The notes under the pieces were generated by a model. That model saw nothing but the letters and a program-made list of their open reading frames with translations. It was not told the DNA's origin and did not search any database. The position numbers were made by a program, and so were the translations under genes. Positions 1 to 64,000 of a DNA stretch of 64,000 bases are shown here, in pieces. The stretch's first letter is position 1, and each line of letters begins with the position of its first letter. The stretch comes from Siphonodentalium dalli (taxonomy: Eukaryota > Mollusca > Scaphopoda > Gadilida > Siphonodentaliidae), in assembly GCA_032622095.1 (NCBI GenBank), contig CP136068.1, positions 137,647,989 to 137,711,988 of the forward strand. Direction: 5' to 3'.

Positions 1-323
1 GATGGTTACAGTTATGCCCTGTGCCAATGCATTCTCTTATACATGCGAGTCGACCATAGGTCGCCTCGCATATATAAGATAATGCATTGGCCTAAAAAAA
101 ATCTTTTTTTAACACTTTTTACCATTTTTTCTTACATTCTTTAACAATTTTATAATTTTTTCTTACATTTTTTAACAATTTTTCTGCATTCTTTGACAAT
201 TTTATCATTTTTAATATGTGTTAAGCCAATGCATTCTCTTATATATGCGAGGCGACCTATGGTCGACTCGCATATATAAGAGAATGCATTGGCACAGGGC
301 CGTTCTGTTGGGTAAAGGGTTAA
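1..323 (-). mobile_element. TTAA short element, family A (left part cut by window)
   Basis: Right part of a short non-autonomous element. It ends in TGTTGGGTAAAGGG followed by TTAA at 320-323. Inside are two hairpin cassettes, near 24-93 and 224-294, in inverted order around an AT-rich spacer. Complete copies elsewhere (for example 17341-17730) show TTAA duplications and CCCTTTACCCAACA ends, as expected of piggyBac-type non-autonomous elements. Its terminal TTAA is shared with the next element. Confidence 0.8.
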
Positions 324-584
324 CCATTTCATTACTAAATACTCATTGATGAGTAGTTATCCCTTAGGAAATGTTCAGATGATAAGTTCAACAAACGACC
401 ATAGTTGACTTATTATCTGAACATTTCCCACCTGTGAATATGAATCCTTCTGCTCTGTATTATTTGTTTTTCTGTCTCTCGTCTGCTTATGTATCTTGAA
501 CACCCATCAAAATTAATAATAGACCATTCCAATTTACACTTTTTTAATTTGGTGGGTAAATCCATTTGATATAGAAAGGGTTAA
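320..584. mobile_element. TTAA short element, family F
   Basis: Starts TTAACCATTTCATTACTAAA and ends TATAGAAAGGGTTAA. It contains a long hairpin, about 370-430, with arms GGAAATGTTCAGAT.ATAAG. The same layout occurs at 764-1024, and longer relatives lie at 39510-40008 and 43849-44370. No coding capacity was seen. The left TTAA is shared with the family A element at 1-323. Confidence 0.7.
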
Positions 585-763
585 CAGGTAAGAAAAAACT
601 CATGTGAACAGTGGCACTGGAACATCCCAAGGGCAAGAGAAAGCAAGAGAAGGGAAGGAAACGGGCAGGACTTCCAGAAAGTGTTTTGAGTCAGTTACTG
701 GGCATAAAAAATGATGTTTCAGTTGTAGATGCAAAAATGTGCATGCTATGTTATTTTAGCTAT

Positions 764-1024
764 TTAACCATTACTGTACTAAAGCATCGTTGACGAGTAG
801 TTATCTCTTAGGAAATGTTCAGATTATAAGTTCAACAAATGACCATAGGTCAAACTTATTATCTGAACATTTCCCACCAATGAATATTATTCCTACTGCA
901 AGTTCAATTACAAGTCTGTTGTCTGCTCATATTTTCTGTAAACCCCCTTCAAATGGATATAGACCATTCCAAAATATACTTTTATAACTGGGTGGCAGAA
1001 TCCATTTAGTATAGAAAGGCTTAA
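764..1024. mobile_element. TTAA short element, family F, second copy
   Basis: Bounded by TTAA at 764-767 and 1021-1024. It has the same central hairpin (about 811-879) and the same right end (TATAGAAAGGC then TTAA) as the copy at 320-584, with many substitutions, so it is older or independently derived. The 65-codon reading frame across it is only the hairpin translated. Confidence 0.65.
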
Positions 1025-1055
1025 TTCCTAATTTCCTAGTTTTATTATGTTTCAG

Positions 1056-1176
1056 GGTGGAGTTGAAATCACGGAGACAGACAATGCCTTGAAGGTTGCA
1101 GCAGATCTTCCACACCTCATCAGTCTCGGCAGCGGCCGGCTTTCCATCTCTGTTTCCATCATACCCATCGGTGAAG
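1056..1176 (+). CDS. PHLDB: PHLDB-like protein, FHA-region exon (first exon in window)
   Basis: Internal coding exon of 121 nt. A TTTCAG acceptor precedes 1056 and a GAAG|GTGAGG donor follows 1176. The exon opens in phase 0 and ends with one base of a split codon. Its peptide starts GGVEITETDNALKVAADLPH and continues LISLGSGRLSISVSIIPIGE. I recognise this as the start of the FHA domain of PHLDB1/PHLDB2 (LL5 proteins), where the conserved string is PHLVSLGSGRLST followed by a Pro/Leu/Glu-Gly stretch. PHLDB proteins bind phosphoinositides through a C-terminal PH domain and tether cortical microtubule-capture complexes. That domain is not in this window. The second exon at 18116 continues the same domain in the matching phase. 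The N-terminal exon is upstream or unrecognised. Assignment is by remembered similarity, not a search. Confidence 0.82.
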
Positions 1177-1200
1177 GTGAGGGCTTTCATCAAAACTTAG

Positions 1201-1325
1201 TTAACCCTTCCATGGCTGCATGGAGCTTCCTGAAATTTTGTGAAAACCCTGTGCCACTGCATTCTCTTATATATGTGCGTCTCCAATAGGGAGCCTCGCA
1301 TTTATATAAGAGAATACATTGGACT
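1201..1325 (+). mobile_element. TTAA element family B, left half only
   Basis: Begins TTAACCCTTCCATGGCTGCATGG (written here as TTAACCCTTCC then ATGGCTGCATGG), then AGCTTCCTGAAATTTTG, then the hairpin cassette at about 1255-1322 with the CTCC/GGGAG-type inner stem. The right half is missing, so this is a truncated copy. It starts only 24 bases after the exon splice donor. Confidence 0.6.
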
Positions 1326-1778
1326 AATAGTGTGGTCGTCGGAGGGTTAGACCCAGAAGAAATTGGTAAAGAAGCGGTTTTGGTGTCATTCGACGCGGGA
1401 GAATCTCGTGTATAACATATCCAAAATCCGCTAAAATCCGCTTTGGGCAAAATTCAGGATCCAAGATGGCGTCCAACATGGCTGCCGTTAGTCAAAAGAT
1501 ACTCTGACTGAGATTAATTCGATAATAGTGAGAACAAATGTTGTCATATGTATACAAATGTATACATTTTTGCAAAGGTAAAATATTGTGTCACCTGTTT
1601 ATGGCAAAAATGGAACCCCTCCTCCCAGATGGCCGCCAAAATGGCGCCCTAAACTCGAACATTTGAAGTTTTTGCCTAATATCTTAAAGATCAATTCCTG
1701 TTGTTTGATAATGGTTCAGACTGGCGACTTTGATTAGGCTTATTCATGTTAATTCAGCATTGGAGCAATGAAAGATAC
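1326..1778. other. Intron with ATGGCNGCC-type motifs
   Basis: No gene seen. The stretch carries repeated ATGGCGTCC, ATGGCTGCC and ATGGCCGCCAAAATGGCG motifs (about 1465-1490 and 1629-1648). Similar motifs recur at 6511-6554 and 9163-9180, always near the two large elements, so they belong to an older repeat or a motif cluster into which those elements jumped. Confidence 0.45.
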
Positions 1779-2650
1779 CATAAATCAGGCCTTAAAATTC
1801 CCCCCAACTCACGGCGTTTACCGATGTCCCCAAATTATAGAAATGTCCCAAATTAGGAGCCACATTTGACCAAATTTCACCGCAAAATCGAAGAAATTTT
1901 GCCGAAAAAAAAAAATCATTCTTAAAATATGCTGTCGGAGCAACGCACCATAAACAATGTGTGAAACCGAAAGCGGAAGTTAAATTTTTACTCTTTCTGG
2001 ACTTCTGACCTATGACCGCTTGACCCGACGAGGTTGTCAGATTGTACTTTTTTTCTGTTTGTGTTTCCCCTCGCGACTTGGTGGAGCACAGATATAACGT
2101 TGAATAAAGAATACACGGAACGGATCGTGCGGGTTTCTGAACCGAAAGTAAAATATAGGTCGCAAACTGCACGATTCGGCCGGTACCGTGACCAGCAATT
2201 ACACATAATTGTTTCGCTGAGCGATCGAAGCGCATAACGTGCCTGCACTGCAGCACGTGGCGTGAGCTCTACTCTCGACATAACACTGGTTGTTGCAATA
2301 GTACACTTGACACAGTCACGTGTGCGACCGTGTGTCTTTTAACCGCGATAATTCCTTTGATGTCCCGTTTTTAATATTGCGTGTCACAAGTCATTGTATA
2401 CACTGTTACTTGCGCTGCGTACACGTACATGATTTTAGTATTTAGAACATAGTAGGTTTTTTTTTAAACCTAGAATAACACACGAAGTGTTTAAACTAAA
2501 CCCGTAAACATTGATCTTTGTACCGGTATATGGTAATCAAATTCCGAATAGTAATTCAAGAGGAATAACTCTATCTTAAAGTCCAAAGATCGAGATTGGT
2601 TCCATATCATGTCCCTTCATTAACTCTTCTATTAATTAAGGGTAAATTAA

Positions 2651-2658
2651 TATAAATA
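2651..2658 (+). promoter_or_regulatory. TATA-like box of the hAT transposase
   Basis: TATAAATA lies 32 bases before the transposase start codon, within the element. Position and sequence fit a core promoter, but the short distance to the ATG would give a very short leader. Prediction only. Confidence 0.35.
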
Positions 2659-2689
2659 GTTTTAAAACCGCCCGTTTCGAAATTTCGAT

Positions 2690-5263
2690 ATGAGTGCGCG
2701 CGGTAGGCCCAGAACTACGGGTAAATCTCACAACAAAGAGAGTATAACATACAGTTCTAAAAGAAAAAAACAAGATGATGATGGTAGTCAAAAAATAATA
2801 TCATTTTTTAAAGTGGCACAACATGTTGAAAATGAAAGTCAACATGGAACCAGCTGCAATGCTGACGTTCTCACTGAACCAGAAGTAGTCCCAGAGGACT
2901 TGGACCAAACTCCAAAGGTTCCTTCTACTCCATCTGCTTCTACTACCTCTACATCACAGGTTCCTTCCACTTCTGAAACTAAGACTTCTTCTGTTGGCCT
3001 GAGACAGCGAGATATCAAAGCTATATTAGAACAATACCCTACATTTGTCTATTCCAAGGATGGGTTTTTATGTCTTATTTGTTCAAAATATTGTACAGTC
3101 GCAGACAAAAATCATCCGCAGAATGCTGCTTTCACTGTAACAGGATCAGACCTTGGATGCCACCCTAAAGCGAGACTTGAAGACCACCTAAAGTCAGCTA
3201 TTCACAAACGTTGCAAAGAAAATGAAACCACTGCTCTTCGGTTAATCCATCAAGGGGGTTTGGCTGGTGTTTTTGACAAATCACATATTGACATTGTCAC
3301 AAACAATCGTCAGTATTTATCACACCTAATAAAAACACTGGACTATCATGTACACCATTACATTGCAAAATCCCAAATTGCAGACTTTGTAAAGTTTCTT
3401 GTTGACTTACAAGAACCAATCACAACAGATTTCTTCTCCAGAAATAAAGGATATGGGCAGTACATTTCTGGTCCATCAGTCGAAGAACTATTGACTGCCT
3501 ATAATAAATTCTGCATTCACAAAACACGTGAATCAATGGAGCGTGGAAAACATTTTACTTTCTATTGTGATGATTCAGAAGCATATAATGATCATGACGA
3601 GATGATCAGCTTTCTGTCATGGGTGGACCCAAGCAAGATATTAGGAACGTTTGTACCCCATGTTTTCCTTAACATTAAATCTGTTACTAATCATGATAGT
3701 GATGACCATGTCATTGATGCAAATTCTTACTTTGATGCACCCAGTCTTTATGCTGCAATGAAGGAGGTTATTGCCGGTGAGGAGTTTGCAATGGAGAACA
3801 TTTGCTTCATGTGTTTTGACGGTACAAATACAATGTCTGGAAAAACAGGTGGTGTTCAGGCATTGTGGCGCAATGATTTTCCAAAAGCCATCTACATCAA
3901 TTGCCGTAATCACCGTTTAGCTTTAGTTTTTGTTCATTTGAAAAAAGCATATCCATTAATGAGCAGCTACGATGAACTTCTATATGACATATATGAAGCT
4001 ATCGATGCAAGTAAGGTTGCTAAAACAGTTTTCAACCAAATTCAATCTATAAATGGAGAGAAAACATTTCAAATGTTGAGGGCATGTTTGACGCGGTGGT
4101 TGTCACATTTCAAAGCTTCGAAGAGAGTTTGCGACAGGTATGAAGATTTATTGGTAACATTTGCAAATATGTTTCAAAGGAAAGGCGACACCAAGTATCT
4201 CGGCATTAACCAGCGTCTGACTGATCCGGAAAATGTGTGTACTCTTTTATTGATGACGGACATCCTACATCACACAAACATTCTCTCCACTATGTTACAG
4301 GCTACGACTGCCAACATCCCACAAGTTGTTGAGTATGTGAATGTGTTGAATGGTTATTTGAAGGGTCTACCAAATATGTCTCAGGGTTATTATTCTAAAG
4401 TGGATACCTACATCCAAAAAGCTAAATCATACCGCTCTGAGAGCTCAGGTTATGTTCGCGGAACCAGAAGTGGAGTGAGGGTAGTAGAATTTGACAGAGT
4501 AAAATATGAGACTGACTTCGTCTTACCATTTTGTCAATCACTGATCAATGAGCTCAATGCTGCATTCTATGATGATCAAAGTACCATTGTCACTAGCTTG
4601 TTGGAATTATTCATCAAACCGATAAATCATGCTCATGAACTTGACAACGAACTGATAGAGATGCACCTGAGCAGACTTCTTGAGTTTTATGACTTACAGC
4701 CTAAGACTGATGGTGTAAGCGGCACTGACTGTGAGGCTGAGCAAATTATATTTCTTGGTGAATTAGTAAAGGAATACAATATGTTATACACTCATATCCA
4801 ACTTATGAAACAAAAATGGGATTGTGAGAAGAAGGAGCAAATAAAAAATTTGCAGAAAAGATTAGACTTTAAGACAGCAGAGTCCCTTAAGAAATATGTG
4901 CCCCAGTATGAAATGAATAAAATAGAGGAAAGGATTGACATGCTAAAAAAAAAACGTACTACACCAGGAGATGTACTCGAAGTACTGTGTGAGGATAATT
5001 TGGCTGAAACAGCTTACATGAACATGAGCTTTTTCCTTAATATATGTTGTGTTCTACCTATCTCTAATGCCATTTCCGAGAGAGGTTTCAGCCAAATGCA
5101 ATTGTTACTGGGCAAACATCAGGGATCGACAAAAGATGAGACTCTTGATAAACTGATTAGAATACGTATGTTTCCACTCCCTTTGGACAACACATCCATC
5201 AATGAAATTATAAATATATTTGACAAGGACTTCAACAAAAACAGACATATTAAGTTACATTAG
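2690..5263 (+). CDS. hAT-family transposase, 857 aa, intact
   Basis: A single uninterrupted frame of 857 codons with no intron needed. Residues 1-100 are a basic then Ser/Thr/Pro-rich low-complexity tail. Residues 126-175 form a BED/TTF-like zinc finger: Cys128, Cys131, His166, His172. The RNase H-like core follows, with an acidic pair in FYCDDSEAYN (294-295), the second-strand motif CFDGTNTMSG (Asp377) and CRNHRLALV (about 405-413), then LTRWLSHF. The C-terminal end has the hAT dimerisation signature ISERGFSQMQLLL. The overall form resembles the ZNF862/KIAA1586-like group of hAT transposases. The ATG at 2690 is the first in frame and lies just after a TATA-like box. Poly(A) signals AATAAA occur at 5588 and 5672. 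The surrounding inverted repeats and target duplication argue for a mobile transposase rather than a domesticated host gene. Confidence 0.88.
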   Translation: MSARGRPRTTGKSHNKESITYSSKRKKQDDDGSQKIISFFKVAQHVENESQHGTSCNADVLTEPEVVPEDLDQTPKVPSTPSASTTSTSQVPSTSETKTSSVGLRQRDIKAILEQYPTFVYSKDGFLCLICSKYCTVADKNHPQNAAFTVTGSDLGCHPKARLEDHLKSAIHKRCKENETTALRLIHQGGLAGVFDKSHIDIVTNNRQYLSHLIKTLDYHVHHYIAKSQIADFVKFLVDLQEPITTDFFSRNKGYGQYISGPSVEELLTAYNKFCIHKTRESMERGKHFTFYCDDSEAYNDHDEMISFLSWVDPSKILGTFVPHVFLNIKSVTNHDSDDHVIDANSYFDAPSLYAAMKEVIAGEEFAMENICFMCFDGTNTMSGKTGGVQALWRNDFPKAIYINCRNHRLALVFVHLKKAYPLMSSYDELLYDIYEAIDASKVAKTVFNQIQSINGEKTFQMLRACLTRWLSHFKASKRVCDRYEDLLVTFANMFQRKGDTKYLGINQRLTDPENVCTLLLMTDILHHTNILSTMLQATTANIPQVVEYVNVLNGYLKGLPNMSQGYYSKVDTYIQKAKSYRSESSGYVRGTRSGVRVVEFDRVKYETDFVLPFCQSLINELNAAFYDDQSTIVTSLLELFIKPINHAHELDNELIEMHLSRLLEFYDLQPKTDGVSGTDCEAEQIIFLGELVKEYNMLYTHIQLMKQKWDCEKKEQIKNLQKRLDFKTAESLKKYVPQYEMNKIEERIDMLKKKRTTPGDVLEVLCEDNLAETAYMNMSFFLNICCVLPISNAISERGFSQMQLLLGKHQGSTKDETLDKLIRIRMFPLPLDNTSINEIINIFDKDFNKNRHIKLH

Positions 5264-5587
5264 TTACAGTGAAATATTAAAGGGTTTAAATGAAGTCATT
5301 ATGAACACTAAATTTGGGCATTTTAATTTTTATGATTTATCATTATGGGATGATCTCATATTATATCCAACAGAATGTATGCAACATATGGATAAATTTG
5401 TGCCATGGATGATTGCAAAATACACTCATACAGGTGCTCTTTGAAAAAATGTAAACAACAAGATAATTTTAATGAAAATGAGTTATTCTTAAAGCACATG
5501 AGTGTATATGGCACTCATTCATTGCTCAATTTATTCATTTGTTGGCTGTATAAATCTTGTTGGGTATAATATGAAATGGTCCCATAA

Positions 5588-5677
5588 AATAAATGGCAAT
5601 ATTTAGTGTCCAGTACCCCTTTAAAACATCAGTTTTGCCTAGTTTAGTAGTTACAGTAGTTACTAGTTCAAAATAAA
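5588..5677 (+). terminator. Candidate polyadenylation signals
   Basis: AATAAA at 5588-5593 and again at 5672-5677, about 325 and 410 bases past the transposase stop and still inside the element. Plausible 3' end signals; no transcript evidence. Confidence 0.3.
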
Positions 5678-6318
5678 GGAAATACTGATTATGTTGCTCA
5701 ACACACGCAGTGTTTATGATCAACTTGATCTAATTAATTGTGTAATGACTTTTAGATAAGATATACAGTCAGTTTTGGCAACTGTAACTTAATATAATAT
5801 TCTGTTTGTTGATGAGCCTATTTGAACTTTCTGGATTTAAATTTTCATTAAATATTTTCACCCTTTTTATGACCTGTTTGTGTGTGTATATACCATTACT
5901 ATATTGCTTCATTTGACCACAACATATCAACTTTCTAACTTTTTTCAGGTTCACATTAAATTAAATTTTAATTGGCAATGCCCATGATCAGTATGTTGGT
6001 GGACTGCTTGGAGAAATTTCAAGCACCATACATCTATAAAATGGCTTTCTTGATGTCAAATGATCCAATATTCCCAAGTGGTCAATAAATATCAGATTGT
6101 AACTTACAAAACTTGAAAATATAAGGGTAATATAACTTGCTGAATGCTTCAGAACCAACCAGATAGACCCCATTTTAGGCTTACGTTAAAAAAAAATTCT
6201 CCGCGGGGGAAACGCCCGGACCACCTATGATCAGAAGGGGGTACCCCCCCTCCCGAACCCACCCCCGCGGTTTCCCTAAATGTCCCCAAATTAGGCTAAT
6301 CTAAAGGCCTGCATAAAT

Positions 6319-6651
6319 GGGATCCCAGACTCATCTACACCCTCAAAAATTAGATTTTACAGAACGCGGTATAAAATTCCACAAAACTCGCCATTGTGAT
6401 TACAGTCATATATCAACAAGAAATGGACAGAACTGTACAATGTAAGTTGGGCATACCAATATCTATGAATACTCCAATTCAATGAAACCATAATTGGCGC
6501 TTTGTCTCAAAATGGCTGCCAAAATGGCGGTCAAAATATGGAAAATGGCGGATATTGATCACAGTGTCATTCAATCCATTATAAGTAGTGGTTGATGAAT
6601 AAAATTGACTAAATAAATACGAATGTATACCTCTTTATGATGCCATTATGC
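6319..6651. other. Intron between two large transposons
   Basis: No gene seen. It contains AAATGGCTGCCAAAATGGCGG and related ATGGCGG motifs at about 6508-6555, in the same orientation as those at 9163-9180 and 1629-1648. Confidence 0.4.
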
Positions 6652-6694
6652 TACAGCTATGTTCTCAGTAAGCGACCTGTTTAACGAGGTTATG

Positions 6695-6870
6695 GGCCGG
6701 TACGTACCGCGGTGTTACCACCAAACTACCACGGTTATCATTCTGTACCGCGACGGAGGGCGGTTGACCCGCGGTACTGGTACGGTATTTTTACCGTTGG
6801 TTACCGCAGGTCACCGCGTTATTGGTGTTGGTTACCGTCATACACCGCGTTATTTTTGTTGTAACCGCGT
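6695..6870. repeat. Left subterminal ACCGCG array
   Basis: Irregularly spaced copies of ACCGCG, GGTTACCG and GGTACCG, many in inverted pairs. The mirror-image array lies at 8895-9065 of the same element. Probably protein-binding or structure-forming ends of the transposon. Confidence 0.65.
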
Positions 6871-8894
6871 TCAAATATGTATATGTAATGAATATAAATG
6901 AATAATAATGCAATCGGATTACATATGAACATGTCGGGTTTACATGTAACATACCGGTATTACAAATGTACACGTACATCACGTTTAATCACGTCGGCGG
7001 TTTTTGAACTCCGTTATAGTTGCTTACAGCGACTGGATTACGCAAAACACCATGGAGTAATAGTTTTGTTGTTAGCATCTATCTTACAAATCGTCAAATG
7101 ATTTACGCACCCGATTCCTATGTCGGTTTCCACTCATGCGGATTTTTTTGTTTTGTTTGTGTTTCCGAAATCTAAATTTCTTAGAAAATGGGAAAAGTAA
7201 ATCCTCCATTTATCTGAATTTGGTCGAAACCAGCGGGGACGGTGCATTAGTAACACTGCATGAGTCCGATTTTAGTCTTAGAGGCCAGGGCGGCGATCAT
7301 TGCAGAAATATTCATATTCGTTCAAATCTATAGTTTTGTTCATATGCCAAACACAATCGGCGCGTAAATAGTATATTGTCGCCAAGACGTATGATTGTAC
7401 GCATGCGTGAAATAGTAAAGCAATTTACAAACATTTGCGCCTGAAGATTTCTTGTCGGTGGGAATGTATAACTAAGAAAGCGTGGCACATGTCATGCCGC
7501 AAAGTAAAGTTGTTATCATCACCAATGTGCGCGACAAAAGACACACGCAAAACACCAAATATTGAAAGACACAACGTTGTCAAATCAGTCTTTGATTTTG
7601 TTACGTGAACATTCATTGAGCTCACGAGTGCGTGTCGGGCGGCATCGTTTGATGTGAAATAGCAACTTTTGGCGAGGGCGTGCACTTGTAGTTCTCGGTG
7701 GGTCGCAGTATAAATTATATCACATACCGGTATTCCTATCTAATCGTTATTCGGAGAAAACATGCATGGTGTTGGAAAGTTGACCTCTAAATATGTTTGC
7801 TTGGTTATATACAGAGGTTAACATTGTAACATAATTATTTCAAGTGATCGAATTCGGTGTGTTTTAGTCCTTGTTAGTTTTTCCCCGATACGGTAGCAAT
7901 AAAGAGCGTTTGTCTCACTTTTGTGCGACAAATATTTATAAATAGCTATTACGCGTGCACAACATTTAAAAGATCGAATGAGACTTGTCTGTTTAAAGCC
8001 ACATGGCCGTTCGCACATAATATTATTCGCAATACCAAAATAGATCGATAAATATCTGAACTACATTCTGCGAGCATTATGTAAGCCAAATGGACGCATT
8101 GAAGTAATGGAAACACAAAACAGCCATTCGCGCGTCACGTGTGTAGTTTTACTAATAGCACCATCAACAAAACACAAATATTTATTTCACCCATTGAGGC
8201 CAGCTATAAAAAGACATGACGACATCTTAATTTAAGTGCCCCGTGCCCTATATTAACAAAGTCTGCCAGCTGCAGTATGACGTAATCAGGGACACGTGCT
8301 TTTGCGCAGAATGTGTTTTTTTCCTGGATATACGGGAGTTCCACTTTGTGTCTTTTATTGCTAAGACAATAATTCCCGTTATACGAACAAATGGTGTTTG
8401 TGATTTGCAGTTAATGAATGTCAATAAAGTTAATAACGAAATTTATTCTGGGGACTATTTAAATAGTGTCGTTATCATTCAATTTAGGGATCACGTACAT
8501 CTGAACATTGATATAAACTGTAGATACGGGATTTATCAAGCTGTCTAAAATGGCCGAAATCATTTGTCCCCTTCCCGATAACCAACACTGATTACAAATA
8601 GTGTCATTTATGGGAATTTTTGGCAATAAAACGAGACTAGAAATGTTATTGTAATATTTTAATATTCACATTAATTGAAAAATGACTTTCTCAAAGTAAC
8701 TTATAGTTACCTTTACTTAATCTAGAAGCCCGTTATAATGGGCATATTTCCCGATACTCGATCGGCTTTCATCTATTTCAATATTTTAATAATACTCTTC
8801 ACGGTACACAATCATGGACGGAATCGTGAGAACGGCCGTCCTATTTGGAAGATTGACGGTCAGCCATCGAATCCCGTCATTAACCTCGTTACAA

Positions 8895-9065
8895 AAATGC
8901 TACCGCGTAGCGGTAATGTCACCGCGTTTGTGCGGTGCATTACCGCGTGCCACCGCGCTACCAACATTCGTTACCGCTGGTACCGTGAACGTCGCGGTGG
9001 TACCGCGGTACGCGCGTGGTAGTGCAACCACGAATCGGCGGTATGTCGCGGTATTGCACCGCGGT
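8895..9065. repeat. Right subterminal ACCGCG array
   Basis: Counterpart of the array at 6695-6870: repeated TACCGCG, GTCACCGCG and CGCGGTA, with a sharp local rise in CpG content. It is bounded outward by the terminal inverted repeat. Confidence 0.65.
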
Positions 9066-9119
9066 ATTAACGCATGTACACCTCGTTAAAACAGGTCGCT
9101 TAATTTGAGCAGTGCTGTA

Positions 9120-10829
9120 GCTCTATGTAAAAACTTAAAAATCAGTACCAAAAATGGCTGCCAAAATGGCCACCCGATGTGAAAAATACTATTTTCTATC
9201 ACTTCTGTTTATCACTTGTTGCTGTCTGAACTGGGAAACAATGGGTATATTCTTTCAATGATCGTGTCAACTGATCATTACAGCAATGACATTTCTAATC
9301 GATTAGATCATAGTTTACTCCGGTCCTTCACTAATAAGTTATATAACGAATGCGGTATGAAATTTAACCAAAATCGACTTTGGGGTCCTGGGCACATTTG
9401 ATATTTAGGGATGAGCAGATCTTGTCTACAAAATAATTGATCGTTTCTTTTATTTGTGAACATTCCATCTCAAATAGACCAAAATAAACAATAAATTTTA
9501 TCTAATATGGCTTCCAAAACGAAAATGGTAGACTCTGCCCAGCTTATCATATAATGGAAGTTGTGAGTGGTTGATGCAGTTGATAGTTGGCTAATATACA
9601 TGTATGTGGCTCAAAACTATTTATTTTCAATCTTTTGGTGGCTTCCCGCGGGTTGACAAAATCTCGACGCATCAGTGCTATAATGTCGTAACTCCATTAT
9701 GGCGGGAAATGAGTATTTGATACCATTCGAATCGTGAGAAAAAAACTGGGCCAAACTGTCTTTGCATTTGGATGACAAATATTCGCACAAACCAGTGAAG
9801 CAAATGTCGTATCTCCAGCGATCTTTACAATTATTCGTGCTTTGAGGTTGTATATCCAACAGCAGCCAATCGGACGCTTCAGGTTCTCCACGTGACATCT
9901 GTTTTGTGTTTGTGAATTCTAAAATGTGTGCTATATGGTAGTATCTCCATGTTAGTCACGTGATCATTTGGTGATTTAAATTTTGTGATTGTTCCACACA
10001 TTTCTGTATGATGATGCACATGGGCGAATTTTCATAGTGTAGAATAGGCACTTTTTAGTTCATAGACACATGCGATTGCCACCATATTTAGCTTAATCTG
10101 CATTTATTAGCACAACTTCATTATAGCACGGAAACGAATCGTCGCTGGCATACGCAAAATGTCATATCTCCAAACAAGCTATTGCTTTTTAAAAGAAAAT
10201 GAGGGAGTTAACAGAAAACAATATGTGGTTCAATGAACAGCTAATGTCAGTTTTCATTGGGATAAATACAACAATACTTCATGCTTTGTCAACATTAGGA
10301 GAAATGTTGTCTAAAAACTTCAACCTTCATTTTCTCGGAAAGTTGAAAATGTGGGTTACATTATAACACTGATGCGACGAAATATTCGAAATATTCGGGC
10401 TCGGCCATCATTTTCAAGTTTCAAGCTGGAACTAAATGTAGCCCATGGATTCCCCATTTCGACATGTAAGAAAAGTAGTTTTACTCTGATCTCTTCCCAG
10501 ATATCAACTCTCCGGTAAATGGTGATCTCTTATGTTCTAGAAAATATGTGTGCCAAATACATATATGTATGAAGAAACTATCCCCATAAATTGTTTACAC
10601 ATCGACTCCGTAAGTATGTGGAGGTTTTCTTGGACAAGCAGGATTTTCAAACCTCGAAACCATCCGTACAAACAATAAAAGTTAATAGGAAATGACGTTG
10701 GATGTAGGTCTAGAGTACGTCGTCCGCATGAAATAGTTTTCGTGTAATTAATTTGCACATATTTCGTGCTCTGATGAGCATGGATGAACGCCTTATGTGG
10801 CATGATCTATCAATTTACCAAAGGGCACA
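9120..10829. other. Intron, no gene recognised
   Basis: Single-copy-looking intron DNA. An AAATGGCTGCCAAAATGGCC motif sits at about 9162-9181 and a weaker ATGGCTTCC at about 9508. A 93-codon minus-strand frame at 9617-9898 has no recognisable domain and overlaps another frame, so I do not call it. Confidence 0.4.
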
Positions 10830-10831
10830 TA

Positions 10832-11044
10832 CATTAATGCCCTAAATAATCGACTTTTTAACCACAGCAGAATTATGGGTAACTTTTCAGGATTTAGTCG
10901 GAAATATGGCTTGTTGCCATTCATTGAAAAGCTCTCGCCGAGAGCTTTCCGATGAATGGCAACAAGCCATATTTCCGACTAAATCCTGAAAAGTTACCAA
11001 TAATTCTACTGTGGTTAAGGAGTGGATTATTTAGAGCATTACTG
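10832..11044. mobile_element. TA-target foldback element, family G
   Basis: Nearly perfect 213-bp hairpin. Ends resemble CAGTAATGCCCTAA, with TA on both sides (10830-10831, 11045-11046). Arms contain AACCACAGCAGAATTATGGG and GGATTTAGTCGGAAATATGG; the turn is CTCTCGCCGAGAG. Related copies are at 33370, 38039, 47428, 48099 and 60916. Non-coding; probably a Tc1/mariner- or pogo-type short element. Confidence 0.75.
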
Positions 11045-11046
11045 TA

Positions 11047-12143
11047 ACACTCAGCAGGTGGACAGGTATTAGAAAAAAAAACATTATTCTTAATTTATCA
11101 CCCAATTTATAATAAACGATGACACATTTCACTTCAATCGTAGGTCTTACAAGCCAAGAGCACAGGACTTAAAGGTCACTTATACATCAAAAGGATGAAT
11201 GGGTAAATATTCCTAACCATGGATAAGTGTTATGGAATAACCATTAAAATAAATGACTTCCTTAGTTTGTCTAAGAAAGTGAGAGCCTCTGTTGCCACTT
11301 ATGTTGGCAGAGAGTATGTGCTAAAGGTATTTCAATGATGTCATCAAAGTAGTTTGGCTATATAAACACTATTATTGGGGGATAATTGAATGCTTCTGTT
11401 TCCGTGTTCTGTAGATTGTGTACTGGAGAAGTCGGAAAAAAGTGCAACTTCTGCTTAAAATTAACTAAAAAAAAATATGACTTTAATTTGGAAATGGTAT
11501 CATGGATTATTTTCATTATCTATTACACATGAATTCAATCAAGAGGTTCAGTTATTTGTTTGTGTAACTTAATTGTAATATGTGTTACTTGGAATGTGAG
11601 TAATGGTCTTGATATTGGTTGACTAAATGTAAATATATGCCTACAATAACATGTATAAGCGTAAATGTCTATTAATAAAGTTCAACCTTTCGTAATGTAT
11701 GTAACTCATCAACATAGCACTCTTGTTTTCCCTGTGATTTTATTTAAACTTCGGTATGCAAAAAAGCGTACTGCAAAATTTAAATATGAGTAAGGTAGAT
11801 GTAAGCCTTAGGGGATGACAAAATTTATTTAATTGCTAGTATTTTTTTCGATAAAGCACCATTGAGACTTGATTGTATGGATAAAGTCTACTATTAATAC
11901 TGCAATTCAGTACATTTTTGTTGTCAGGCAGTATGTCCACCTGAAAATGCAATTACATGTACTATTATTCACCAATAGCATGATCACCTCTAAATTCAGT
12001 GAAAATATATATCAGCCTTCATTTGGAGCAAAGTAATTGCATATACGTTCGGAAATTTATTGATAAATTATAACCATATTGGGCGACTCAGTAAGGGCTT
12101 AATTATATTCTATGGCCCCAAAATTTATAAGCCAAGGAGCAAA
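11047..12143. other. Intron, no feature recognised
   Basis: AT-rich sequence without a convincing frame, repeat or element boundary. Confidence 0.4.
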
Positions 12144-12362
12144 TTAACACTTTCAGTGCCAAGTCCGATTTTTGAATCAACCCATATTTCCTTGATCATT
12201 TTTCAAATTTATTGATTATAATAATGTGATACATTGATAGAAAGAGCTCAAAGCTCTTTCAATCAATGTATCGCATTATTATACATGTAATCAATAAATT
12301 TGAAAAATGATCAAGGAAATATGGGTTGATACAAAAATCAGACTTGGCACTGAAAGGGTTAA
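12144..12362. mobile_element. TTAA foldback element, family D
   Basis: Bounded by TTAA at 12144-12147 and 12359-12362. Ends are TTAACACTTTCAGTGCC and GGCACTGAAAGGGTTAA. Almost the whole 219 bp folds back on itself around AAAGAGCTCAAAGCTCTTT. It lacks the hairpin cassette found in families A to C. Half of a second copy is at 32976-33080. Confidence 0.72.
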
Positions 12363-12454
12363 AGCCCAGGACAACTCATGGTTATTCTTGCACTTCTTTA
12401 AACCATCCATGGCTTTTCATCAGTCCATTGAGATAATATCAATATACTGACTTC

Positions 12455-14670
12455 AATGGAATATATTAGGCTAAGCTTTGTTAAATAGCAGATTATTAGC
12501 AATAAAATTCCGGAAGGGACCTCCATGCTATAGGGTCATAGCGTCTGGTGACTCATTAAGAACTTGTAAACCCATGACAGCATGTGCTATTCTTGCACTC
12601 ATTTATAATGTCCATGACTTGGTATCAGTGCATTTTGATAACATCACTACACTGAATTCAATGGAATATATTAACTTTATTATATATCAGATTATATCTG
12701 CTATGGAGAGACCTCCATGCTATAGGTCATAGTGTCTGGTGGCTCAGTAAAAACCCTCACTAATTGGTGGTTTATTCTGCTAATCACCGTATGCATAACA
12801 CATGTGCGCAGTCATATAACTGAGGTGCCCAAATTGAAGCCAAGAAGTTGTTAGAGGGCAGGGGGGCATTTTAAATCCCAGGACAACCCCCCTGAAATGT
12901 TTGCACTCTGTTAACACCTTGAATCAGTGCATAGAGTCTATTAGAGATAATATCATACTGAATTAAATGAATTAATCTATTAACTTTAGCGATTATTAGC
13001 TATAAAGAGACCTCCATGCTAAAGGGTCATAGCATCGGATGACTCAGTAAGAACCCTCACTAATTGGCAGTTTATTCTGCTAATCAAGGTATAAAGATAT
13101 ATATATATAATGCATGTGTGCAGTCATATGACAGGTGCCCAAATTCAGGCCATTATGTTGTTAGAGGGGAGGGGGGCATTTTAAATCCCATGACAACCCC
13201 CGAAAATTTTGCTCTTTATTAAAACGTTGCATCATACTGAATTCAATGGAATATATTAACTTTATTAGATATCAGATTATTAGCTATAAAGAGGCCTCCG
13301 TGCTATAGGGTCATAGCATCGGGTGACTCGGTAAGAACCATCACTAATTAGCAGTTTATTCTGCTAATCACAATATGTATAATGCATGTGTGCTGCCATA
13401 TATGACTGAGGAATTCAAATTCAGAGAGGAGGGGGTGTGCATTTTAAATCCCAGGATGACCCCTGAATTTTTTTAACTTTGTTAAAACCTTGCATGGTGC
13501 ATGGAGATAATATCTGTGGTAATGTTGGGTGATGTCACCCACTAAACAGGTCTTGCATGTAAGGTGTCTTTTCTCAAAAGGCATTGTCAAGGTGAGCTGG
13601 TCACCACGTCAACTTTTGGACTGATCCAATGCGTGCAAGGGTTCTAATTCGTCGATTTGAGCGGTGACCTCCGATTGGTCGGCCAATGCGATCTTCCGAT
13701 TCGCTCGGATCGTATAAAAAGGCCACTGTTTCTTGCAAAGTTCGGTTCAGTCATAATTATCTTGAGTATGGTCACCATCTCTTAACTAATAGCTCTGACT
13801 ACCCAGCCTTTGGCAACAGTTTTGGGGGAACATTATTATTAGCACGAAATTGGGGAAGATTTTATAACCGGAAGTTGTATTCTCCGGCTGTTTACACGGT
13901 CCTCTAATGCATATTAACCGGAAGTAGGTTATTTGGACACTTTCTGTACCGGAAGTTGTGAGATAATATATATAGATGTGATATTTGCATTTAAACTTAT
14001 CAAACTTGGATACTCAACATATATACTCATAGATGTTATTGATGAATAAACTCATGATTATATACCTCTCTATTCTTCCCCATTAAACTGGCTCGGGGAG
14101 TGTGGAACCAATAAGACTTGGGAACATGCGCCCTATAAGTAGTGTCCACAGCCCCTCCCCGCTTATGGGAACTCCCAGTTGACTACATATCGTACTGAAT
14201 TCGATGAAATAAATTAACTTTATCAAATAGCAGATTATTAGTTATACAGCTAGACCTCTGTGCTATAGGGTCATAGCATCGGGTGATCGACTCAGTAATT
14301 TTGAGAACCCTCGCTAATTGGCAGTTTATTCTGCTAATCAAGGTATGCATGTGTGCAGTCGTATGACTGAGGTGCCCAAATTCAGGCCAAGCAGTTGATA
14401 AAGGGGAGGGGGCAGCCCAGAAAGACCCCTGATATTCTTGCACTCTGTTAAATATGTCCACAACATTACATCGGTGCATAGAGATAATATCACACTGAAT
14501 CAATGGAATATATTAACTTTATTAAATATCAGATGATTAGCTAAAGAGACCTCCGTGCTATAGGGTCATAGCATCGGGTGACTCAGTAAGAACCATCGCT
14601 AATTGGCGGTTTATTCTGCTAATCACGGTATGCATAACACATGTGTGCAGTCTGATACACAGACTTCCTC
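12455..14670 (+). repeat. Tandem repeat, about 250-300 bp per unit, interrupted by an LTR
   Basis: At least six diverged units recur from about 12455, 12655, 12960, 13240, 14200 and 14510. Landmarks are AATGGAATATATTAACTTTA, then AGACCTCCATGCTATAGGGT with CATAGCATCGGGTGACTCA, then TTTATTCTGCTAATCA, then GAGATAATATC. Units differ by indels and substitutions, so the array is old. The block 13515-14187 is foreign to the unit and is a solo LTR. Confidence 0.7.
13515..14187 (+). mobile_element. Solo LTR, 673 bp
   Basis: Begins TGTGGTAATG and ends GACTACA (TGT...ACA ends). TATC is duplicated at 13511-13514 and 14188-14191. Removing the block and one TATC restores the tandem-repeat unit reading GAGATAATATC.TACTGAATT, as in the uninterrupted unit at about 12945. 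A TATA box TATAAAAA lies at 13713-13720 and a poly(A) signal AATAAA at 14045-14050, in the order expected of a retrotransposon LTR. A 4-bp duplication fits Ty3/Gypsy or BEL-type elements. No internal coding region remains, so this looks like the product of LTR-LTR recombination. Confidence 0.78.
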
Positions 14671-15885
14671 TCAGGCCCGACTCCCCTGTTAATTAGCCTA
14701 ACAGGTAAGAATTTCTCTACCTTTCTATACTACCTTCCCATGTGTTCATCTATCCCTCTCCCCTGATGATTAAAATTATTTGATCTGCATGCGAGACGTA
14801 GGGAGCAAGCATCCTAACCCAGAAATCAAATGCGAAAGTGAAAATTAAAAGTGAATTTTACGACACCTATTGCATGCCGATGCATGCCATGTGGAAATTG
14901 TGATTACATGTGCGTGATTACCTGTGCGTATACCTCGATAACTGTGCTTTGGGACTTGCGTTTTCCATAACAAAGACCTGCGTTAATTCCCTGCACAAGG
15001 TAAGTGCTCAGTCTGTAAGGTGATTTTTGTAATGACATGCACCTCACTGAGTCATCTTGACTCATCACACTAGTATGTATATGCTGACCTAATGATTATA
15101 TGCGTTTCTTACTTATAATTGGTGTTGTGCAATTTTGCCGATTTGTCTGATATGAACTGGTTGTCACTCTACTTGATTTATGTGTTTCTGTCAGGTCCGT
15201 CATTATTAAAAATTAAACTTAAGATTAAGATTGAGTTAAGGTCCTTGCAAATTTGTTTCTGCTATTTTTTTTCATTTTCAGAAATGAATACAATTTTTAA
15301 TTTGATGGTATCTCAGGCCCAAGGCATATATATATTGTTCACGGTTGACATAGATATTGGTAAATATAATTATCAAAGTTGACATTAAATACAAAAAGAT
15401 TTCACATATTACACTTTCATGAACACTCATTTTACATGAACAAATTTTGATCCAACAGAAAAGCAGTCTGCATCAGACTTGAAAAAAAAAAACATTTGAC
15501 CAAGCTATTTTAACAGGAAAATTTTATGAGATGGCAGATCATAGGGGCAATTCTTGCTCATGGCCCTTCCTGACCCAATGAAAGGACCACAGTAATTGGT
15601 TGTTATTATATACTTTCACCAAAAGTTAGATTGCCACCCTTAGGAACAATGTTCTGCTAGTTTTTAATTCTATTGCAGTGTTTCATCTGTTTGGGGAAAT
15701 ACCTGGTCCAATATCAGAACTTATATTTAGAGGATTTGACTTGCTGATTGGTGCATGGGGCCCAAATTAAAAAAATGCACCAAAAAATATTTCTTGAATT
15801 ATAATATTAAAGTTTAGCTAAAAAGTACGAAAATGTCAGCAAACATTACTAAAATGTCAGCAAACATTTTTGACAGGTCACACCT
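14671..15885. other. Intron, no feature recognised
   Basis: No gene, element boundary or structured repeat seen beyond AT-rich tracts. Confidence 0.35.
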
Positions 15886-15947
15886 AAAGTTATGGGTAAC
15901 TTTTCAGACTTCTGTGGTTAAGGGGTTGATTACTTAGGGCATTACTG
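15886..15947. mobile_element. Family G fragment
   Basis: Contains GTTATGGGTAACTTTTCAG and, after a deletion, CTGTGGTTAAGGGG...GGGCATTACTG followed by TA. This is an internally deleted right part of a TA-target foldback element. Confidence 0.55.
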
Positions 15948-16028
15948 TACATGGAAAGTTCTTGCCCCTTCAAGACTCAATGAAGGGACAATAGATTAAC
16001 TATAAATTGTGTTCCATTCCATATTCAA

Positions 16029-17232
16029 TACAGTCAGGCAAATAAATAGAGGATCTACAACTCGTCCCCAGTTTATAGTGGAATTTACAAAACAAGTCCA
16101 GTAAATTAGGCGAGATTCCGACTTAATGTACTAGACGAGTTTTGTAAATTCCACTAAAAACTGGGGACGAGTTGTAGATTCTATTTACTTGTATTACATG
16201 ATCCAAAACCTCGATAAAACATACTTAAATCAACAAATGCGACGTGAAACTAATATCGGCTTGCAATGATGTTTCACATACTATACGTTGTTTGCCATCG
16301 TAAAGAAATAGTCCCAGATAAATTAAGACTCTTTGACGTATTTGATGGCATATATATTTAATGAAATAACTTTTCAAACTAAACAAAAATATTGGAAGCC
16401 ATAAGTATTTTGAGAAGTAGCATACACAATGTAAACAGACGACAAACCGGAATTCAAAGGTCACCTGGTCGAAGGTCCTGTTATGAAACGAGGGCAAACA
16501 ACGTATAGTATGTGAAACATCATTGCAAGCCGATATTAGTTTCACGTCGCATTTGTTGATTTAAGTATGTTTTATCGAGGTTTTGGATCATGTAATACAA
16601 GTAAATAGAATCTACAACTCGTCCCCAGTTTTTAGTGGAATTTACAAAACTCGTCTAGTAAATTAAGTCTGGATCTCGCCTAATTTACAGGACTTCTATT
16701 TATTACATGATCTGATTCCATTCAATAAACCCATTCTATAAATTGTGATAATAAACGTTTGTTTAATAACAGGAAATAGTGCCATGTGACCTTTGACTTC
16801 CGGTTTGTCGTCTGTTTATATTCCGTACACTATGTCTCAAAACACTATGACTACCAATATATTTCCAACAAACTATATGAATGAAGAGTATGAAAAGTTA
16901 TGTCATTAAAGATATGCCATTAAATACGTCAAAGGGACTTTATTTATCTATTTAGATTATTTTTTTACGCGGGCAAACAGCGCATAGTTACATGAAACAT
17001 CATTGCATGCCTTATAGAAGCCGATGTTAGTTTTGTGTCCCATTTGTTGATTTAGGTATGTTTTGTCGGGGTTTTGGATTATGTAATAAATAGAATCTAT
17101 AACTTGTCCCTAATTTATAGCGGAATTTACAAAACTCGTCCAGTAAATCCTCGCCAAAGGCTTTACTGGACTTGTTTTGTAAATTCCGCTATAAACTGGG
17201 GACTCGTTGAAGATCCTCTATTTATAGAATGG
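16029..17232. mobile_element. Large compound foldback element
   Basis: Arms of about 200-250 bp at 16045-16290 and 16485-16660 are near-perfect reverse complements; shared landmarks are CTACAACTCGTCCCCAGTTT and CATTTGTTGATTTAAG. Each arm also holds a smaller hairpin built on GTGGAATTTACAAAAC. A diverged third arm and its own hairpin follow at 16990-17220. The middle of the first foldback is also related, inverted, to 16790-16980. No target duplication or family could be assigned. The 106-codon frame at 16225-16545 simply crosses the palindrome. Confidence 0.65.
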
Positions 17233-17340
17233 GTTTAGTTTATGGAATTATGGTAGGATCATGTAATACTAAGAAATACTGTAAGAAATCGTAACACACT
17301 GTTTCACATCATATGTGAAACATGTACTAATGCAATTAAT

Positions 17341-17730
17341 TTAACCCTTTACCCAACAAACCGGCCAAAACCGGCCAAATAAAGCTTCAACAGCCTAAAA
17401 TATCTTCGGTCTGTCTCAATAGAACCATACAAATATGGATATCATTGGAACCGGCTCATTGACCACATTGTGATGGTTACAGTTATGCCCTGTGCCAATG
17501 CATTCTCTTATATATGCGAGTCGACCATAGGTCGCCTCGCATATATAAGAGAATGCATTGGCCTAAAAAAAATCTTTTTTTACCATTTTTTCTTACATTC
17601 TTTAACAATTTTATAATTTTTAATGTGTTAAGCCAATGCATTCTCTTATATATGCGAGGCGACCTATGGTCGACTCGCATATATAAGAGAATGCATTGGC
17701 ACAGGGCCCTTCTGTTGGGTAAAGGGTTAA
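17341..17730 (+). mobile_element. TTAA short element, family A, complete reference copy
   Basis: Complete 390 bp including both TTAA copies (17341-17344, 17727-17730). Ends are CCCTTTACCCAACA and TGTTGGGTAAAGGG. Order inside: a left tail rich in CCGGCCAAA, the motif AATATCTTCGGTCTGTCTC, hairpin cassette 1 (about 17491-17563), AT-rich spacer with TTACATTCTTTAACAATTT, and hairpin cassette 2 inverted (about 17632-17700). The ends and TTAA target fit piggyBac-type elements. Non-coding. Confidence 0.85.
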
Positions 17731-17880
17731 GTAATGGATGTTGATTTGCTTTTGTTCCATATAGTATGGATGCAAGTTGGTCTGATATTTTGTGTGGAGT
17801 GCGAAAGCATTACACACATAAAACTGTCAGACCAGTGTGCATCCATACTCCACGGAACACAACAACAACAACCATTACTT
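17729..17880. repeat. Imperfect foldback abutting a TTAA element
   Basis: AAGTAATGG at the left is answered by CCATTACTT at the right. Between them GTTCCATATAGTATGGATGCA pairs with TGCATCCATACT...GGAAC. Probably another short non-autonomous element. The 116-codon frame at 17734-18084 crosses it and is not a gene. Confidence 0.5.
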
Positions 17881-18115
17881 ATATTTACACTCAACCGAGT
17901 CAACTGGCAGATTAGAAGAGCGTTAAGCGCCCATTTCCAACGATATTCTCGTGACTTGATGCAAGTTGCGTCTACACAAAAATGGATGCAAGTTGGGGTC
18001 AGCCAGCGATGTTATGTGACTAAATTTCGACCAACCAATGTCCTGGATTCATGTTCCATAGCGCGAATGCATGTGGGAATGTAAATATTAATTAATTAAT
18101 TATTTTTTTCTGCAG

Positions 18116-18301
18116 GAAAGAACAGCATTGGGAAGCCGTCCTCCGTTGCCAGTCCTCCAGATATTCTTGTCGATGGAGTAGGAGTTGAGGAACGACACTG
18201 TGATTTGTTCAGTAAAGCTGGAGTTATCTCCCTTATACCCAAAGCGAAATTGTGTTATATTGACGGAAAACTTGTTGAGAAGCCCACCAGACTATCACAA
18301 G
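18116..18301 (+). CDS. PHLDB: PHLDB-like protein, FHA-region exon (second exon in window)
   Basis: Internal coding exon of 186 nt. A polypyrimidine tract and TGCAG precede 18116, and CACAAG|GTAATT follows 18301. It enters with two bases of a split codon and leaves with one, so it joins 1056-1176 in frame through Gly. Landmarks in order are KNSIGKP, ILVDGVGVEERHCDL, ISLIPKAKLCYIDG and the end KPTRLSQ. In PHLDB1 the matching FHA stretch runs EGRTVIG, PEHC, a short strand, IDG and PTRLTQG. The conserved His-Cys and Ile-Asp-Gly of the FHA fold are present, while the usual Gly-Arg of the phosphothreonine pocket reads Gly-Lys. The intron between the exons is 16,939 bp and consists largely of mobile elements. 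Confidence 0.84.
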
Positions 18302-18389
18302 GTAATTGTATACGCATGTATAAATATAATCTGTTCGCCACTTTTCTCAGCTAGCTCCGGGTCTAGTTTCAGTTGACCATGGCCATTAT

Positions 18390-18540
18390 CAAGCCTTGAA
18401 ATAGGGTGTCTGTCATTTGTAGAATGAGGTCCCCAGAGGGTGAATTTAGTGATGCTACCCCGCATAGCGGGCTAGCATCGCCAAATTCACCCTCTTGGAA
18501 CCTCATTCTGCAAATGACAGACACCCTATTTCAAGGCTTT
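18390..18540. mobile_element. hAT-type foldback element, family H, with 8-bp duplication
   Basis: The 151-bp hairpin begins CAAGCCTTGAAATAGGGTGT and mirrors itself at the right end. GCCATTAT is duplicated exactly at 18382-18389 and 18541-18548, the 8-bp signature of hAT. Arms carry GAATGAGGTCCCCAGAGGG. It lies 89 bases after the second PHLDB exon. Confidence 0.8.
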
Positions 18541-18548
18541 GCCATTAT

Positions 18549-18904
18549 TTCCTGAACAGATTTCCATATAAGTTGGACTCCATGTGTTTTATTTCGTTAA
18601 AAATTGCTCAATCAAGTTTAACTGACTAATCTTTACTGAGTCTGCAGTTCACAACCCATTAATAAATGTGTGAGCATAAGTTACCAATTACAGTAATGAA
18701 TAGGAAATCTGAACTTAGAAACGTATCTGTTCGAACTTCGATCTCAATTCCGCACTGCAATTATTTCGAAAGCTCCCGATGGAACGCGAATAAAAAGGTT
18801 GTATGCGTGGTGGGGCTTCTGGACCATGCGAACGGGCCTGATAAATGGGGAACTTGAATTTGCATTGCCTGATTATGACCATTAGGCCATGAATACTAAC
18901 CTTC
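18549..18904. other. Intron, nothing recognised
   Basis: Short single-copy-looking stretch between two hAT-type elements. A 63-codon frame has no support. Confidence 0.35.
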
Positions 18905-18912
18905 CCAGTAAT

Positions 18913-19047
18913 CAGAGATGCCGGAGAAGGGGGCATACATGGGCACTTGCCCCCCTCCCGGCCTGGCCCAGGGGAGTCCAGTGGGCACTGATAAGTGCCC
19001 TCCTGACTGATTTGCCCCCTTGCCCTTTGGTGCTTCTGGTGTCACTG
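18913..19047. mobile_element. Small hAT-type element, GC-rich
   Basis: 135 bp beginning CAGAGATGCCGGAG and ending CTTCTGGTGTCACTG. CCAGTAAT is duplicated at 18905-18912 and 19048-19055 (8 bp). Interior is C/G-rich with GGGCACTTGCCCCC-type palindromes, and resembles the element at 38128-38485 in composition and ends. Confidence 0.7.
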
Positions 19048-19139
19048 CCAGTAATCTCAAAATTTGTTCTATTCATGATGTGAGTATTTGCAAGGGAGGT
19101 CAACACGGTTTATAGTGCATGGGTAAGTTTGTCAATTGC

Positions 19140-19540
19140 TTAACCCTTTACCCAACAAGCCGGCCAAAACCGGTCAAATAAAGCTGCAACAGCCTAAAAT
19201 ATCTTCGGTCTATCTCAATAGAACCATACAAATATGGATATCATTGGAACCGGCTCCTTGACCACATTGTGATAGTTACAGTTATACCCTGTGCCAATGC
19301 ATTCTCTTATATATGCGAGTCGACCATAGGTCACCTCGCATATATAAGAGAATGCATTGGCCTAAAAAAAAATCTTTTTTTAACACTTTTCACCATTTTT
19401 TCTTACATTCTTTAACAATTTTATAATTTTTAATGTGTTAAGCCAATGCATTCTCTTATATATGCGAGGCGACCTATGGTCGACTCGCATATATAAGAGA
19501 ATGCATTGGCACAGGGCCCTTCTGTTGGGTAAAGGGTTAA
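19140..19540 (+). mobile_element. TTAA short element, family A
   Basis: Complete copy with TTAA at both ends, CCCTTTACCCAACA termini and two hairpin cassettes. Very similar to 17341-17730, with scattered substitutions such as ACCTCGC in the first cassette. Confidence 0.83.
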
Positions 19541-19659
19541 CAGGGGTGGGGGAGGGGTGCTGATGGTTTCGAAGAGATTTCCAGGTGATATGAACCCTCT
19601 ATGTGATCTGATGAATCTGACAACAGTGGCTTGATATCAGCGGTCCTGATTTGAATCTG

Positions 19660-20115
19660 TAAGTGAATTTGATGTTTTGATTAATCACACCTGTAGTCTT
19701 TAATGGGTTAAATGATTTGGATGTTTTGATCAGGAACACTGTCTAGACTGAAATGGGTTAAATTTACTTGGATGTTTTGAGTAGGGACACTAAATTATAG
19801 TCTGAGATACATGTAGGGTAAGTGTCACTAAGTGACCTGTATGTTTTGATTTGACACAATTCTAGTCTGCTATGGGTTAAATGACTTGGGATGTTTTGAA
19901 TGGGGACACTATTTAGTCTGGGACAGGTTAAGTGACTTTGATGTTTTGATTAGGCCTAAAAATAAAAAAACAAGCTTTCCGGTAACCCTCCAGAACCAGA
20001 TCAACTCATATCAAGCTTGAAAATTGGTCCCGATTTTCACCCATGTCGGGGGTCGAACCCTTACCAACCTCGTCTAGCCCAGACTGTGGTGATCTTACTT
20101 CTAATCTATGATGGG
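19660..20115 (+). repeat. Diverged part of the minisatellite, with a tRNA-like SINE fragment
   Basis: Loose repeats of GATGTTTTGATTA.G.ACAC and ATGGGTTAA(A/G)TGACTTG lead into the regular 50-bp array at 20491. On the minus strand near 20070-20045 GGGTTCGACCCCCGAC resembles a tRNA B box, so 19975-20100 may be a truncated tRNA-derived SINE. No convincing A box was seen. Confidence 0.45.
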
Positions 20116-20494
20116 TTAACCCTTTACCCAACAGAAGGGCCCTGTGCCAATGCATTCTCTTATATATGCGAGTCGACCATAGGTCGCCTCGCATATATAA
20201 GAGAATGCATTGGCTTAACACATTAAAAATTATAAAATTGTTAAAGAATGTAAGAAAAAAGATTTTTTTTAGGCCAATGCATTCTCTTATATATGCGAGG
20301 CGACCTATGGTCGACTCGCATATATAAGAGAATGCATTGGCACAGGGCATAACTGTAACTATCACAATGTGGCCAAGGAGCCGGTTCCAATGATATCCAT
20401 ATTTGTATGGTTTTATTGAGACAGACCGAAGATATTTTAGGCTGTTGAAGCTTTATTTGGCCGGTTTTGGCCGGTTTGTTGGGTAAAGGGTTAA
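20116..20494 (-). mobile_element. TTAA short element, family A, inserted in the minisatellite
   Basis: Complete copy in reverse orientation to 17341-17730. Both sides keep the array unit: ATGGG before the first TTAA and GCGACTTGTATGATTTG after the second. It therefore entered the TTAA of a repeat unit. Confidence 0.83.
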
Positions 20495-21194
20495 GCGACT
20501 TGTATGATTTGATTAAGCACACATTCGATCATGCTATGGGTTAAGCGACTTGTATGATTTTATTAAGCATGCATTCAATCCTGCTATGGGTTAAGTGACT
20601 TGTATGGTTTGATTAAGCATGCATTGGATCCTGTTATGGGTTAAGCAACTTGTATGATTTAATTAAGCATGCATTCGATCCTGCTATGGGTTAAGCGACT
20701 TGTATGTTATGATTAAGTAAGTATTCGATTTAATTATGGGTTAAGCGACTTGAATGATTTAATTAAGCATGCATTGGAACCTGCTATGGGTTAAGCAACT
20801 TGCATGATTTGATTAGGCACACATTCGAGTCTGCTATGGGTTAAGTGACTTGTATGATTTGATTAAGCACACATTGGAGTCTGCTGTGGGTTAAGTGACT
20901 TGTATAATTTGATTAAGCACACATTCGATCATGCTATGGGTTAAGTGACTTGTATGTTTTGATTAAGCACACATTCAATCATGCTATGGGTTAAGTGACT
21001 TGTATGTTATGATTAAGCACGCATTTAATCATGCTATGGGTTAAGTGACTTGTATGTTATGATTAAGCACACATTCGATCATGCTATGGGTTAAGTGACT
21101 TGTATGTTATGATTAAGCACACATTTGATCCTGCTATGGGTTAAGTGACTTGTATGTTATGATTAAGCACACATTCGATCATGCTATGGGTTAA
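20491..21194 (+). repeat. 50-bp minisatellite array
   Basis: About 14 consecutive units with a 50-bp period; consensus TTAAGTGACTTGTATG(A/T)T, then (A/T)TGATTAAGCACACATTCG, then ATCATGCTATGGG. Every unit offers one TTAA. Degenerate units continue beyond the inserted element, at 21451-21720. Confidence 0.85.
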
Positions 21195-21454
21195 ACCTTT
21201 CATGACGGGAGCTGCCCTGGTGCAGCAATAAATACCCTGTGCCAGTGCATTCTCTTATATAAGCAAGTCTCCCATGGAGAGCCTCACATATATAAGAGAA
21301 TGCACTGGCTTACAAGGTCAAGGTAAATATTGTTAGGCCAATGTATTCTCTTATATATGCAAGGCTCCCTATGGGAGACTCGCATATACAAGAGAATGCA
21401 TTGATACAGGGTTTTTGCAAACTTACAGGAAAGCTCCAGTCATGGAAGGGTTAA
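21191..21454. mobile_element. TTAA element family B, inserted in the minisatellite
   Basis: Left end TTAAACCTTTCATGACGGGA, right end CTCCAGTCATGGAAGGGTTAA (given as CTCCAGTCATGG plus AAGGGTTAA). Two hairpin cassettes with the CTCCC/GGGAG inner stem flank AAGGTCAAGGTAAATATTG. The array unit is interrupted exactly at its TTAA. Confidence 0.75.
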
Positions 21455-21995
21455 GCGGTATAGATGTTATGATTAAGCACACATTCGATCCTGATATGGG
21501 TTAAGCTTTATAGATGTTATGATTAGGCGATCATGCTATGGGTTAAGGATACTGCTATGGGTTATGCGATATGGATGTTATGATTAGGCGATCATGCTAT
21601 GGACTAAGGATTCTGCTATGGGTTAAGTGATATGGATGTTATGATTTGGCGATCATGCTATGGGTTATGGATCCTGCTATGGGTTAAGCCATATGGATGT
21701 TATGATTAGGCGCACTTCTAGCTAATACCTGAGACAGGAAGCATTCCTATGTATTCTTCTTGTGTCCCATATGGTTATAATAATCACTTTCTAATTCCTC
21801 CTCTCATCACTCAGTACACCATTTGCTGCCTCTCAACTAGCTTAATAGGCCAGCATCATTCTTCATATTATGAATCACCTATCTGTTTAACTCATCTATC
21901 TGCAGCTCAGAAGCTTGAGGGCTGAATGCTGATACCCACAGGGCACCAATTAAAAATGACTGACAAATTCTCATGATATTACAGCGTGATTACAT
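21455..21995. repeat. Degenerate minisatellite tail, then plain intron
   Basis: To about 21720 there are irregular units (GATCATGCTATGGGTTA, GATATGGATGTTATGATTAGG). From there to 21995 nothing is recognised. Confidence 0.5.
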
Positions 21996-22243
21996 TTAAC
22001 TCTTCCATGAAATTTTGTGAAAACCCTGTGCCAATGCATTCTCTTATATATGTGAGTCTCCCATAGGTAGCCTTGCATTTATAAGAGAATGCATTGGCCT
22101 AATAATATTTACCTTGACCTTGTAAGCTAGTGCATTTTTTTATATATGCGAGGCTCCCTGGGAGACTCGTATATATAAGAGAATGCACTGGCACATGATC
22201 TTTAATGCTGCACCAGCGCGGCTCCCGTCATGAAAGGGTTTAA
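21996..22243. mobile_element. TTAA element family B
   Basis: TTAA at 21996-21999 and 22240-22243. Two cassettes of the CTCCC/GGGAG type surround AATATTTACCTTGACCTTG. The right end is GGCTCCCGTCATGAAAGGG. The left end has lost part of the usual tail. Confidence 0.68.
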
Positions 22244-22572
22244 TCACACATTCTGCAATGGATGTTTTTCACTTTTGTTTTGTTTGATTTTCATTGCATG
22301 CATTTAAAATTTTGCAATATATTGCAACATTACTAAAAGGCCAAAATGAAGAAAAAAAATTTGTTTGCCCTCCCTCTTGAGGCGAACAATCGGTTCGTTA
22401 ACATACATGTTATTCAAAATAAAAGTCATGCGAATGATGAATGGGTTAACGAGACTATGTTGGCCAAACATTCTCACCTGCTCTGCTTGTATTGAATGCA
22501 TGGACATCATGTACCATTTCAACATTGAATGAAAATCTAGGAGGTGCTCATTATTGGTAGTATTGAAGAAAT

Positions 22573-22731
22573 AATCGGAAATAGTCGGAAATATGGCTTG
22601 TTGCCATTCATCGGAAAGCTCTCGGTGAGAGCTTTCCGATGAATGGCAACAAGCCATATTTCCGACTAAATCCTGAAAAGTTACCCATAATTATGCTGTG
22701 GTTAAGAAGTCGATTAATTAGAGCATTACTG
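22573..22731. mobile_element. Family G foldback, left end missing
   Basis: Retains the hairpin GGAAATATGGCTTGTTGCC...turn...and the right end GAGCATTACTG followed by TA. The outer left arm is absent. Confidence 0.65.
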
Positions 22732-22733
22732 TA

Positions 22734-23230
22734 TTTCAAAACAGCATATTTTAAGTGTATTTACTGGTTATCATGGTGTACTTACTCATTATAATGATAT
22801 TATAAATGAGTTCTTGTGTTGCATAATACATATTGGATCACATAAAGGTTAGGAGGGAGAGTAAATTTAAATTCAGCCTTTATGACTGATAACAGTTCAT
22901 ATCTCCCTAATAATGTTATCAGGAGAAGTGACTTCTCCCAATTAGAATTCTCTAGGCTGGTCCCTGCTCCTTGACCCCTCCCCTGGTGCCACCCATGCTA
23001 CACACTTGTACCTGGCCAGGCAACATAATGACGCTGGCAGAAAAATAACCCTGCCATCATGAAAATCAACCAGGGTGGTCACGAGATATCAATATATAAT
23101 CCAAGGTATCATTAAATATCATCTTGTTCTTGCCATATTGCATGGATTATCTGGATTAAGGTGGCTCCAGCCCTAGATGTCTTTACAAATTCCCTGAGAT
23201 ATCTAGCATCTCATCCTTCTCATAGGAATG
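22734..23230. other. Intron with a family K fragment
   Basis: No gene. Around 22921-22970, GAAGTGACTTCTCCC...CTCTAGGCTGGTCCCTG is the right end of the element family whose full copies lie at 37743-38029 and 46254-46586. Confidence 0.45.
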
Positions 23231-23238
23231 CTCCCATA

Positions 23239-23654
23239 CAAGCCTGCAAATAGTGTGTCTGTCAATTGCAGAATGAGGTCTCCAGAGGGTAAATTTAGTG
23301 ATACTATCCCACACAGTGGGCTAGCATCACCAAATTCACCCTCTAGGGACCTCATTCTGCTTAGGCCTCATCTTCTGGGAAGTAGTTACTTTTTCTCTTC
23401 TGAGAAGTTTCTGTATCCCCTAATTTGCTGAAGATAACATGCATAATCGAGATGATTAATGGGTGAACATCACCAACTTCAACTAGGGAAATCCAATCTG
23501 ATCATAGGTCTCCCATAGCAGTTGAGGCCTAAGCAGATTGAGGTTCCCAGAGGATGAAGTTGGTGATGCTAGCCCACCATACTGGATAGTATCACTAAAT
23601 TCACCCTATGGGGACCTCATTCTGCAAATGACAGACACACTATTTGCAGACTTG
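23239..23654. mobile_element. hAT-type element, family H, long form
   Basis: 416 bp beginning CAAGCCTGCAAATAGTGTGT and ending in its complement CTATTTGCAGACTTG. CTCCCATA is duplicated exactly at 23231-23238 and 23655-23662. It holds two GAATGAGG...CCTCATTC hairpins joined by a spacer with GTTTCTGTATCCCCTAATTT. Same family as 18390-18540, which is a single-hairpin form. Confidence 0.8.
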
Positions 23655-23662
23655 CTCCCATA

Positions 23663-24944
23663 TGTTTGCTGCAACAATCGGATATTACTTACACTGGGTC
23701 CATCTGCTGACCATCATGGTATGTTTATACAGCGGTTACAAACATCATTGGGTTTCATGCTGGGCCATCATATTCTGATCAATGGTGGATATCATTTGTT
23801 TCCTTTGTGAGCTCTCAGTGGATCATACTACTAAGTGCTGCTATTATTGTAAATTACAGACACAATAAAGGGAAGAATGTTTGGGGTGAAAAACATTTAT
23901 GTTTGCCTACAGTTTACTGCCCTTACTTTGTGCCACTTTGGTTTATTTTTCTTACGGTGTCAGGATTTGTTTTTAGCCTTTAAAGAAAAATATGTTTCTA
24001 GTTGTGAGTTTTGAGAAAAATAATTCTGAGTTTCCAAATTTCTTACTGTTTTCTTAACAAGTAACACAACTTTCGAGGGTTTAAGATTATATGTTATATT
24101 AGCTCTGAGATGAACTGGACCTATCTAATATCGCTCCCCGTATCAAATTACCCCTATATACATGCACAAATTTTCAGCTCCGATGGTCCACCCATTTGGC
24201 CATCTATAAGCAGACAAACAAAAACAAACAAACAAAATTGACTTTTATTAGTATGGATAGAACATGTGTATGTTTCTTTCGGATATGTCTTTCTAAGATT
24301 TTTTTCCTAGAAATTTCTCAGGAATTTTTTTTCTTCAAAAATATAAAATGCAATTTCTTTGAGAAAATAAATATTATAAAAAGAACAGAACAGTCTGAGA
24401 ACATTTTCCTAACAGTTACGAAAAATATTTAGAAAGAAAAGTATACTTACAAATTTCTTACTGTTTTCTTAGAACAAAAAATAAACATTTTGAGGGTTCA
24501 CATTTATATTTGTAGAGGCTAGAAATGTTTGTTTTGTAAATGTCTCTCAAAGACTTTCTTTCCTAGAATTTCTCAGGAAATAATTAAAAAATAAAGTGAA
24601 GTATGTTTGGGGTGAAAACCATTTATATTTGCTTACTGTTTACAGTGAATATGTGAAAAATTGATTAATTTTTGCAAGGTGTGAGAATAAGTTTCTAGCA
24701 GTTGATTTAGAAAAACTGTTTATATTTGAGAAATAATTCTTCTATATACACAGTAACGATAAGGCGATAAATGTGTTGTCGATTTGATGTGGATGGCCGA
24801 TCGTCCAAAAATGTGACATCAGAATTCACAGAGCATGGATTGTCGATACAAAATATGGAGTGTGTTTTATTTGTGTATAGCTCACATATAACCATGTGTA
24901 AAATACACAGGCTATCGGCATCTGGCCGTTATAATTTATTGTTA
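23663..24944. repeat. AT-rich intron with spaced direct repeats
   Basis: No gene. Two related blocks, about 23880-24090 and 24445-24680, share GTTTGGGGTGAAAA.CATTTAT and TTCTTACTGTTTTCTTA. The motif CCTAGAA.TTTCTCAGGAA also occurs twice (about 24307 and 24560). An old local duplication. Confidence 0.45.
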
Positions 24945-25237
24945 TTAACCCTTCCATGCCCTGTGCCAATGCATTCTCTTATATATGCGAGTCGACCATA
25001 GGTTGCCTCGCATATAAAAGAGAATGCATTTCTTACATTCTTTAACAATTTTATATAATTTTTTCTTACATTTTTTAACAATTTTTATAATATTTTTCTA
25101 CATTCTTTGACAATTTTATCATTTTTAATATGTGTTAAGCCAATGCATTCTCTTATATATGCGAGGCGACCTATGGTCGACTCGCATGTATAAGAGAATG
25201 CATTGGCACAGGGCCGTTCTGTTGGGTAAAGGGTTAA
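24945..25237. mobile_element. Chimeric TTAA element (B-like left end, A right end)
   Basis: Starts TTAACCCTTCCATG, then goes straight into CCCTGTGCCAATGC. It ends TGTTGGGTAAAGGGTTAA, so the two ends belong to different families. The first cassette has an unpaired inner stem (CGACC with GGTTG) and an immediate deletion after GAATGCATT. Confidence 0.65.
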
Positions 25238-25393
25238 TGACAGTCAAAATGACAGGCACCAAATGGATGATGTTGGTCATTTCAAAATGGTGCCTGTCAA
25301 ATTTTCGGATGTACACAGGCTATCGGCATTTGGCCACAGTACTATGAGCTCCCGATTGGGAACAAATAATCATGTTATCAAGATGCAATCCTT

Positions 25394-25764
25394 TTGGGCT
25401 GCAACGATTCATTGTGTATTCAATGTATCGCGATACACTTTCAAATGATACGTGTATCGTATCATGTCATGTGTATCGCGATACAGGAAATCAAGTAATG
25501 TCTGAAGATGGGCTAGTATAAAAAAGCAAAAACCTCTAATTATCTCTCAAGTACACTATGTATATTTGACTCATCTAGCCAGCAATTATACTCCATTTAG
25601 TTTAAAATAAACTCTACCTCCAGTTATAAACTTGTTGTTTCTGATAACTCAGGCGGCATTCATTTGGAAACACTAATTTAGTGTATCGTGATATGTATCA
25701 TATCGTTGATCATATGTATCATGATTCGTATCGTATCATGACCAAGTGTATCGTTGCAGCCCTA
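25394..25764. mobile_element. hAT-type short element with GTATCG repeats
   Basis: Ends TTGGGCTGCAACGAT and ATCGTTGCAGCCCTA are inverted. Flanks CAATCCTT (25386-25393) and CAATCCGC (25765-25772) match at 6 of 8 bases. Both subterminal zones are dense in TGTATCG(C/T)GATAC palindromes. The GGGCTGCAACGAT end is typical of hAT short elements. Confidence 0.65.
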
Positions 25765-25833
25765 CAATCCGCTGATATTCCTGAAAATGTAATCCAGAGT
25801 TCTCCTTCTTATGATTCGAAAAGGGTGGATAAT

Positions 25834-26079
25834 AACACTTCGAGTGCCAGGTCCGATTTTTGTATCAACCCATATACCCTGTGCCAATGCATTCTCTTAT
25901 ATATGCGAGTCGACCATAGGTCGCCTCGCATATATAAGAGAATGCATTGGCTTAACAATTTTTTTTAATTTTTTTTTTTTTACAATTTTTTACAATTTTA
26001 ATATATTTTATTATATTCTTTAACAGACTTATTGTGTAGGTTTAGGGCCGATAATATCGGCCCCTGGCACTCAAAGGGA
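25834..26079. mobile_element. TTAA-type element, family C, decayed ends
   Basis: Begins AACACTTCGAGTGCCAGGTC and ends CCTGGCACTCAAAGGG; the TTAA copies are mutated. One hairpin cassette (about 25877-25951), a T-rich spacer, and a second small hairpin GGGCCGATAATATCGGCCCC. Compare 35129-35368. Confidence 0.62.
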
Positions 26080-26611
26080 TCTCTTTTGCTAGTGCCTGGT
26101 GCACCATCTGCAGTTTACGATTTATGCCAACCCTATCACAATGTTACTGTATATAATAATGCACGGCTGACTGGCATTGTTTTGACTGTTGGTTGATAGC
26201 CGTATCACTGCAGTGCAAAGTGCCAATATAATCAAGCTCATACTAATTATAATCACCAGATACCTATTATAAGTAGGTAAATGGGGCTTCATTACTGCGA
26301 ATTAACACACACTCGCCATGATCCAGAAACTACATGCATCCATGCATATTGATTAGCATAAACAGTCCTTACCATGAGGAAACACAGTGCAAGCAATTAT
26401 TTGTTCCTGCATTTTGTAATATGTATGGGTTGAATCAGCTTCAATATTATCATGACTTCGGGTTTTTCGGAGACAAAAAGTCATTATGGGATGCCCAAAT
26501 GCTTTCGATAAAGTTTTGTAACAGAACTCAACCTATGGTGTGATGAACCAGGTCTGGCTGTTATATGTGATGATCACCCGCCCCCTTCTACCTGTCTCTG
26601 CCAGTCTCTAA
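26080..26611. other. Intron, nothing recognised
   Basis: No gene or element recognised. Confidence 0.35.
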
Positions 26612-26631
26612 GGGGGGGGGGGGGGGGGGGG
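26611..26631 (+). repeat. Poly-G tract
   Basis: An uninterrupted run of about 21 G immediately left of a hAT-type end. A shorter G run borders the right end near 27412. Its length is likely to be unstable and hard to assemble. Confidence 0.8.
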
Positions 26632-27409
26632 CAGGGACCGACCTAGCTATAAGATTTCAGGAGCCAGTTTACAAGCCTATATGGCAAAATTGGGAGCCAG
26701 ATTTCACATTTGAGAGCCTGAATTTCAGCATTTGATTTTTATGATTCAAAACAAACAAACTCTGAAATCATTTAATACATAACTTCAAACAACAACAACA
26801 CAAATAAAGTCTGATTGATTATTAGAGTGGTAAACTGAACATTTTCTGGTTTGTGTTCTTTGATAGATTTTTGTAGTAATGATTTCCTGTTCTTTGTATG
26901 TACCCACTTATCAAATGGCTTGTCAAACTGGAAGCATTCAGTACTAGTATCTGGACCCTCAATCTTTACCAATACGAAGGACTTTTGATTGTCAGATTCG
27001 AGTGACTCTAAAATTAAAATCACGGAATCATTGGGAAACAATTATTTTCGGGTACTATTAATGGATCCCGTTTTGTTTGCCACTGAACAAGGCAATACAA
27101 AGTTTAAATATATATTTGTACACTATAAAATGGTGATCTCGGATAATTATGTCGCCTAAATATATTCAGTAATATCAGTTAATAACATCAGTGAATTAGA
27201 AGAAAGTACGTACTGATAGTATTTAATAATATTTGAGGTCCGCTCGATTCGCGTTCTGTTATTGCGTATACAAAACACGGAACATCACTAATACGGAAAC
27301 GGAACTTGGGTTTACACGCCAGACTACACACCTGTAATAAACTTTTACGCGCCGGGACAACACATGTACGCGCCAATTGCGCGCTGGCGACTGGCTAGGT
27401 CGGTCCCTG
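26632..27409. mobile_element. hAT-type non-autonomous element, 778 bp
   Basis: Inverted ends CAGGGACCGACCTAGC and GCTAGGTCGGTCCCTG. Both flanks are G-rich, so a poly-G 8-bp duplication is possible but cannot be proven. The interior includes a minus-strand 89-codon frame, described separately. Confidence 0.65.
26772..27041 (-). CDS. Unrecognised 89-codon frame inside a hAT-type element
   Basis: The peptide has mixed, protein-like composition (LILESLESDNQKSFVLVKI, then FDKPFDKWVHTKNRKSLLQK) rather than the low-complexity look of most chance frames here. I do not recognise it. It could be a transposase remnant or a captured exon; chance cannot be excluded. No promoter or splice signal was tied to it. 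Confidence 0.2.
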   Translation of the reverse strand: MFPNDSVILILESLESDNQKSFVLVKIEGPDTSTECFQFDKPFDKWVHTKNRKSLLQKSIKEHKPENVQFTTLIINQTLFVLLLFEVMY

Positions 27410-27452
27410 GAGGGGGGGGTGTATTTCACCCTCCCAACCAAGCCTGGATATA

Positions 27453-28880
27453 CTGTTATGCCCTAAGTAAATGGCCCATCTAATTGAAGTGGCACCCCAG
27501 TTTAACTGCGTTCCGTTTTAACCTAACTGCAGTTATAAGATGCGTTTAAAACGCAAGAGAACCGAATAAATTGTGCGGTTAAAACGGATACATCGCGGTT
27601 AAACCGGTATATGTCGCTCTTAATGGAACAGATACCATATGGCGTGTCATGTTTTAGTTGCCATGCTCGTTAGACAAGTTAGCACAAATAACATGCCAGT
27701 GTCCCTTTCAATATCAATATTTTTTGTTGTGGATCTTCTATTTATTTTGGATAAATAGAACAGACATTCATATACCAATATTTTATGTTTTGGGTAAACG
27801 GAAGATTGTGATGTATGGTGTGAAAAAATAAAAGTGTTTTTGTGTGTTTTATTTATTTTTGGATTCCTTTTTATTATAATGTTGTATACTTTATAGTAGC
27901 CTTTTGGTGAAAATAACAGTTGGGCTATAACCCCGACGGGTAATCGGAATCCTTACGGCCCATTTTCGACTTTAACCATCGATAAAATAAATATTTATAT
28001 AATAAATATAATTATTCGACAATTTAGCTGACGAGTGCCAGTCACTTTCAATGTAAGGAAAACGCGTTTAAAATGGAACAACCGCAAAACGGAAAAAACA
28101 CATTCAAACGGATCAAATGGCCACTGAATTTCAAATGGATTCGAGTGGATAATTATATAATAATATAAAGTGGGGGTTAGAGTCCCACACATGCATCATA
28201 AATGTAAAGTGAGAGAAACAATACATCGTCACAAAATGCATTTAAACGGAACAACCGCACTCTTCAAACATCGGGCATTATTCGGATATCGGAAACCGAA
28301 ATTTAAGTTTTCCAATCTTGCATTCGTTGCTATATAATCATAATTAACTACAAACATGACACGCCAGCTAGATTCGCGAATTGCGTATGTACTATTACTA
28401 GTATTAAATTCAGCACTCTACTTTGCTTCAAACATAAGCATTATTTTTTCACAAGCCTAACAACGGACGTATACTAGAACATATACGTCAAAATTATACA
28501 GTTTTCAACAAGTCGGGATTAAAACATAAAATATATCGTGTTGAGTACCGATGGTGATAACAAAAACATACAATCAACTCCTGGTCGATTATGAAGTTAC
28601 CACTTTGCCATGATCACTAAAACACAAAACGATAACATACACTGGTAGATGCATGGGTAGTACCCCTCTCTTTCCCATTAAATATTCAAATACCGGAAGG
28701 TTAACGTTTACGTGCGGTGTAACCGCAGTTAAGGGTTATTAACTGCGGTAACTTAACCGCATGTAACTGCGATGCCACCGCAGTTACGGCAAATAACTGC
28801 GGTGCGGTTATGGTTTAACCGCAGTTGTAAACGGATTATAACTGCAGTTAATGGGTCATTTACTTAGGGCATAACAGTAG
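27453..28880. mobile_element. 1.43-kb TA-target element with AACTGCGGTTA-rich ends
   Basis: Inverted ends CTGTTATGCCCTAAGTAAAT and, read inward from the right, CTGTTATGCCCTAAGTAAAT, flanked by TA (27451-27452, 28881-28882). Subterminal zones, especially 28690-28850, are full of AACTGCGGTTA and AACCGCAGTTA in both orientations. No transposase frame. The terminus is close to family G (CAGTAATGCCCTAAGTAA). Confidence 0.74.
28690..28858. repeat. Right subterminal AACCGCAGTTA array
   Basis: Clustered near-palindromes AACTGCGGTTA, TAACCGCAGTTA and TAACTGCAGTTAA. The left array at 27500-27610 is looser (TAACTGCAGTTA, GCGGTTAAA). Confidence 0.65.
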
Positions 28881-28882
28881 TT

Positions 28883-29478
28883 TGTCTGACATTTGTAGAA
28901 TGAGGTCTCCACTTGTAAAAATACTCATTGTAACTCTACATTCTCTGTTATCGTTACTGGGCCGGTGTTTGCGAACTCTGCATCAGTTCTGCAGATATGC
29001 CCAATCATATATGCATGTATTGGGCTAATAAATCTCGTAGAATTGACAAAATCTGCTTCAATTTGGCCCATTATTCACCACTTATTTTCATGTTTTTGTA
29101 AAATAATGCACGGATAAAAGATATATTATCTCATTTGGACTTTAATTGTGTGTGTGAATTCTTTGTGCTCTCTGTTCTGGCTGAGATATTAACTCCCAGG
29201 CCTGAAGCATGGAGTTAGAGAATTTCTGGTTTGAATGATAAGACATGAACTGTTTGTTTTATTGCCATCCCTAGAGTAGTGCACAGCTCTGGTCCAATGA
29301 TAGATCTGCACAATTTGTTTGTTTTATTGCATCATTAGACCAAAGGAATTTTATTAGTTGGTTTAGAAACATGGGGGGGGGATATGGGGGTGCAATATAC
29401 ATAATTATTCTCCATTTCCCATGCTATTATGGCTCATAGAAGAGTTTGGTGAATAGACTTGCATAAACTGCACACTGT
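28883..29478. other. Intron with a family H scrap
   Basis: At 28885-28917, GTCTGACATTTGTAGAATGAGG is a piece of a family H arm. Nothing else recognised. Confidence 0.35.
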
Positions 29479-29938
29479 CAAGTCTGAGTTTAGTTTTCCT
29501 GTCATTTGCAGAATGAGGTCCCCAGATGTGAATTTAGTGATTCTATCCCGCATAGTGGGCTAGCATCACCCAAATTCACCCTCTGGGGACCTCGTTCTGC
29601 ATGGCCTAATCTGCTATGGGAGACAGAGACTCAGATTGAAGTTCTCAAATGGCAAATATTGTGATGAACACCCATTGGGTACCTCCATTATGCAATGTGT
29701 CATCTGCCAATTTGGGGATATAGAGAAACTAAACTAAAAAAGAAATAGAATCTATGTTAAGAAGTTTTTATAGAAATTTGATAATAAAGAAACTTTCCAG
29801 AGAAGATGAGGCATAAGCAGAATGAGGTCCCCAGAGGGTGAATTTAGTGATGCTAGCTCGCTATGTGGGATAGCGCCACTAAATTCACCCTCTGGGGACC
29901 TCATTCTGCAAATGACAGGCACACTGAACTCAGACTTG
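29479..29938. mobile_element. hAT-type element, family H, long form
   Basis: Inverted ends CAAGTCTGAGTT and AACTCAGACTTG. Two GAATGAGG hairpins (about 29511-29604 and 29820-29909) are joined by a spacer with GGGGATATAGAGAAACTAAA. No matching 8-bp flanks were found, so the site has decayed or rearranged. The spacer is nearly identical to 63840-64000. Confidence 0.68.
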
Positions 29939-29988
29939 AACACCATGGGCAAAAAAAATAAAAGTTTGGTAATAAAGTTGTCAACTAA

Positions 29989-30262
29989 TTAACCCTTCCA
30001 TGACTGGAGCTTCCTGAAATTTTGCGAAAACCCTGTGTCACTGCATTCTCTTATATATTTGAGTCTTCCATAGGGAGCCTCGCATATATTAGAGAAAGCA
30101 TTGGCCAAACAATGTTTGCCTTGACCTTGTAAAGTATGCACTGGCTTACAAGGTCAAGGCAAACATTGTTTGGCCAATGCTTTCTCTTATATATGCGAGG
30201 CTCCCTATTGAAGACTCACATAATATAAGAGAATGTAGTGGCACAGGGTTTTTAATGATCTG
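29989..30262. mobile_element. TTAA element family B with an extra inner palindrome
   Basis: Left TTAA at 29989 and end CCCTTCCATGACTGGAGC. The right end is lost after CACAGGGTTTTTAATG. Besides two cassettes it carries a central inverted repeat, GGCCAAACAATGTTTGCCTT with its complement, so the whole copy is nearly one continuous hairpin. Confidence 0.65.
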
Positions 30263-31209
30263 CACCATTAGTTTTTTTATTGGATCATTAGACTACAGCA
30301 ATTTTATTAGTTTGTTTAGGAACATGGGGGTAGGATCTCTAGGTGGAGAAGGGGAGGGGGAAATCCTAGGCAGGAGTTGATATACCGATCAGCGATTACT
30401 CCATCCACACAATCCTTGTGAAAGCAAATAACTTGAGCAACATTAAACATAATTTCTTGGTATTGGTATGAGGTTCGCAATTGAGAAGACGCAGGCCAAG
30501 TTCAAATTTGGTCACAGTCTGATGAATTTTTACGGAGTTATGCCACTTTTTCAACTGCCATCTCATTTCAGGGGGACATGGGGTCTGCATGCAAACTTTA
30601 TTAATACTAATAATTGCTATTATAAAATGATTTAATATTTTATTAAATGTAAAAGGGGTAGTCCCTTTAACACTGTGGAATAGCTAGTTACAATTGTACC
30701 CACTGGGAACTGATGCATTGAGTTGAGGAATTGTTTGGATGATAAGACATGAACTATTTATTTTAATGCTATATCCTAAGACTATTGCATTATCTGCGAT
30801 CAAGCTTCAGATTGCACCATTTATTTGTTATATTGCATCCTTTTACTGTTCCACAGACCAATTAGTGAGATAACAGCCTGCATCTCCTGGGGATTTGCAC
30901 TTTATGTTTTCAATGCAGTTAACCATTTCATTCCTTAAAGATGTTCTATCTCTTCCCGACAACAACAAATCTTAGGACTGTTTTCTTATGCTATCCCCAA
31001 TGGTTTTTGGTCACCTATTATCGTACATGACCTATGTCCAATAATAATTTAATAATTTGATTTTCTACATTTTACAAATTTATGTTAATCTGGTATGTGT
31101 TATATCACTTATATACCATGTATTCCTTTTGTCTATTTATCTTTACATGTAGGTTGTGCTGCACTAAAGTGTTTTAAATGACAATTAAAACGTATATTAT
31201 CTTATCTTA
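30263..31209. other. Intron, nothing recognised
   Basis: No gene, element boundary or structured repeat recognised. Confidence 0.35.
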
Positions 31210-31436
31210 TCTTAACAACAATATATGTGAGTCTCTCATAGGGAGCCTCGCATATTATAACAGAATGCACTGGCTTACAAGGTCAAGGTAAATATTGTTA
31301 GGCTAATGCAAATCTCTTGTATATATATGTATATGATGCTCCATATGGCAGACTTGCATATACACATGTATAACAGAATGCTTTGACACAGGGATTTTCG
31401 CAAATTTTCAGGAAGCTCCGGTCATGGAAGGGTTAA
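31210..31436. mobile_element. TTAA element family B, left end lost
   Basis: Two decayed cassettes around AAGGTCAAGGTAAATATTG, then AGCTCCGGTCATGGAAGGG and TTAA at 31433-31436. That TTAA is also the left end of the next element. Confidence 0.6.
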
Positions 31437-32959
31437 CACGTTGAGTGCCGGAAATCAATTAGTAATCTCGCCAGTTTGCCAAATCGTGGCAAGATAGATA
31501 CCCGTAGTAGACCATAATTTGGCTTCAATGAAGCAAGAATTGGATGACGTCGCGACTTTAGATGACAGAAACGGCGATTGATAGTACTATGAGATAACTC
31601 GTAGCCGGCAATGGTGGAAGGAATTTGGGTATTCCCACCACCAGTGCCAACTACGAGTTATCTCGTAGACACAATTGGACACGTTTGAGCAACAAATATG
31701 AAGTAGAATGTAACCCAAACAAGTTATTTTGGTGGTCAGCATATTTATGTATGTGTGTCTGTCCTTGTGGTGGTTATAGCTCGTTATATAGTTATATTAT
31801 GGCTGATGCACGCTGGAGCAAATTACTTATATGAGCATGCATGGCTACAGACGGTGAATCCGACGTGGAATCGGGTGAACATGTTTCCTGTGAGGATGAG
31901 TTTATTTCGTCCATGACTACGAGCATTTGTCTTTACGAGCATGCATCTTCTGTTGTTTCGGGCATTGTAAGTTATCTCCCATATAGACTGATTTAGGCCT
32001 ATGCTAGGGTTCCAAAGTACAGCCCGAAATAATAGTGTAGGAATAATTGTCAGCACAAAATTAAAGCAACGATGCAACAGTAGCCAAATAGATCCCTGTA
32101 CATTCATGAGTGTGCTACATGTAACGATTCCATATAATCCATCCGTCTGGAAATAAGTTACCCTTACCCCAAACCTCTATGCTACACAAAAACATTTATC
32201 CGTACATACATGTGGAACAGCTCGATGAACTGCATGACGTCTAGAGTACGGTTTTTGTTTTGCTTTCCATTGTCCAACACGCTTTGGGGAATAGTTCCGC
32301 TTTACTTGAATTATAAATAATAAAATACCTAGCCCCCAAATGGATCCGCACAGTGTAGGCCTATTCCAAAAACAACTGCTGTGTTCCCTAATAATGAGAT
32401 AATGGTAGCATCAACGTGCGTAACGTCATGGATTATCCGCTTATCTTGTATTGGATGCATCCATTCGCACATGCGTGAGAGGGAACAGATTTGGCAGGCC
32501 TGTGTGACGTGTGTGGGTGGTTGTGCAAAGTTTCAATGTGTTGAAACACAACGATGTAACCATTCCTCGAAACTGCCTTCGCATTTTAAATTTGTACATT
32601 GTGAATATCCACCCCCCCCTGACTGTGTTTGCAAGCGTGCATGCACATTATCAGTCTATTGAATACCAAAAACCCAGTCCAATTGCCCACACACGACTGC
32701 CTCTGGTGGTCACTCAGTGAGACAGTGTCAGCTGTATTCACTCACAACTGGATCATTTTGAGTAGAATATATGTGCTCATGGTGCTCACCTCTGTTGAAC
32801 AATGCAAGGAGAGCCAAACTATTTATTTTATAAAATCACTGTTCTGATGTCCCGAGGCGGGTTTTTGTGGTGCATCGACCTATTCCACTGCTTCCGTTTG
32901 TCAGTTACACGACATGGAAACCACTACGAGATAACTCGTAGTGGCACTCAACGTGTTAA
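31433..32959 (+). mobile_element. TTAA element family E, 1.53 kb, possible deletion derivative
   Basis: Ends TTAACACGTTGAGTGCC and GGCACTCAACGTGTTAA with TTAA at both ends. Near the left, CTACGAGTTATCTCGTAG occurs, and the right end contains the same palindrome. Interior is single-copy-looking and includes a possible first coding exon at 31841-31966. piggyBac-type by its ends. Confidence 0.68.
31841..31966 (+). pseudogene. Possible 5' exon remnant of a piggyBac-type transposase
   Basis: An ATG opens a 42-codon acidic peptide (MATDGESDVESGEHVSCEDE...) that stops at a textbook donor, ATT|GTAAGT. Acidic Ser/Asp/Glu-rich N-termini are common in piggyBac transposases, and the frame lies near the left end of a TTAA element. 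The catalytic domain was not found in the remaining 1 kb, so this would be a leftover of an internally deleted autonomous parent. Weak evidence. Confidence 0.3.
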
Positions 32960-32975
32960 AGGAATATAACATCTT

Positions 32976-33080
32976 TAACCCTTTCAGTGCCAAGTCCGAT
33001 TTTTGTATCAACCCATATTTCCTTGATAATTTTTTCAAATTTATTGGTTATAATAATGTGATACATTGATGGAAAGAGCT
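32976..33080. mobile_element. TTAA element family D, half copy
   Basis: Starts TTAACCCTTTCAGTGCC and runs through GATACATTGATGGAAAGAGC, then ends abruptly at the hairpin turn. Compare the full copy at 12144-12362. Confidence 0.58.
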
Positions 33081-33123
33081 CTTATAATTTCATGATTCAT
33101 TTATAAAATTGTCTAAACACTTA

Positions 33124-33813
33124 CAGTAATGCCCGAAGTATATGACCCTTTAACCACACCAAGAGCTTTCCGATGAATGGCATCAAGCCATATTTCCGAT
33201 TAAATCCTGAAACAATTTCCCTTAATTCTGCTGTGGTTTAGGGGTCGATTATTTAGGATATTACTGTATATGGATACCTATTAATTTAGCCTGTCATGTG
33301 TCTACCTGTCTTTTGGACGGGCAGTTACAAAAGTGGACTGGTAGATCTCAAGATTGTGTGAACCAGGTACAGTAATGCTCTAAGTAAGCGACTTCTTAAC
33401 CACAGCAGAATTATGGGTAACTTTTCAGGATTTAGTCGGAAATATGGCTTGTTGCCATTCATATGAAAGCTCTTGGGGAGAGCTTTCCGATGAATGACAA
33501 AAAGCCATATTTCCGACTAAATCCTGAAAAATTACCCAAAATTCTGCTGTGGTTAAGGGGTCGATTATTTAGAGCATTACTGTATATGACCCTTAAACCA
33601 CACCGATAGCTTTCCGATGAATGGCAGCAAGCCATATTTCCGATTAAATCCCGAAACAATTTCCCTTAATTCTGCTGTGGTTTAGGGGTCGATTATTTAG
33701 GATATTACTGTATATGGATACCTATTAATTTAGCCTGTCATGTGTCTACCTGTCTTTTGGACAGGCAGTTACAAAAGTCGACTGGTAGATCTCAAGATTG
33801 TGTGAACCAGGTA
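33124..33813. mobile_element. Cluster of family G copies in a local tandem duplication
   Basis: A deleted G copy (33124-33266, TA-flanked) is followed by 103 bp of flank, then a full G copy (33370-33582, TA at 33368-33369 and 33583-33584), then a second deleted G (about 33585-33710) and the same flank again (to 33813). The flank carries CCTGTCATGTGTCTACCTG. The deleted-G-plus-flank block was therefore duplicated around the full copy. Confidence 0.68.
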
Positions 33814-33849
33814 CATGTACTAGTTAGCTTCTGACTCCGACTTCTTTAA

Positions 33850-34152
33850 CTTTTTAGTTCTTCTGGGAAGTCTCAAAATAACATTGTTTTTGTCACCTCT
33901 GTTCTGTTTCTATATCCCCTAATTTTCAGAAGATAAAATGCATAATTGAGGTGACTAATGGCTGAAAATCACAAATTTCAATGGGGAATTCAATCTGATG
34001 CTAGGTCTCCCATAGGAATTGAGGCCTAAGCAGAATGAGGTTCCCAGAGGCTGAATTTGTTGACTCTAACCCACCATGTGGGATAGCGTCACTAAATTCA
34101 TCCTCTGGGGACCTCATTCTGCAAATGACAGACAAACTATGTCCAGGCTTGT
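33850..34152. mobile_element. hAT-type family H, right half
   Basis: Contains the family spacer (TTCTATATCCCCTAATTTTC), a GAATGAGG hairpin at about 34035-34126 and an end reading TATGTCCAGGCTTG. The left hairpin is absent. Confidence 0.58.
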
Positions 34153-35128
34153 TCACTTGACCATCCAGGTATCAGATATTGATGTACCCATTATTGTGCT
34201 GGAGATAACTTAGAATATATAGAGCTCAGGAGATATATAGAATACACCCATAGTAGCCAAGCATAAAACATTTTCACGACCAGTGAAATTGTAGTTAAAA
34301 CCACAATACCATGAGTGGTGAAAATTTTTACTCTCGGCTACTATGGATGTATTTTATTTATGCCATAATTATTATTTTTGATTTATTCCGCTAATTCTCT
34401 GCTGCTTACATTTAATGTGTATGTTCACCGAGAGACACAAACATGACGCTACAAGGAATGTGCGTCACGCGTAGTGATGCATACTTTTACGTCATGATGC
34501 CAGCCTGTTTCTAAGCCATCAGTCACTTGATATTCCATTCATATATTTCCTAGTTCATATAAACACTAGCAAGCTATGTTTCATTGAATTGCAGGCAATT
34601 GTTCTCATATTTTAATTGATATCATAACAACTTCCAATTTTAAATGAATGTAACAGAATGACTATATTGCTAACTAAGATGTTCTACTATGCGTATAAGG
34701 TTTAACCCTGAAATGACATTTGAAAATTTACACCCACAGTAGAAATTTATACTCACATTAGGGTACGTGTCATGGTGAAATACACAAAATACACACAATA
34801 GCATAGGCAATTATGGTATAAATTGACTTACCCCTCATGATGCTGGAGATTTTTTGTCAATACATGCTTCCACCTGCGCCCGTGCCCAGGGGAGGATGGG
34901 CGGGCGGGAGAAACAAAATTGTATCAACACATATAGCAAATGCAAAAGCTCTCTTAATAAAATCTGTGGGCCCTGAAATGCCACCCTCAGACCTGGAACG
35001 CTCTCATCCATGGCATCAATCACCATCACACTTCATCGTCATCATCAACTGAAATATATTAACAGATAAAAATTCCAACTTTACCAAAAACAGACACAAA
35101 ATCATTGTGCTTGTGGAGTGACATACCA
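34153..35128. other. Intron with one foldback (34249-34352)
   Basis: No gene. ATACACCCATAGTAGCCAAG at 34249 is answered by CGGCTACTATGGATGTAT at about 34334, with GTGAAAATTTT inside. This is a 104-bp imperfect hairpin of unknown family. The rest is unremarkable. Confidence 0.45.
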
Positions 35129-35368
35129 TTAACCCTTTGAGTGCCAGGTCCGATTTTTGTATCGACCCATATACCCTGTGCCAATGCATTCTCTTATATA
35201 TGCGAGTCGACCATAGGTCGCCTCACATATATAAGAGAATGCATTGGCCTAACCCAAAAAAAAAAAAAATCAAAAAAATCAAAAAAGTCATTTATTATTT
35301 TTTTTAGGGCACTCTACAGACCATAAATTAGGGCCGATGAGATTGGCCCCTGGCACTAAAAGGGTTAA
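35129..35368. mobile_element. TTAA element family C, complete
   Basis: TTAA at 35129-35132 and 35365-35368. Ends CCCTTTGAGTGCCAGGTCC and GGCACTAAAAGGG. One hairpin cassette with the CGACC/GGTCG inner stem, an A-rich tract, and GGGCCGATGAGATTGGCCCC near the right. Same cassette as family A but different termini. Confidence 0.75.
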
Positions 35369-35682
35369 AGCTCGCGGGCTCTACCCCATCAACTTTACCA
35401 AGGTCCGACATGACAATTTTCTGTGTTCAGATACCCTCAAAACAACAAATCGTGGTGTGAAGGAGAAGGTCACTCGATCTTTTCGACCACCCCGGGCGCT
35501 TCATGCCCAACTACGCTGGAGATAACTTAGAATATATATAGCTCAGGGGTTGGGGCTGGGTACTTAGTCCCGGTTTATGTTAGCAATATCACGGATATGA
35601 ATAGATGTCTGTGAAAACACCTGCGTGTTGTGACTGTTGATGACTTTTCCACCTGTTAGAATATTCTTAATGAGCCGTCCCA

Positions 35683-36480
35683 CAGGTAATATTGGGTGGA
35701 GGGTAGTCATAACGAGGGATGTAATCACCCATTATAAACTCTATGAGTTCTAAAGTAAGCAAATCTCTGCCATATCTCAGGTGTACATGTGATATCTAAT
35801 GAGAATAGTGACTGGTCACATCACTGCTATTCTTACCCTCATTATTATGTGTGGTCTATTAAGTGAGTCCAAAAATATCTTAAAACTGATATGGATTAAC
35901 ACTCCGCTGGGGATAATCAAATGGGATTAGAGCATAATGTTTCTGAGAATGGTCAAAGTTATAAATTTTATATCCATTATAGATGACTTTAATTTATATG
36001 CAGCATCTCTTCATAGACATTTCTTAGACATTTCTTTCTTTTTAGGAGATAAATCATTCCAAATTCAAGAACAATTGTGTGTATTTCAGGCATCGTGTTT
36101 TCTGAAATAGTACGATCTGTGTGGTTGAAATTTTTGCAAAGATTATTTGAATGCTACATTTTTTTCAGTGGACAAAGTTCCCCAGTTCGGTATTCACTTA
36201 ACAGTATGATTGACTGACATAAGCCCACAGTATGTATTTAGTCATGTGAACCACTCCATTGGGATGTTCAGATGATCAAAAACAAAGTCACTAATTTTGG
36301 TTATGATTATTGTATACAGATAGAGATTCAGATGATATGGTATAAAGATTGGCATCATTGATGTATATATAGACTATTTGCATTGACTGTTGGCGGAGTA
36401 ATTATTTCCATAATATTATATATATCAAGATTAATTTGGTCTGAATCAAGAGCTAATTAATAACATATTTTGAACTTTTC
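35683..36480 (+). repeat. Segmental duplication D, copy 1 (mostly empty of insertions)
   Basis: Direct duplicate of 36522-38870. Landmarks are TTATAAACTCTATGAGTTC, TATGTGTGGTCTATTAAG, CTGAAATAGTACGATCTG and CAAGATTAATTTGGTCTGAA. It preserves the undisturbed targets of elements present in copy 2: TTAA at 35859-35862 and 35880-35883, and CCCACAGTA at 36224-36232. Confidence 0.82.
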
Positions 36481-36702
36481 ATGTTGTTTTTCTGATATGG
36501 TACAACTGATGTTGGAGTCTTTGGGGATATCAGTTGGGTGGAGGAGGGTATCATAACAAGGGATGTAATTACCCATTATAAACTCTATGAGTTCTAAAGT
36601 AAGCAAATCTCTGCCATATCTCAGGTGTTCATGCGATATCTAATGAGAATAGTGACCGGTCACATGATTGCCATTCTTACCCTGATTATTATGTGTGGCC
36701 TA

Positions 36703-37102
36703 TTAACCCTTTACCCAACAGAAGGGCCCTGTGCCAATGCATTCTCTTATATATGCGAGTCGACCATAGGTCGCCTCGCATATATAAGAGAATGCATTGG
36801 CTTAACACATTCAAAATTATAAAATTGTTAAAGAATGTAAGAAAAAATGGTAAAAAGTGTTAAAAAAAGATTTTTTTTAGGCCAATGCATTCTCTTATAT
36901 ATGCGAGGCGACCTATGGTCGACTCGCATATATAAGAGAATGCATTGGCACATGGCATAACTGTAACTATCACAATGTGGTCAAGGAGCCGGTTCCAATG
37001 ATATCCATATTTGTATGGTTCTATTGAGACAGACCGAAGATATTTTAGGCTGTTGAAGCTTTATTTGGCCGGTTTTGGCCGTTTTGTTGGGTAAAGGGTT
37101 AA
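36703..37102 (-). mobile_element. TTAA short element, family A, with paralogous empty site
   Basis: Complete copy, TTAA at both ends. The flanks GTGTGGCCTA and GTAAGCGAGTCC correspond to GTGTGGTCTATTAAGTGAGTCC in duplicate copy 1, where a single TTAA (35859-35862) is intact. Confidence 0.86.
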
Positions 37103-37125
37103 GTAAGCGAGTCCAAACAATGTCT

Positions 37126-37377
37126 TTAACCCTTTCATGACTGAAGCTTCTTGTATTTTTGCGAAATCCATTCTCTTAAATATGTGAGTTGCCCATAGGG
37201 TGCCTCGCATATATATAAGAGAATACATTGTCCTAACAATAGTTTGACCTTGTAAGCCAGTGCATTTTCTTACGGTATATATGCAAGGCTCCCTATGGGA
37301 GACTCACATGTATTAGAGAATGCACTGGCACAGGCTCTTATGCTGCACCAGCTCAGCTCCCATCATGAAAGGGTTAA
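37126..37377. mobile_element. TTAA element family B, with paralogous empty site
   Basis: TTAA at 37126-37129 and 37374-37377; ends CCCTTTCATGACTGAAGC and CTCCCATCATGAAAGGG. The cassettes are decayed. Duplicate copy 1 has an unoccupied TTAA at 35880-35883 between ATATC and AACTGATATGG. Confidence 0.8.
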
Positions 37378-37742
37378 AGTGATATGGATTAACATTCCGC
37401 TGGGGATGATCGAATGGGATTAGAGGAAATGTTGCTGAGAATGGTTATTGTCATAAATTTATATCCAAATTTGTAATACACAATACCCAAATTATAGATG
37501 AATTATATACAGCCTCTCTTGTTGGACTAATCATAGACATGTCTTTCTTTACAGGCAATAAAATCATCCCAAATTAAGAACTAATGATTTATAATGGTGC
37601 GTAGTTCAGGCATTGTGTTTTCTGAAATAGTACGATCTGCGTGGTTAAAATTTTGGTAAAGATTATTTGAATATTTTTTTTCAGTGGAAAAAGTGACTCG
37701 GTATTCTCTTAACAGTTTGATTCACTGAAATAAGCCTACAGT

Positions 37743-38029
37743 CAGAGACCAGCCTGGAAGTTTCAAATTCTGTTTAGTTTATTAGGGAGAAGTGACTTAT
37801 CAAGGAGAAGTGACAATGGCTGAAGTTCAATTTTCACCCCAACATCACCCTTCTATGATCCAATAAGAATTATACCAGACACAAGGGGCCATTTATAAAA
37901 CCATTGTAGTGAGTAAGAACATCATTATAATCAGTATATATGCTGTTGGGACATATGAATACTGCTATACGAGAGAGGTCACTTCTCCCTGAAAAGATGT
38001 CTCTCAAGTCGCTTCTAGACTGGTCCCTG
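37743..38029. mobile_element. hAT-type element, family K
   Basis: Begins CAGAGACCAGCCTGGAAG and ends CTTCTAGACTGGTCCCTG. Flanks CCTACAGT (37735-37742) and CACACAGT (38030-38037) agree at 6 of 8 bases, and the empty site in duplicate copy 1 reads CCCACAGT, between the two. Interior has GAGAAGTGACTT and AGGTCACTTCTCCCTG arms. Confidence 0.66.
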
Positions 38030-38038
38030 CACACAGTA

Positions 38039-38617
38039 CAGTAACGCTCTAATTAATCGACCCCTTAACCACAGCAGAATTATGGGTAACTTTTCAGGAT
38101 TTAGTCGGAAATATGGCTTGTTGCCATCAGGGGCGCCGGAAGAGGGAGGGGGCAGCTGACCCCCCTGCCCTTGACCAAGGGGTGCGAGCGGGGGCAGGAC
38201 TTGCCCTTTTTCTGGAGACAGAAAATGCTTTTTGTTTGTTTAATCTCGTGTTTTTATAGCAAAATGTGACTTTTTTGCTCCAAATACCACCAATTTCACT
38301 AGGAATATTATATTTTTTGTCAATTTTATCACAAAACGGCCATAAAAACCGACAAATACCATTTTTGCCACAATGAATTTATGGTTATTTTCCCGAGTTT
38401 GCGGAGAAAATGCCCTTTTTTGTGGAAAAGTGCCCTTTTTGTAGGCTCTGCCCCCCCCTGCCCTTGGATGCTTCCGGCGCCCCTGGTTGCCATTCATCGG
38501 AAAGCTCTCGCCGAGAGCTTTCCGATGAATGGCAAAAAGCCATATTTCCGACTAAATCCTTAAAAGTTACCCATAATTCTGCTGTGGTTAAGGAGTCGAT
38601 TAATTAGAGCGTTACTG
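38039..38617. mobile_element. Family G foldback, split by a hAT-type element
   Basis: TA-flanked (38037-38038, 38618-38619), ends CAGTAACGCTCTAATTAATC and its complement. The hairpin is complete if 38128-38485 and one 8-bp duplication are removed. It sits at the TA of CACACAGTATG, matching CCCACAGTATG in the empty paralogue. Confidence 0.8.
38128..38485. mobile_element. hAT-type element nested in family G, perfect 8-bp duplication
   Basis: 358 bp with inverted ends CAGGGGCGCCGGAAG and CTTCCGGCGCCCCTG. GTTGCCAT is duplicated exactly at 38120-38127 and 38486-38493, within the arm of the host hairpin. C-rich tracts lie near both ends and the interior is AT-rich. Two overlapping frames here are not genes. 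Confidence 0.85.
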
Positions 38618-38639
38618 TATGTATTTAGACTGATGTGAA

Positions 38640-39199
38640 ACACTCCATTGGGAAGTTCAGATAATCAAAAACAAAGCCAATAATTTTGGTTATGATTATT
38701 GAAAACAGATAGATACAGATGATATTTTATACAGATTGGCATCAATGATGAATAAAAACTATTCGCAATGACTGTTGTTGGCAGAAGAATCATTCCATAA
38801 TGTTACGTTTTGTATCAAGATTAATTTGGTCCGAAATAAAGAGCTAAATATTAATATATTTTGAACTTTGAGACAGTCTTCACATGCACTTCAAAATCTG
38901 GCCAATCTACTGACAATCCAATGTTAACTGCACTTACCTGAGGGACCTAAACTGAACCAAAATCAACAATCTGTTAAAGATCTAAACATTACCCGCAACT
39001 CCAACATGGATATACCCGCAAATTCAATCAGGATAATAATTTGTTCATACCATTGACCTGTAAGGGAATCGACCAATCAACAAATGCCTCGCATACCCAG
39101 TGTATAAAAGGCACACCTATCCACAACTAACCCATACAGCAAACGAGATTTACCAAAATCGATAGCGCTGGACCAGTATCAGAATATCTCCGTAATAGG
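38640..39199 (+). repeat. Segment A, inverted partner of 42715-43215
   Basis: Includes the end of duplication D plus unique flank. CAGATAGATACAGATGATATT and ACCAGTATCAGAATATCTCC mark its span; both reappear reverse-complemented at 43215 and about 42730. The stretch CCCAGTGTATAAAAGGCACACC looks like a TATA-type promoter in both copies, but no coding exon follows. Confidence 0.78.
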
Positions 39200-39326
39200 T
39201 GTAAGCAGAATGAGGTCCCCAGAGGGTGAAATTGGTGATGCTAGCCCGCTATGCGGGGTAGCATCACTAAATTCACCCTCTGGGGACCTCATTCTGCAAA
39301 TGACAAGACACCCTATTTCAAGGCTT
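39200..39326. mobile_element. hAT-type family H, right half at a rearrangement joint
   Basis: One GAATGAGG hairpin (about 39208-39297), then CACCCTATTTCAAGGCTTG. It lies exactly between segment A and segment B. A scrap of the same end sits beside the inverted copy of A, at 42485-42512. Confidence 0.62.
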
Positions 39327-39509
39327 GTCAGTGCCTCCCTCCACCCATATTGAGATAATACATAAGATTTCTTCAAAAGATTATTGAAGTTAACAGCTGG
39401 AAATCAAGTATAACTAACCATTATCAGTGGTGGTGGAAGCAATGAATGACAAAAGGGGGGGGGGGGCACAATCGTCAAAATGGAACTAATATTTTCCCTA
39501 TGTCATTAA

Positions 39510-40008
39510 TTAACCCTTTCTAGAACAATGTATTCTCCAATCCAGTTATAAAAGTATATATTGGTATGGTTTATTTTTCATCTGGAGGTGAAAAATAAGT
39601 AAATTTTTATTGGGAGGGAAATGTTCAGGTAATAAGTTCAACAAACTATCTATTGAACTTATTATCTGAACATTTCCAAAGGGATAACTCAGGCCTGCAG
39701 GTTTCAAAATTATGTGCATCCTCTTTTACGTTCGCCAGTTTTGTGCTTAGGTAACCCATACTATAAGTTAGCAGGAGAGTTACACAAACTGTGTAATATA
39801 ATTGAACTACCGTAATATATTTGAATGTCTCATTTTTGGGACTTGATTGAGCAAAAATAAGGTGAGAATTAGTTATCGCGAGACCTGCATTTATAAAACT
39901 TTGGCACGACCTGTTTTTCGTTCACAGCATTTTCATTTTAGATAACCTCCAGGCGAACTGAACGGTTGTTCGCCTTAAATTTGCAGGCCTGTAACTAGAA
40001 TGGGTTAA
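39510..40008. mobile_element. TTAA element family F, longer form
   Basis: Left TTAA at 39510-39513 and end CCCTTTCTAGAACAATG. Central hairpin GGAAATGTTCAGGTAATAAG with its complement. The right TTAA is the one used by the next element, and a few dozen bases before it are missing compared with 43849-44370. Confidence 0.62.
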
Positions 40009-40403
40009 CCCTTTACCCAACAGAAGGGCCCTGTGCCAATGCATTCTCTTATATATGCGAGTCGACCATAGGTCGCCTCGCATATATAAGAGAATGCATT
40101 GGCTTAACACATTAAAAATTATAAAATTGTTAAAGAATGTAAGAAAAAATGGTAAAAAGTTTTTAAAAAAGATTTTTTTTAGGCCAATGCATTCTCTTAT
40201 ATATGCGAGGCGACCTATGGTCGACTCGCATATATAAGAGAATGCATTGGCACAGGGCATAACTGTAACCATCACAATGTGGTCAATGAGCCAGTTCCAA
40301 TGATATCCATATTTGTATGGTTCTATTGAGACAGACCGAAGATATTTTAGGCTGTTGAAGCTTTATTGGCCGGTTTTGGCCGGTTTGTTGGGTAAAGGGT
40401 TAA
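40005..40403 (-). mobile_element. TTAA short element, family A, with empty site in the duplicate
   Basis: Complete copy. Flanks AATGGG and TTTGTATGGGGGTGGGG match the uninterrupted AATGGGTTAATTTGTATGGG at 44361-44380 in segment B copy 2, which has a single TTAA. Confidence 0.86.
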
Positions 40404-41901
40404 TTTGTATGGGGGTGGGGAGAATGGGGAGATACTGGAACTTCTGTCAAAGAGATGACCGCTTATTATATGATGTGAAGAAAATATGTAATGGATAAAT
40501 ATATTTCTTTACATGGCATTTTGTCATTGGTGCATAGCTTACCAAGCATGCAGTAAAATATTTTTTGTTTTTCCTTTGGGATAACAATAGTTTTTGTTGG
40601 ATTGTAGAGTTATTCCCCATGGATTGCTGCTCTGGTGTGCCATTAAGGAAAAGGAAGATAAGCCAATTTAATTGTGCTTCACTTGTGCAGCAGTATATTG
40701 GATTATCTTTCTTCTGAGCAGTGGGACAAATGAGAAGAATGTCTGTAATTAGGCTAATTAGCTCTATAGAGTGCTAAACTCAGTCTTTGATTCTTGAAGA
40801 ATTACTTCTTAGATTTAATTCCTAAAAGTCCTAATTATGCTCACTCATCTACAATAGAAGTTAAGACATAAGAATATGGTTGGTCTTATCTGATTGTTTT
40901 CGGAGGTAGAATATTCCGGTCAGGCAGATTAACTGAATAATAGCATTTTATTTTATCAAATTAAATTATCATGTTCTTTCTTTGGATAAATTCTGACCTT
41001 CTCCCGGGTAATCAATTCAATGTGTATTGCGATTATCGGCTCATGCACACAAAATTCACAAAAATCATGAAATCTCGAGCTGGGACCACCCCTACTGTGA
41101 AATGGGTTATTAAGGAACAAATATTTAATAACATGAAATATATTCCCTGCATTAAATTGTTTGTTCAATGTTATAAAGTTCGCCGTCAGAAGAGGTTTGA
41201 ATATCAAAAAGGTTCATTGACATTGTTCACATTTTCCGTTCAAGAGTTATTCCTCATTATTTATCTGAAAATGTTGGACTTCTGTCCGTCCACTAATATA
41301 TCTCAACCATGGGTTATTGGATCTCGATGAAATTTGGTATGCAGGTTTGGCATCAGGTGTGCTTTCAAAAGAGGATTCATTGACGTTGTTGACATTTTCT
41401 GTTCAAGAATTATCCCTCTTTGTTTATCTGAAAATGTATCTCAACCATGGGTTATCTGATCTCAATGAAATTTCTTTATCTGAAAATGTTGGGTTTTCAT
41501 CCGTCATTCGTTACAATTGTCAAGTAATTTGTTCGTTCATCACATTTTATTTCCAATTTGGTTTCCGACCTGCCAATATTTGAATTTTCACCATGGGGTT
41601 ATCCCTCATGGTGCAACATCGTGTTGATATCTGTTTCATATAGTTTAAGTTTGTCAAACGAAGTGATTATATCATCAAGGTGGGAGGTGTGCTAGGAAAA
41701 ACTTATTGATCATGACCCATTCCGCTCCATTCATCAAATAAATAAAAAATATCTTCATTGGAAAAAGCCCATATTTAAAATAAATTATACATATATAATG
41801 AACATAGAAATTAGGCCATGTTGGGGACTAATCGACTGGCATATTTCAGCGTTGACCTATTTAATAATCGAGTCGACGTTGATTAGTCAACTAATTGTTT
41901 C

Positions 41902-42096
41902 AACACTAATTCTCTTTTATATGCGAGTCCTGAAATATATAAGAGAATGCATTGGCTTACATTTGTCAAGGTAAATATTGTTAGGCATATGTATTCCCTT
42001 ATATATGCTCACTATGGGAGACTCGCATATATAAGAGAATGTATTGGTGCAGGGTTTTCGCAAAATTTCAGGAAGCTACATTCATGGAAGAGTTAA
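41902..42096. mobile_element. TTAA family B remnant
   Basis: Two shortened cassettes around GTCAAGGTAAATATTG, then AGCTACATTCATGGAAGAG and TTAA at 42093-42096. The same remnant is at 46040-46230 in segment B copy 2, so it predates the duplication. Confidence 0.58.
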
Positions 42097-42247
42097 GATC
42101 AGAAACACAAATCAAGAGCCGAGGGACCAGCCTAGAGGTTTCAATTTGGGAGAAGACACTTGTCCCTGTTTTGTTATTATGCAGAAGTTGACTATTGTTA
42201 GGGAGAAATAGCAATTGCTAAAATATAATTTATACCCCAACATCACC

Positions 42248-42714
42248 ACAGACCCTTTGGGAGGAAAAATAGCAGATATACCAATATATACTATAACAGT
42301 GACAAGATTGACAAGTCCGGTTTTGGGAAAAACACACCATCTATCATATTGCTCATAGATTCTCAAAATCATTCAAATCAGTCACAATATATTTCAGTGT
42401 GTCTTATTGGCCATGAAATTTCCTTTCTTTTGATGTATGGTTCCATAGTATCAAATGAAGGGAAGTCGAGACATCGTACCGAAAACTTGCAGACACCCTA
42501 TTTCAAGGCTTGTAAGTACATGTAATATAAAGTATATGAAAAAGTAGAGAAAATCTGCTAAAAGCTCTTCTTGTTTCTCCCCAGTGGTTGGGGTTATAGT
42601 TTGGAGTGGGGAAATTTGCCACTGGTCATGTTGTTATGAGAGACACATGTGTGGCATCTCAGTGATAGAGTGCACTTGTAAGGAAGTGAATAAAGTATAA
42701 ACTACAGGGAAATA
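42248..42714. other. Junction DNA between segments B and A'
   Basis: Begins where a family K element breaks off. It holds a family H end scrap at about 42485-42512 (CACCCTATTTCAAGGCTTG). No gene. Confidence 0.4.
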
Positions 42715-43215
42715 TCTCTATTACGGAGATATTCTGATACTGGTCCAGCGCTTTCGATTTTGGTAAATCTCGTTTGCTGTATGGGTTAGTTGTGGATAGG
42801 TGTGCCTTTTATACACTGGGTATGTGAGGTATTTGTTGATTGGTCGATTCCCTTACAGGTCAAAGGTATGAACAAATTATTATCCTGATTGAATTTGCGG
42901 GTATATCCATGTTGGAGTTGCAGGTAATGTTTAGATCTTTAACAGATTGTTGATTTTGGTTCAGTTTAGGTCCCTCGGGTAAGTGCAGTTAACATTGGAT
43001 TGTCAGTAGATTGGCCAGATTTTGAAGTGCATGTGAAGACTGTCTTCATGTGAAGTTCAAAATATATTAATATTTAGCTCTTTATTTCGGACCAAATTAA
43101 TCTTGATACAAAACGTAACATTATGGAATGATTCTTCTGCCAACAACAGTCATTGCGAATAGTTTTTATTCATCATTGATGCCAATCTGTATAAAATATC
43201 ATCTGTATCTATCAT
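42715..43215 (-). repeat. Segment A', inverted copy of 38709-39199
   Basis: Reverse complement of segment A, with a small insertion near 43045 (CTTC...CATGTG). Shared landmarks are TTATACACTGGGTATG and GGTTCAGTTTAGGTCCCTC. Confidence 0.8.
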
Positions 43216-43232
43216 TTGTATAACTAACAGCC

Positions 43233-43625
43233 CAATCTCAGACTGTTCATCTTGATGAAGGTAAAGAATGCTTACAAATATAGGACAGCAGATATCAACG
43301 TCATCATCCACCCTGTTCCCGCCCATCAACCACAGCTTATCCGCTAATCATTGTTCCCGGGTGTAAATTATGCCTGATATACTTGTCAGCTGGGTGTACC
43401 GGTATTAAAGGAGTGGACTGATGATGGAACCCATCATTGTGAGATCTTAATTAAGAGTATTTATACGACTATGATTATTATCAGAATACCACTATAGTGT
43501 TGCTAAGTATGTGCGTGTGTAGTGATCTGAATCTATACCCCCACCATCTGCATCAGAAAGAGGCTCTTGCAGGGACCAGCCTAGAGAGCGACTTGGGAGA
43601 CATCTTCCCCCTAACATCCCAATTG
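43233..43625 (-). repeat. Segment C', inverted copy of 46540-46912
   Basis: CAGACTGTTCATCTTGATGA at the left and AGGCTCTTGCAGGGACCAGC at the right both recur reverse-complemented at 46912 and 46580. The right margin is the end of a family K element. Confidence 0.78.
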
Positions 43626-43848
43626 TACCATTTCAATCGATACATGGCAGAATTTGGTCATGCAGCATACTGAGCTGAGTCTAGTCAGTGCCTCCACCCA
43701 TATTGAGATAATATTAAAATAAGATTTCTTCAAAACAGCTGGAAATCAAGTATAACTAACCATTATCAGGGGTGGAAGAAGCAATGAATGACAAAAAGGG
43801 GGGGGCACAACTTTCAAAATGGAACTAATATTTTCCCTATGTCATTAG

Positions 43849-44370
43849 TTAACCCTTTCTAGAACAATGTATTCTCCAATCCAGTTATAAAAGTATATAT
43901 TGGTATGGTTTATTTTTCATCTGGAGGTGAAAAGATAAGTAAATTTTTATTGTGAGGGAAATGTTCTGGTAATAAGTTCAACGAACTGCCTATTGAACTT
44001 ATTATCTGAACATTTCCAAAGGGATAACGCAGGCCTGCAGGTTTCAAAATTATGTGCATCCTCTTTTCATTCACCTGTTTTGTGCTTAGGTAACCCATAC
44101 TATAAGTTAGCAGGAGAGTTACATAAACTGTGTAATATAATTGAACTACCGTAATAAATTTGAATGTCTCATTTTTGGGACTTGATTGAGCAAAAATAAG
44201 GTGAGAATTAGTTATCGCGAGACCTGCATTTATAAAACTTTGGCACGACCTGTTTTTCGTTCACAGCATTTTCATTTTAGATAACCTCCATGCGAATTGA
44301 ACGGTTGTTCGCCTTAAATTTGCAGGCCTGTAACTACCCGTCAATGAATATTTAGCAAAGAATGGGTTAA
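43849..44370. mobile_element. TTAA element family F, longer form, complete
   Basis: TTAA at 43849-43852 and 44367-44370. The right end read inward, TTAACCCATTCTTTGCTAAA, followed by TATTCATTGACGGGTAGTTA, matches the left end of the short form at 320 (TTAACCATTTCATTACTAAA, TACTCATTGATGAGTAGTTA). This links the two forms. Confidence 0.68.
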
Positions 44371-44852
44371 TTTGTATGGGGATGGGGAGAATGGGGAGAT
44401 ACTGGAACTTCTGTCAAAGAGGTGACCGCTTATTATATGATGTGAAGAAAATATGTAATGGATAAATATATTTCTTTACATGGCATTTTGTCATTGGTGC
44501 ATAGCTTACCAAGCATGCAGTAAAATATTTTTTGTTTTTCCTTTGGGATAACAATAGTTTTTGTTGGATTTTAGAGTTATTCCCCATGGATTGCTGCTCT
44601 GGTGTGCCATTAAGGAAAAGGAAGATAAGCCAATTTAATTGTGCTTCACTTGTGCAGAGCAGTATATTGGATTATCTTTCTTCTGAGCAGTGGGACAAAT
44701 GAGAAGAATGTCTGTAATTAGGCTAATTAGCTCTATAGAGTGCTAAACTCAGTCTTTGATTCTTAAAGAATTACTTCTTAGATTTAATTCCTAAAAGTCC
44801 TAATTATGCTCACTCATCTACAATAGAAGTTAAAACAGAAGAATCTGATTGT

Positions 44853-44873
44853 TTAACCCTTTGAGTGCCAGGG

Positions 44874-44912
<39 letters not shown>

Positions 44913-45035
44913 TTAGGCCAATGCATTCTCTTATATATGCGAGGCGACCTATGGTCGACTCGCATATATAAGAGAATGCATTGGCACAGGGTATATGGGT
45001 TGATACAAAAATCGACCTGGCACTCAAAGGGTTAA
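44853..45035. mobile_element. TTAA element family C, private to segment B copy 2
   Basis: TTAA at both ends, CCCTTTGAGTGCCAGG and CCTGGCACTCAAAGGG termini, a run of about 33 A, and one hairpin cassette (about 44918-44990). Copy 1 lacks it; there the site reads ATTGTTTTCGG, so the target has since mutated or differed. Confidence 0.78.
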
Positions 45036-46039
45036 GGAGCTAAAATATTTGGGGCAGGCAGATTAACTGAATAATAGCATTTTATTTGATCAAATTAAAT
45101 TATCATGTTCTTTCTTTGAATGAATTCGGACCTTCTCCAGGGTAATCAATTCAATGTGTATTGCGATTATCGGCTCATGCACACAAAATTCACGAAAATC
45201 ATGAAATCTCGAGCTGGGACCACCCCTACTGTGAAATGGGTTTTTAAGAAACAAATATTAATTAACATGAAATATATTCCCTACATTAAATTGTTTGTTC
45301 AATGTTATAAAGTTCGCCGTCAGAAGAGGTTGGAATATCAAAAAGGTTCATTGACATTGTTCACATTTTCCGTTCAAGAGTTATCCCTCATTATTTATCT
45401 GAAAATGTTTGACTTCTGTCTGTCCACTCATATATCTCAACCATGGGTTATTGGATTTCGATGAAATTTGGTATGCAGGTATGGCATCAGGGGTGATTTC
45501 AAAAGAGGATTCATTGACGTTATTCACATTTTCTGTTCAAGAATTATCCCTCTTTGTTTATCTGAAAATGTATCTCAACCATGGGTTATCGGATCTCAAT
45601 GAAATTTCTTTATCTGAAAATGTTGGGTTTTCATCCGTCATTCGTTACAATTGTCAAGTAATTTGTTCGTTCATCACATTTTATTTCCAATTTGGTTTCC
45701 GACCTGCCAATATTTGAATTTTCACCATGGGGTTATCCCTCATGGTGCAGCATCTTGTTGATATCTGTTTCATATAGTTTAAGTTTGTCAAACGAAGTGA
45801 TTATATCATCAAGGTGGGAGGTGTGCTAGGAAAAACTTATTGATCATGACCCATTCCGCTCCATTCATCAAATAAATAAAAAATATCTTCATTGGAAAAA
45901 GCCCATATTTAAAATAAATTATACATATATAATGAACATAGAAATTAGGCCATGTTGGGGACTAATCGACTGGCATATTTCAGCGTTGACCTATTTAATA
46001 ATCGAGTCGACGTTGATTAGTCAACTAATTGTTTCAACA

Positions 46040-46230
46040 CTAATTCTCTTTTATATGCGAGTCCTGAAATATATAAGAGAATGCATTGGCTTACATTTGT
46101 CAAGGTAAATATTGTTAGGCATATGTATTCCCTTATATATGCTCACTATGGGAGACTCGCATATATAAGAGAATGTATTGGTACAGGGTTTTCGCAAAAT
46201 TTCAGGAAGCTACATTCATGGAAGAGTTAA
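46040..46230. mobile_element. TTAA family B remnant, segment B copy 2
   Basis: Counterpart of 41902-42096, nearly identical, ending in TTAA at 46227-46230. Confidence 0.57.
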
Positions 46231-46253
46231 GATCAGAAACACAAATCAAGAGC

Positions 46254-46586
46254 CGATGGACCAGCCTAGAGGTTTCAATTTAGGAGAAGACACTTCTCCC
46301 TGTTTTGTTATTATGCAGAAGTTAACTTTTGTCAAGGAGAAACTTGTAGCAATTGCTGAAGTTTCATGTATACCCCAAAATCACCATTCTATGATCCAAT
46401 AAGTATTGTGCAAGAGTAAGAACAACATTATAATCAGTAAATATAATTTAAATATTCTGTTGGGACAAATGTATTCCGGTATATGGGAGAGAAGTCACTT
46501 CTCCCTTGGACAAACGTAGGGAAAAGTGGCTCATTTTAGGGGGAAGATGTCTCCCAAGTTGCCCTCTCGGCTGGTCCCTGCAAGAG
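46254..46586. mobile_element. hAT-type element, family K, full copy spanning the B-C joint
   Basis: GGACCAGCCTAGAGGTTTCA at the left and CTCTCGGCTGGTCCCTGC at the right. Arms are GAAGACACTTCTCCC and GAAGTCACTTCTCCC. The left part also ends segment B copy 1 (42118-42247), and the right part begins segment C'. Confidence 0.62.
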
Positions 46587-46912
46587 CCTCTTTCTGATGC
46601 AGATGGTGGGGGTATAGATTCAGATCACTACACGCACATACTTAGCAACATTATAGTGGTATTCTGATAATAATCATAGTCGTATAAATACTCTTAATTA
46701 AGATCTCACAATGATGGGTTCCATCATCATTCCACTCCTTTAATACACCCAGCTGACAAGTATATCAGGCATAATTTACACCCGGGAACAATGATTAGCG
46801 GATAAGCTGTGGTTGATGGGCGGGAACAGGGTGGATGATGACGTTGATATCTGCTGTCCTATATTTGTAAGCATTCTTTACCTTCATCAAGATGAACAGT
46901 CTGAGACTCAGC
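46540..46912 (+). repeat. Segment C, inverted partner of 43233-43625
   Basis: See 43233-43625. It includes GATTCAGATCACTACACGC and CTGCTGTCCTATATTTGTAA. No coding exon. Confidence 0.78.
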
Positions 46913-46970
46913 CGTAATTATACAGAAAATATCAGATGAAGGCTGCACCAATTATTTAATTCTTTCGGAG

Positions 46971-47405
46971 CTGTGAAATAGTGTGTCTGTCATTTACAGA
47001 ATGAGGTCCCTAGAGGGTGAATTTAGTGATGCTACCCCGCACAGCGGGCTAGTATAAGTAAATTCACCCTCTGGGGACCTCATTGGTTAGGCCTAATCTT
47101 TTGGGAAGTATCTATAATCTCAAATTAACATTGATTTTAGTTACATTTTCCTTTTTGTTCAGTTTCTATATCCCCTAATTTGCAGAAGATAAAATGCATA
47201 ATCAAGGTGACCAATGGGTGAACATCACCAACTTCAACTGAGGATCTTCAATCTGATCCTAGGTCACCCATAGCAGTTGATGCCTCAGTAGAATGAGGTT
47301 CCCAGAGGGTGAATTTGGTGATGCTCGCCCACCAAGCAGGATGGCATCACTAAACTCTCTGGGGACCTCATTCTGCAAATGACAGACACACTATTTTAAG
47401 GCTTG
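46971..47405. mobile_element. hAT-type element, family H, long form
   Basis: Two GAATGAGG hairpins (about 47000-47084 and 47295-47378) with the spacer TTTCTATATCCCCTAATTTG. Right end CACTATTTTAAGGCTTG. The left end is mutated and no flanking duplication was seen. Confidence 0.62.
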
Positions 47406-47427
47406 CTTATGTATCAAGATGAGTGTA

Positions 47428-47924
47428 CAGTAATGCCCCGAGAGCTTTCCGATGAATGGCAACAAGCCATATTTTCGAATAAATCCTGAGAAGTTACCCA
47501 TAATTCTGCTGTGGTTAACCCTTTACCCAACAAAACAAAACGGCCAAAACCAGCCAAATAAAGCTTCAACAGCCTAAAATATCTTCGGTCTGTCTCAATA
47601 GAACCATACAAATATGGATATCATTGGAACCGGCTCCTTGACCACATTGTGTTAGTTTCAGTTATGCCCTGTGCCAATGCATTCTCTTATATATGCAAGT
47701 CGACCATAGGTCGCCTCGCATATATAAGAGAATGCATTGGCCTAAAAAAAAACATTTTTCTTACATTCTTTAACAATTTTATAATTTTTAATGCGTTAAG
47801 CCAATGCATTCTCTTATATATGCGAGGCGACCTATGGTCGACTCACATATATAAGAGAATGCATTGGCACAGGGCCTTTCTGTTGGGTAAAGGGTTAAGG
47901 AGTCGATTACTTAGAGCATTACTG
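47428..47924. mobile_element. Family G foldback split by a TTAA element
   Basis: Ends CAGTAATGCCCCG and GAGCATTACTG with TA outside. The left arm is shortened. The host motif CTGTGGTTAAGGAGTCG, intact in other G copies, is interrupted exactly at TTAA by the family A element at 47515-47898. Confidence 0.76.
47515..47898 (+). mobile_element. TTAA short element, family A, nested in family G
   Basis: TTAA at both ends, CCCTTTACCCAACA termini, two cassettes and a shortened spacer (AAAAAACATTTTTCTTAC). Small duplication CAAAACAAAACGG near the left end. Confidence 0.84.
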
Positions 47925-48098
47925 TATACAGAATTGACAATGCTCTCTTAGAAATAAAGAATAGTGTTAGAACAAATTGCAAAATTTTATCCACATATGC
48001 AACCTTTATATACTTCACTCTCTCCACAAGTCTGAATTGTTCAACTGGTATATCAGGATTTTTACCTATGAAGAATATTTCAACCATCACTCCCACTA

Positions 48099-48311
48099 GA
48101 GTAATGCCCAAAGTATATGACCCTTTAACCACAGCAGAATTATGGGAAATTTTTCAGGGTTTAGTCAGAAATATTGCTTGCTGTCATTCATTGGAAAGCT
48201 CTCGGTGAGAGCTTCCAATGAATGGCAACAAGCCTTTCTTTCCGACTAAATCCTGAAATTTTTTCCATAATTCCGCTGTGGTTTAGGGGTCGATTATTTA
48301 GAACATTACTG
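48099..48311. mobile_element. Family G foldback, diverged copy
   Basis: Left end GAGTAATGCCCAAAGTATAT, right end GAACATTACTG then TA. Hairpin arms GGTTTAGTCAGAAATATTGC and complement around CTCTCGGTGAGAG. It shares the AGTATATGACCC variant with the deleted copies at 33124 and 33585, so these form a subfamily. Confidence 0.7.
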
Positions 48312-48688
48312 TATATGAACTCCCCTATATATTCTCGTGGATTTATCATTTTTCAGCACACACCTAACTTAATGTTGAGTTTCTTGAAGCTGTATTGGAC
48401 TCAATTAAATTGCCATTCCACCCTTTTTACTAGTTCAGATCATGTACGTTTTATAGCAATTTCAAACTTATTTGTTTCAGGCAAGAAAGTTATCAATGCT
48501 GAATAATTTATCATTGATTGGTAGTTGGTTAGACATGTACTCTTCACCCCCACCCCCAATTTTCCCCAATGTTGCCATAAGGCCGGTTCTGTAGCCAATC
48601 TTGTGCCAAGGAACCCAACTTGGTTTGGTCTGTTACCCACAAAAAGTGAGAAACAGAAACAGAAACAAAATAAATATTGGATAGAAAA
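48312..48688. other. Intron, with similarity to the repeat at 55.3 kb
   Basis: No gene. CCAACTTGGTTTGGTCTGTTAC near 48615 resembles CCAACTTGGTTTGGCCTATTTAC near 55362, on the other side of the DIRS element and in the same orientation. The DIRS-containing block may therefore sit inside one copy of that repeat. Confidence 0.4.
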
Positions 48689-48990
48689 ATGAGAAATTTA
48701 TTTTTCAAATTTCAGTTTTATGAATACTTGTAATGTCATTAATATTACATATGGAATTCTACTCTAGCCCAATCTTAACTCGCCGCTCGGTGAAGCGAAG
48801 CGAAACGCCTAATAAAAAAACCATGTGACTCCAGCGTCCTACTTCGCTCAGCTGTAACTAACCCCTCCACTTTCTTCTGGCATTTTATAACCCAAGAAAG
48901 TTTATTGCTCCTCAAGGGGAGGGTTGGCAATATTAATGACATTACAAGTATTCATAAAACTTAAATTTGAGAAATAAATTTCTCATTTTC
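48689..48990. repeat. Inverted repeat near the 3' side of the DIRS element
   Basis: AATGAGAAATTTATTTTTCA...TGTCATTAATATT at 48689-48746 is answered in reverse complement at 48931-48990. Between them GCTGTAACTAACCCCTCCAC, then TTTCTTCTGGC, matches inverted the sequence at 55140-55172 beyond the other side of the DIRS frames. These may be DIRS inverted terminal sequences. Confidence 0.5.
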
Positions 48991-49055
48991 ATTTCATACT
49001 TTCATGTCATTAATATTACATATGGAATATTACCGATTCCAACAGTAAATCTATA

Positions 49056-49506
49056 GGTTACACTGGTGTAAATAAGGTTCCGAGTGACATCTAGCGGATG
49101 CGGGAGGAATATATAGGAGAGAATAAAATAGACACTGGGCCCTGATTGGTCAATAGCCTTGTGTGCTTTTCACATAAAAAAATCATCACACCTCTTCCCT
49201 ATGATTTCCCATAGGTAAAATAACCATTGGCACAGGAATTAACCCTTTGTAGTGAAGTTTGAATTTTTTGGTGTGGTCTAAAATATGACTGTATTTTTTT
49301 ATGCGGTTCTGACACTAGTTACGAAAACATAAGATTTAAAGGCGAATTCCCTGCTAGACAGACATGATTTTTTTGTGTAAAAAGTTTCCCAAAATGTCAA
49401 TTTTTCAGATTTAAAGAAAATTTTGGACCCAACATTTATATTGGCAACACTATACGCTAAAACGTTAGCACTGAGGCCTATGGAAAACATTTACACCAGT
49501 GTAACC
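49056..49506. mobile_element. 451-bp TA-target element, twin 1
   Basis: Inverted ends GGTTACACTGGTGTAAAT and ATTTACACCAGTGTAACC, TA at 49054-49055 and 49507-49508. Non-coding. It contains a lone TTAACCCTTTGTAGTGAAG, which looks like an embedded TTAA-type end. As read, it is identical to the element at 50409-50859. Confidence 0.75.
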
Positions 49507-49508
49507 TA

Positions 49509-50406
49509 AAGGGAAAAAATAGCTTTTTATCATTTTTGATTCATGGGAGTCACTTTAAAGCATTTTAATGCATTTTACAGAGCCTGGTATTTCAGTCCAA
49601 TGAATATCTCATGCTTGATGTGGCTATTCTTGCTGCTGATGCCTTCTTTCACTTACATCAGCCAAAAAAATAGTAAGATTTTTCATAAAAAATGCCAATT
49701 TTTCAAGGTATTTTCAAAAATTTTCAAGGTGGTAATAGTCACATGATAATGCAAATGACCCATAACATGGGCATGTCAACGACACATAATTCAATTGTTA
49801 TAAGAACCTAATTTAACAAGTATTTTGGATTTTATAGCCAGTGATATACATATATATATCATAAAAGTGTGTCATTTCCACTGGTGGGTATGGTCATTTG
49901 AAGGTTAATAGCACTAAAACTTGGACACATTTAAGAAAATTCTTCAGCAATTCAAAGAGAGCATATCTTTATTCAACTAATTCAATGTACACCCACATCC
50001 AGTTATCTTGGATCACCCTTGCAGACCTGAAAATGTCATATTTTATTCTTCAATGTGCTGATAAAGTCATGCGCTTGATGCTCAGCTGATCAGATCTGGA
50101 CTCAATGACCTCACATCACCAGAAGTTCTCTCATGGAAAGAATATTGAACAGTCTTCCATAGCTGATCCAAGTTTGCAACACCAGACCCCTAAAACTGAG
50201 TGAAAATGGGGCCTGAACATGACTGGTGGTGGAAAATTGTGCTTTTTTGATGAATAATTTGTTAAAGGGGGTGGGGTTAAATTGTGTGTGATAAATAAAG
50301 AACCACAGAAGTGATATTGTTTTTGAACACATTTTTTCCATTGATGGGAAATTCTGAAGAAATGTAGGGAGTTACAATTATTCCGCGAAAAAGCGGGCTA
50401 TCGCTT
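49509..50406. other. Spacer between the 451-bp twins
   Basis: No gene. Its margins AAAGGGAAAAAATAGC and GCTATCGCTTT are partly inverted to each other. If the twins were LTRs, this would be the internal part of a miniature LTR element, but no primer-binding or polypurine site was evident. Confidence 0.4.
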
Positions 50407-50408
50407 TA

Positions 50409-50859
50409 GGTTACACTGGTGTAAATAAGGTTCCGAGTGACATCTAGCGGATGCGGGAGGAATATATAGGAGAGAATAAAATAGACACTGGGCCCTGATT
50501 GGTCAATAGCCTTGTGTGCTTTTCACATAAAAAAATCATCACACCTCTTCCCTATGATTTCCCATAGGTAAAATAACCATTGGCACAGGAATTAACCCTT
50601 TGTAGTGAAGTTTGAATTTTTTGGTGTGGTCTAAAATATGACTGTATTTTTTTATGCGGTTCTGACACTAGTTACGAAAACATAAGATTTAAAGGCGAAT
50701 TCCCTGCTAGACAGACATGATTTTTTTGTGTAAAAAGTTTCCCAAAATGTCAATTTTTCAGATTTAAAGAAAATTTTGGACCCAACATTTATATTGGCAA
50801 CACTATACGCTAAAACGTTAGCACTGAGGCCTATGGAAAACATTTACACCAGTGTAACC
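50409..50859. mobile_element. 451-bp TA-target element, twin 2
   Basis: Same orientation as 49056-49506 and the same length and sequence as read by eye, TA at 50407-50408 and 50860-50861. Confidence 0.75.
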
Positions 50860-51185
50860 TATAAAGGAGGTGGGATATAAGAGAACAATAAACTATCTTA
50901 CTCACAACTTGTTCTTTTCTTCCCATAAATCATCATTCTTCCCTCACAAAGTATTTCCCAAATGTATACATATCAATAACACTTCCTATATATATACAGA
51001 AAAAACATGTATTACAATTATATACATAATAAAAATCAATTTGGCAACTCACCAGAAAGGAGGTCCCACTCCCAAACTATAGCCCCTCAGGTCCAACATT
51101 ATGTTGTCTGGTAGACAACATCGGAGTATGAACATTTTTCAAATAATGTTTAACAAAGGTGGATTATTGTGACCAATCAGCCGTT

Positions 51186-51707
51186 TCAAGAACCTGTTGA
51201 ACAGAACCCCACTGTACGATGAAGATAAAGAATCAATGCCCTCTTAGGGTCAAGCTTTTCACATTGTGGAAAACTAGGAATAAATATCGACTGCTTTATG
51301 TGGTTTGGACGATCCTGTTTAGACAAACCAGTTCTTCGAAACAGAATACCTTGTGGTTGAATGTTTATATAACCTTCTCCAGTATTCAGAGCCTGTAAGT
51401 CACTACATCGTTGAAAGGAGGTAACAGCCACCAACATAACAGACTTTAAAGTCATCAGTCTTAATGAAACATCCTCCATTGGTTCGAAAGGTGGCATCTG
51501 TAGGCATTCTAAAATGATAGAAAGATCCCATGATGGTAATAAATGTCGGATTGGAGGTCTTTCATTAAAAACACCTTTCAACATTCTGATGACCCTAGGA
51601 TGTTGACCTATGGGATGTCCTTCAATATTCGGTAAAATTGCTGACATCATAGATCGATACCCAGTAATAGTTGAGTAAGCTAATCTTTTGTCAAATAAGG
51701 AGGACAA
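51186..51707 (-). pseudogene. DIRS tyrosine recombinase, truncated
   Basis: The 173-codon frame covers the core-binding part (FDKRLAYSTITGYRSMMSAI) and the first catalytic block, TSFQRCSDLQALN, with the conserved Arg. The later His-x-x-Arg and Tyr blocks are absent: the frame ends at CSTGS and then a stop, and the DNA beyond does not encode them in an obvious way. The enzyme joins circular retroelement DNA to the chromosome without leaving target duplications. It follows the linker frame at 51726 with a frameshift between them. Confidence 0.8.
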
Positions 51708-51725
51708 AAAAATTTAAACAGACTG

Positions 51726-52193
51726 TCAGAGAAGCTGTATAGGGATCAATTTGTTCTCTATGACACCAGCGACTGAATTGTCCAAACTTACAACCATAGT
51801 CTTTTCTGGTACCTGGCCTGCGGGAGGAAGATAATAATCTTCGAGCCCCTGTCCAAATGCCTGCTGTTTCATACTGTCAGTCGACAGAAGCCAGCCCATC
51901 AAGTTCAGATGTTCTGGATTCGAGTGCACTATCATTACTTGCCCCTGTGTCAGAAAATTCGGACACGGAGGCAACAAACTGGTGGCGCCAATAGTAATTG
52001 AAGCAATCGGGGATACCAACACCTTCGAGGCCAACATGGTGCTACCAAAAGTATGGTGCAATGAAACAGGATCATGTGAGATAATACTCTCGTTACGAGA
52101 GGGAATGGTGGAAATGCATATGCGAACAGGTTGGTCCAAGGTATTGATAACGCATCCCGGACTTTGGCTTGTAGGTGGTACGTCCAAGCACAA
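51726..52193 (-). pseudogene. DIRS linker between RNase H and recombinase
   Basis: The useful part of this frame is its second half, from PNFLTQGQVMIVHSNPEHLN, which continues the RNase H/linker protein whose earlier part is in another frame (VAPCWPRRCWYPRLLQLLL, ending at 51950). This linker, often discussed as methyltransferase-like in DIRS elements, is broken here by at least one frameshift. Confidence 0.65.
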
Positions 52194-52618
52194 AAACTCT
52201 CGGTCTGAGTGTTCTGAGCTGTTGCAAACAGATCTAATTCCGGTTGACCCAACCTTTTGAATAGTCGTTGTACTATCTCACGATTGAGACACCAATCGTT
52301 CTGATCTAACTTGTGTCGACTTAGAAAGTCCGCCAACACATTGTTCTGCCCTCGAATATGGATCGCTTTCAACATGATATTGTTCTCGATCCATAATTTC
52401 TGTGTCAATTTCCACGGATTTGGAGACTTCGTGCCCCCTTGTTTGTTTATATACTGACTGACTGTTGTGTTGTCTGTCTGTATCAAAACATTTCTCCCTT
52501 TGATCTCCAATAAAAAATGAGACACTGTCCGAAGGACAGCTTCTAGCTCCAGACAATTTATTTGCGCTAACCTTTCCAGAGGGGTCCAAAGTCCCTGTAC
52601 CACACAATTGTTCATCAC
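51950..52618 (-). pseudogene. DIRS RNase H domain
   Basis: Motifs in order are CLELEAVLR (catalytic Glu), VLIQTDNTTVSQYINKQGG (catalytic Asp region), AIHIRGQNNVLADFLSRH (Asp near the C-terminal helix), then the DIRS-typical LGQPELDLFATAQN. The domain removes RNA from RNA:DNA hybrids during reverse transcription. This is the best preserved part of the element; the frame loses register near 51990. Confidence 0.82.
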
Positions 52619-52800
52619 CCCTCCCCAACCATGTGTCTTGGCTGCGTCCGTGGTGATTGTGATTTCGGTCGAGATTGGGGTGAGTGATCAGCCTCTCAAA
52701 ATGTTCCGATCCTGTAACCACCATGTTAGGTGACTTATGAGATCCCCAGTCAAAGGAATGCTGTGGGTTAACTCCATTCATAATGGAGACCAATACTGTT

Positions 52801-53289
52801 TCAGATGCAACTGAAATGAAAAATAGAGCATTTGGTATGAGATCTAATAGGGACGCAATTATCTCTAACAGTACCAAGTACTGTCGGGCACTGTTTTGGT
52901 CCTTTCATTAGACTTAACGTGATTTTCTTCAGCGTTAACACTCGTTCCTCTGAAGGATAAACCATGCCTTGCATGAGATTGAACCGGCAGCCCAGATAAT
53001 TGACCTGTTGGCTGATCATTAATTGTGACTTTTCTGAGTTGATCAGAAACCCTAGGCTTGTCAAAATATTGATAACGAGTCTGCGATCTGTGATCAATTG
53101 AGTCCGGTTGGAATTCACTACAAACCAATCATCTATACCCCTCATACGCAGGTAAGCTGCGACCACTGAGGTGATTATTGTGAACACCCGAGGCGACATT
53201 GTTGGACCGAAACATAGGGCTCGAAATTGATAAGTTTTCTTTTGAAATTGAAACCTCAGATATTTTCGATTGTGTTCTTCGATTTTCAC
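52801..53289 (-). pseudogene. DIRS reverse transcriptase, palm and thumb part
   Basis: YLRFQFQKKTYQFRALCFGP, then TMSPRVFT and the active-site block reading MRGIDDWFVVNS. The Asp-Asp-Trp remains, but the expected residues before it, including the Tyr of Tyr-x-Asp-Asp, are missing: a small deletion has joined MRGI directly to DDW. It continues to LINSEKSQL and VNYLGCRFN. In frame with the preceding piece, from which a single TGA codon (53305-53307) separates it. Confidence 0.82.
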
Positions 53290-53304
53290 ATGGAAATATG
53301 CGTC

Positions 53305-53790
53305 TCATAGGTCTAGCGTGAAAGACTGGTCTCCTTTGAGCAGAAGCTGAAGAACTGACTGAACTGTGTCCATTTTGAAGTGCTTTTTCACAATTTTAGT
53401 GGTTTGACATTTAGAACTGGCTTCCATTTCCCATTTTTCTTTGGCACAAGAAAAAGAGTGCTGTAAAAACCGTCGAGAGCCATATGTTTTGGAACCATTT
53501 CTATGACATTTTTGATTTTCTATCTCCTGTCGAATCAAATTTATTTGATGGGGAGGAACCTTGGTCTCTTTGACCCCCATAAATTTTGGATGAGTGTGGA
53601 ACTCGAAAACAAAACCTTCCATTATTGTTTGCAACACCCATTGATCGGTTGTCACTTGATGGCAGAATTTCGAAAAATGTGACAACCGACCTCCCACAGG
53701 CACGTTTGGTAAAGGATGGACGATACTTACAAGATAGTCATTGTGAATCGTATCTGCCTCCTCTAGCTCTGCCTCGACCACGGATGGCAT
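53305..53790 (-). pseudogene. DIRS reverse transcriptase, N-terminal part
   Basis: GGRLSHFSKFCHQVTTDQWV and ILQTIMEGF-type strings are typical of the DIRS RT entry. VKKHFKMDTVQSVLQLL and SFTLDL lead to the first catalytic Asp, where an in-frame TGA interrupts before DAYFHVKI. Between residues of about 75 and 125 the protein runs in another frame (GFYSTLFLVPKKNGKW can be read there), so two compensating frameshifts exist. Confidence 0.78.
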
Positions 53791-54180
53791 TCCCGTTCTT
53801 ATTATCGTATCCAGGTGTCGTTTTGGGAATCCGAAAGGAATCGCGCTGAAAGCCGCGATCTATTAAAGCTGGCAGATGCACTTGGCCGACTCTCGGAAGC
53901 ACATGGTCTGTCCAGTGGTTTGTTTATCAAAAATTTCTTCGCTTCCGGTCGGTCCACGGAAGAAGAGTTGTCCTTCCTCTTACGCTTATTGACATAAGGC
54001 TTGGAACATTCAGGTAAAAGCTAGCTCTTGAACATGTTTGCATCGTTCTCTACGAGCCTTCAGCAGGGGCCCCAGACCCTCACCAAAAACTCCTCCGAAG
54101 TGAAAAGGAGATTTTCCATATCGCCCGTAATGTCCGACTCCCACCAATCGGTATCACTCAATGCACACATACGGCGTATC

Positions 54181-54834
54181 TTATGCAGAAACGCGCCGGT
54201 TCTGCCTGCTGGAAGAAATTTCAAAAACAGTTTGGATGTTAGCAATAGCCTCCTCTTTATTCACATCCTCTGTTTCCAAACAAGTTAACAACTTCGCCAA
54301 AGCTTGCTGCGAATATAGTTGTGTAATGATGCCCATGCGAGCCGCTTGCTGCCCTCTGTATGCCGATTGTTCAATCATCTTACATGGCTGGGAATGCAGT
54401 GATGTGGACTTAGAACCGGAACGTCCCTTCGACCCACCTTTAGTTCCATATTTCTTGGAAATGGCCTCCCCGACCAAAGGATCCAATGTTGGAACACTGA
54501 GGAAATTCTCTGTCTCATCGTCGACAGGAAATCTATCAAATGTCTCTTCAGAGAAAGCAGACATAAACTTTGGAGAATCAGAATGATAACTCGACTCCAA
54601 TAAAGCTCGTTGAGCTTTGTCAATAGCCAACCCTTCCTTTTTGTTGCTATCTTTGACACGGAAACTGTCCTTGCCGAACAATTCCGCCATACTTTTGGTC
54701 AGAGTAAAGTCTTTTACATTCTCTGTCTCCACCCCATTGTTGGACTCCAGATCCGACAAATATGAGTCTACATCCCTCGCGTGAATGCTCATAAGGTCCG
54801 AGTCCGAGTCTCTATCCCCTACCCTCGACCTCAC
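54181..54834 (-). pseudogene. DIRS Gag-like protein, main part
   Basis: The 217-codon frame is acidic and Ser-rich at its start (VGDRDSDSDLMSIHARDVDS), with a later basic patch GGSKGRSGSKSTS and a helical tail LTCLETEDVNKEEAIANIQT. It matches the position and general make-up of DIRS ORF1. No zinc knuckle seen. Confidence 0.6.
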
Positions 54835-54895
54835 ATGTCAGGGTAATGGAGAAGGTGACACACTAGATTGACCAACGTTGTCATTTCGTTGCACA

Positions 54896-55081
54896 TTACT
54901 GACTTTCTAACAAAGTCTTAATGTGGTCCATAGAGTTGGACATGGCAGTGAACTTTGTGTTCATATCCGATTGCATAACATCACATCGGTTCTCCAGTAA
55001 TGCATACTGAGTTTTCCATAGAGGAGTATCCCGACCTGTGTCTGACTCTGACACCGAATCGCGGACTCCTGCTTTTGTCAT
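54896..55081 (-). pseudogene. DIRS Gag-like protein, N-terminal piece
   Basis: 61 codons starting MTKAGVRDSVSESDTGRDTP, with a short coiled-coil-like end (MNTKFTAMSNSMDHIKTLLE). It ends in a stop shortly before the main Gag frame, so the original ORF1 was probably continuous. Confidence 0.5.
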
Positions 55082-55181
55082 TATTATTGTAAAGTAAATT
55101 ATCAGGCTAGTACACCGAGCGTCCTGTTGCCAACTACGCCAGAAAGAAAGTGGAGGGATTAGTTACAGCTTAGTTTCACCG

Positions 55182-57326
55182 ATCTTGACATATCTTTCAG
55201 TTTACAACCTCTATTGTTTTATTCAAGAAATTTCAAATTTCTGGACATTTTATACGAGATTGGGAGGGGTGACACAACCTGTCCTGAACACCATTCCCCA
55301 GTGAATCCCCACTGTTGCCATATACCTGCTGCCAACATATACAAACTTTTGCTAGATAACCAACTTGGTTTGGCCTATTTACCTGCACAAAGTAAGGAAA
55401 CAGACATATGGTATATTCCTGATAATACATGAGTGTGTTAGACAAAACAGATTATAAAATAACACTGTATAAGTTATAACATAGCTTCCCCCATTTCTTT
55501 GATTGAGTATCATCTGTTTGATGGTACTCAGACACATCCCTGTCTTTGAAAATGCATAGATGCAGATGTCATGGTCTTATGCAGTGGAGATTTGATCTGT
55601 TTGATCCCTCTTTCGATCGAGTAGAAAGTTGAAACCCTCCCCCATATGGTTGGAATATTTCATCTAATGTGGCTGGTGGGGGTGTTGGGGGGAATTGGGG
55701 GGTGGGGTGGAGGGAGTTGTTAATCTTTATGGAAAACGATATAAATATTCAAGTTTTGTTATAAAAAAAACTTTAATATTTTGTATTAAATATCTGTTAG
55801 AAAATTAAAATTTCAGATAAATCTATACAGAAAGATCTTTCAGTCTACAACTTCTATTGTTTCAGACAAGAATAAATTATTTGCTGAAAAGTTTACCCGG
55901 GATTGAGAGGTGGCAAACCATCCTGCCCTGTCTGTAACCCCTACTGTTGTCAAGTGCCTGCAGACAGCATCAAAATTGATATTAAAGACACATTATCCAA
56001 ATTAACAGTCCCAAATTACTATTTCTTTGGCTTTGGGGGGTGGGTAAACAATATTTGATTCGAGTCGGGGAACCCACCCAACAAAGCGCAGAGTGATCAG
56101 ATATTGATTTTTGAAGTTTGTTATTTCTCGTGATGTGCAATTATTTGTGGCCCAGAAAAGAGTTGTCAATCCGACGGTCTCGGACAAAATTGCGGATGAA
56201 GATGGATAACTCTAAAGTCAAGTGGTAATATTTTGTGATACTCAAGTGATAAAACGGTCATATTTCATTGAACAAAATGTTGATAAATAACACATTTTGG
56301 GAAATTTGATACCATAGTAGACAGTGATTAGTATTATTTTGTTGCAATTAATCGATTCTTATAACTAAAGAGTATTTTGAAGAAATGTTGTTGTTGTTGT
56401 ATCTTGTTGATATGGGGACCGCCTGAACAGATTGAAAATAAATTTGAGTTGGCCTTTTTACATTCACAAAATAAGGAAACAGACATATGGTCCTTTCCTC
56501 ATAATACATGAGTGTGTCAGACAGAACAGATTATAAAATAACACTGTTGAAGATATAACCTTCCTCCCCTCTTTGATTGAGTATCATCTGGTTTATGGTA
56601 CTCAGGCACATCCCTGTCTTTGATGCATCCTAAAATCCATAGATGCAGACGGCAGAGTGGCATGGTCTTATGGAGTGTGGATTTAACCTGTTTAATCCGT
56701 CTTTCGATAGAATAGAAATCCTGAACCATATGGTTGAAAAATTTTCATTTTATTGTGGGTGGGAGGGGGGGGGGGGGTGTTAATTTTTATGGAAAATGAT
56801 ATAAATATTCAAGTTTTATAAAAAAAAGCTCTTTATTATTTTCAATAAATATCTGTCAGAAAATAAAAATTTCAGAAATATCCATACTTACCTTTTTCAG
56901 TCGCCAACTTCTATTGTTTCACAAGAAAGAATTATTTGCTGAAAATTTTACCCAGGAGTGAGAGACAGACAGTATCAAAATTTATATTAAATGAAAATCA
57001 ATTCGAGTTGGCCTTTTTACCTTCACAAAATAAGGAAACAGACATATGGTCTTTTCCTCATAATACATGAGTGTGTCAGACAAAACAAATTATAAAATAA
57101 CACTGTTGAAGATATAACCTTCCTCCCCTCTTTGATTGAGTATCATCTGGTTTATGGTACTCAGACACATCCCTGTCTTTGATGCATCCTAAAATCCATA
57201 GATGCAGACTGCAGAGCGGCACAGTCTTATGGGGTATCAGGCTTTGATATGTTTGATCCCATTGATGCTTGGCTTGTGGTATATCGACTTCTGACCAGCC
57301 TTGTCTGATGCACTTTAGGTTCGAAG
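55182..57326 (+). repeat. Dispersed tandem repeat beside the DIRS element
   Basis: Three copies of a block marked by AAGGAAACAGACATATGGT, CATAATACATGAGTGTGT and TTTGATTGAGTATCATCTG start at about 55393, 56472 and 57033. Between them is a second motif (TCAGTCTACAACTTCTATTG, TTTGCTGAAAA.TTTACCC) at about 55846 and 56898, with related DNA near 55197. Units are 560-1,080 bp and diverged. No gene. Confidence 0.62.
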
Positions 57327-57399
57327 TTTATCATCTGTGACTTGAACGTGAAAAGATCTGCCAGTCAGAGAGGATGTGAGATGCAGAAATTAGTTCAGC

Positions 57400-57773
57400 C
57401 ACTCTTATATATGCGAGTCAACCATAGGTTGCCTCGCATATATAAGAGAATGCATTGGCCTAACAAATTTTATATTATTATAATTGTTAAAAATGTAAAA
57501 AAAAAAATTACAAAAATTATAATTTAAAAAAAAATAATGTAAGAAATGATGATACAAAATTATTAAAGTTGTTAAAGAATGTAAGAATGATAAAAATGAT
57601 AAAATTGTTAAAGAATATAAGAAAAAAATATAAATATTTATATAAAATTGTTAGGCCAATGCATTCTCTTATATATGCACAGCGACTTATGGCCGACTCG
57701 CATATATAAGAGAATGCATTGGCAAAGGGTGTTTAATGTTGCATGTGCGCAGTTCCAATCATGAAAGGGTTAA
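57400..57773. mobile_element. TTAA element family B, left end lost, third inner-stem type
   Basis: The first cassette (about 57403-57460) has inner stem CAACC/GGTTG, a third paired version of the stem. A long A/T spacer is followed by a decayed second cassette and the end CCAATCATGAAAGGG plus TTAA (57770-57773). Confidence 0.65.
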
Positions 57774-57869
57774 TAGGTTTGTTAATATGGTGCCAGTGCA
57801 GAAGGATAAAACAAGGGGCACAGCTATCCTTCTGCAATGGCACAAGTGCCGTATCAACAAACTCATTAA
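57770..57869. mobile_element. 100-bp TTAA foldback abutting the previous element
   Basis: TTAA at 57770-57773 (shared) and 57866-57869. Ends TAGGTTTGTT and AACAAACTCA, arms GTGCCAGTGCAGAAGGATA and complement. A shorter relative stands in the same position at 60410-60469. Confidence 0.6.
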
Positions 57870-58417
57870 CACACAAAGTTTATCGCATGTGACTTGAGCG
57901 TGAACAGATCTGCCAGTCAGAGAGGATGTGATATGCAGAAGTGCAGAAATTAGTTCAGCTACCTGGCTGTGTACTTTTAATGGTGAATTAGTGAACTAAC
58001 TCTAGATAATCATTCTTTAATAGGACCTATAAGGTTCAAGTTTCTATAATGATTATTTATGTCAGGATTAACGGATGAGTGACCAGTGGAGTGACTGGAT
58101 GATTTTCACCAAGCTTATCTTTATATAAATTCACAGAACGACACAAGTTAACCCTTTCATGACGGGAGCTTTCTGAATTTTTGCGTAAACCCTGTGCCAA
58201 TGCATTCTCTTATATATGCGAGTCGACCATAAGTCGCCTTGCATATATAAGAGAATGCATTGGCCTAACAAATTTTTTATTGTTTTTTATAATGGTTAAA
58301 AAATGTAAGAAAAAATGAAGAAAAAAAAAAAAATTGTTAAAATGATAAAAAAAATTGTTAAAATGATCAAATTTGATAAAGAATGTAAGAAAAAATTATA
58401 AATTATTAAAGAATGTA

Positions 58418-60260
58418 AGGCGACAGCAATTTTAATTGCTTGGTTTACGAACCCGCCGACAACTTTTTACAGTAAATCGCAAATTTCCTGATCTATTACA
58501 TTTCTAGTAATTCTCGACAGTTATCTTTTAGATATGTGATGTATTATGGCATTGGATTCTCATTCCGGCGCACGTTCAACGTTTTTGTGTATCATGTGGC
58601 GCAATTGGGGACATCTGCGGAGTCCGGATTCCTACTTTTTGAATGGTGCGAAGTGCGATTAACGCAATACGATAGGGGAATGTTCACTGTGTGCGTAACG
58701 TAACTATCACAAGTATAACGTACTCTGGTAACAACTTGTCGCCAATTTCATACTTAAGAAATTTTAAACAAATCATCTTCGGCTTGTTTTATTTTATTTT
58801 TATGAAAAAGGAATAATACATGTTGTGATAAATATATTTATAACAACAAATAGAATCAAATTAGATACAAACATTGGTGATATCTGAGTACGAACGTCAG
58901 AGTGTTCCCCTATCGTATTGCGATAATCGCCAACCAATAATTAACTACGGAAGTGAATTACTGAAATCGAAACTGAAACCGTGTCTGCTTGATCTGCTAA
59001 TCGAAAGACACCTGATACATGTGATACGTTATTAAAGGATGACATCGTGTTTATTTGATTTGTACATCATATCTAAATAATTTAATCTGGTCAATTAATA
59101 GGGGAATGGAATTTTGTGAGTGGAATATAACCCAAATATTTATTTAACTTGCTTCTGTAGTTCTGGGTTTTTCCAGATCAAATTTGGCTGTGGGATAGCA
59201 CTGTAGTACACTTGGGGATTTAATTAAAAAGGTAAACACATGACCTATGATTTTTCTTGCATTTTCGTGATCAACTTGTGTCAATCTAGGCGTATACACG
59301 GGTCAGCCATTAATATCAGCGCCCGATCGGACAGCATACCGGTACTTCACCCACGACAACATACCTGGACAAGTGTTGTAATAGGGGGAAAGTTGGCATT
59401 TTGCATTCAGATCTTTATTCAGTGATTTCAAATGAGACTTTTCAGCCTGACAAACTTGGTATCTGACTGAGTTCTGATTTTTGTCAGAATACCCTGATCA
59501 GGTTGCGAACTTACGATCCCCAGTCCGCTAGCATGAGAGACCAGTACGCTATCTCTCGGCTACTGACTTCCCTTAAACGTTGTCTCCACGTTCCAAGCAA
59601 AATCCATTGTCATTGAAGTCGAAAAAGTTAATATACGCCCTACGGACAAAATGCACATTAAATAATGTGAACAAAGCTGTGCCTTTGATTACAAAATATC
59701 TTTGTTAGAAATTCCACCAATTCTGTAGGGTATTCTTATTTCATTTTGTTGTTCAATATATTTTAAGTTCACCTTCCCTTGATTTCATCTGGCTATCTGA
59801 GTAACTTAATGTTTGACACAATTATCGTAACTTAATGTTTGACACAATTATCAACAGAAACTTACAATTTACACCCTCAATGTGACATTTTGTTTAATAT
59901 TTAATATGCAGACTATATACACCCAGTATTGGTATTCACAGGGAGTAAGTATCTCTGAATCTGAATTAATTTTGATATATTAAATCTGCTTGTATAATAT
60001 TCACCAATAGGATACACTCAAATTCAGCCACAGAAGACTGGAAATAATGAATATCAGGTTCCGTGTTATTGTTTACATTTTATGAGAAGTTAATAAATTA
60101 TATCTAAATGAATTAATGATGTTTAGTTCACCAGTGATCATGCGGGGAAAGTCGTCGAATAATATGCCCAAGTTTTTTTGTTTTTTTGTTTTTCCCTCCT
60201 CCATCTAAAGAATTTTTCCACTGCATGTTCGTAAACCAAGTCATTAAATTGCGGCGGCCT
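58418..60260. mobile_element. Unclassified 1.84-kb element inside a TTAA element
   Basis: The ends are inverted: AGGCGACAGCAATTTTAATT with GCTTGGTTTACGAAC at the left, and inward from the right AGGCCGCCGCAATTTAATGA with CTTGGTTTACGAAC. No clear target duplication. Near the left an internal inverted pair, GCAATACGATAGGGGAATG (about 58653) and its complement (about 58905), makes a 270-bp stem-loop. No transposase. A tRNA-like stretch lies within it at about 59503-59573. Confidence 0.62.
59503..59573 (-). other. tRNA-like sequence, possible SINE head
   Basis: On the minus strand, GTAGCCGAGAGATAGCGTAC resembles an A box region and AAGTTCGCAACC a B box, spaced as in a tRNA of about 72 nt. No clean cloverleaf or anticodon could be drawn by eye, so a tRNA-derived SINE is more likely than a functional tRNA. 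Confidence 0.33.
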
Positions 60261-60409
60261 AAGAAAAAATTATAAAATTGTAAAAGAATATAAGAAAAAA
60301 TTATAAAAATTGTAAGAAAAATTGACCCATGGTTGACTCCCATATATAAGAGAATGCATTAGCACAGGGTCTATAATGTCGCGCGTGCGCATCTCACGTC
60401 ATGAAAGGG

Positions 60410-60469
60410 TTAATGGGTTTGTTCTATCCTTCTGCAATGGCACAAGTGCCATATCAACAAACCCATTAA
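60410..60469. mobile_element. 60-bp TTAA foldback abutting the previous element
   Basis: TTAATGGGTTTGTT at the left, AACAAACCCATTAA at the right. Internal GCAATGGCACAAGTGCCAT. Same family and same neighbour as 57770-57869. Confidence 0.6.
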
Positions 60470-60913
60470 CACACAGTGTTGTTCTGTGTTTATCACATGC
60501 CATTGTCATAGAATCCGTGAAATACAATAAGAAAAAAAAACCAGACTTACAAGGTTTATTCAGGCACATATACAGGGCTTGTTTTGTCATGTGTGATGCT
60601 TTTATGTTATAGTTCCGGCTTCATGGTTGAAGCAAACATCATTTACATTGTGTGACGTCAACAGGATGCTTATGAAATGCTTGTTTAATTTGTACAGATT
60701 TGTAAATATCGAACAGCAGGAACACTGTAATTCTAGGAACAAGCATGTATTATTTAATATCCAGGTCCTGATGTAGCACTCTATATCCTATTATCTGATT
60801 TGTCAGGTTTGGTATCCTGTCGGGGCTTGTGATTTGTACGTGAATCCAAATCGATTCTCGCAAATGATTTTCAGAAAATGAAACATGAGATTCAAATATG
60901 ATTCTCGCGAACA
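60470..60913. other. Intron, nothing recognised
   Basis: No gene or element recognised. Confidence 0.35.
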
Positions 60914-60915
60914 TA

Positions 60916-61166
60916 CAGTAATGCCCTACTTAATCGACTGCTTAACCACAGCAGAATTATGGGTAACTTTTCAGGATTTAGTCGGAAATATGGCTTGTTG
61001 CCATTCATCGGAAAGCTGTCCCTGAGAGCTTTCCGATGAATGGCAACAAGCCATATTTCCTGAGAGCTTTCTGATGAATGGCAACAAGCCATATTTCCGA
61101 CTAAATCCTGAAAAGTTACCCATAATTCTGCTGTGGTTATGGAGTCGATTACTTTGGGCATTACTG
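60916..61166. mobile_element. Family G foldback with an internal duplication
   Basis: TA-flanked (60914-60915, 61167-61168), CAGTAATGCCCTACTTAATC left end. The arm segment GAGAGCTTTC(C/T)GATGAATGG, followed by CAACAAGCCATATTTCC, is present twice in a row, lengthening one arm. Confidence 0.74.
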
Positions 61167-61168
61167 TA

Positions 61169-62784
61169 TATCCTATTATCTGAATGTTGGTAGGTATGTG
61201 GTCACTAATTTGATGTCATTATTAAATGCACACCATAAATTTTCCATGGCATGTTGGAGTACCCATTTGTTCTATATTATCCTTTTACAATGATATATGT
61301 GTGTAGAGTTCATTGTCACTTTAATGCATTTCACTTTAATATATTTCATCATATTTAATTCCCTGAAAAGATCTTTCTTGTGTAATATAGTAATGATATC
61401 CAATGTTCAACTCAAATAAGTTTCTTCAAAACTATTTTATAAATTCCATCAATTAAGCTAAGTCAGCTAGTTACTCATTAAGATTAGCAGCGGAAGAGTC
61501 AATACTATGAGGTGTATGCTATCTGCCATCTGCCGTCTCTAACAATTGACCATATGCACTTACTCATATCATAAAAGCGAAAATCTGCCTAATGCCGCTT
61601 AACTTCCCCCAACAAACCATGATACACACCACACTGGCATTGTGCCAGGTGAGCTAATAAATTCAAGACGTTTTTTTTTGCATTCGTCTTCCTTCGCTCT
61701 TTGATTGATGGCGAATCTGCTAAAATACTGAACAGTGATTTTACGATACTCCGGCTTGATTTCGTTGATTCTCTCCACGGCCTGGTCTCTCCCCTCAGCT
61801 GTCGACTCAGTAGAAAAAATAATCTGTTTTAGAGTGGCTTTCACAAGAGGTGTACTTCTCTATCACATGTGAGAATTGTGTACTTCTTAGTTATATTTCA
61901 GTGAGGATTTAATACCCCGAGAATCATTCAATATTTATGATGTTTTACATGTGATCATCTTTTGGAATGTTTACATTCATTCGTAATGAGTTCAAAGAAA
62001 CAAAGAAGATCTTTATTTGGTAAGAGTATTTAGTTTATTTATTGGGCATATTTTTTGTACATTTTACCTACTATTTTGTAAAAAAATTGTTGTTTTTTGT
62101 TTGTTTTTTGTTTGATTTATTTAGTTTTTTGTTTGTATTTTGTAATAAAACGGATAAATTTCATTCATATGTCATTTTTCTTTTATTAATTTCCTTATCC
62201 TTGAGGGTCAGATGGTTCAAATTTTAATGATCTATTTTTTTTTTTGTGTTGTAAAAAAAATTCAATATTGATATGTGGTGATCAGATGTCATTTTTTGTT
62301 GACTTTAATACATATGTCTTCTTTACAATAAACTGCAAATTTGTAATAGGTTAATTTTAAGTTTGGCTTATTTTCCTTGCTTTCTTGTAAGCACTTCCGA
62401 GTCGAAGATAATGAAAATCACAGAATCTTCAGTCATACAATTAAGTTTTGTAAAATAATAGTGTAAGTTCATTAATGACACAAGATCTAGAGACAGCATT
62501 TTTGTGTGATGCTGTAAACAGGAGCCTCCGAGGAAACTACTCTTGGGCTCCAAATAAACATACATATGCATGTTTATTATTTTCTTGGGGAATTTAATTC
62601 CCCCCTGCACAGTGCTTATATGGGTCTGCACGTTTATTAGTTTTGAGGCTAAGAAAATTGAAATCGGTACAAACTCAAGATTTCTAAATGATTCTGATAT
62701 CAAAATGATGAGCTTATAACTTTATGCATGTACATTTTCAAGTATATTGCATACATGTGAACATTTAGATATTGAATAAAACAC
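61169..62784. other. Intron with one unrecognised frame
   Basis: No element boundary seen. The only frame with protein-like composition is on the minus strand at 61599-61844. The stretch 62040-62260 is T-rich low-complexity DNA. Confidence 0.35.
61599..61844 (-). pseudogene. Unrecognised coding-like fragment, about 81-85 codons
   Basis: The peptide looks protein-like: IIFSTESTAEGRDQAVERIN, then EYRKITVQYFSRFAINQR and KKKRLEFISSPGTMPVWCV. It ends in a stop; upstream the frame is open for only about five more codons and lacks an ATG. No matching splice acceptor or family could be named. It may be a retrocopied or transposon-derived exon relic. Confidence 0.25.
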
Positions 62785-62913
62785 CAAATTGTTAGGCCAA
62801 TGAATTCTCTGATATATGTGAGGCTCCCTATGGGAGACTGATATATATAAGAGAATGCATTGGCAGAGGGTTTTTTGCAAAATTTCAGGAAGCTCCAGTC
62901 ATGGAAGGGTTAA
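62785..62913. mobile_element. TTAA element family B, right half
   Basis: One cassette with the CTCCC/GGGAG inner stem (about 62796-62864), then AGCTCCAGTCATGGAAGGG and TTAA at 62910-62913. The left half is missing. Confidence 0.62.
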
Positions 62914-63093
62914 AAGGAGAAATTATAGGCAATATCAAACAACTTCCTGGTCGTCGACAAAACTTTCAAGTTTTTCAAATAAATATAACTCTAGCTATGC
63001 CCGATACTTCAATAAGGAAGAGGACTCAGGTATTTCATGCCAAAAATTCTTGTGCGCTGACCAACTGTTTACATGAAGCTTGCTGATACAAGG

Positions 63094-63493
63094 TTAACCC
63101 TTTACCCAACAGAACGGCCCTGTGCCAATGCATTCTCTTATATATGCGAGTCGACCATAGGTCGCCTCGCATATATAAGAGAATGCATTGGCTTAACACA
63201 TTAAAAATTATAAAATTGTTAAAGAATGTAAGAAAAAATGGTAAAAAGTTTTTAAAAAAGATTTTTTTTAGGCCAATGCATTCTCTTATATATGCGAGGC
63301 GACCTATGGTCGACTCGCATATATAAGAGAATGCATTGGCACAGGGCATAACTGTAACTATCACAATGTGGTCAAGGAGCCGGTTCCAATGATATCCATA
63401 TTTGTATGGTTCTATTGAGACAGACCGAAGATATTTTAGGCTGTTGAAGCTGTATTTGGCTGGTTTTGGCCGGTTTGTTGGGTAAAGGGTTAA
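63094..63493 (-). mobile_element. TTAA short element, family A, complete
   Basis: TTAA at 63094-63097 and 63490-63493. Two cassettes, both with the CGACC/GGTCG inner stem. Nearly the same sequence as the copy at 40005-40403, including the GTTTTTAAAAAAGATTTTTT spacer. Confidence 0.84.
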
Positions 63494-63719
63494 CCTGGAA
63501 TCTGGAACGGTCTTGAACTTGACAAATGACCATTCAAGGCCAGGAAGTTGCTTGAATTACAATTTCAGTGGATTTCAGTGGTATTAAATTGCTCCTCTTG
63601 CTGAATTCCGCTTGCATTTAACCATATTTAATTGGGGGGGGGGAGGGATGGGGGGCTGAAATCCTTTGCCATGAATTTTAGATAAATCAGGGAACAGCCT
63701 AGAGGTTTCAAATTGGGAG

Positions 63720-64000
63720 CAAGCCTGATTATAATGTGCCTGTCATTTGCAGAATGAGGTCCCCAGAGGGTGAATTTAGTGACGCTATCCCACATAGCGG
63801 TCTAGCATCACCAAATTCACCCTATGGGGATTTCTTTCCGCATGGCCTCATCTGCTATGGGAGACATATGCTCAGATAGAAGTTCCCAAATAGTGAATCT
63901 TGTGATGTGCACCCATTGGGGAAACTCGATCATGCAATGTGTCATCTGCCAATTTGGGGATATAGAGAAACTAAACTAAAAAAGAAATAGAATCTATGTG
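63720..64000. mobile_element. hAT-type element, family H, cut by window end
   Basis: Begins CAAGCCTGATTATAATGTGC. First GAATGAGG hairpin at about 63752-63843, then the family spacer. The last bases (GGGATATAGAGAAACTAAAC...) match 29714-29757, so the second hairpin should lie just past the window. Confidence 0.68.

Follow-up and report, generated by a model that had tools for sequence, protein, structure and literature searches.

Introduction

CMITEs of corals, which are piggyBac/TTAA MITEs (PMC2872659), are the closest known kind of element to the one described here. According to that source, these short TTAA elements are non-coding and have CCCTTT tips, families with differing tips have an internal region in common, tandem arrays occur, and autonomous piggyBac elements are present in the same genome. 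In piggyBac itself, a transposase dimer uses two C-terminal domains to bind palindromes in the ends (PMC11707139). As described there, the Trichoplusia piggyBac and piggyBat ends combine a TTAA target with palindromes inside the tips; these are about 14–19 bp long and adjoin the tip, and in piggyBac they are identical in both ends at unequal distances from the tip. Kolobok elements and T2-MITEs also have a TTAA target site and high-copy MITEs, with AG/RR given as the Kolobok terminal letters (PMC6004289). For the coordinated change of stems, the relevant described case is template-switch mutation in RNA, in which several adjacent stem pairs change together (PMC8794818, available part).

The window analysed here is a 64,000-nucleotide stretch of the Siphonodentalium dalli genome (C8:137647989–137711988; 2.23 Gb, nine contigs). 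It contains many copies of an element that has the listed CMITE features. Unlike in the CMITEs as described (PMC2872659), two 69-bp palindromes, inverted relative to each other, make up the shared region, and the element is 2–4 times longer and far more numerous. Local alignment of the hairpin with the printed 60-base CMITE consensus was no better than with shuffles (p 0.40 and 0.44). Like those of piggyBac, the palindromes lie closer to one tip than to the other (30 against about 150 bp in the young element); they differ in being much longer, and their binding by a transposase is putative. The element begins with CCC and not with the Kolobok letters. In contrast to the template-switch RNA stems in the available part of PMC8794818, no loop inversion was seen and a mismatch neighbouring the stem was left in place. 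Library searches on piggyBac/TTAA MITEs, palindromes, hairpins, and compensatory change brought up the CMITE paper and, among the entries listed, no earlier description of these sequences. The element is ordinary in kind and unusual in its twin palindromes and its numbers, and its high copy number allows the question of coordinated stem change to be answered by counting.

Our explanation, to which we give as a whole a probability of about 75%, is that the stem versions of these hairpins reflect inherited subfamily differences together with the decay of facing CpGs in a TTAA MITE with twin hairpins, and not an ongoing repair of the stem.

Structure and abundance of the element

The sequence-only reading had drawn attention to positions 17491–17700 as a hairpin of roughly 70 bp present more than 30 times in the window, and this was borne out. 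The region consists of two 69-bp hairpins, the left one at 17494–17562 (plus strand) with the inner stem CGACC/GGTCG and the right one at 17632–17700 (minus strand), and the two are reverse complements. Their DNA folds had energies of −35.4 and −37.8 kcal/mol (z −15.6 and −16.0), far beyond chance. Both outer arms were found within 4 mismatches at 33 places of the window and one arm only at 8 more; profile search detected 41 hairpin places.

The two hairpins belong to a full young element of 390 bp, TTAA to TTAA, at 17341–17730 (plus strand), which starts with TTAACCCTTTACCCAACA and ends with its reverse complement. Alignment of seven copies delimited the left terminal inverted repeat at 17341–17358 (plus strand) and the right one at 17713–17730 (minus strand), both including the TTAA target site. 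An A+T-rich linker of variable length (17563–17631, plus strand) separates the hairpins. Beside the inner stem of the left hairpin lies a T·C mismatch, with T at 17521 (plus strand) and its partner C at 17535, which persists in the young and the old subfamilies. Seven full copies of the young element (TTAACCCTTTACCCAACA...TGTTGGGTAAAGGGTTAA, 379–401 bp) were present in the window in both orientations and could be aligned end to end; the other six are located at 19140–19540 and 47515–47898 on the plus strand and at 20116–20494, 36703–37102, 40005–40403, and 63094–63493 on the minus strand. The copy at 20116–20494 is inserted at TTAA in a tandem array of 50-bp units starting GGGTTAAG (20488–21199).

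The normal element carries two hairpins in inverted orientation. In 40 sampled young copies, the distance from hairpin to tip was unequal, approximately 30–31 bp on one side and about 150 bp on the other. Two accepted hairpins were present in 29 of these slices, one in 8, and none in 3; in several of them the hairpin had been lost through deletions inside the palindrome. Folded as one strand, the whole element reached −209.8 kcal/mol (z −24.5), with the left and right hairpins pairing with each other.

Genome-wide, the exact 20-letter arm occurred 312,319 times (156,235 + 156,084) and the exact young tip 91,648 times (45,803 + 45,845), with no matches to the reversed patterns, and the inner 33-mer had 114,889 exact copies. 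Exact patterns register only copies with all other letters intact, and a change inherited by many copies is scored many times in such counts (loci L091 and L103, for example, have common flanks). From the arm, tip, and 33-mer counts, young elements therefore number tens of thousands. The first 10 Mb of C1 supplied most of the sampled elements.

An older subfamily with different tips

Copies in the window and 35 slices taken at old-type tips revealed an older relative of about 250 bp, which has CTCCC/GGGAG hairpins and a linker different from that of the young element. Its tip, TTAACCCTT[C/T]CATGAC[T/G]GGAGC, had 16,286 exact copies genome-wide (reversed control 0). As read from the sequence, such elements occupy 21191–21454 (minus strand; CTCCC/GGGAG hairpins and CATGAC tips) and 21996–22243 (plus strand), and the window has old-type fragments besides. 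The left hairpin consensuses of the two subfamilies were identical at 64 of 69 positions; the tips had only TTAACCCTT and the CCCTGT preceding the hairpin in common. The internal hairpins are thus better conserved between the families than the tips, as in CMITEs. CGACC hairpins were also found in some old-tipped elements (L043, L044, and 57402–57775); the type of hairpin is therefore not tied strictly to the type of tip. The sole CAACC/GGTTG hairpin of the window (57402–57465, plus strand) has a truncated outer arm and belongs to an element with an old-type tip at its end.

Tandem arrays of hairpin-bearing or tip-derived units were observed at L047, L057, L051, L060, and L061. At L047 and L057, hairpin-bearing units recur in tandem within single elements, about every 79 and 96 bp. 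Minisatellite arrays of old-type tips, with spacings often in multiples of 37 bp, were present at C1:3257437–3273395, L051, L060, and L061. Within the window, the hairpin remnants at 41909–42054 and 46043–46188 match, share their flanks, and lie about 4.1 kb apart, which corresponds to a local direct duplication.

Probable assignment to piggyBac-type elements

TTAA was found at both ends of all seven full copies. For three of them (20116, 36703, and 47515), flanks joined at a single TTAA could be aligned to uninserted repeats: array units for the first, a related repeat for the second, and copies of a host repeat for the third. The empty site displayed for 47515 reads TTAT, and the alignments of 20116 and 36703 have small gaps close to the junction; the remaining four full copies yielded no usable empty site. 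The terminal inverted repeats CCCTTTACCCAACA at both ends agree with the CC[C/T]T motif. In the list of open reading frames, the frames crossing the element are interpreted as read-through of the hairpins. Judged by its TTAA sites, CCCTTT tips, and short size, the element is probably a short, non-coding, high-copy MITE of the piggyBac (TTAA) type, an assignment that forms part of the explanation rated above.

The genome yielded 128 matches to the piggyBac transposase domain PF13843. We read 50 of these loci (L001–L030 and L111–L130) and extended five (L131–L135). The ten top-scoring loci, which were the first choice, gave no partner of the MITE. TTAAC[C/T]CTTT occurred at both ends of four piggyBac elements (L023; L111 with L132; L119 with L133; L015 with L135), and the tip of L025 agreed with the old MITE tip at 19 of 22 letters. 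Among the 50 loci, neither the exact young tip nor a young tip within 3 mismatches was present, the closest being L111 and L119, each with 4 mismatches of 18. Hairpin arms with up to 4 mismatches were likewise not found inside the tips of the 50 loci; one arm was located at 1424 of L132, beyond its tip at 1861. Short palindromes near the tips exceeded those in shuffles (p 0.03 or less) in 4 of 11 piggyBac tips, with no such excess in four MITE tips (p 0.10–0.63). Fourteen of the piggyBac matches with a 562-codon frame had an in-frame TGA, a stop common to many copies.

Inheritance of the stem versions

The three inner-stem versions named in the sequence-only reading (CGACC/GGTCG, CTCCC/GGGAG, and CAACC/GGTTG) all exist. 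Its statement that both sides change together, with few unpaired copies, did not hold: among the window's 41 places, the inner stem was gapped in 3 and had all five pairs in 24, and 14 (of 38 ungapped) had at least one broken pair. Two of three copies quoted as CTCCC/GGGAG differ from this description, the one at 22057 being CTCCC/GGTAG and the one at 21270 pairing only in a shifted register.

A wider sample comprised 187 hairpin places from the window and loci L031–L110, including five loci chosen for CAACC/GGTTG (L066–L070) and some tandem duplicates. At the two diagnostic pairs, 92 places had GA/TC (young), 33 had TC/GA (old), and none was half-changed; the remaining 62 had gaps or other letters. 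The difference between CGACC/GGTCG and CTCCC/GGGAG is the difference between young and old subfamilies, and the two sides of each main version co-occur in every copy because they were inherited from the source element. The subfamily consensuses have paired differences at stem pairs 5/65, 30/40, and 31/39 and a one-sided difference at position 62; the states at pair 5/65 and position 62 are those of the majority and are not fixed. Paired change thus did happen in the source elements. After removal of L066–L070, five tandem or segmental duplicates, gapped rows, and ungrouped rows, all five inner pairs were intact in 82 of 95 young rows and 9 of 42 old rows.

The T·C mismatch (hairpin positions 28 and 42) serves as a test of conversion, because conversion between arms would remove it. 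Of 147 oriented rows from both subfamilies, 135 retained it, and in none of the 147 was the loop inverted from ATA to TAT. Genome-wide, copies with the mismatch resolved to T·A, G·C, or G·A numbered 736 (115,625 − 114,889), against 579 (115,468 − 114,889) in a matched control that scored a T-to-G and a C-to-A change elsewhere in the 33-mer; a single tandem array on C1 accounts for at least 10 of the control copies. With a ratio of 1.27 (z 4.3), the excess equals about 0.14% of copies; it is real on these counts but small, and it leaves room for rare conversion events.

The sampled rows agreed with these counts at lower power. Young rows had one (the copy at 57402) against 0.30 expected, and old rows had 18 against 14.1 expected, with 9–18 in slid controls. 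Watson–Crick doubles at facing sites numbered 10 in old rows, compared to 0–6 in twelve slid controls, which on its face speaks for pairing. They were composed of five changes of C24–G46 to T–A (facing CpGs), four of the left/right variant pair 5/65, and one other, and several of them occurred in related rows.

Changes at facing CpGs

Within a stem, every CpG has another CpG opposite it. In the 33-mer, position 12 is opposite position 22, and each belongs to a CpG site. In addition to the 114,889 unchanged copies, 1,175 carried G12A only, 1,315 C22T only, and 30 both changes (CAACC/GGTTG); the paired state, presented earlier as one of the coordinated versions, is the rare one genome-wide. Thirty doubles compare with 13.4 expected under independence (odds ratio 2.23, 1.55–3.22). 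As a control we used C27T, a change in a CpG that is not opposite position 12: it occurred singly in 1,091 copies and together with G12A in 25, against 11.2 expected (odds ratio 2.24, 1.50–3.34). The ratio of the two odds ratios was 1.00 (0.58–1.70). Facing CpGs are therefore no more coordinated than non-facing ones, and the twofold excess in both pairs is the pattern given by copies of mixed age. Transfer between the arms in excess of the control could have affected at most about 0.44% of one-sided CpG hits.

These counts fit an origin of CAACC/GGTTG by independent decay of two facing CpGs. The CpG observed/expected ratio of the window was 0.64, with CA and TG raised, and CpG methylation would fit as the driver of this decay. 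After insertion, the arms diverge without detectable coordination.

Discussion

For the movement of this twin-hairpin TTAA MITE, the following mechanism is proposed. A piggyBac-type transposase acting in trans would mobilise the element at TTAA, and the two palindromes, set about 30 to 150 bp inward of the tips, may form a cis-acting module. Their most likely partner would be a transposase dimer, and such binding would account for their having outlasted the changed tips and linker. The earlier guess that the hairpins are recognised by a transposase receives indirect support from their position inside a TTAA element and from the dimer-bound palindromes of piggyBac ends (PMC11707139, available part), and the hairpins may be regarded as putative recognition sites. 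For the two adjacent base pairs switched in the source lineage, one template-switch event would be the simplest route. A bolder version, which we consider doubtful, is that the twin palindrome is a portable cis-module passed intact between differently tipped TTAA elements, enabling different piggyBac-type transposases to move them, and that single template switches in the source lineage rewrote its stem (two adjacent pairs, both arms) and left the T·C mismatch.

Selection for pairing of the folded DNA or RNA, for instance as a small-RNA precursor, would make the compensatory changes a reflection of function. The very stable folds of the hairpins and of the whole element, as well as the three paired consensus differences, agree with such selection; the one-sided difference at position 62 and the retained mismatch do not, at least one of the two hairpins is not intact in 11 of 40 young slices, and the whole window had no match to a known RNA family at the Rfam gathering threshold. 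We consider this explanation unlikely. The earlier proposal that the fold matters is not needed for the copies, while for the source elements the evidence is divided between the three paired differences and the unpaired one. A still lower probability is given to continuing conversion or template switching between arms that would re-symmetrise the palindrome in the copies, the least credible of the alternatives. Template switching is described as able to restore stems and to generate compensatory changes of several bases (PMC8794818), two adjacent pairs do differ jointly between the subfamilies, and resolved mismatches were 1.27 times as frequent as the control. Against it stand the mismatch kept in nearly all rows, the loop that was never inverted, the broken inner pairs in the window, and the two-sided CpG changes, which did not exceed the unpaired control. 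Ongoing conversion between arms is rare at most.

TTAA superfamilies other than piggyBac include Sola3, and the element might instead belong to that superfamily or to Kolobok. This is very improbable, only slightly less so than continuing conversion. Kolobok likewise duplicates TTAA, but its ends as described start with AG or RR (PMC6004289, available part), and these termini set it apart from an element starting with CCCTTT. That start fits the piggyBac motif CC[C/T]T (PMC2872659, available part), and the piggyBac elements of the S. dalli genome have the same first bases.

With inheritance and CpG decay as the preferred reading, a single genome holding more than 100,000 nearly identical hairpins provides a sharp test of palindrome evolution. 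Facing CpG pairs in stems imitate compensatory mutation, which calls for caution in taking covariation among repeats as evidence of RNA structure. The counts also bound conversion between the arms of short palindromes at the fraction of one-sided CpG hits given above. A conserved twin palindrome accompanied by changing tips repeats the unexplained pattern of CMITEs and offers a candidate role for their shared internal part.

Other features of the window were noted in passing. At 18391–18539 lies a further, nearly perfect palindrome, whose 73-nt arms flank a centre of 3 nt. An open frame of 865 codons at 2666–5263 had no Pfam match at E 0.01. Interrupted frames on the minus strand of 51186–54837 match a reverse transcriptase (PF00078) and, below threshold, RNase H; they may represent a DIRS-like retrotransposon.
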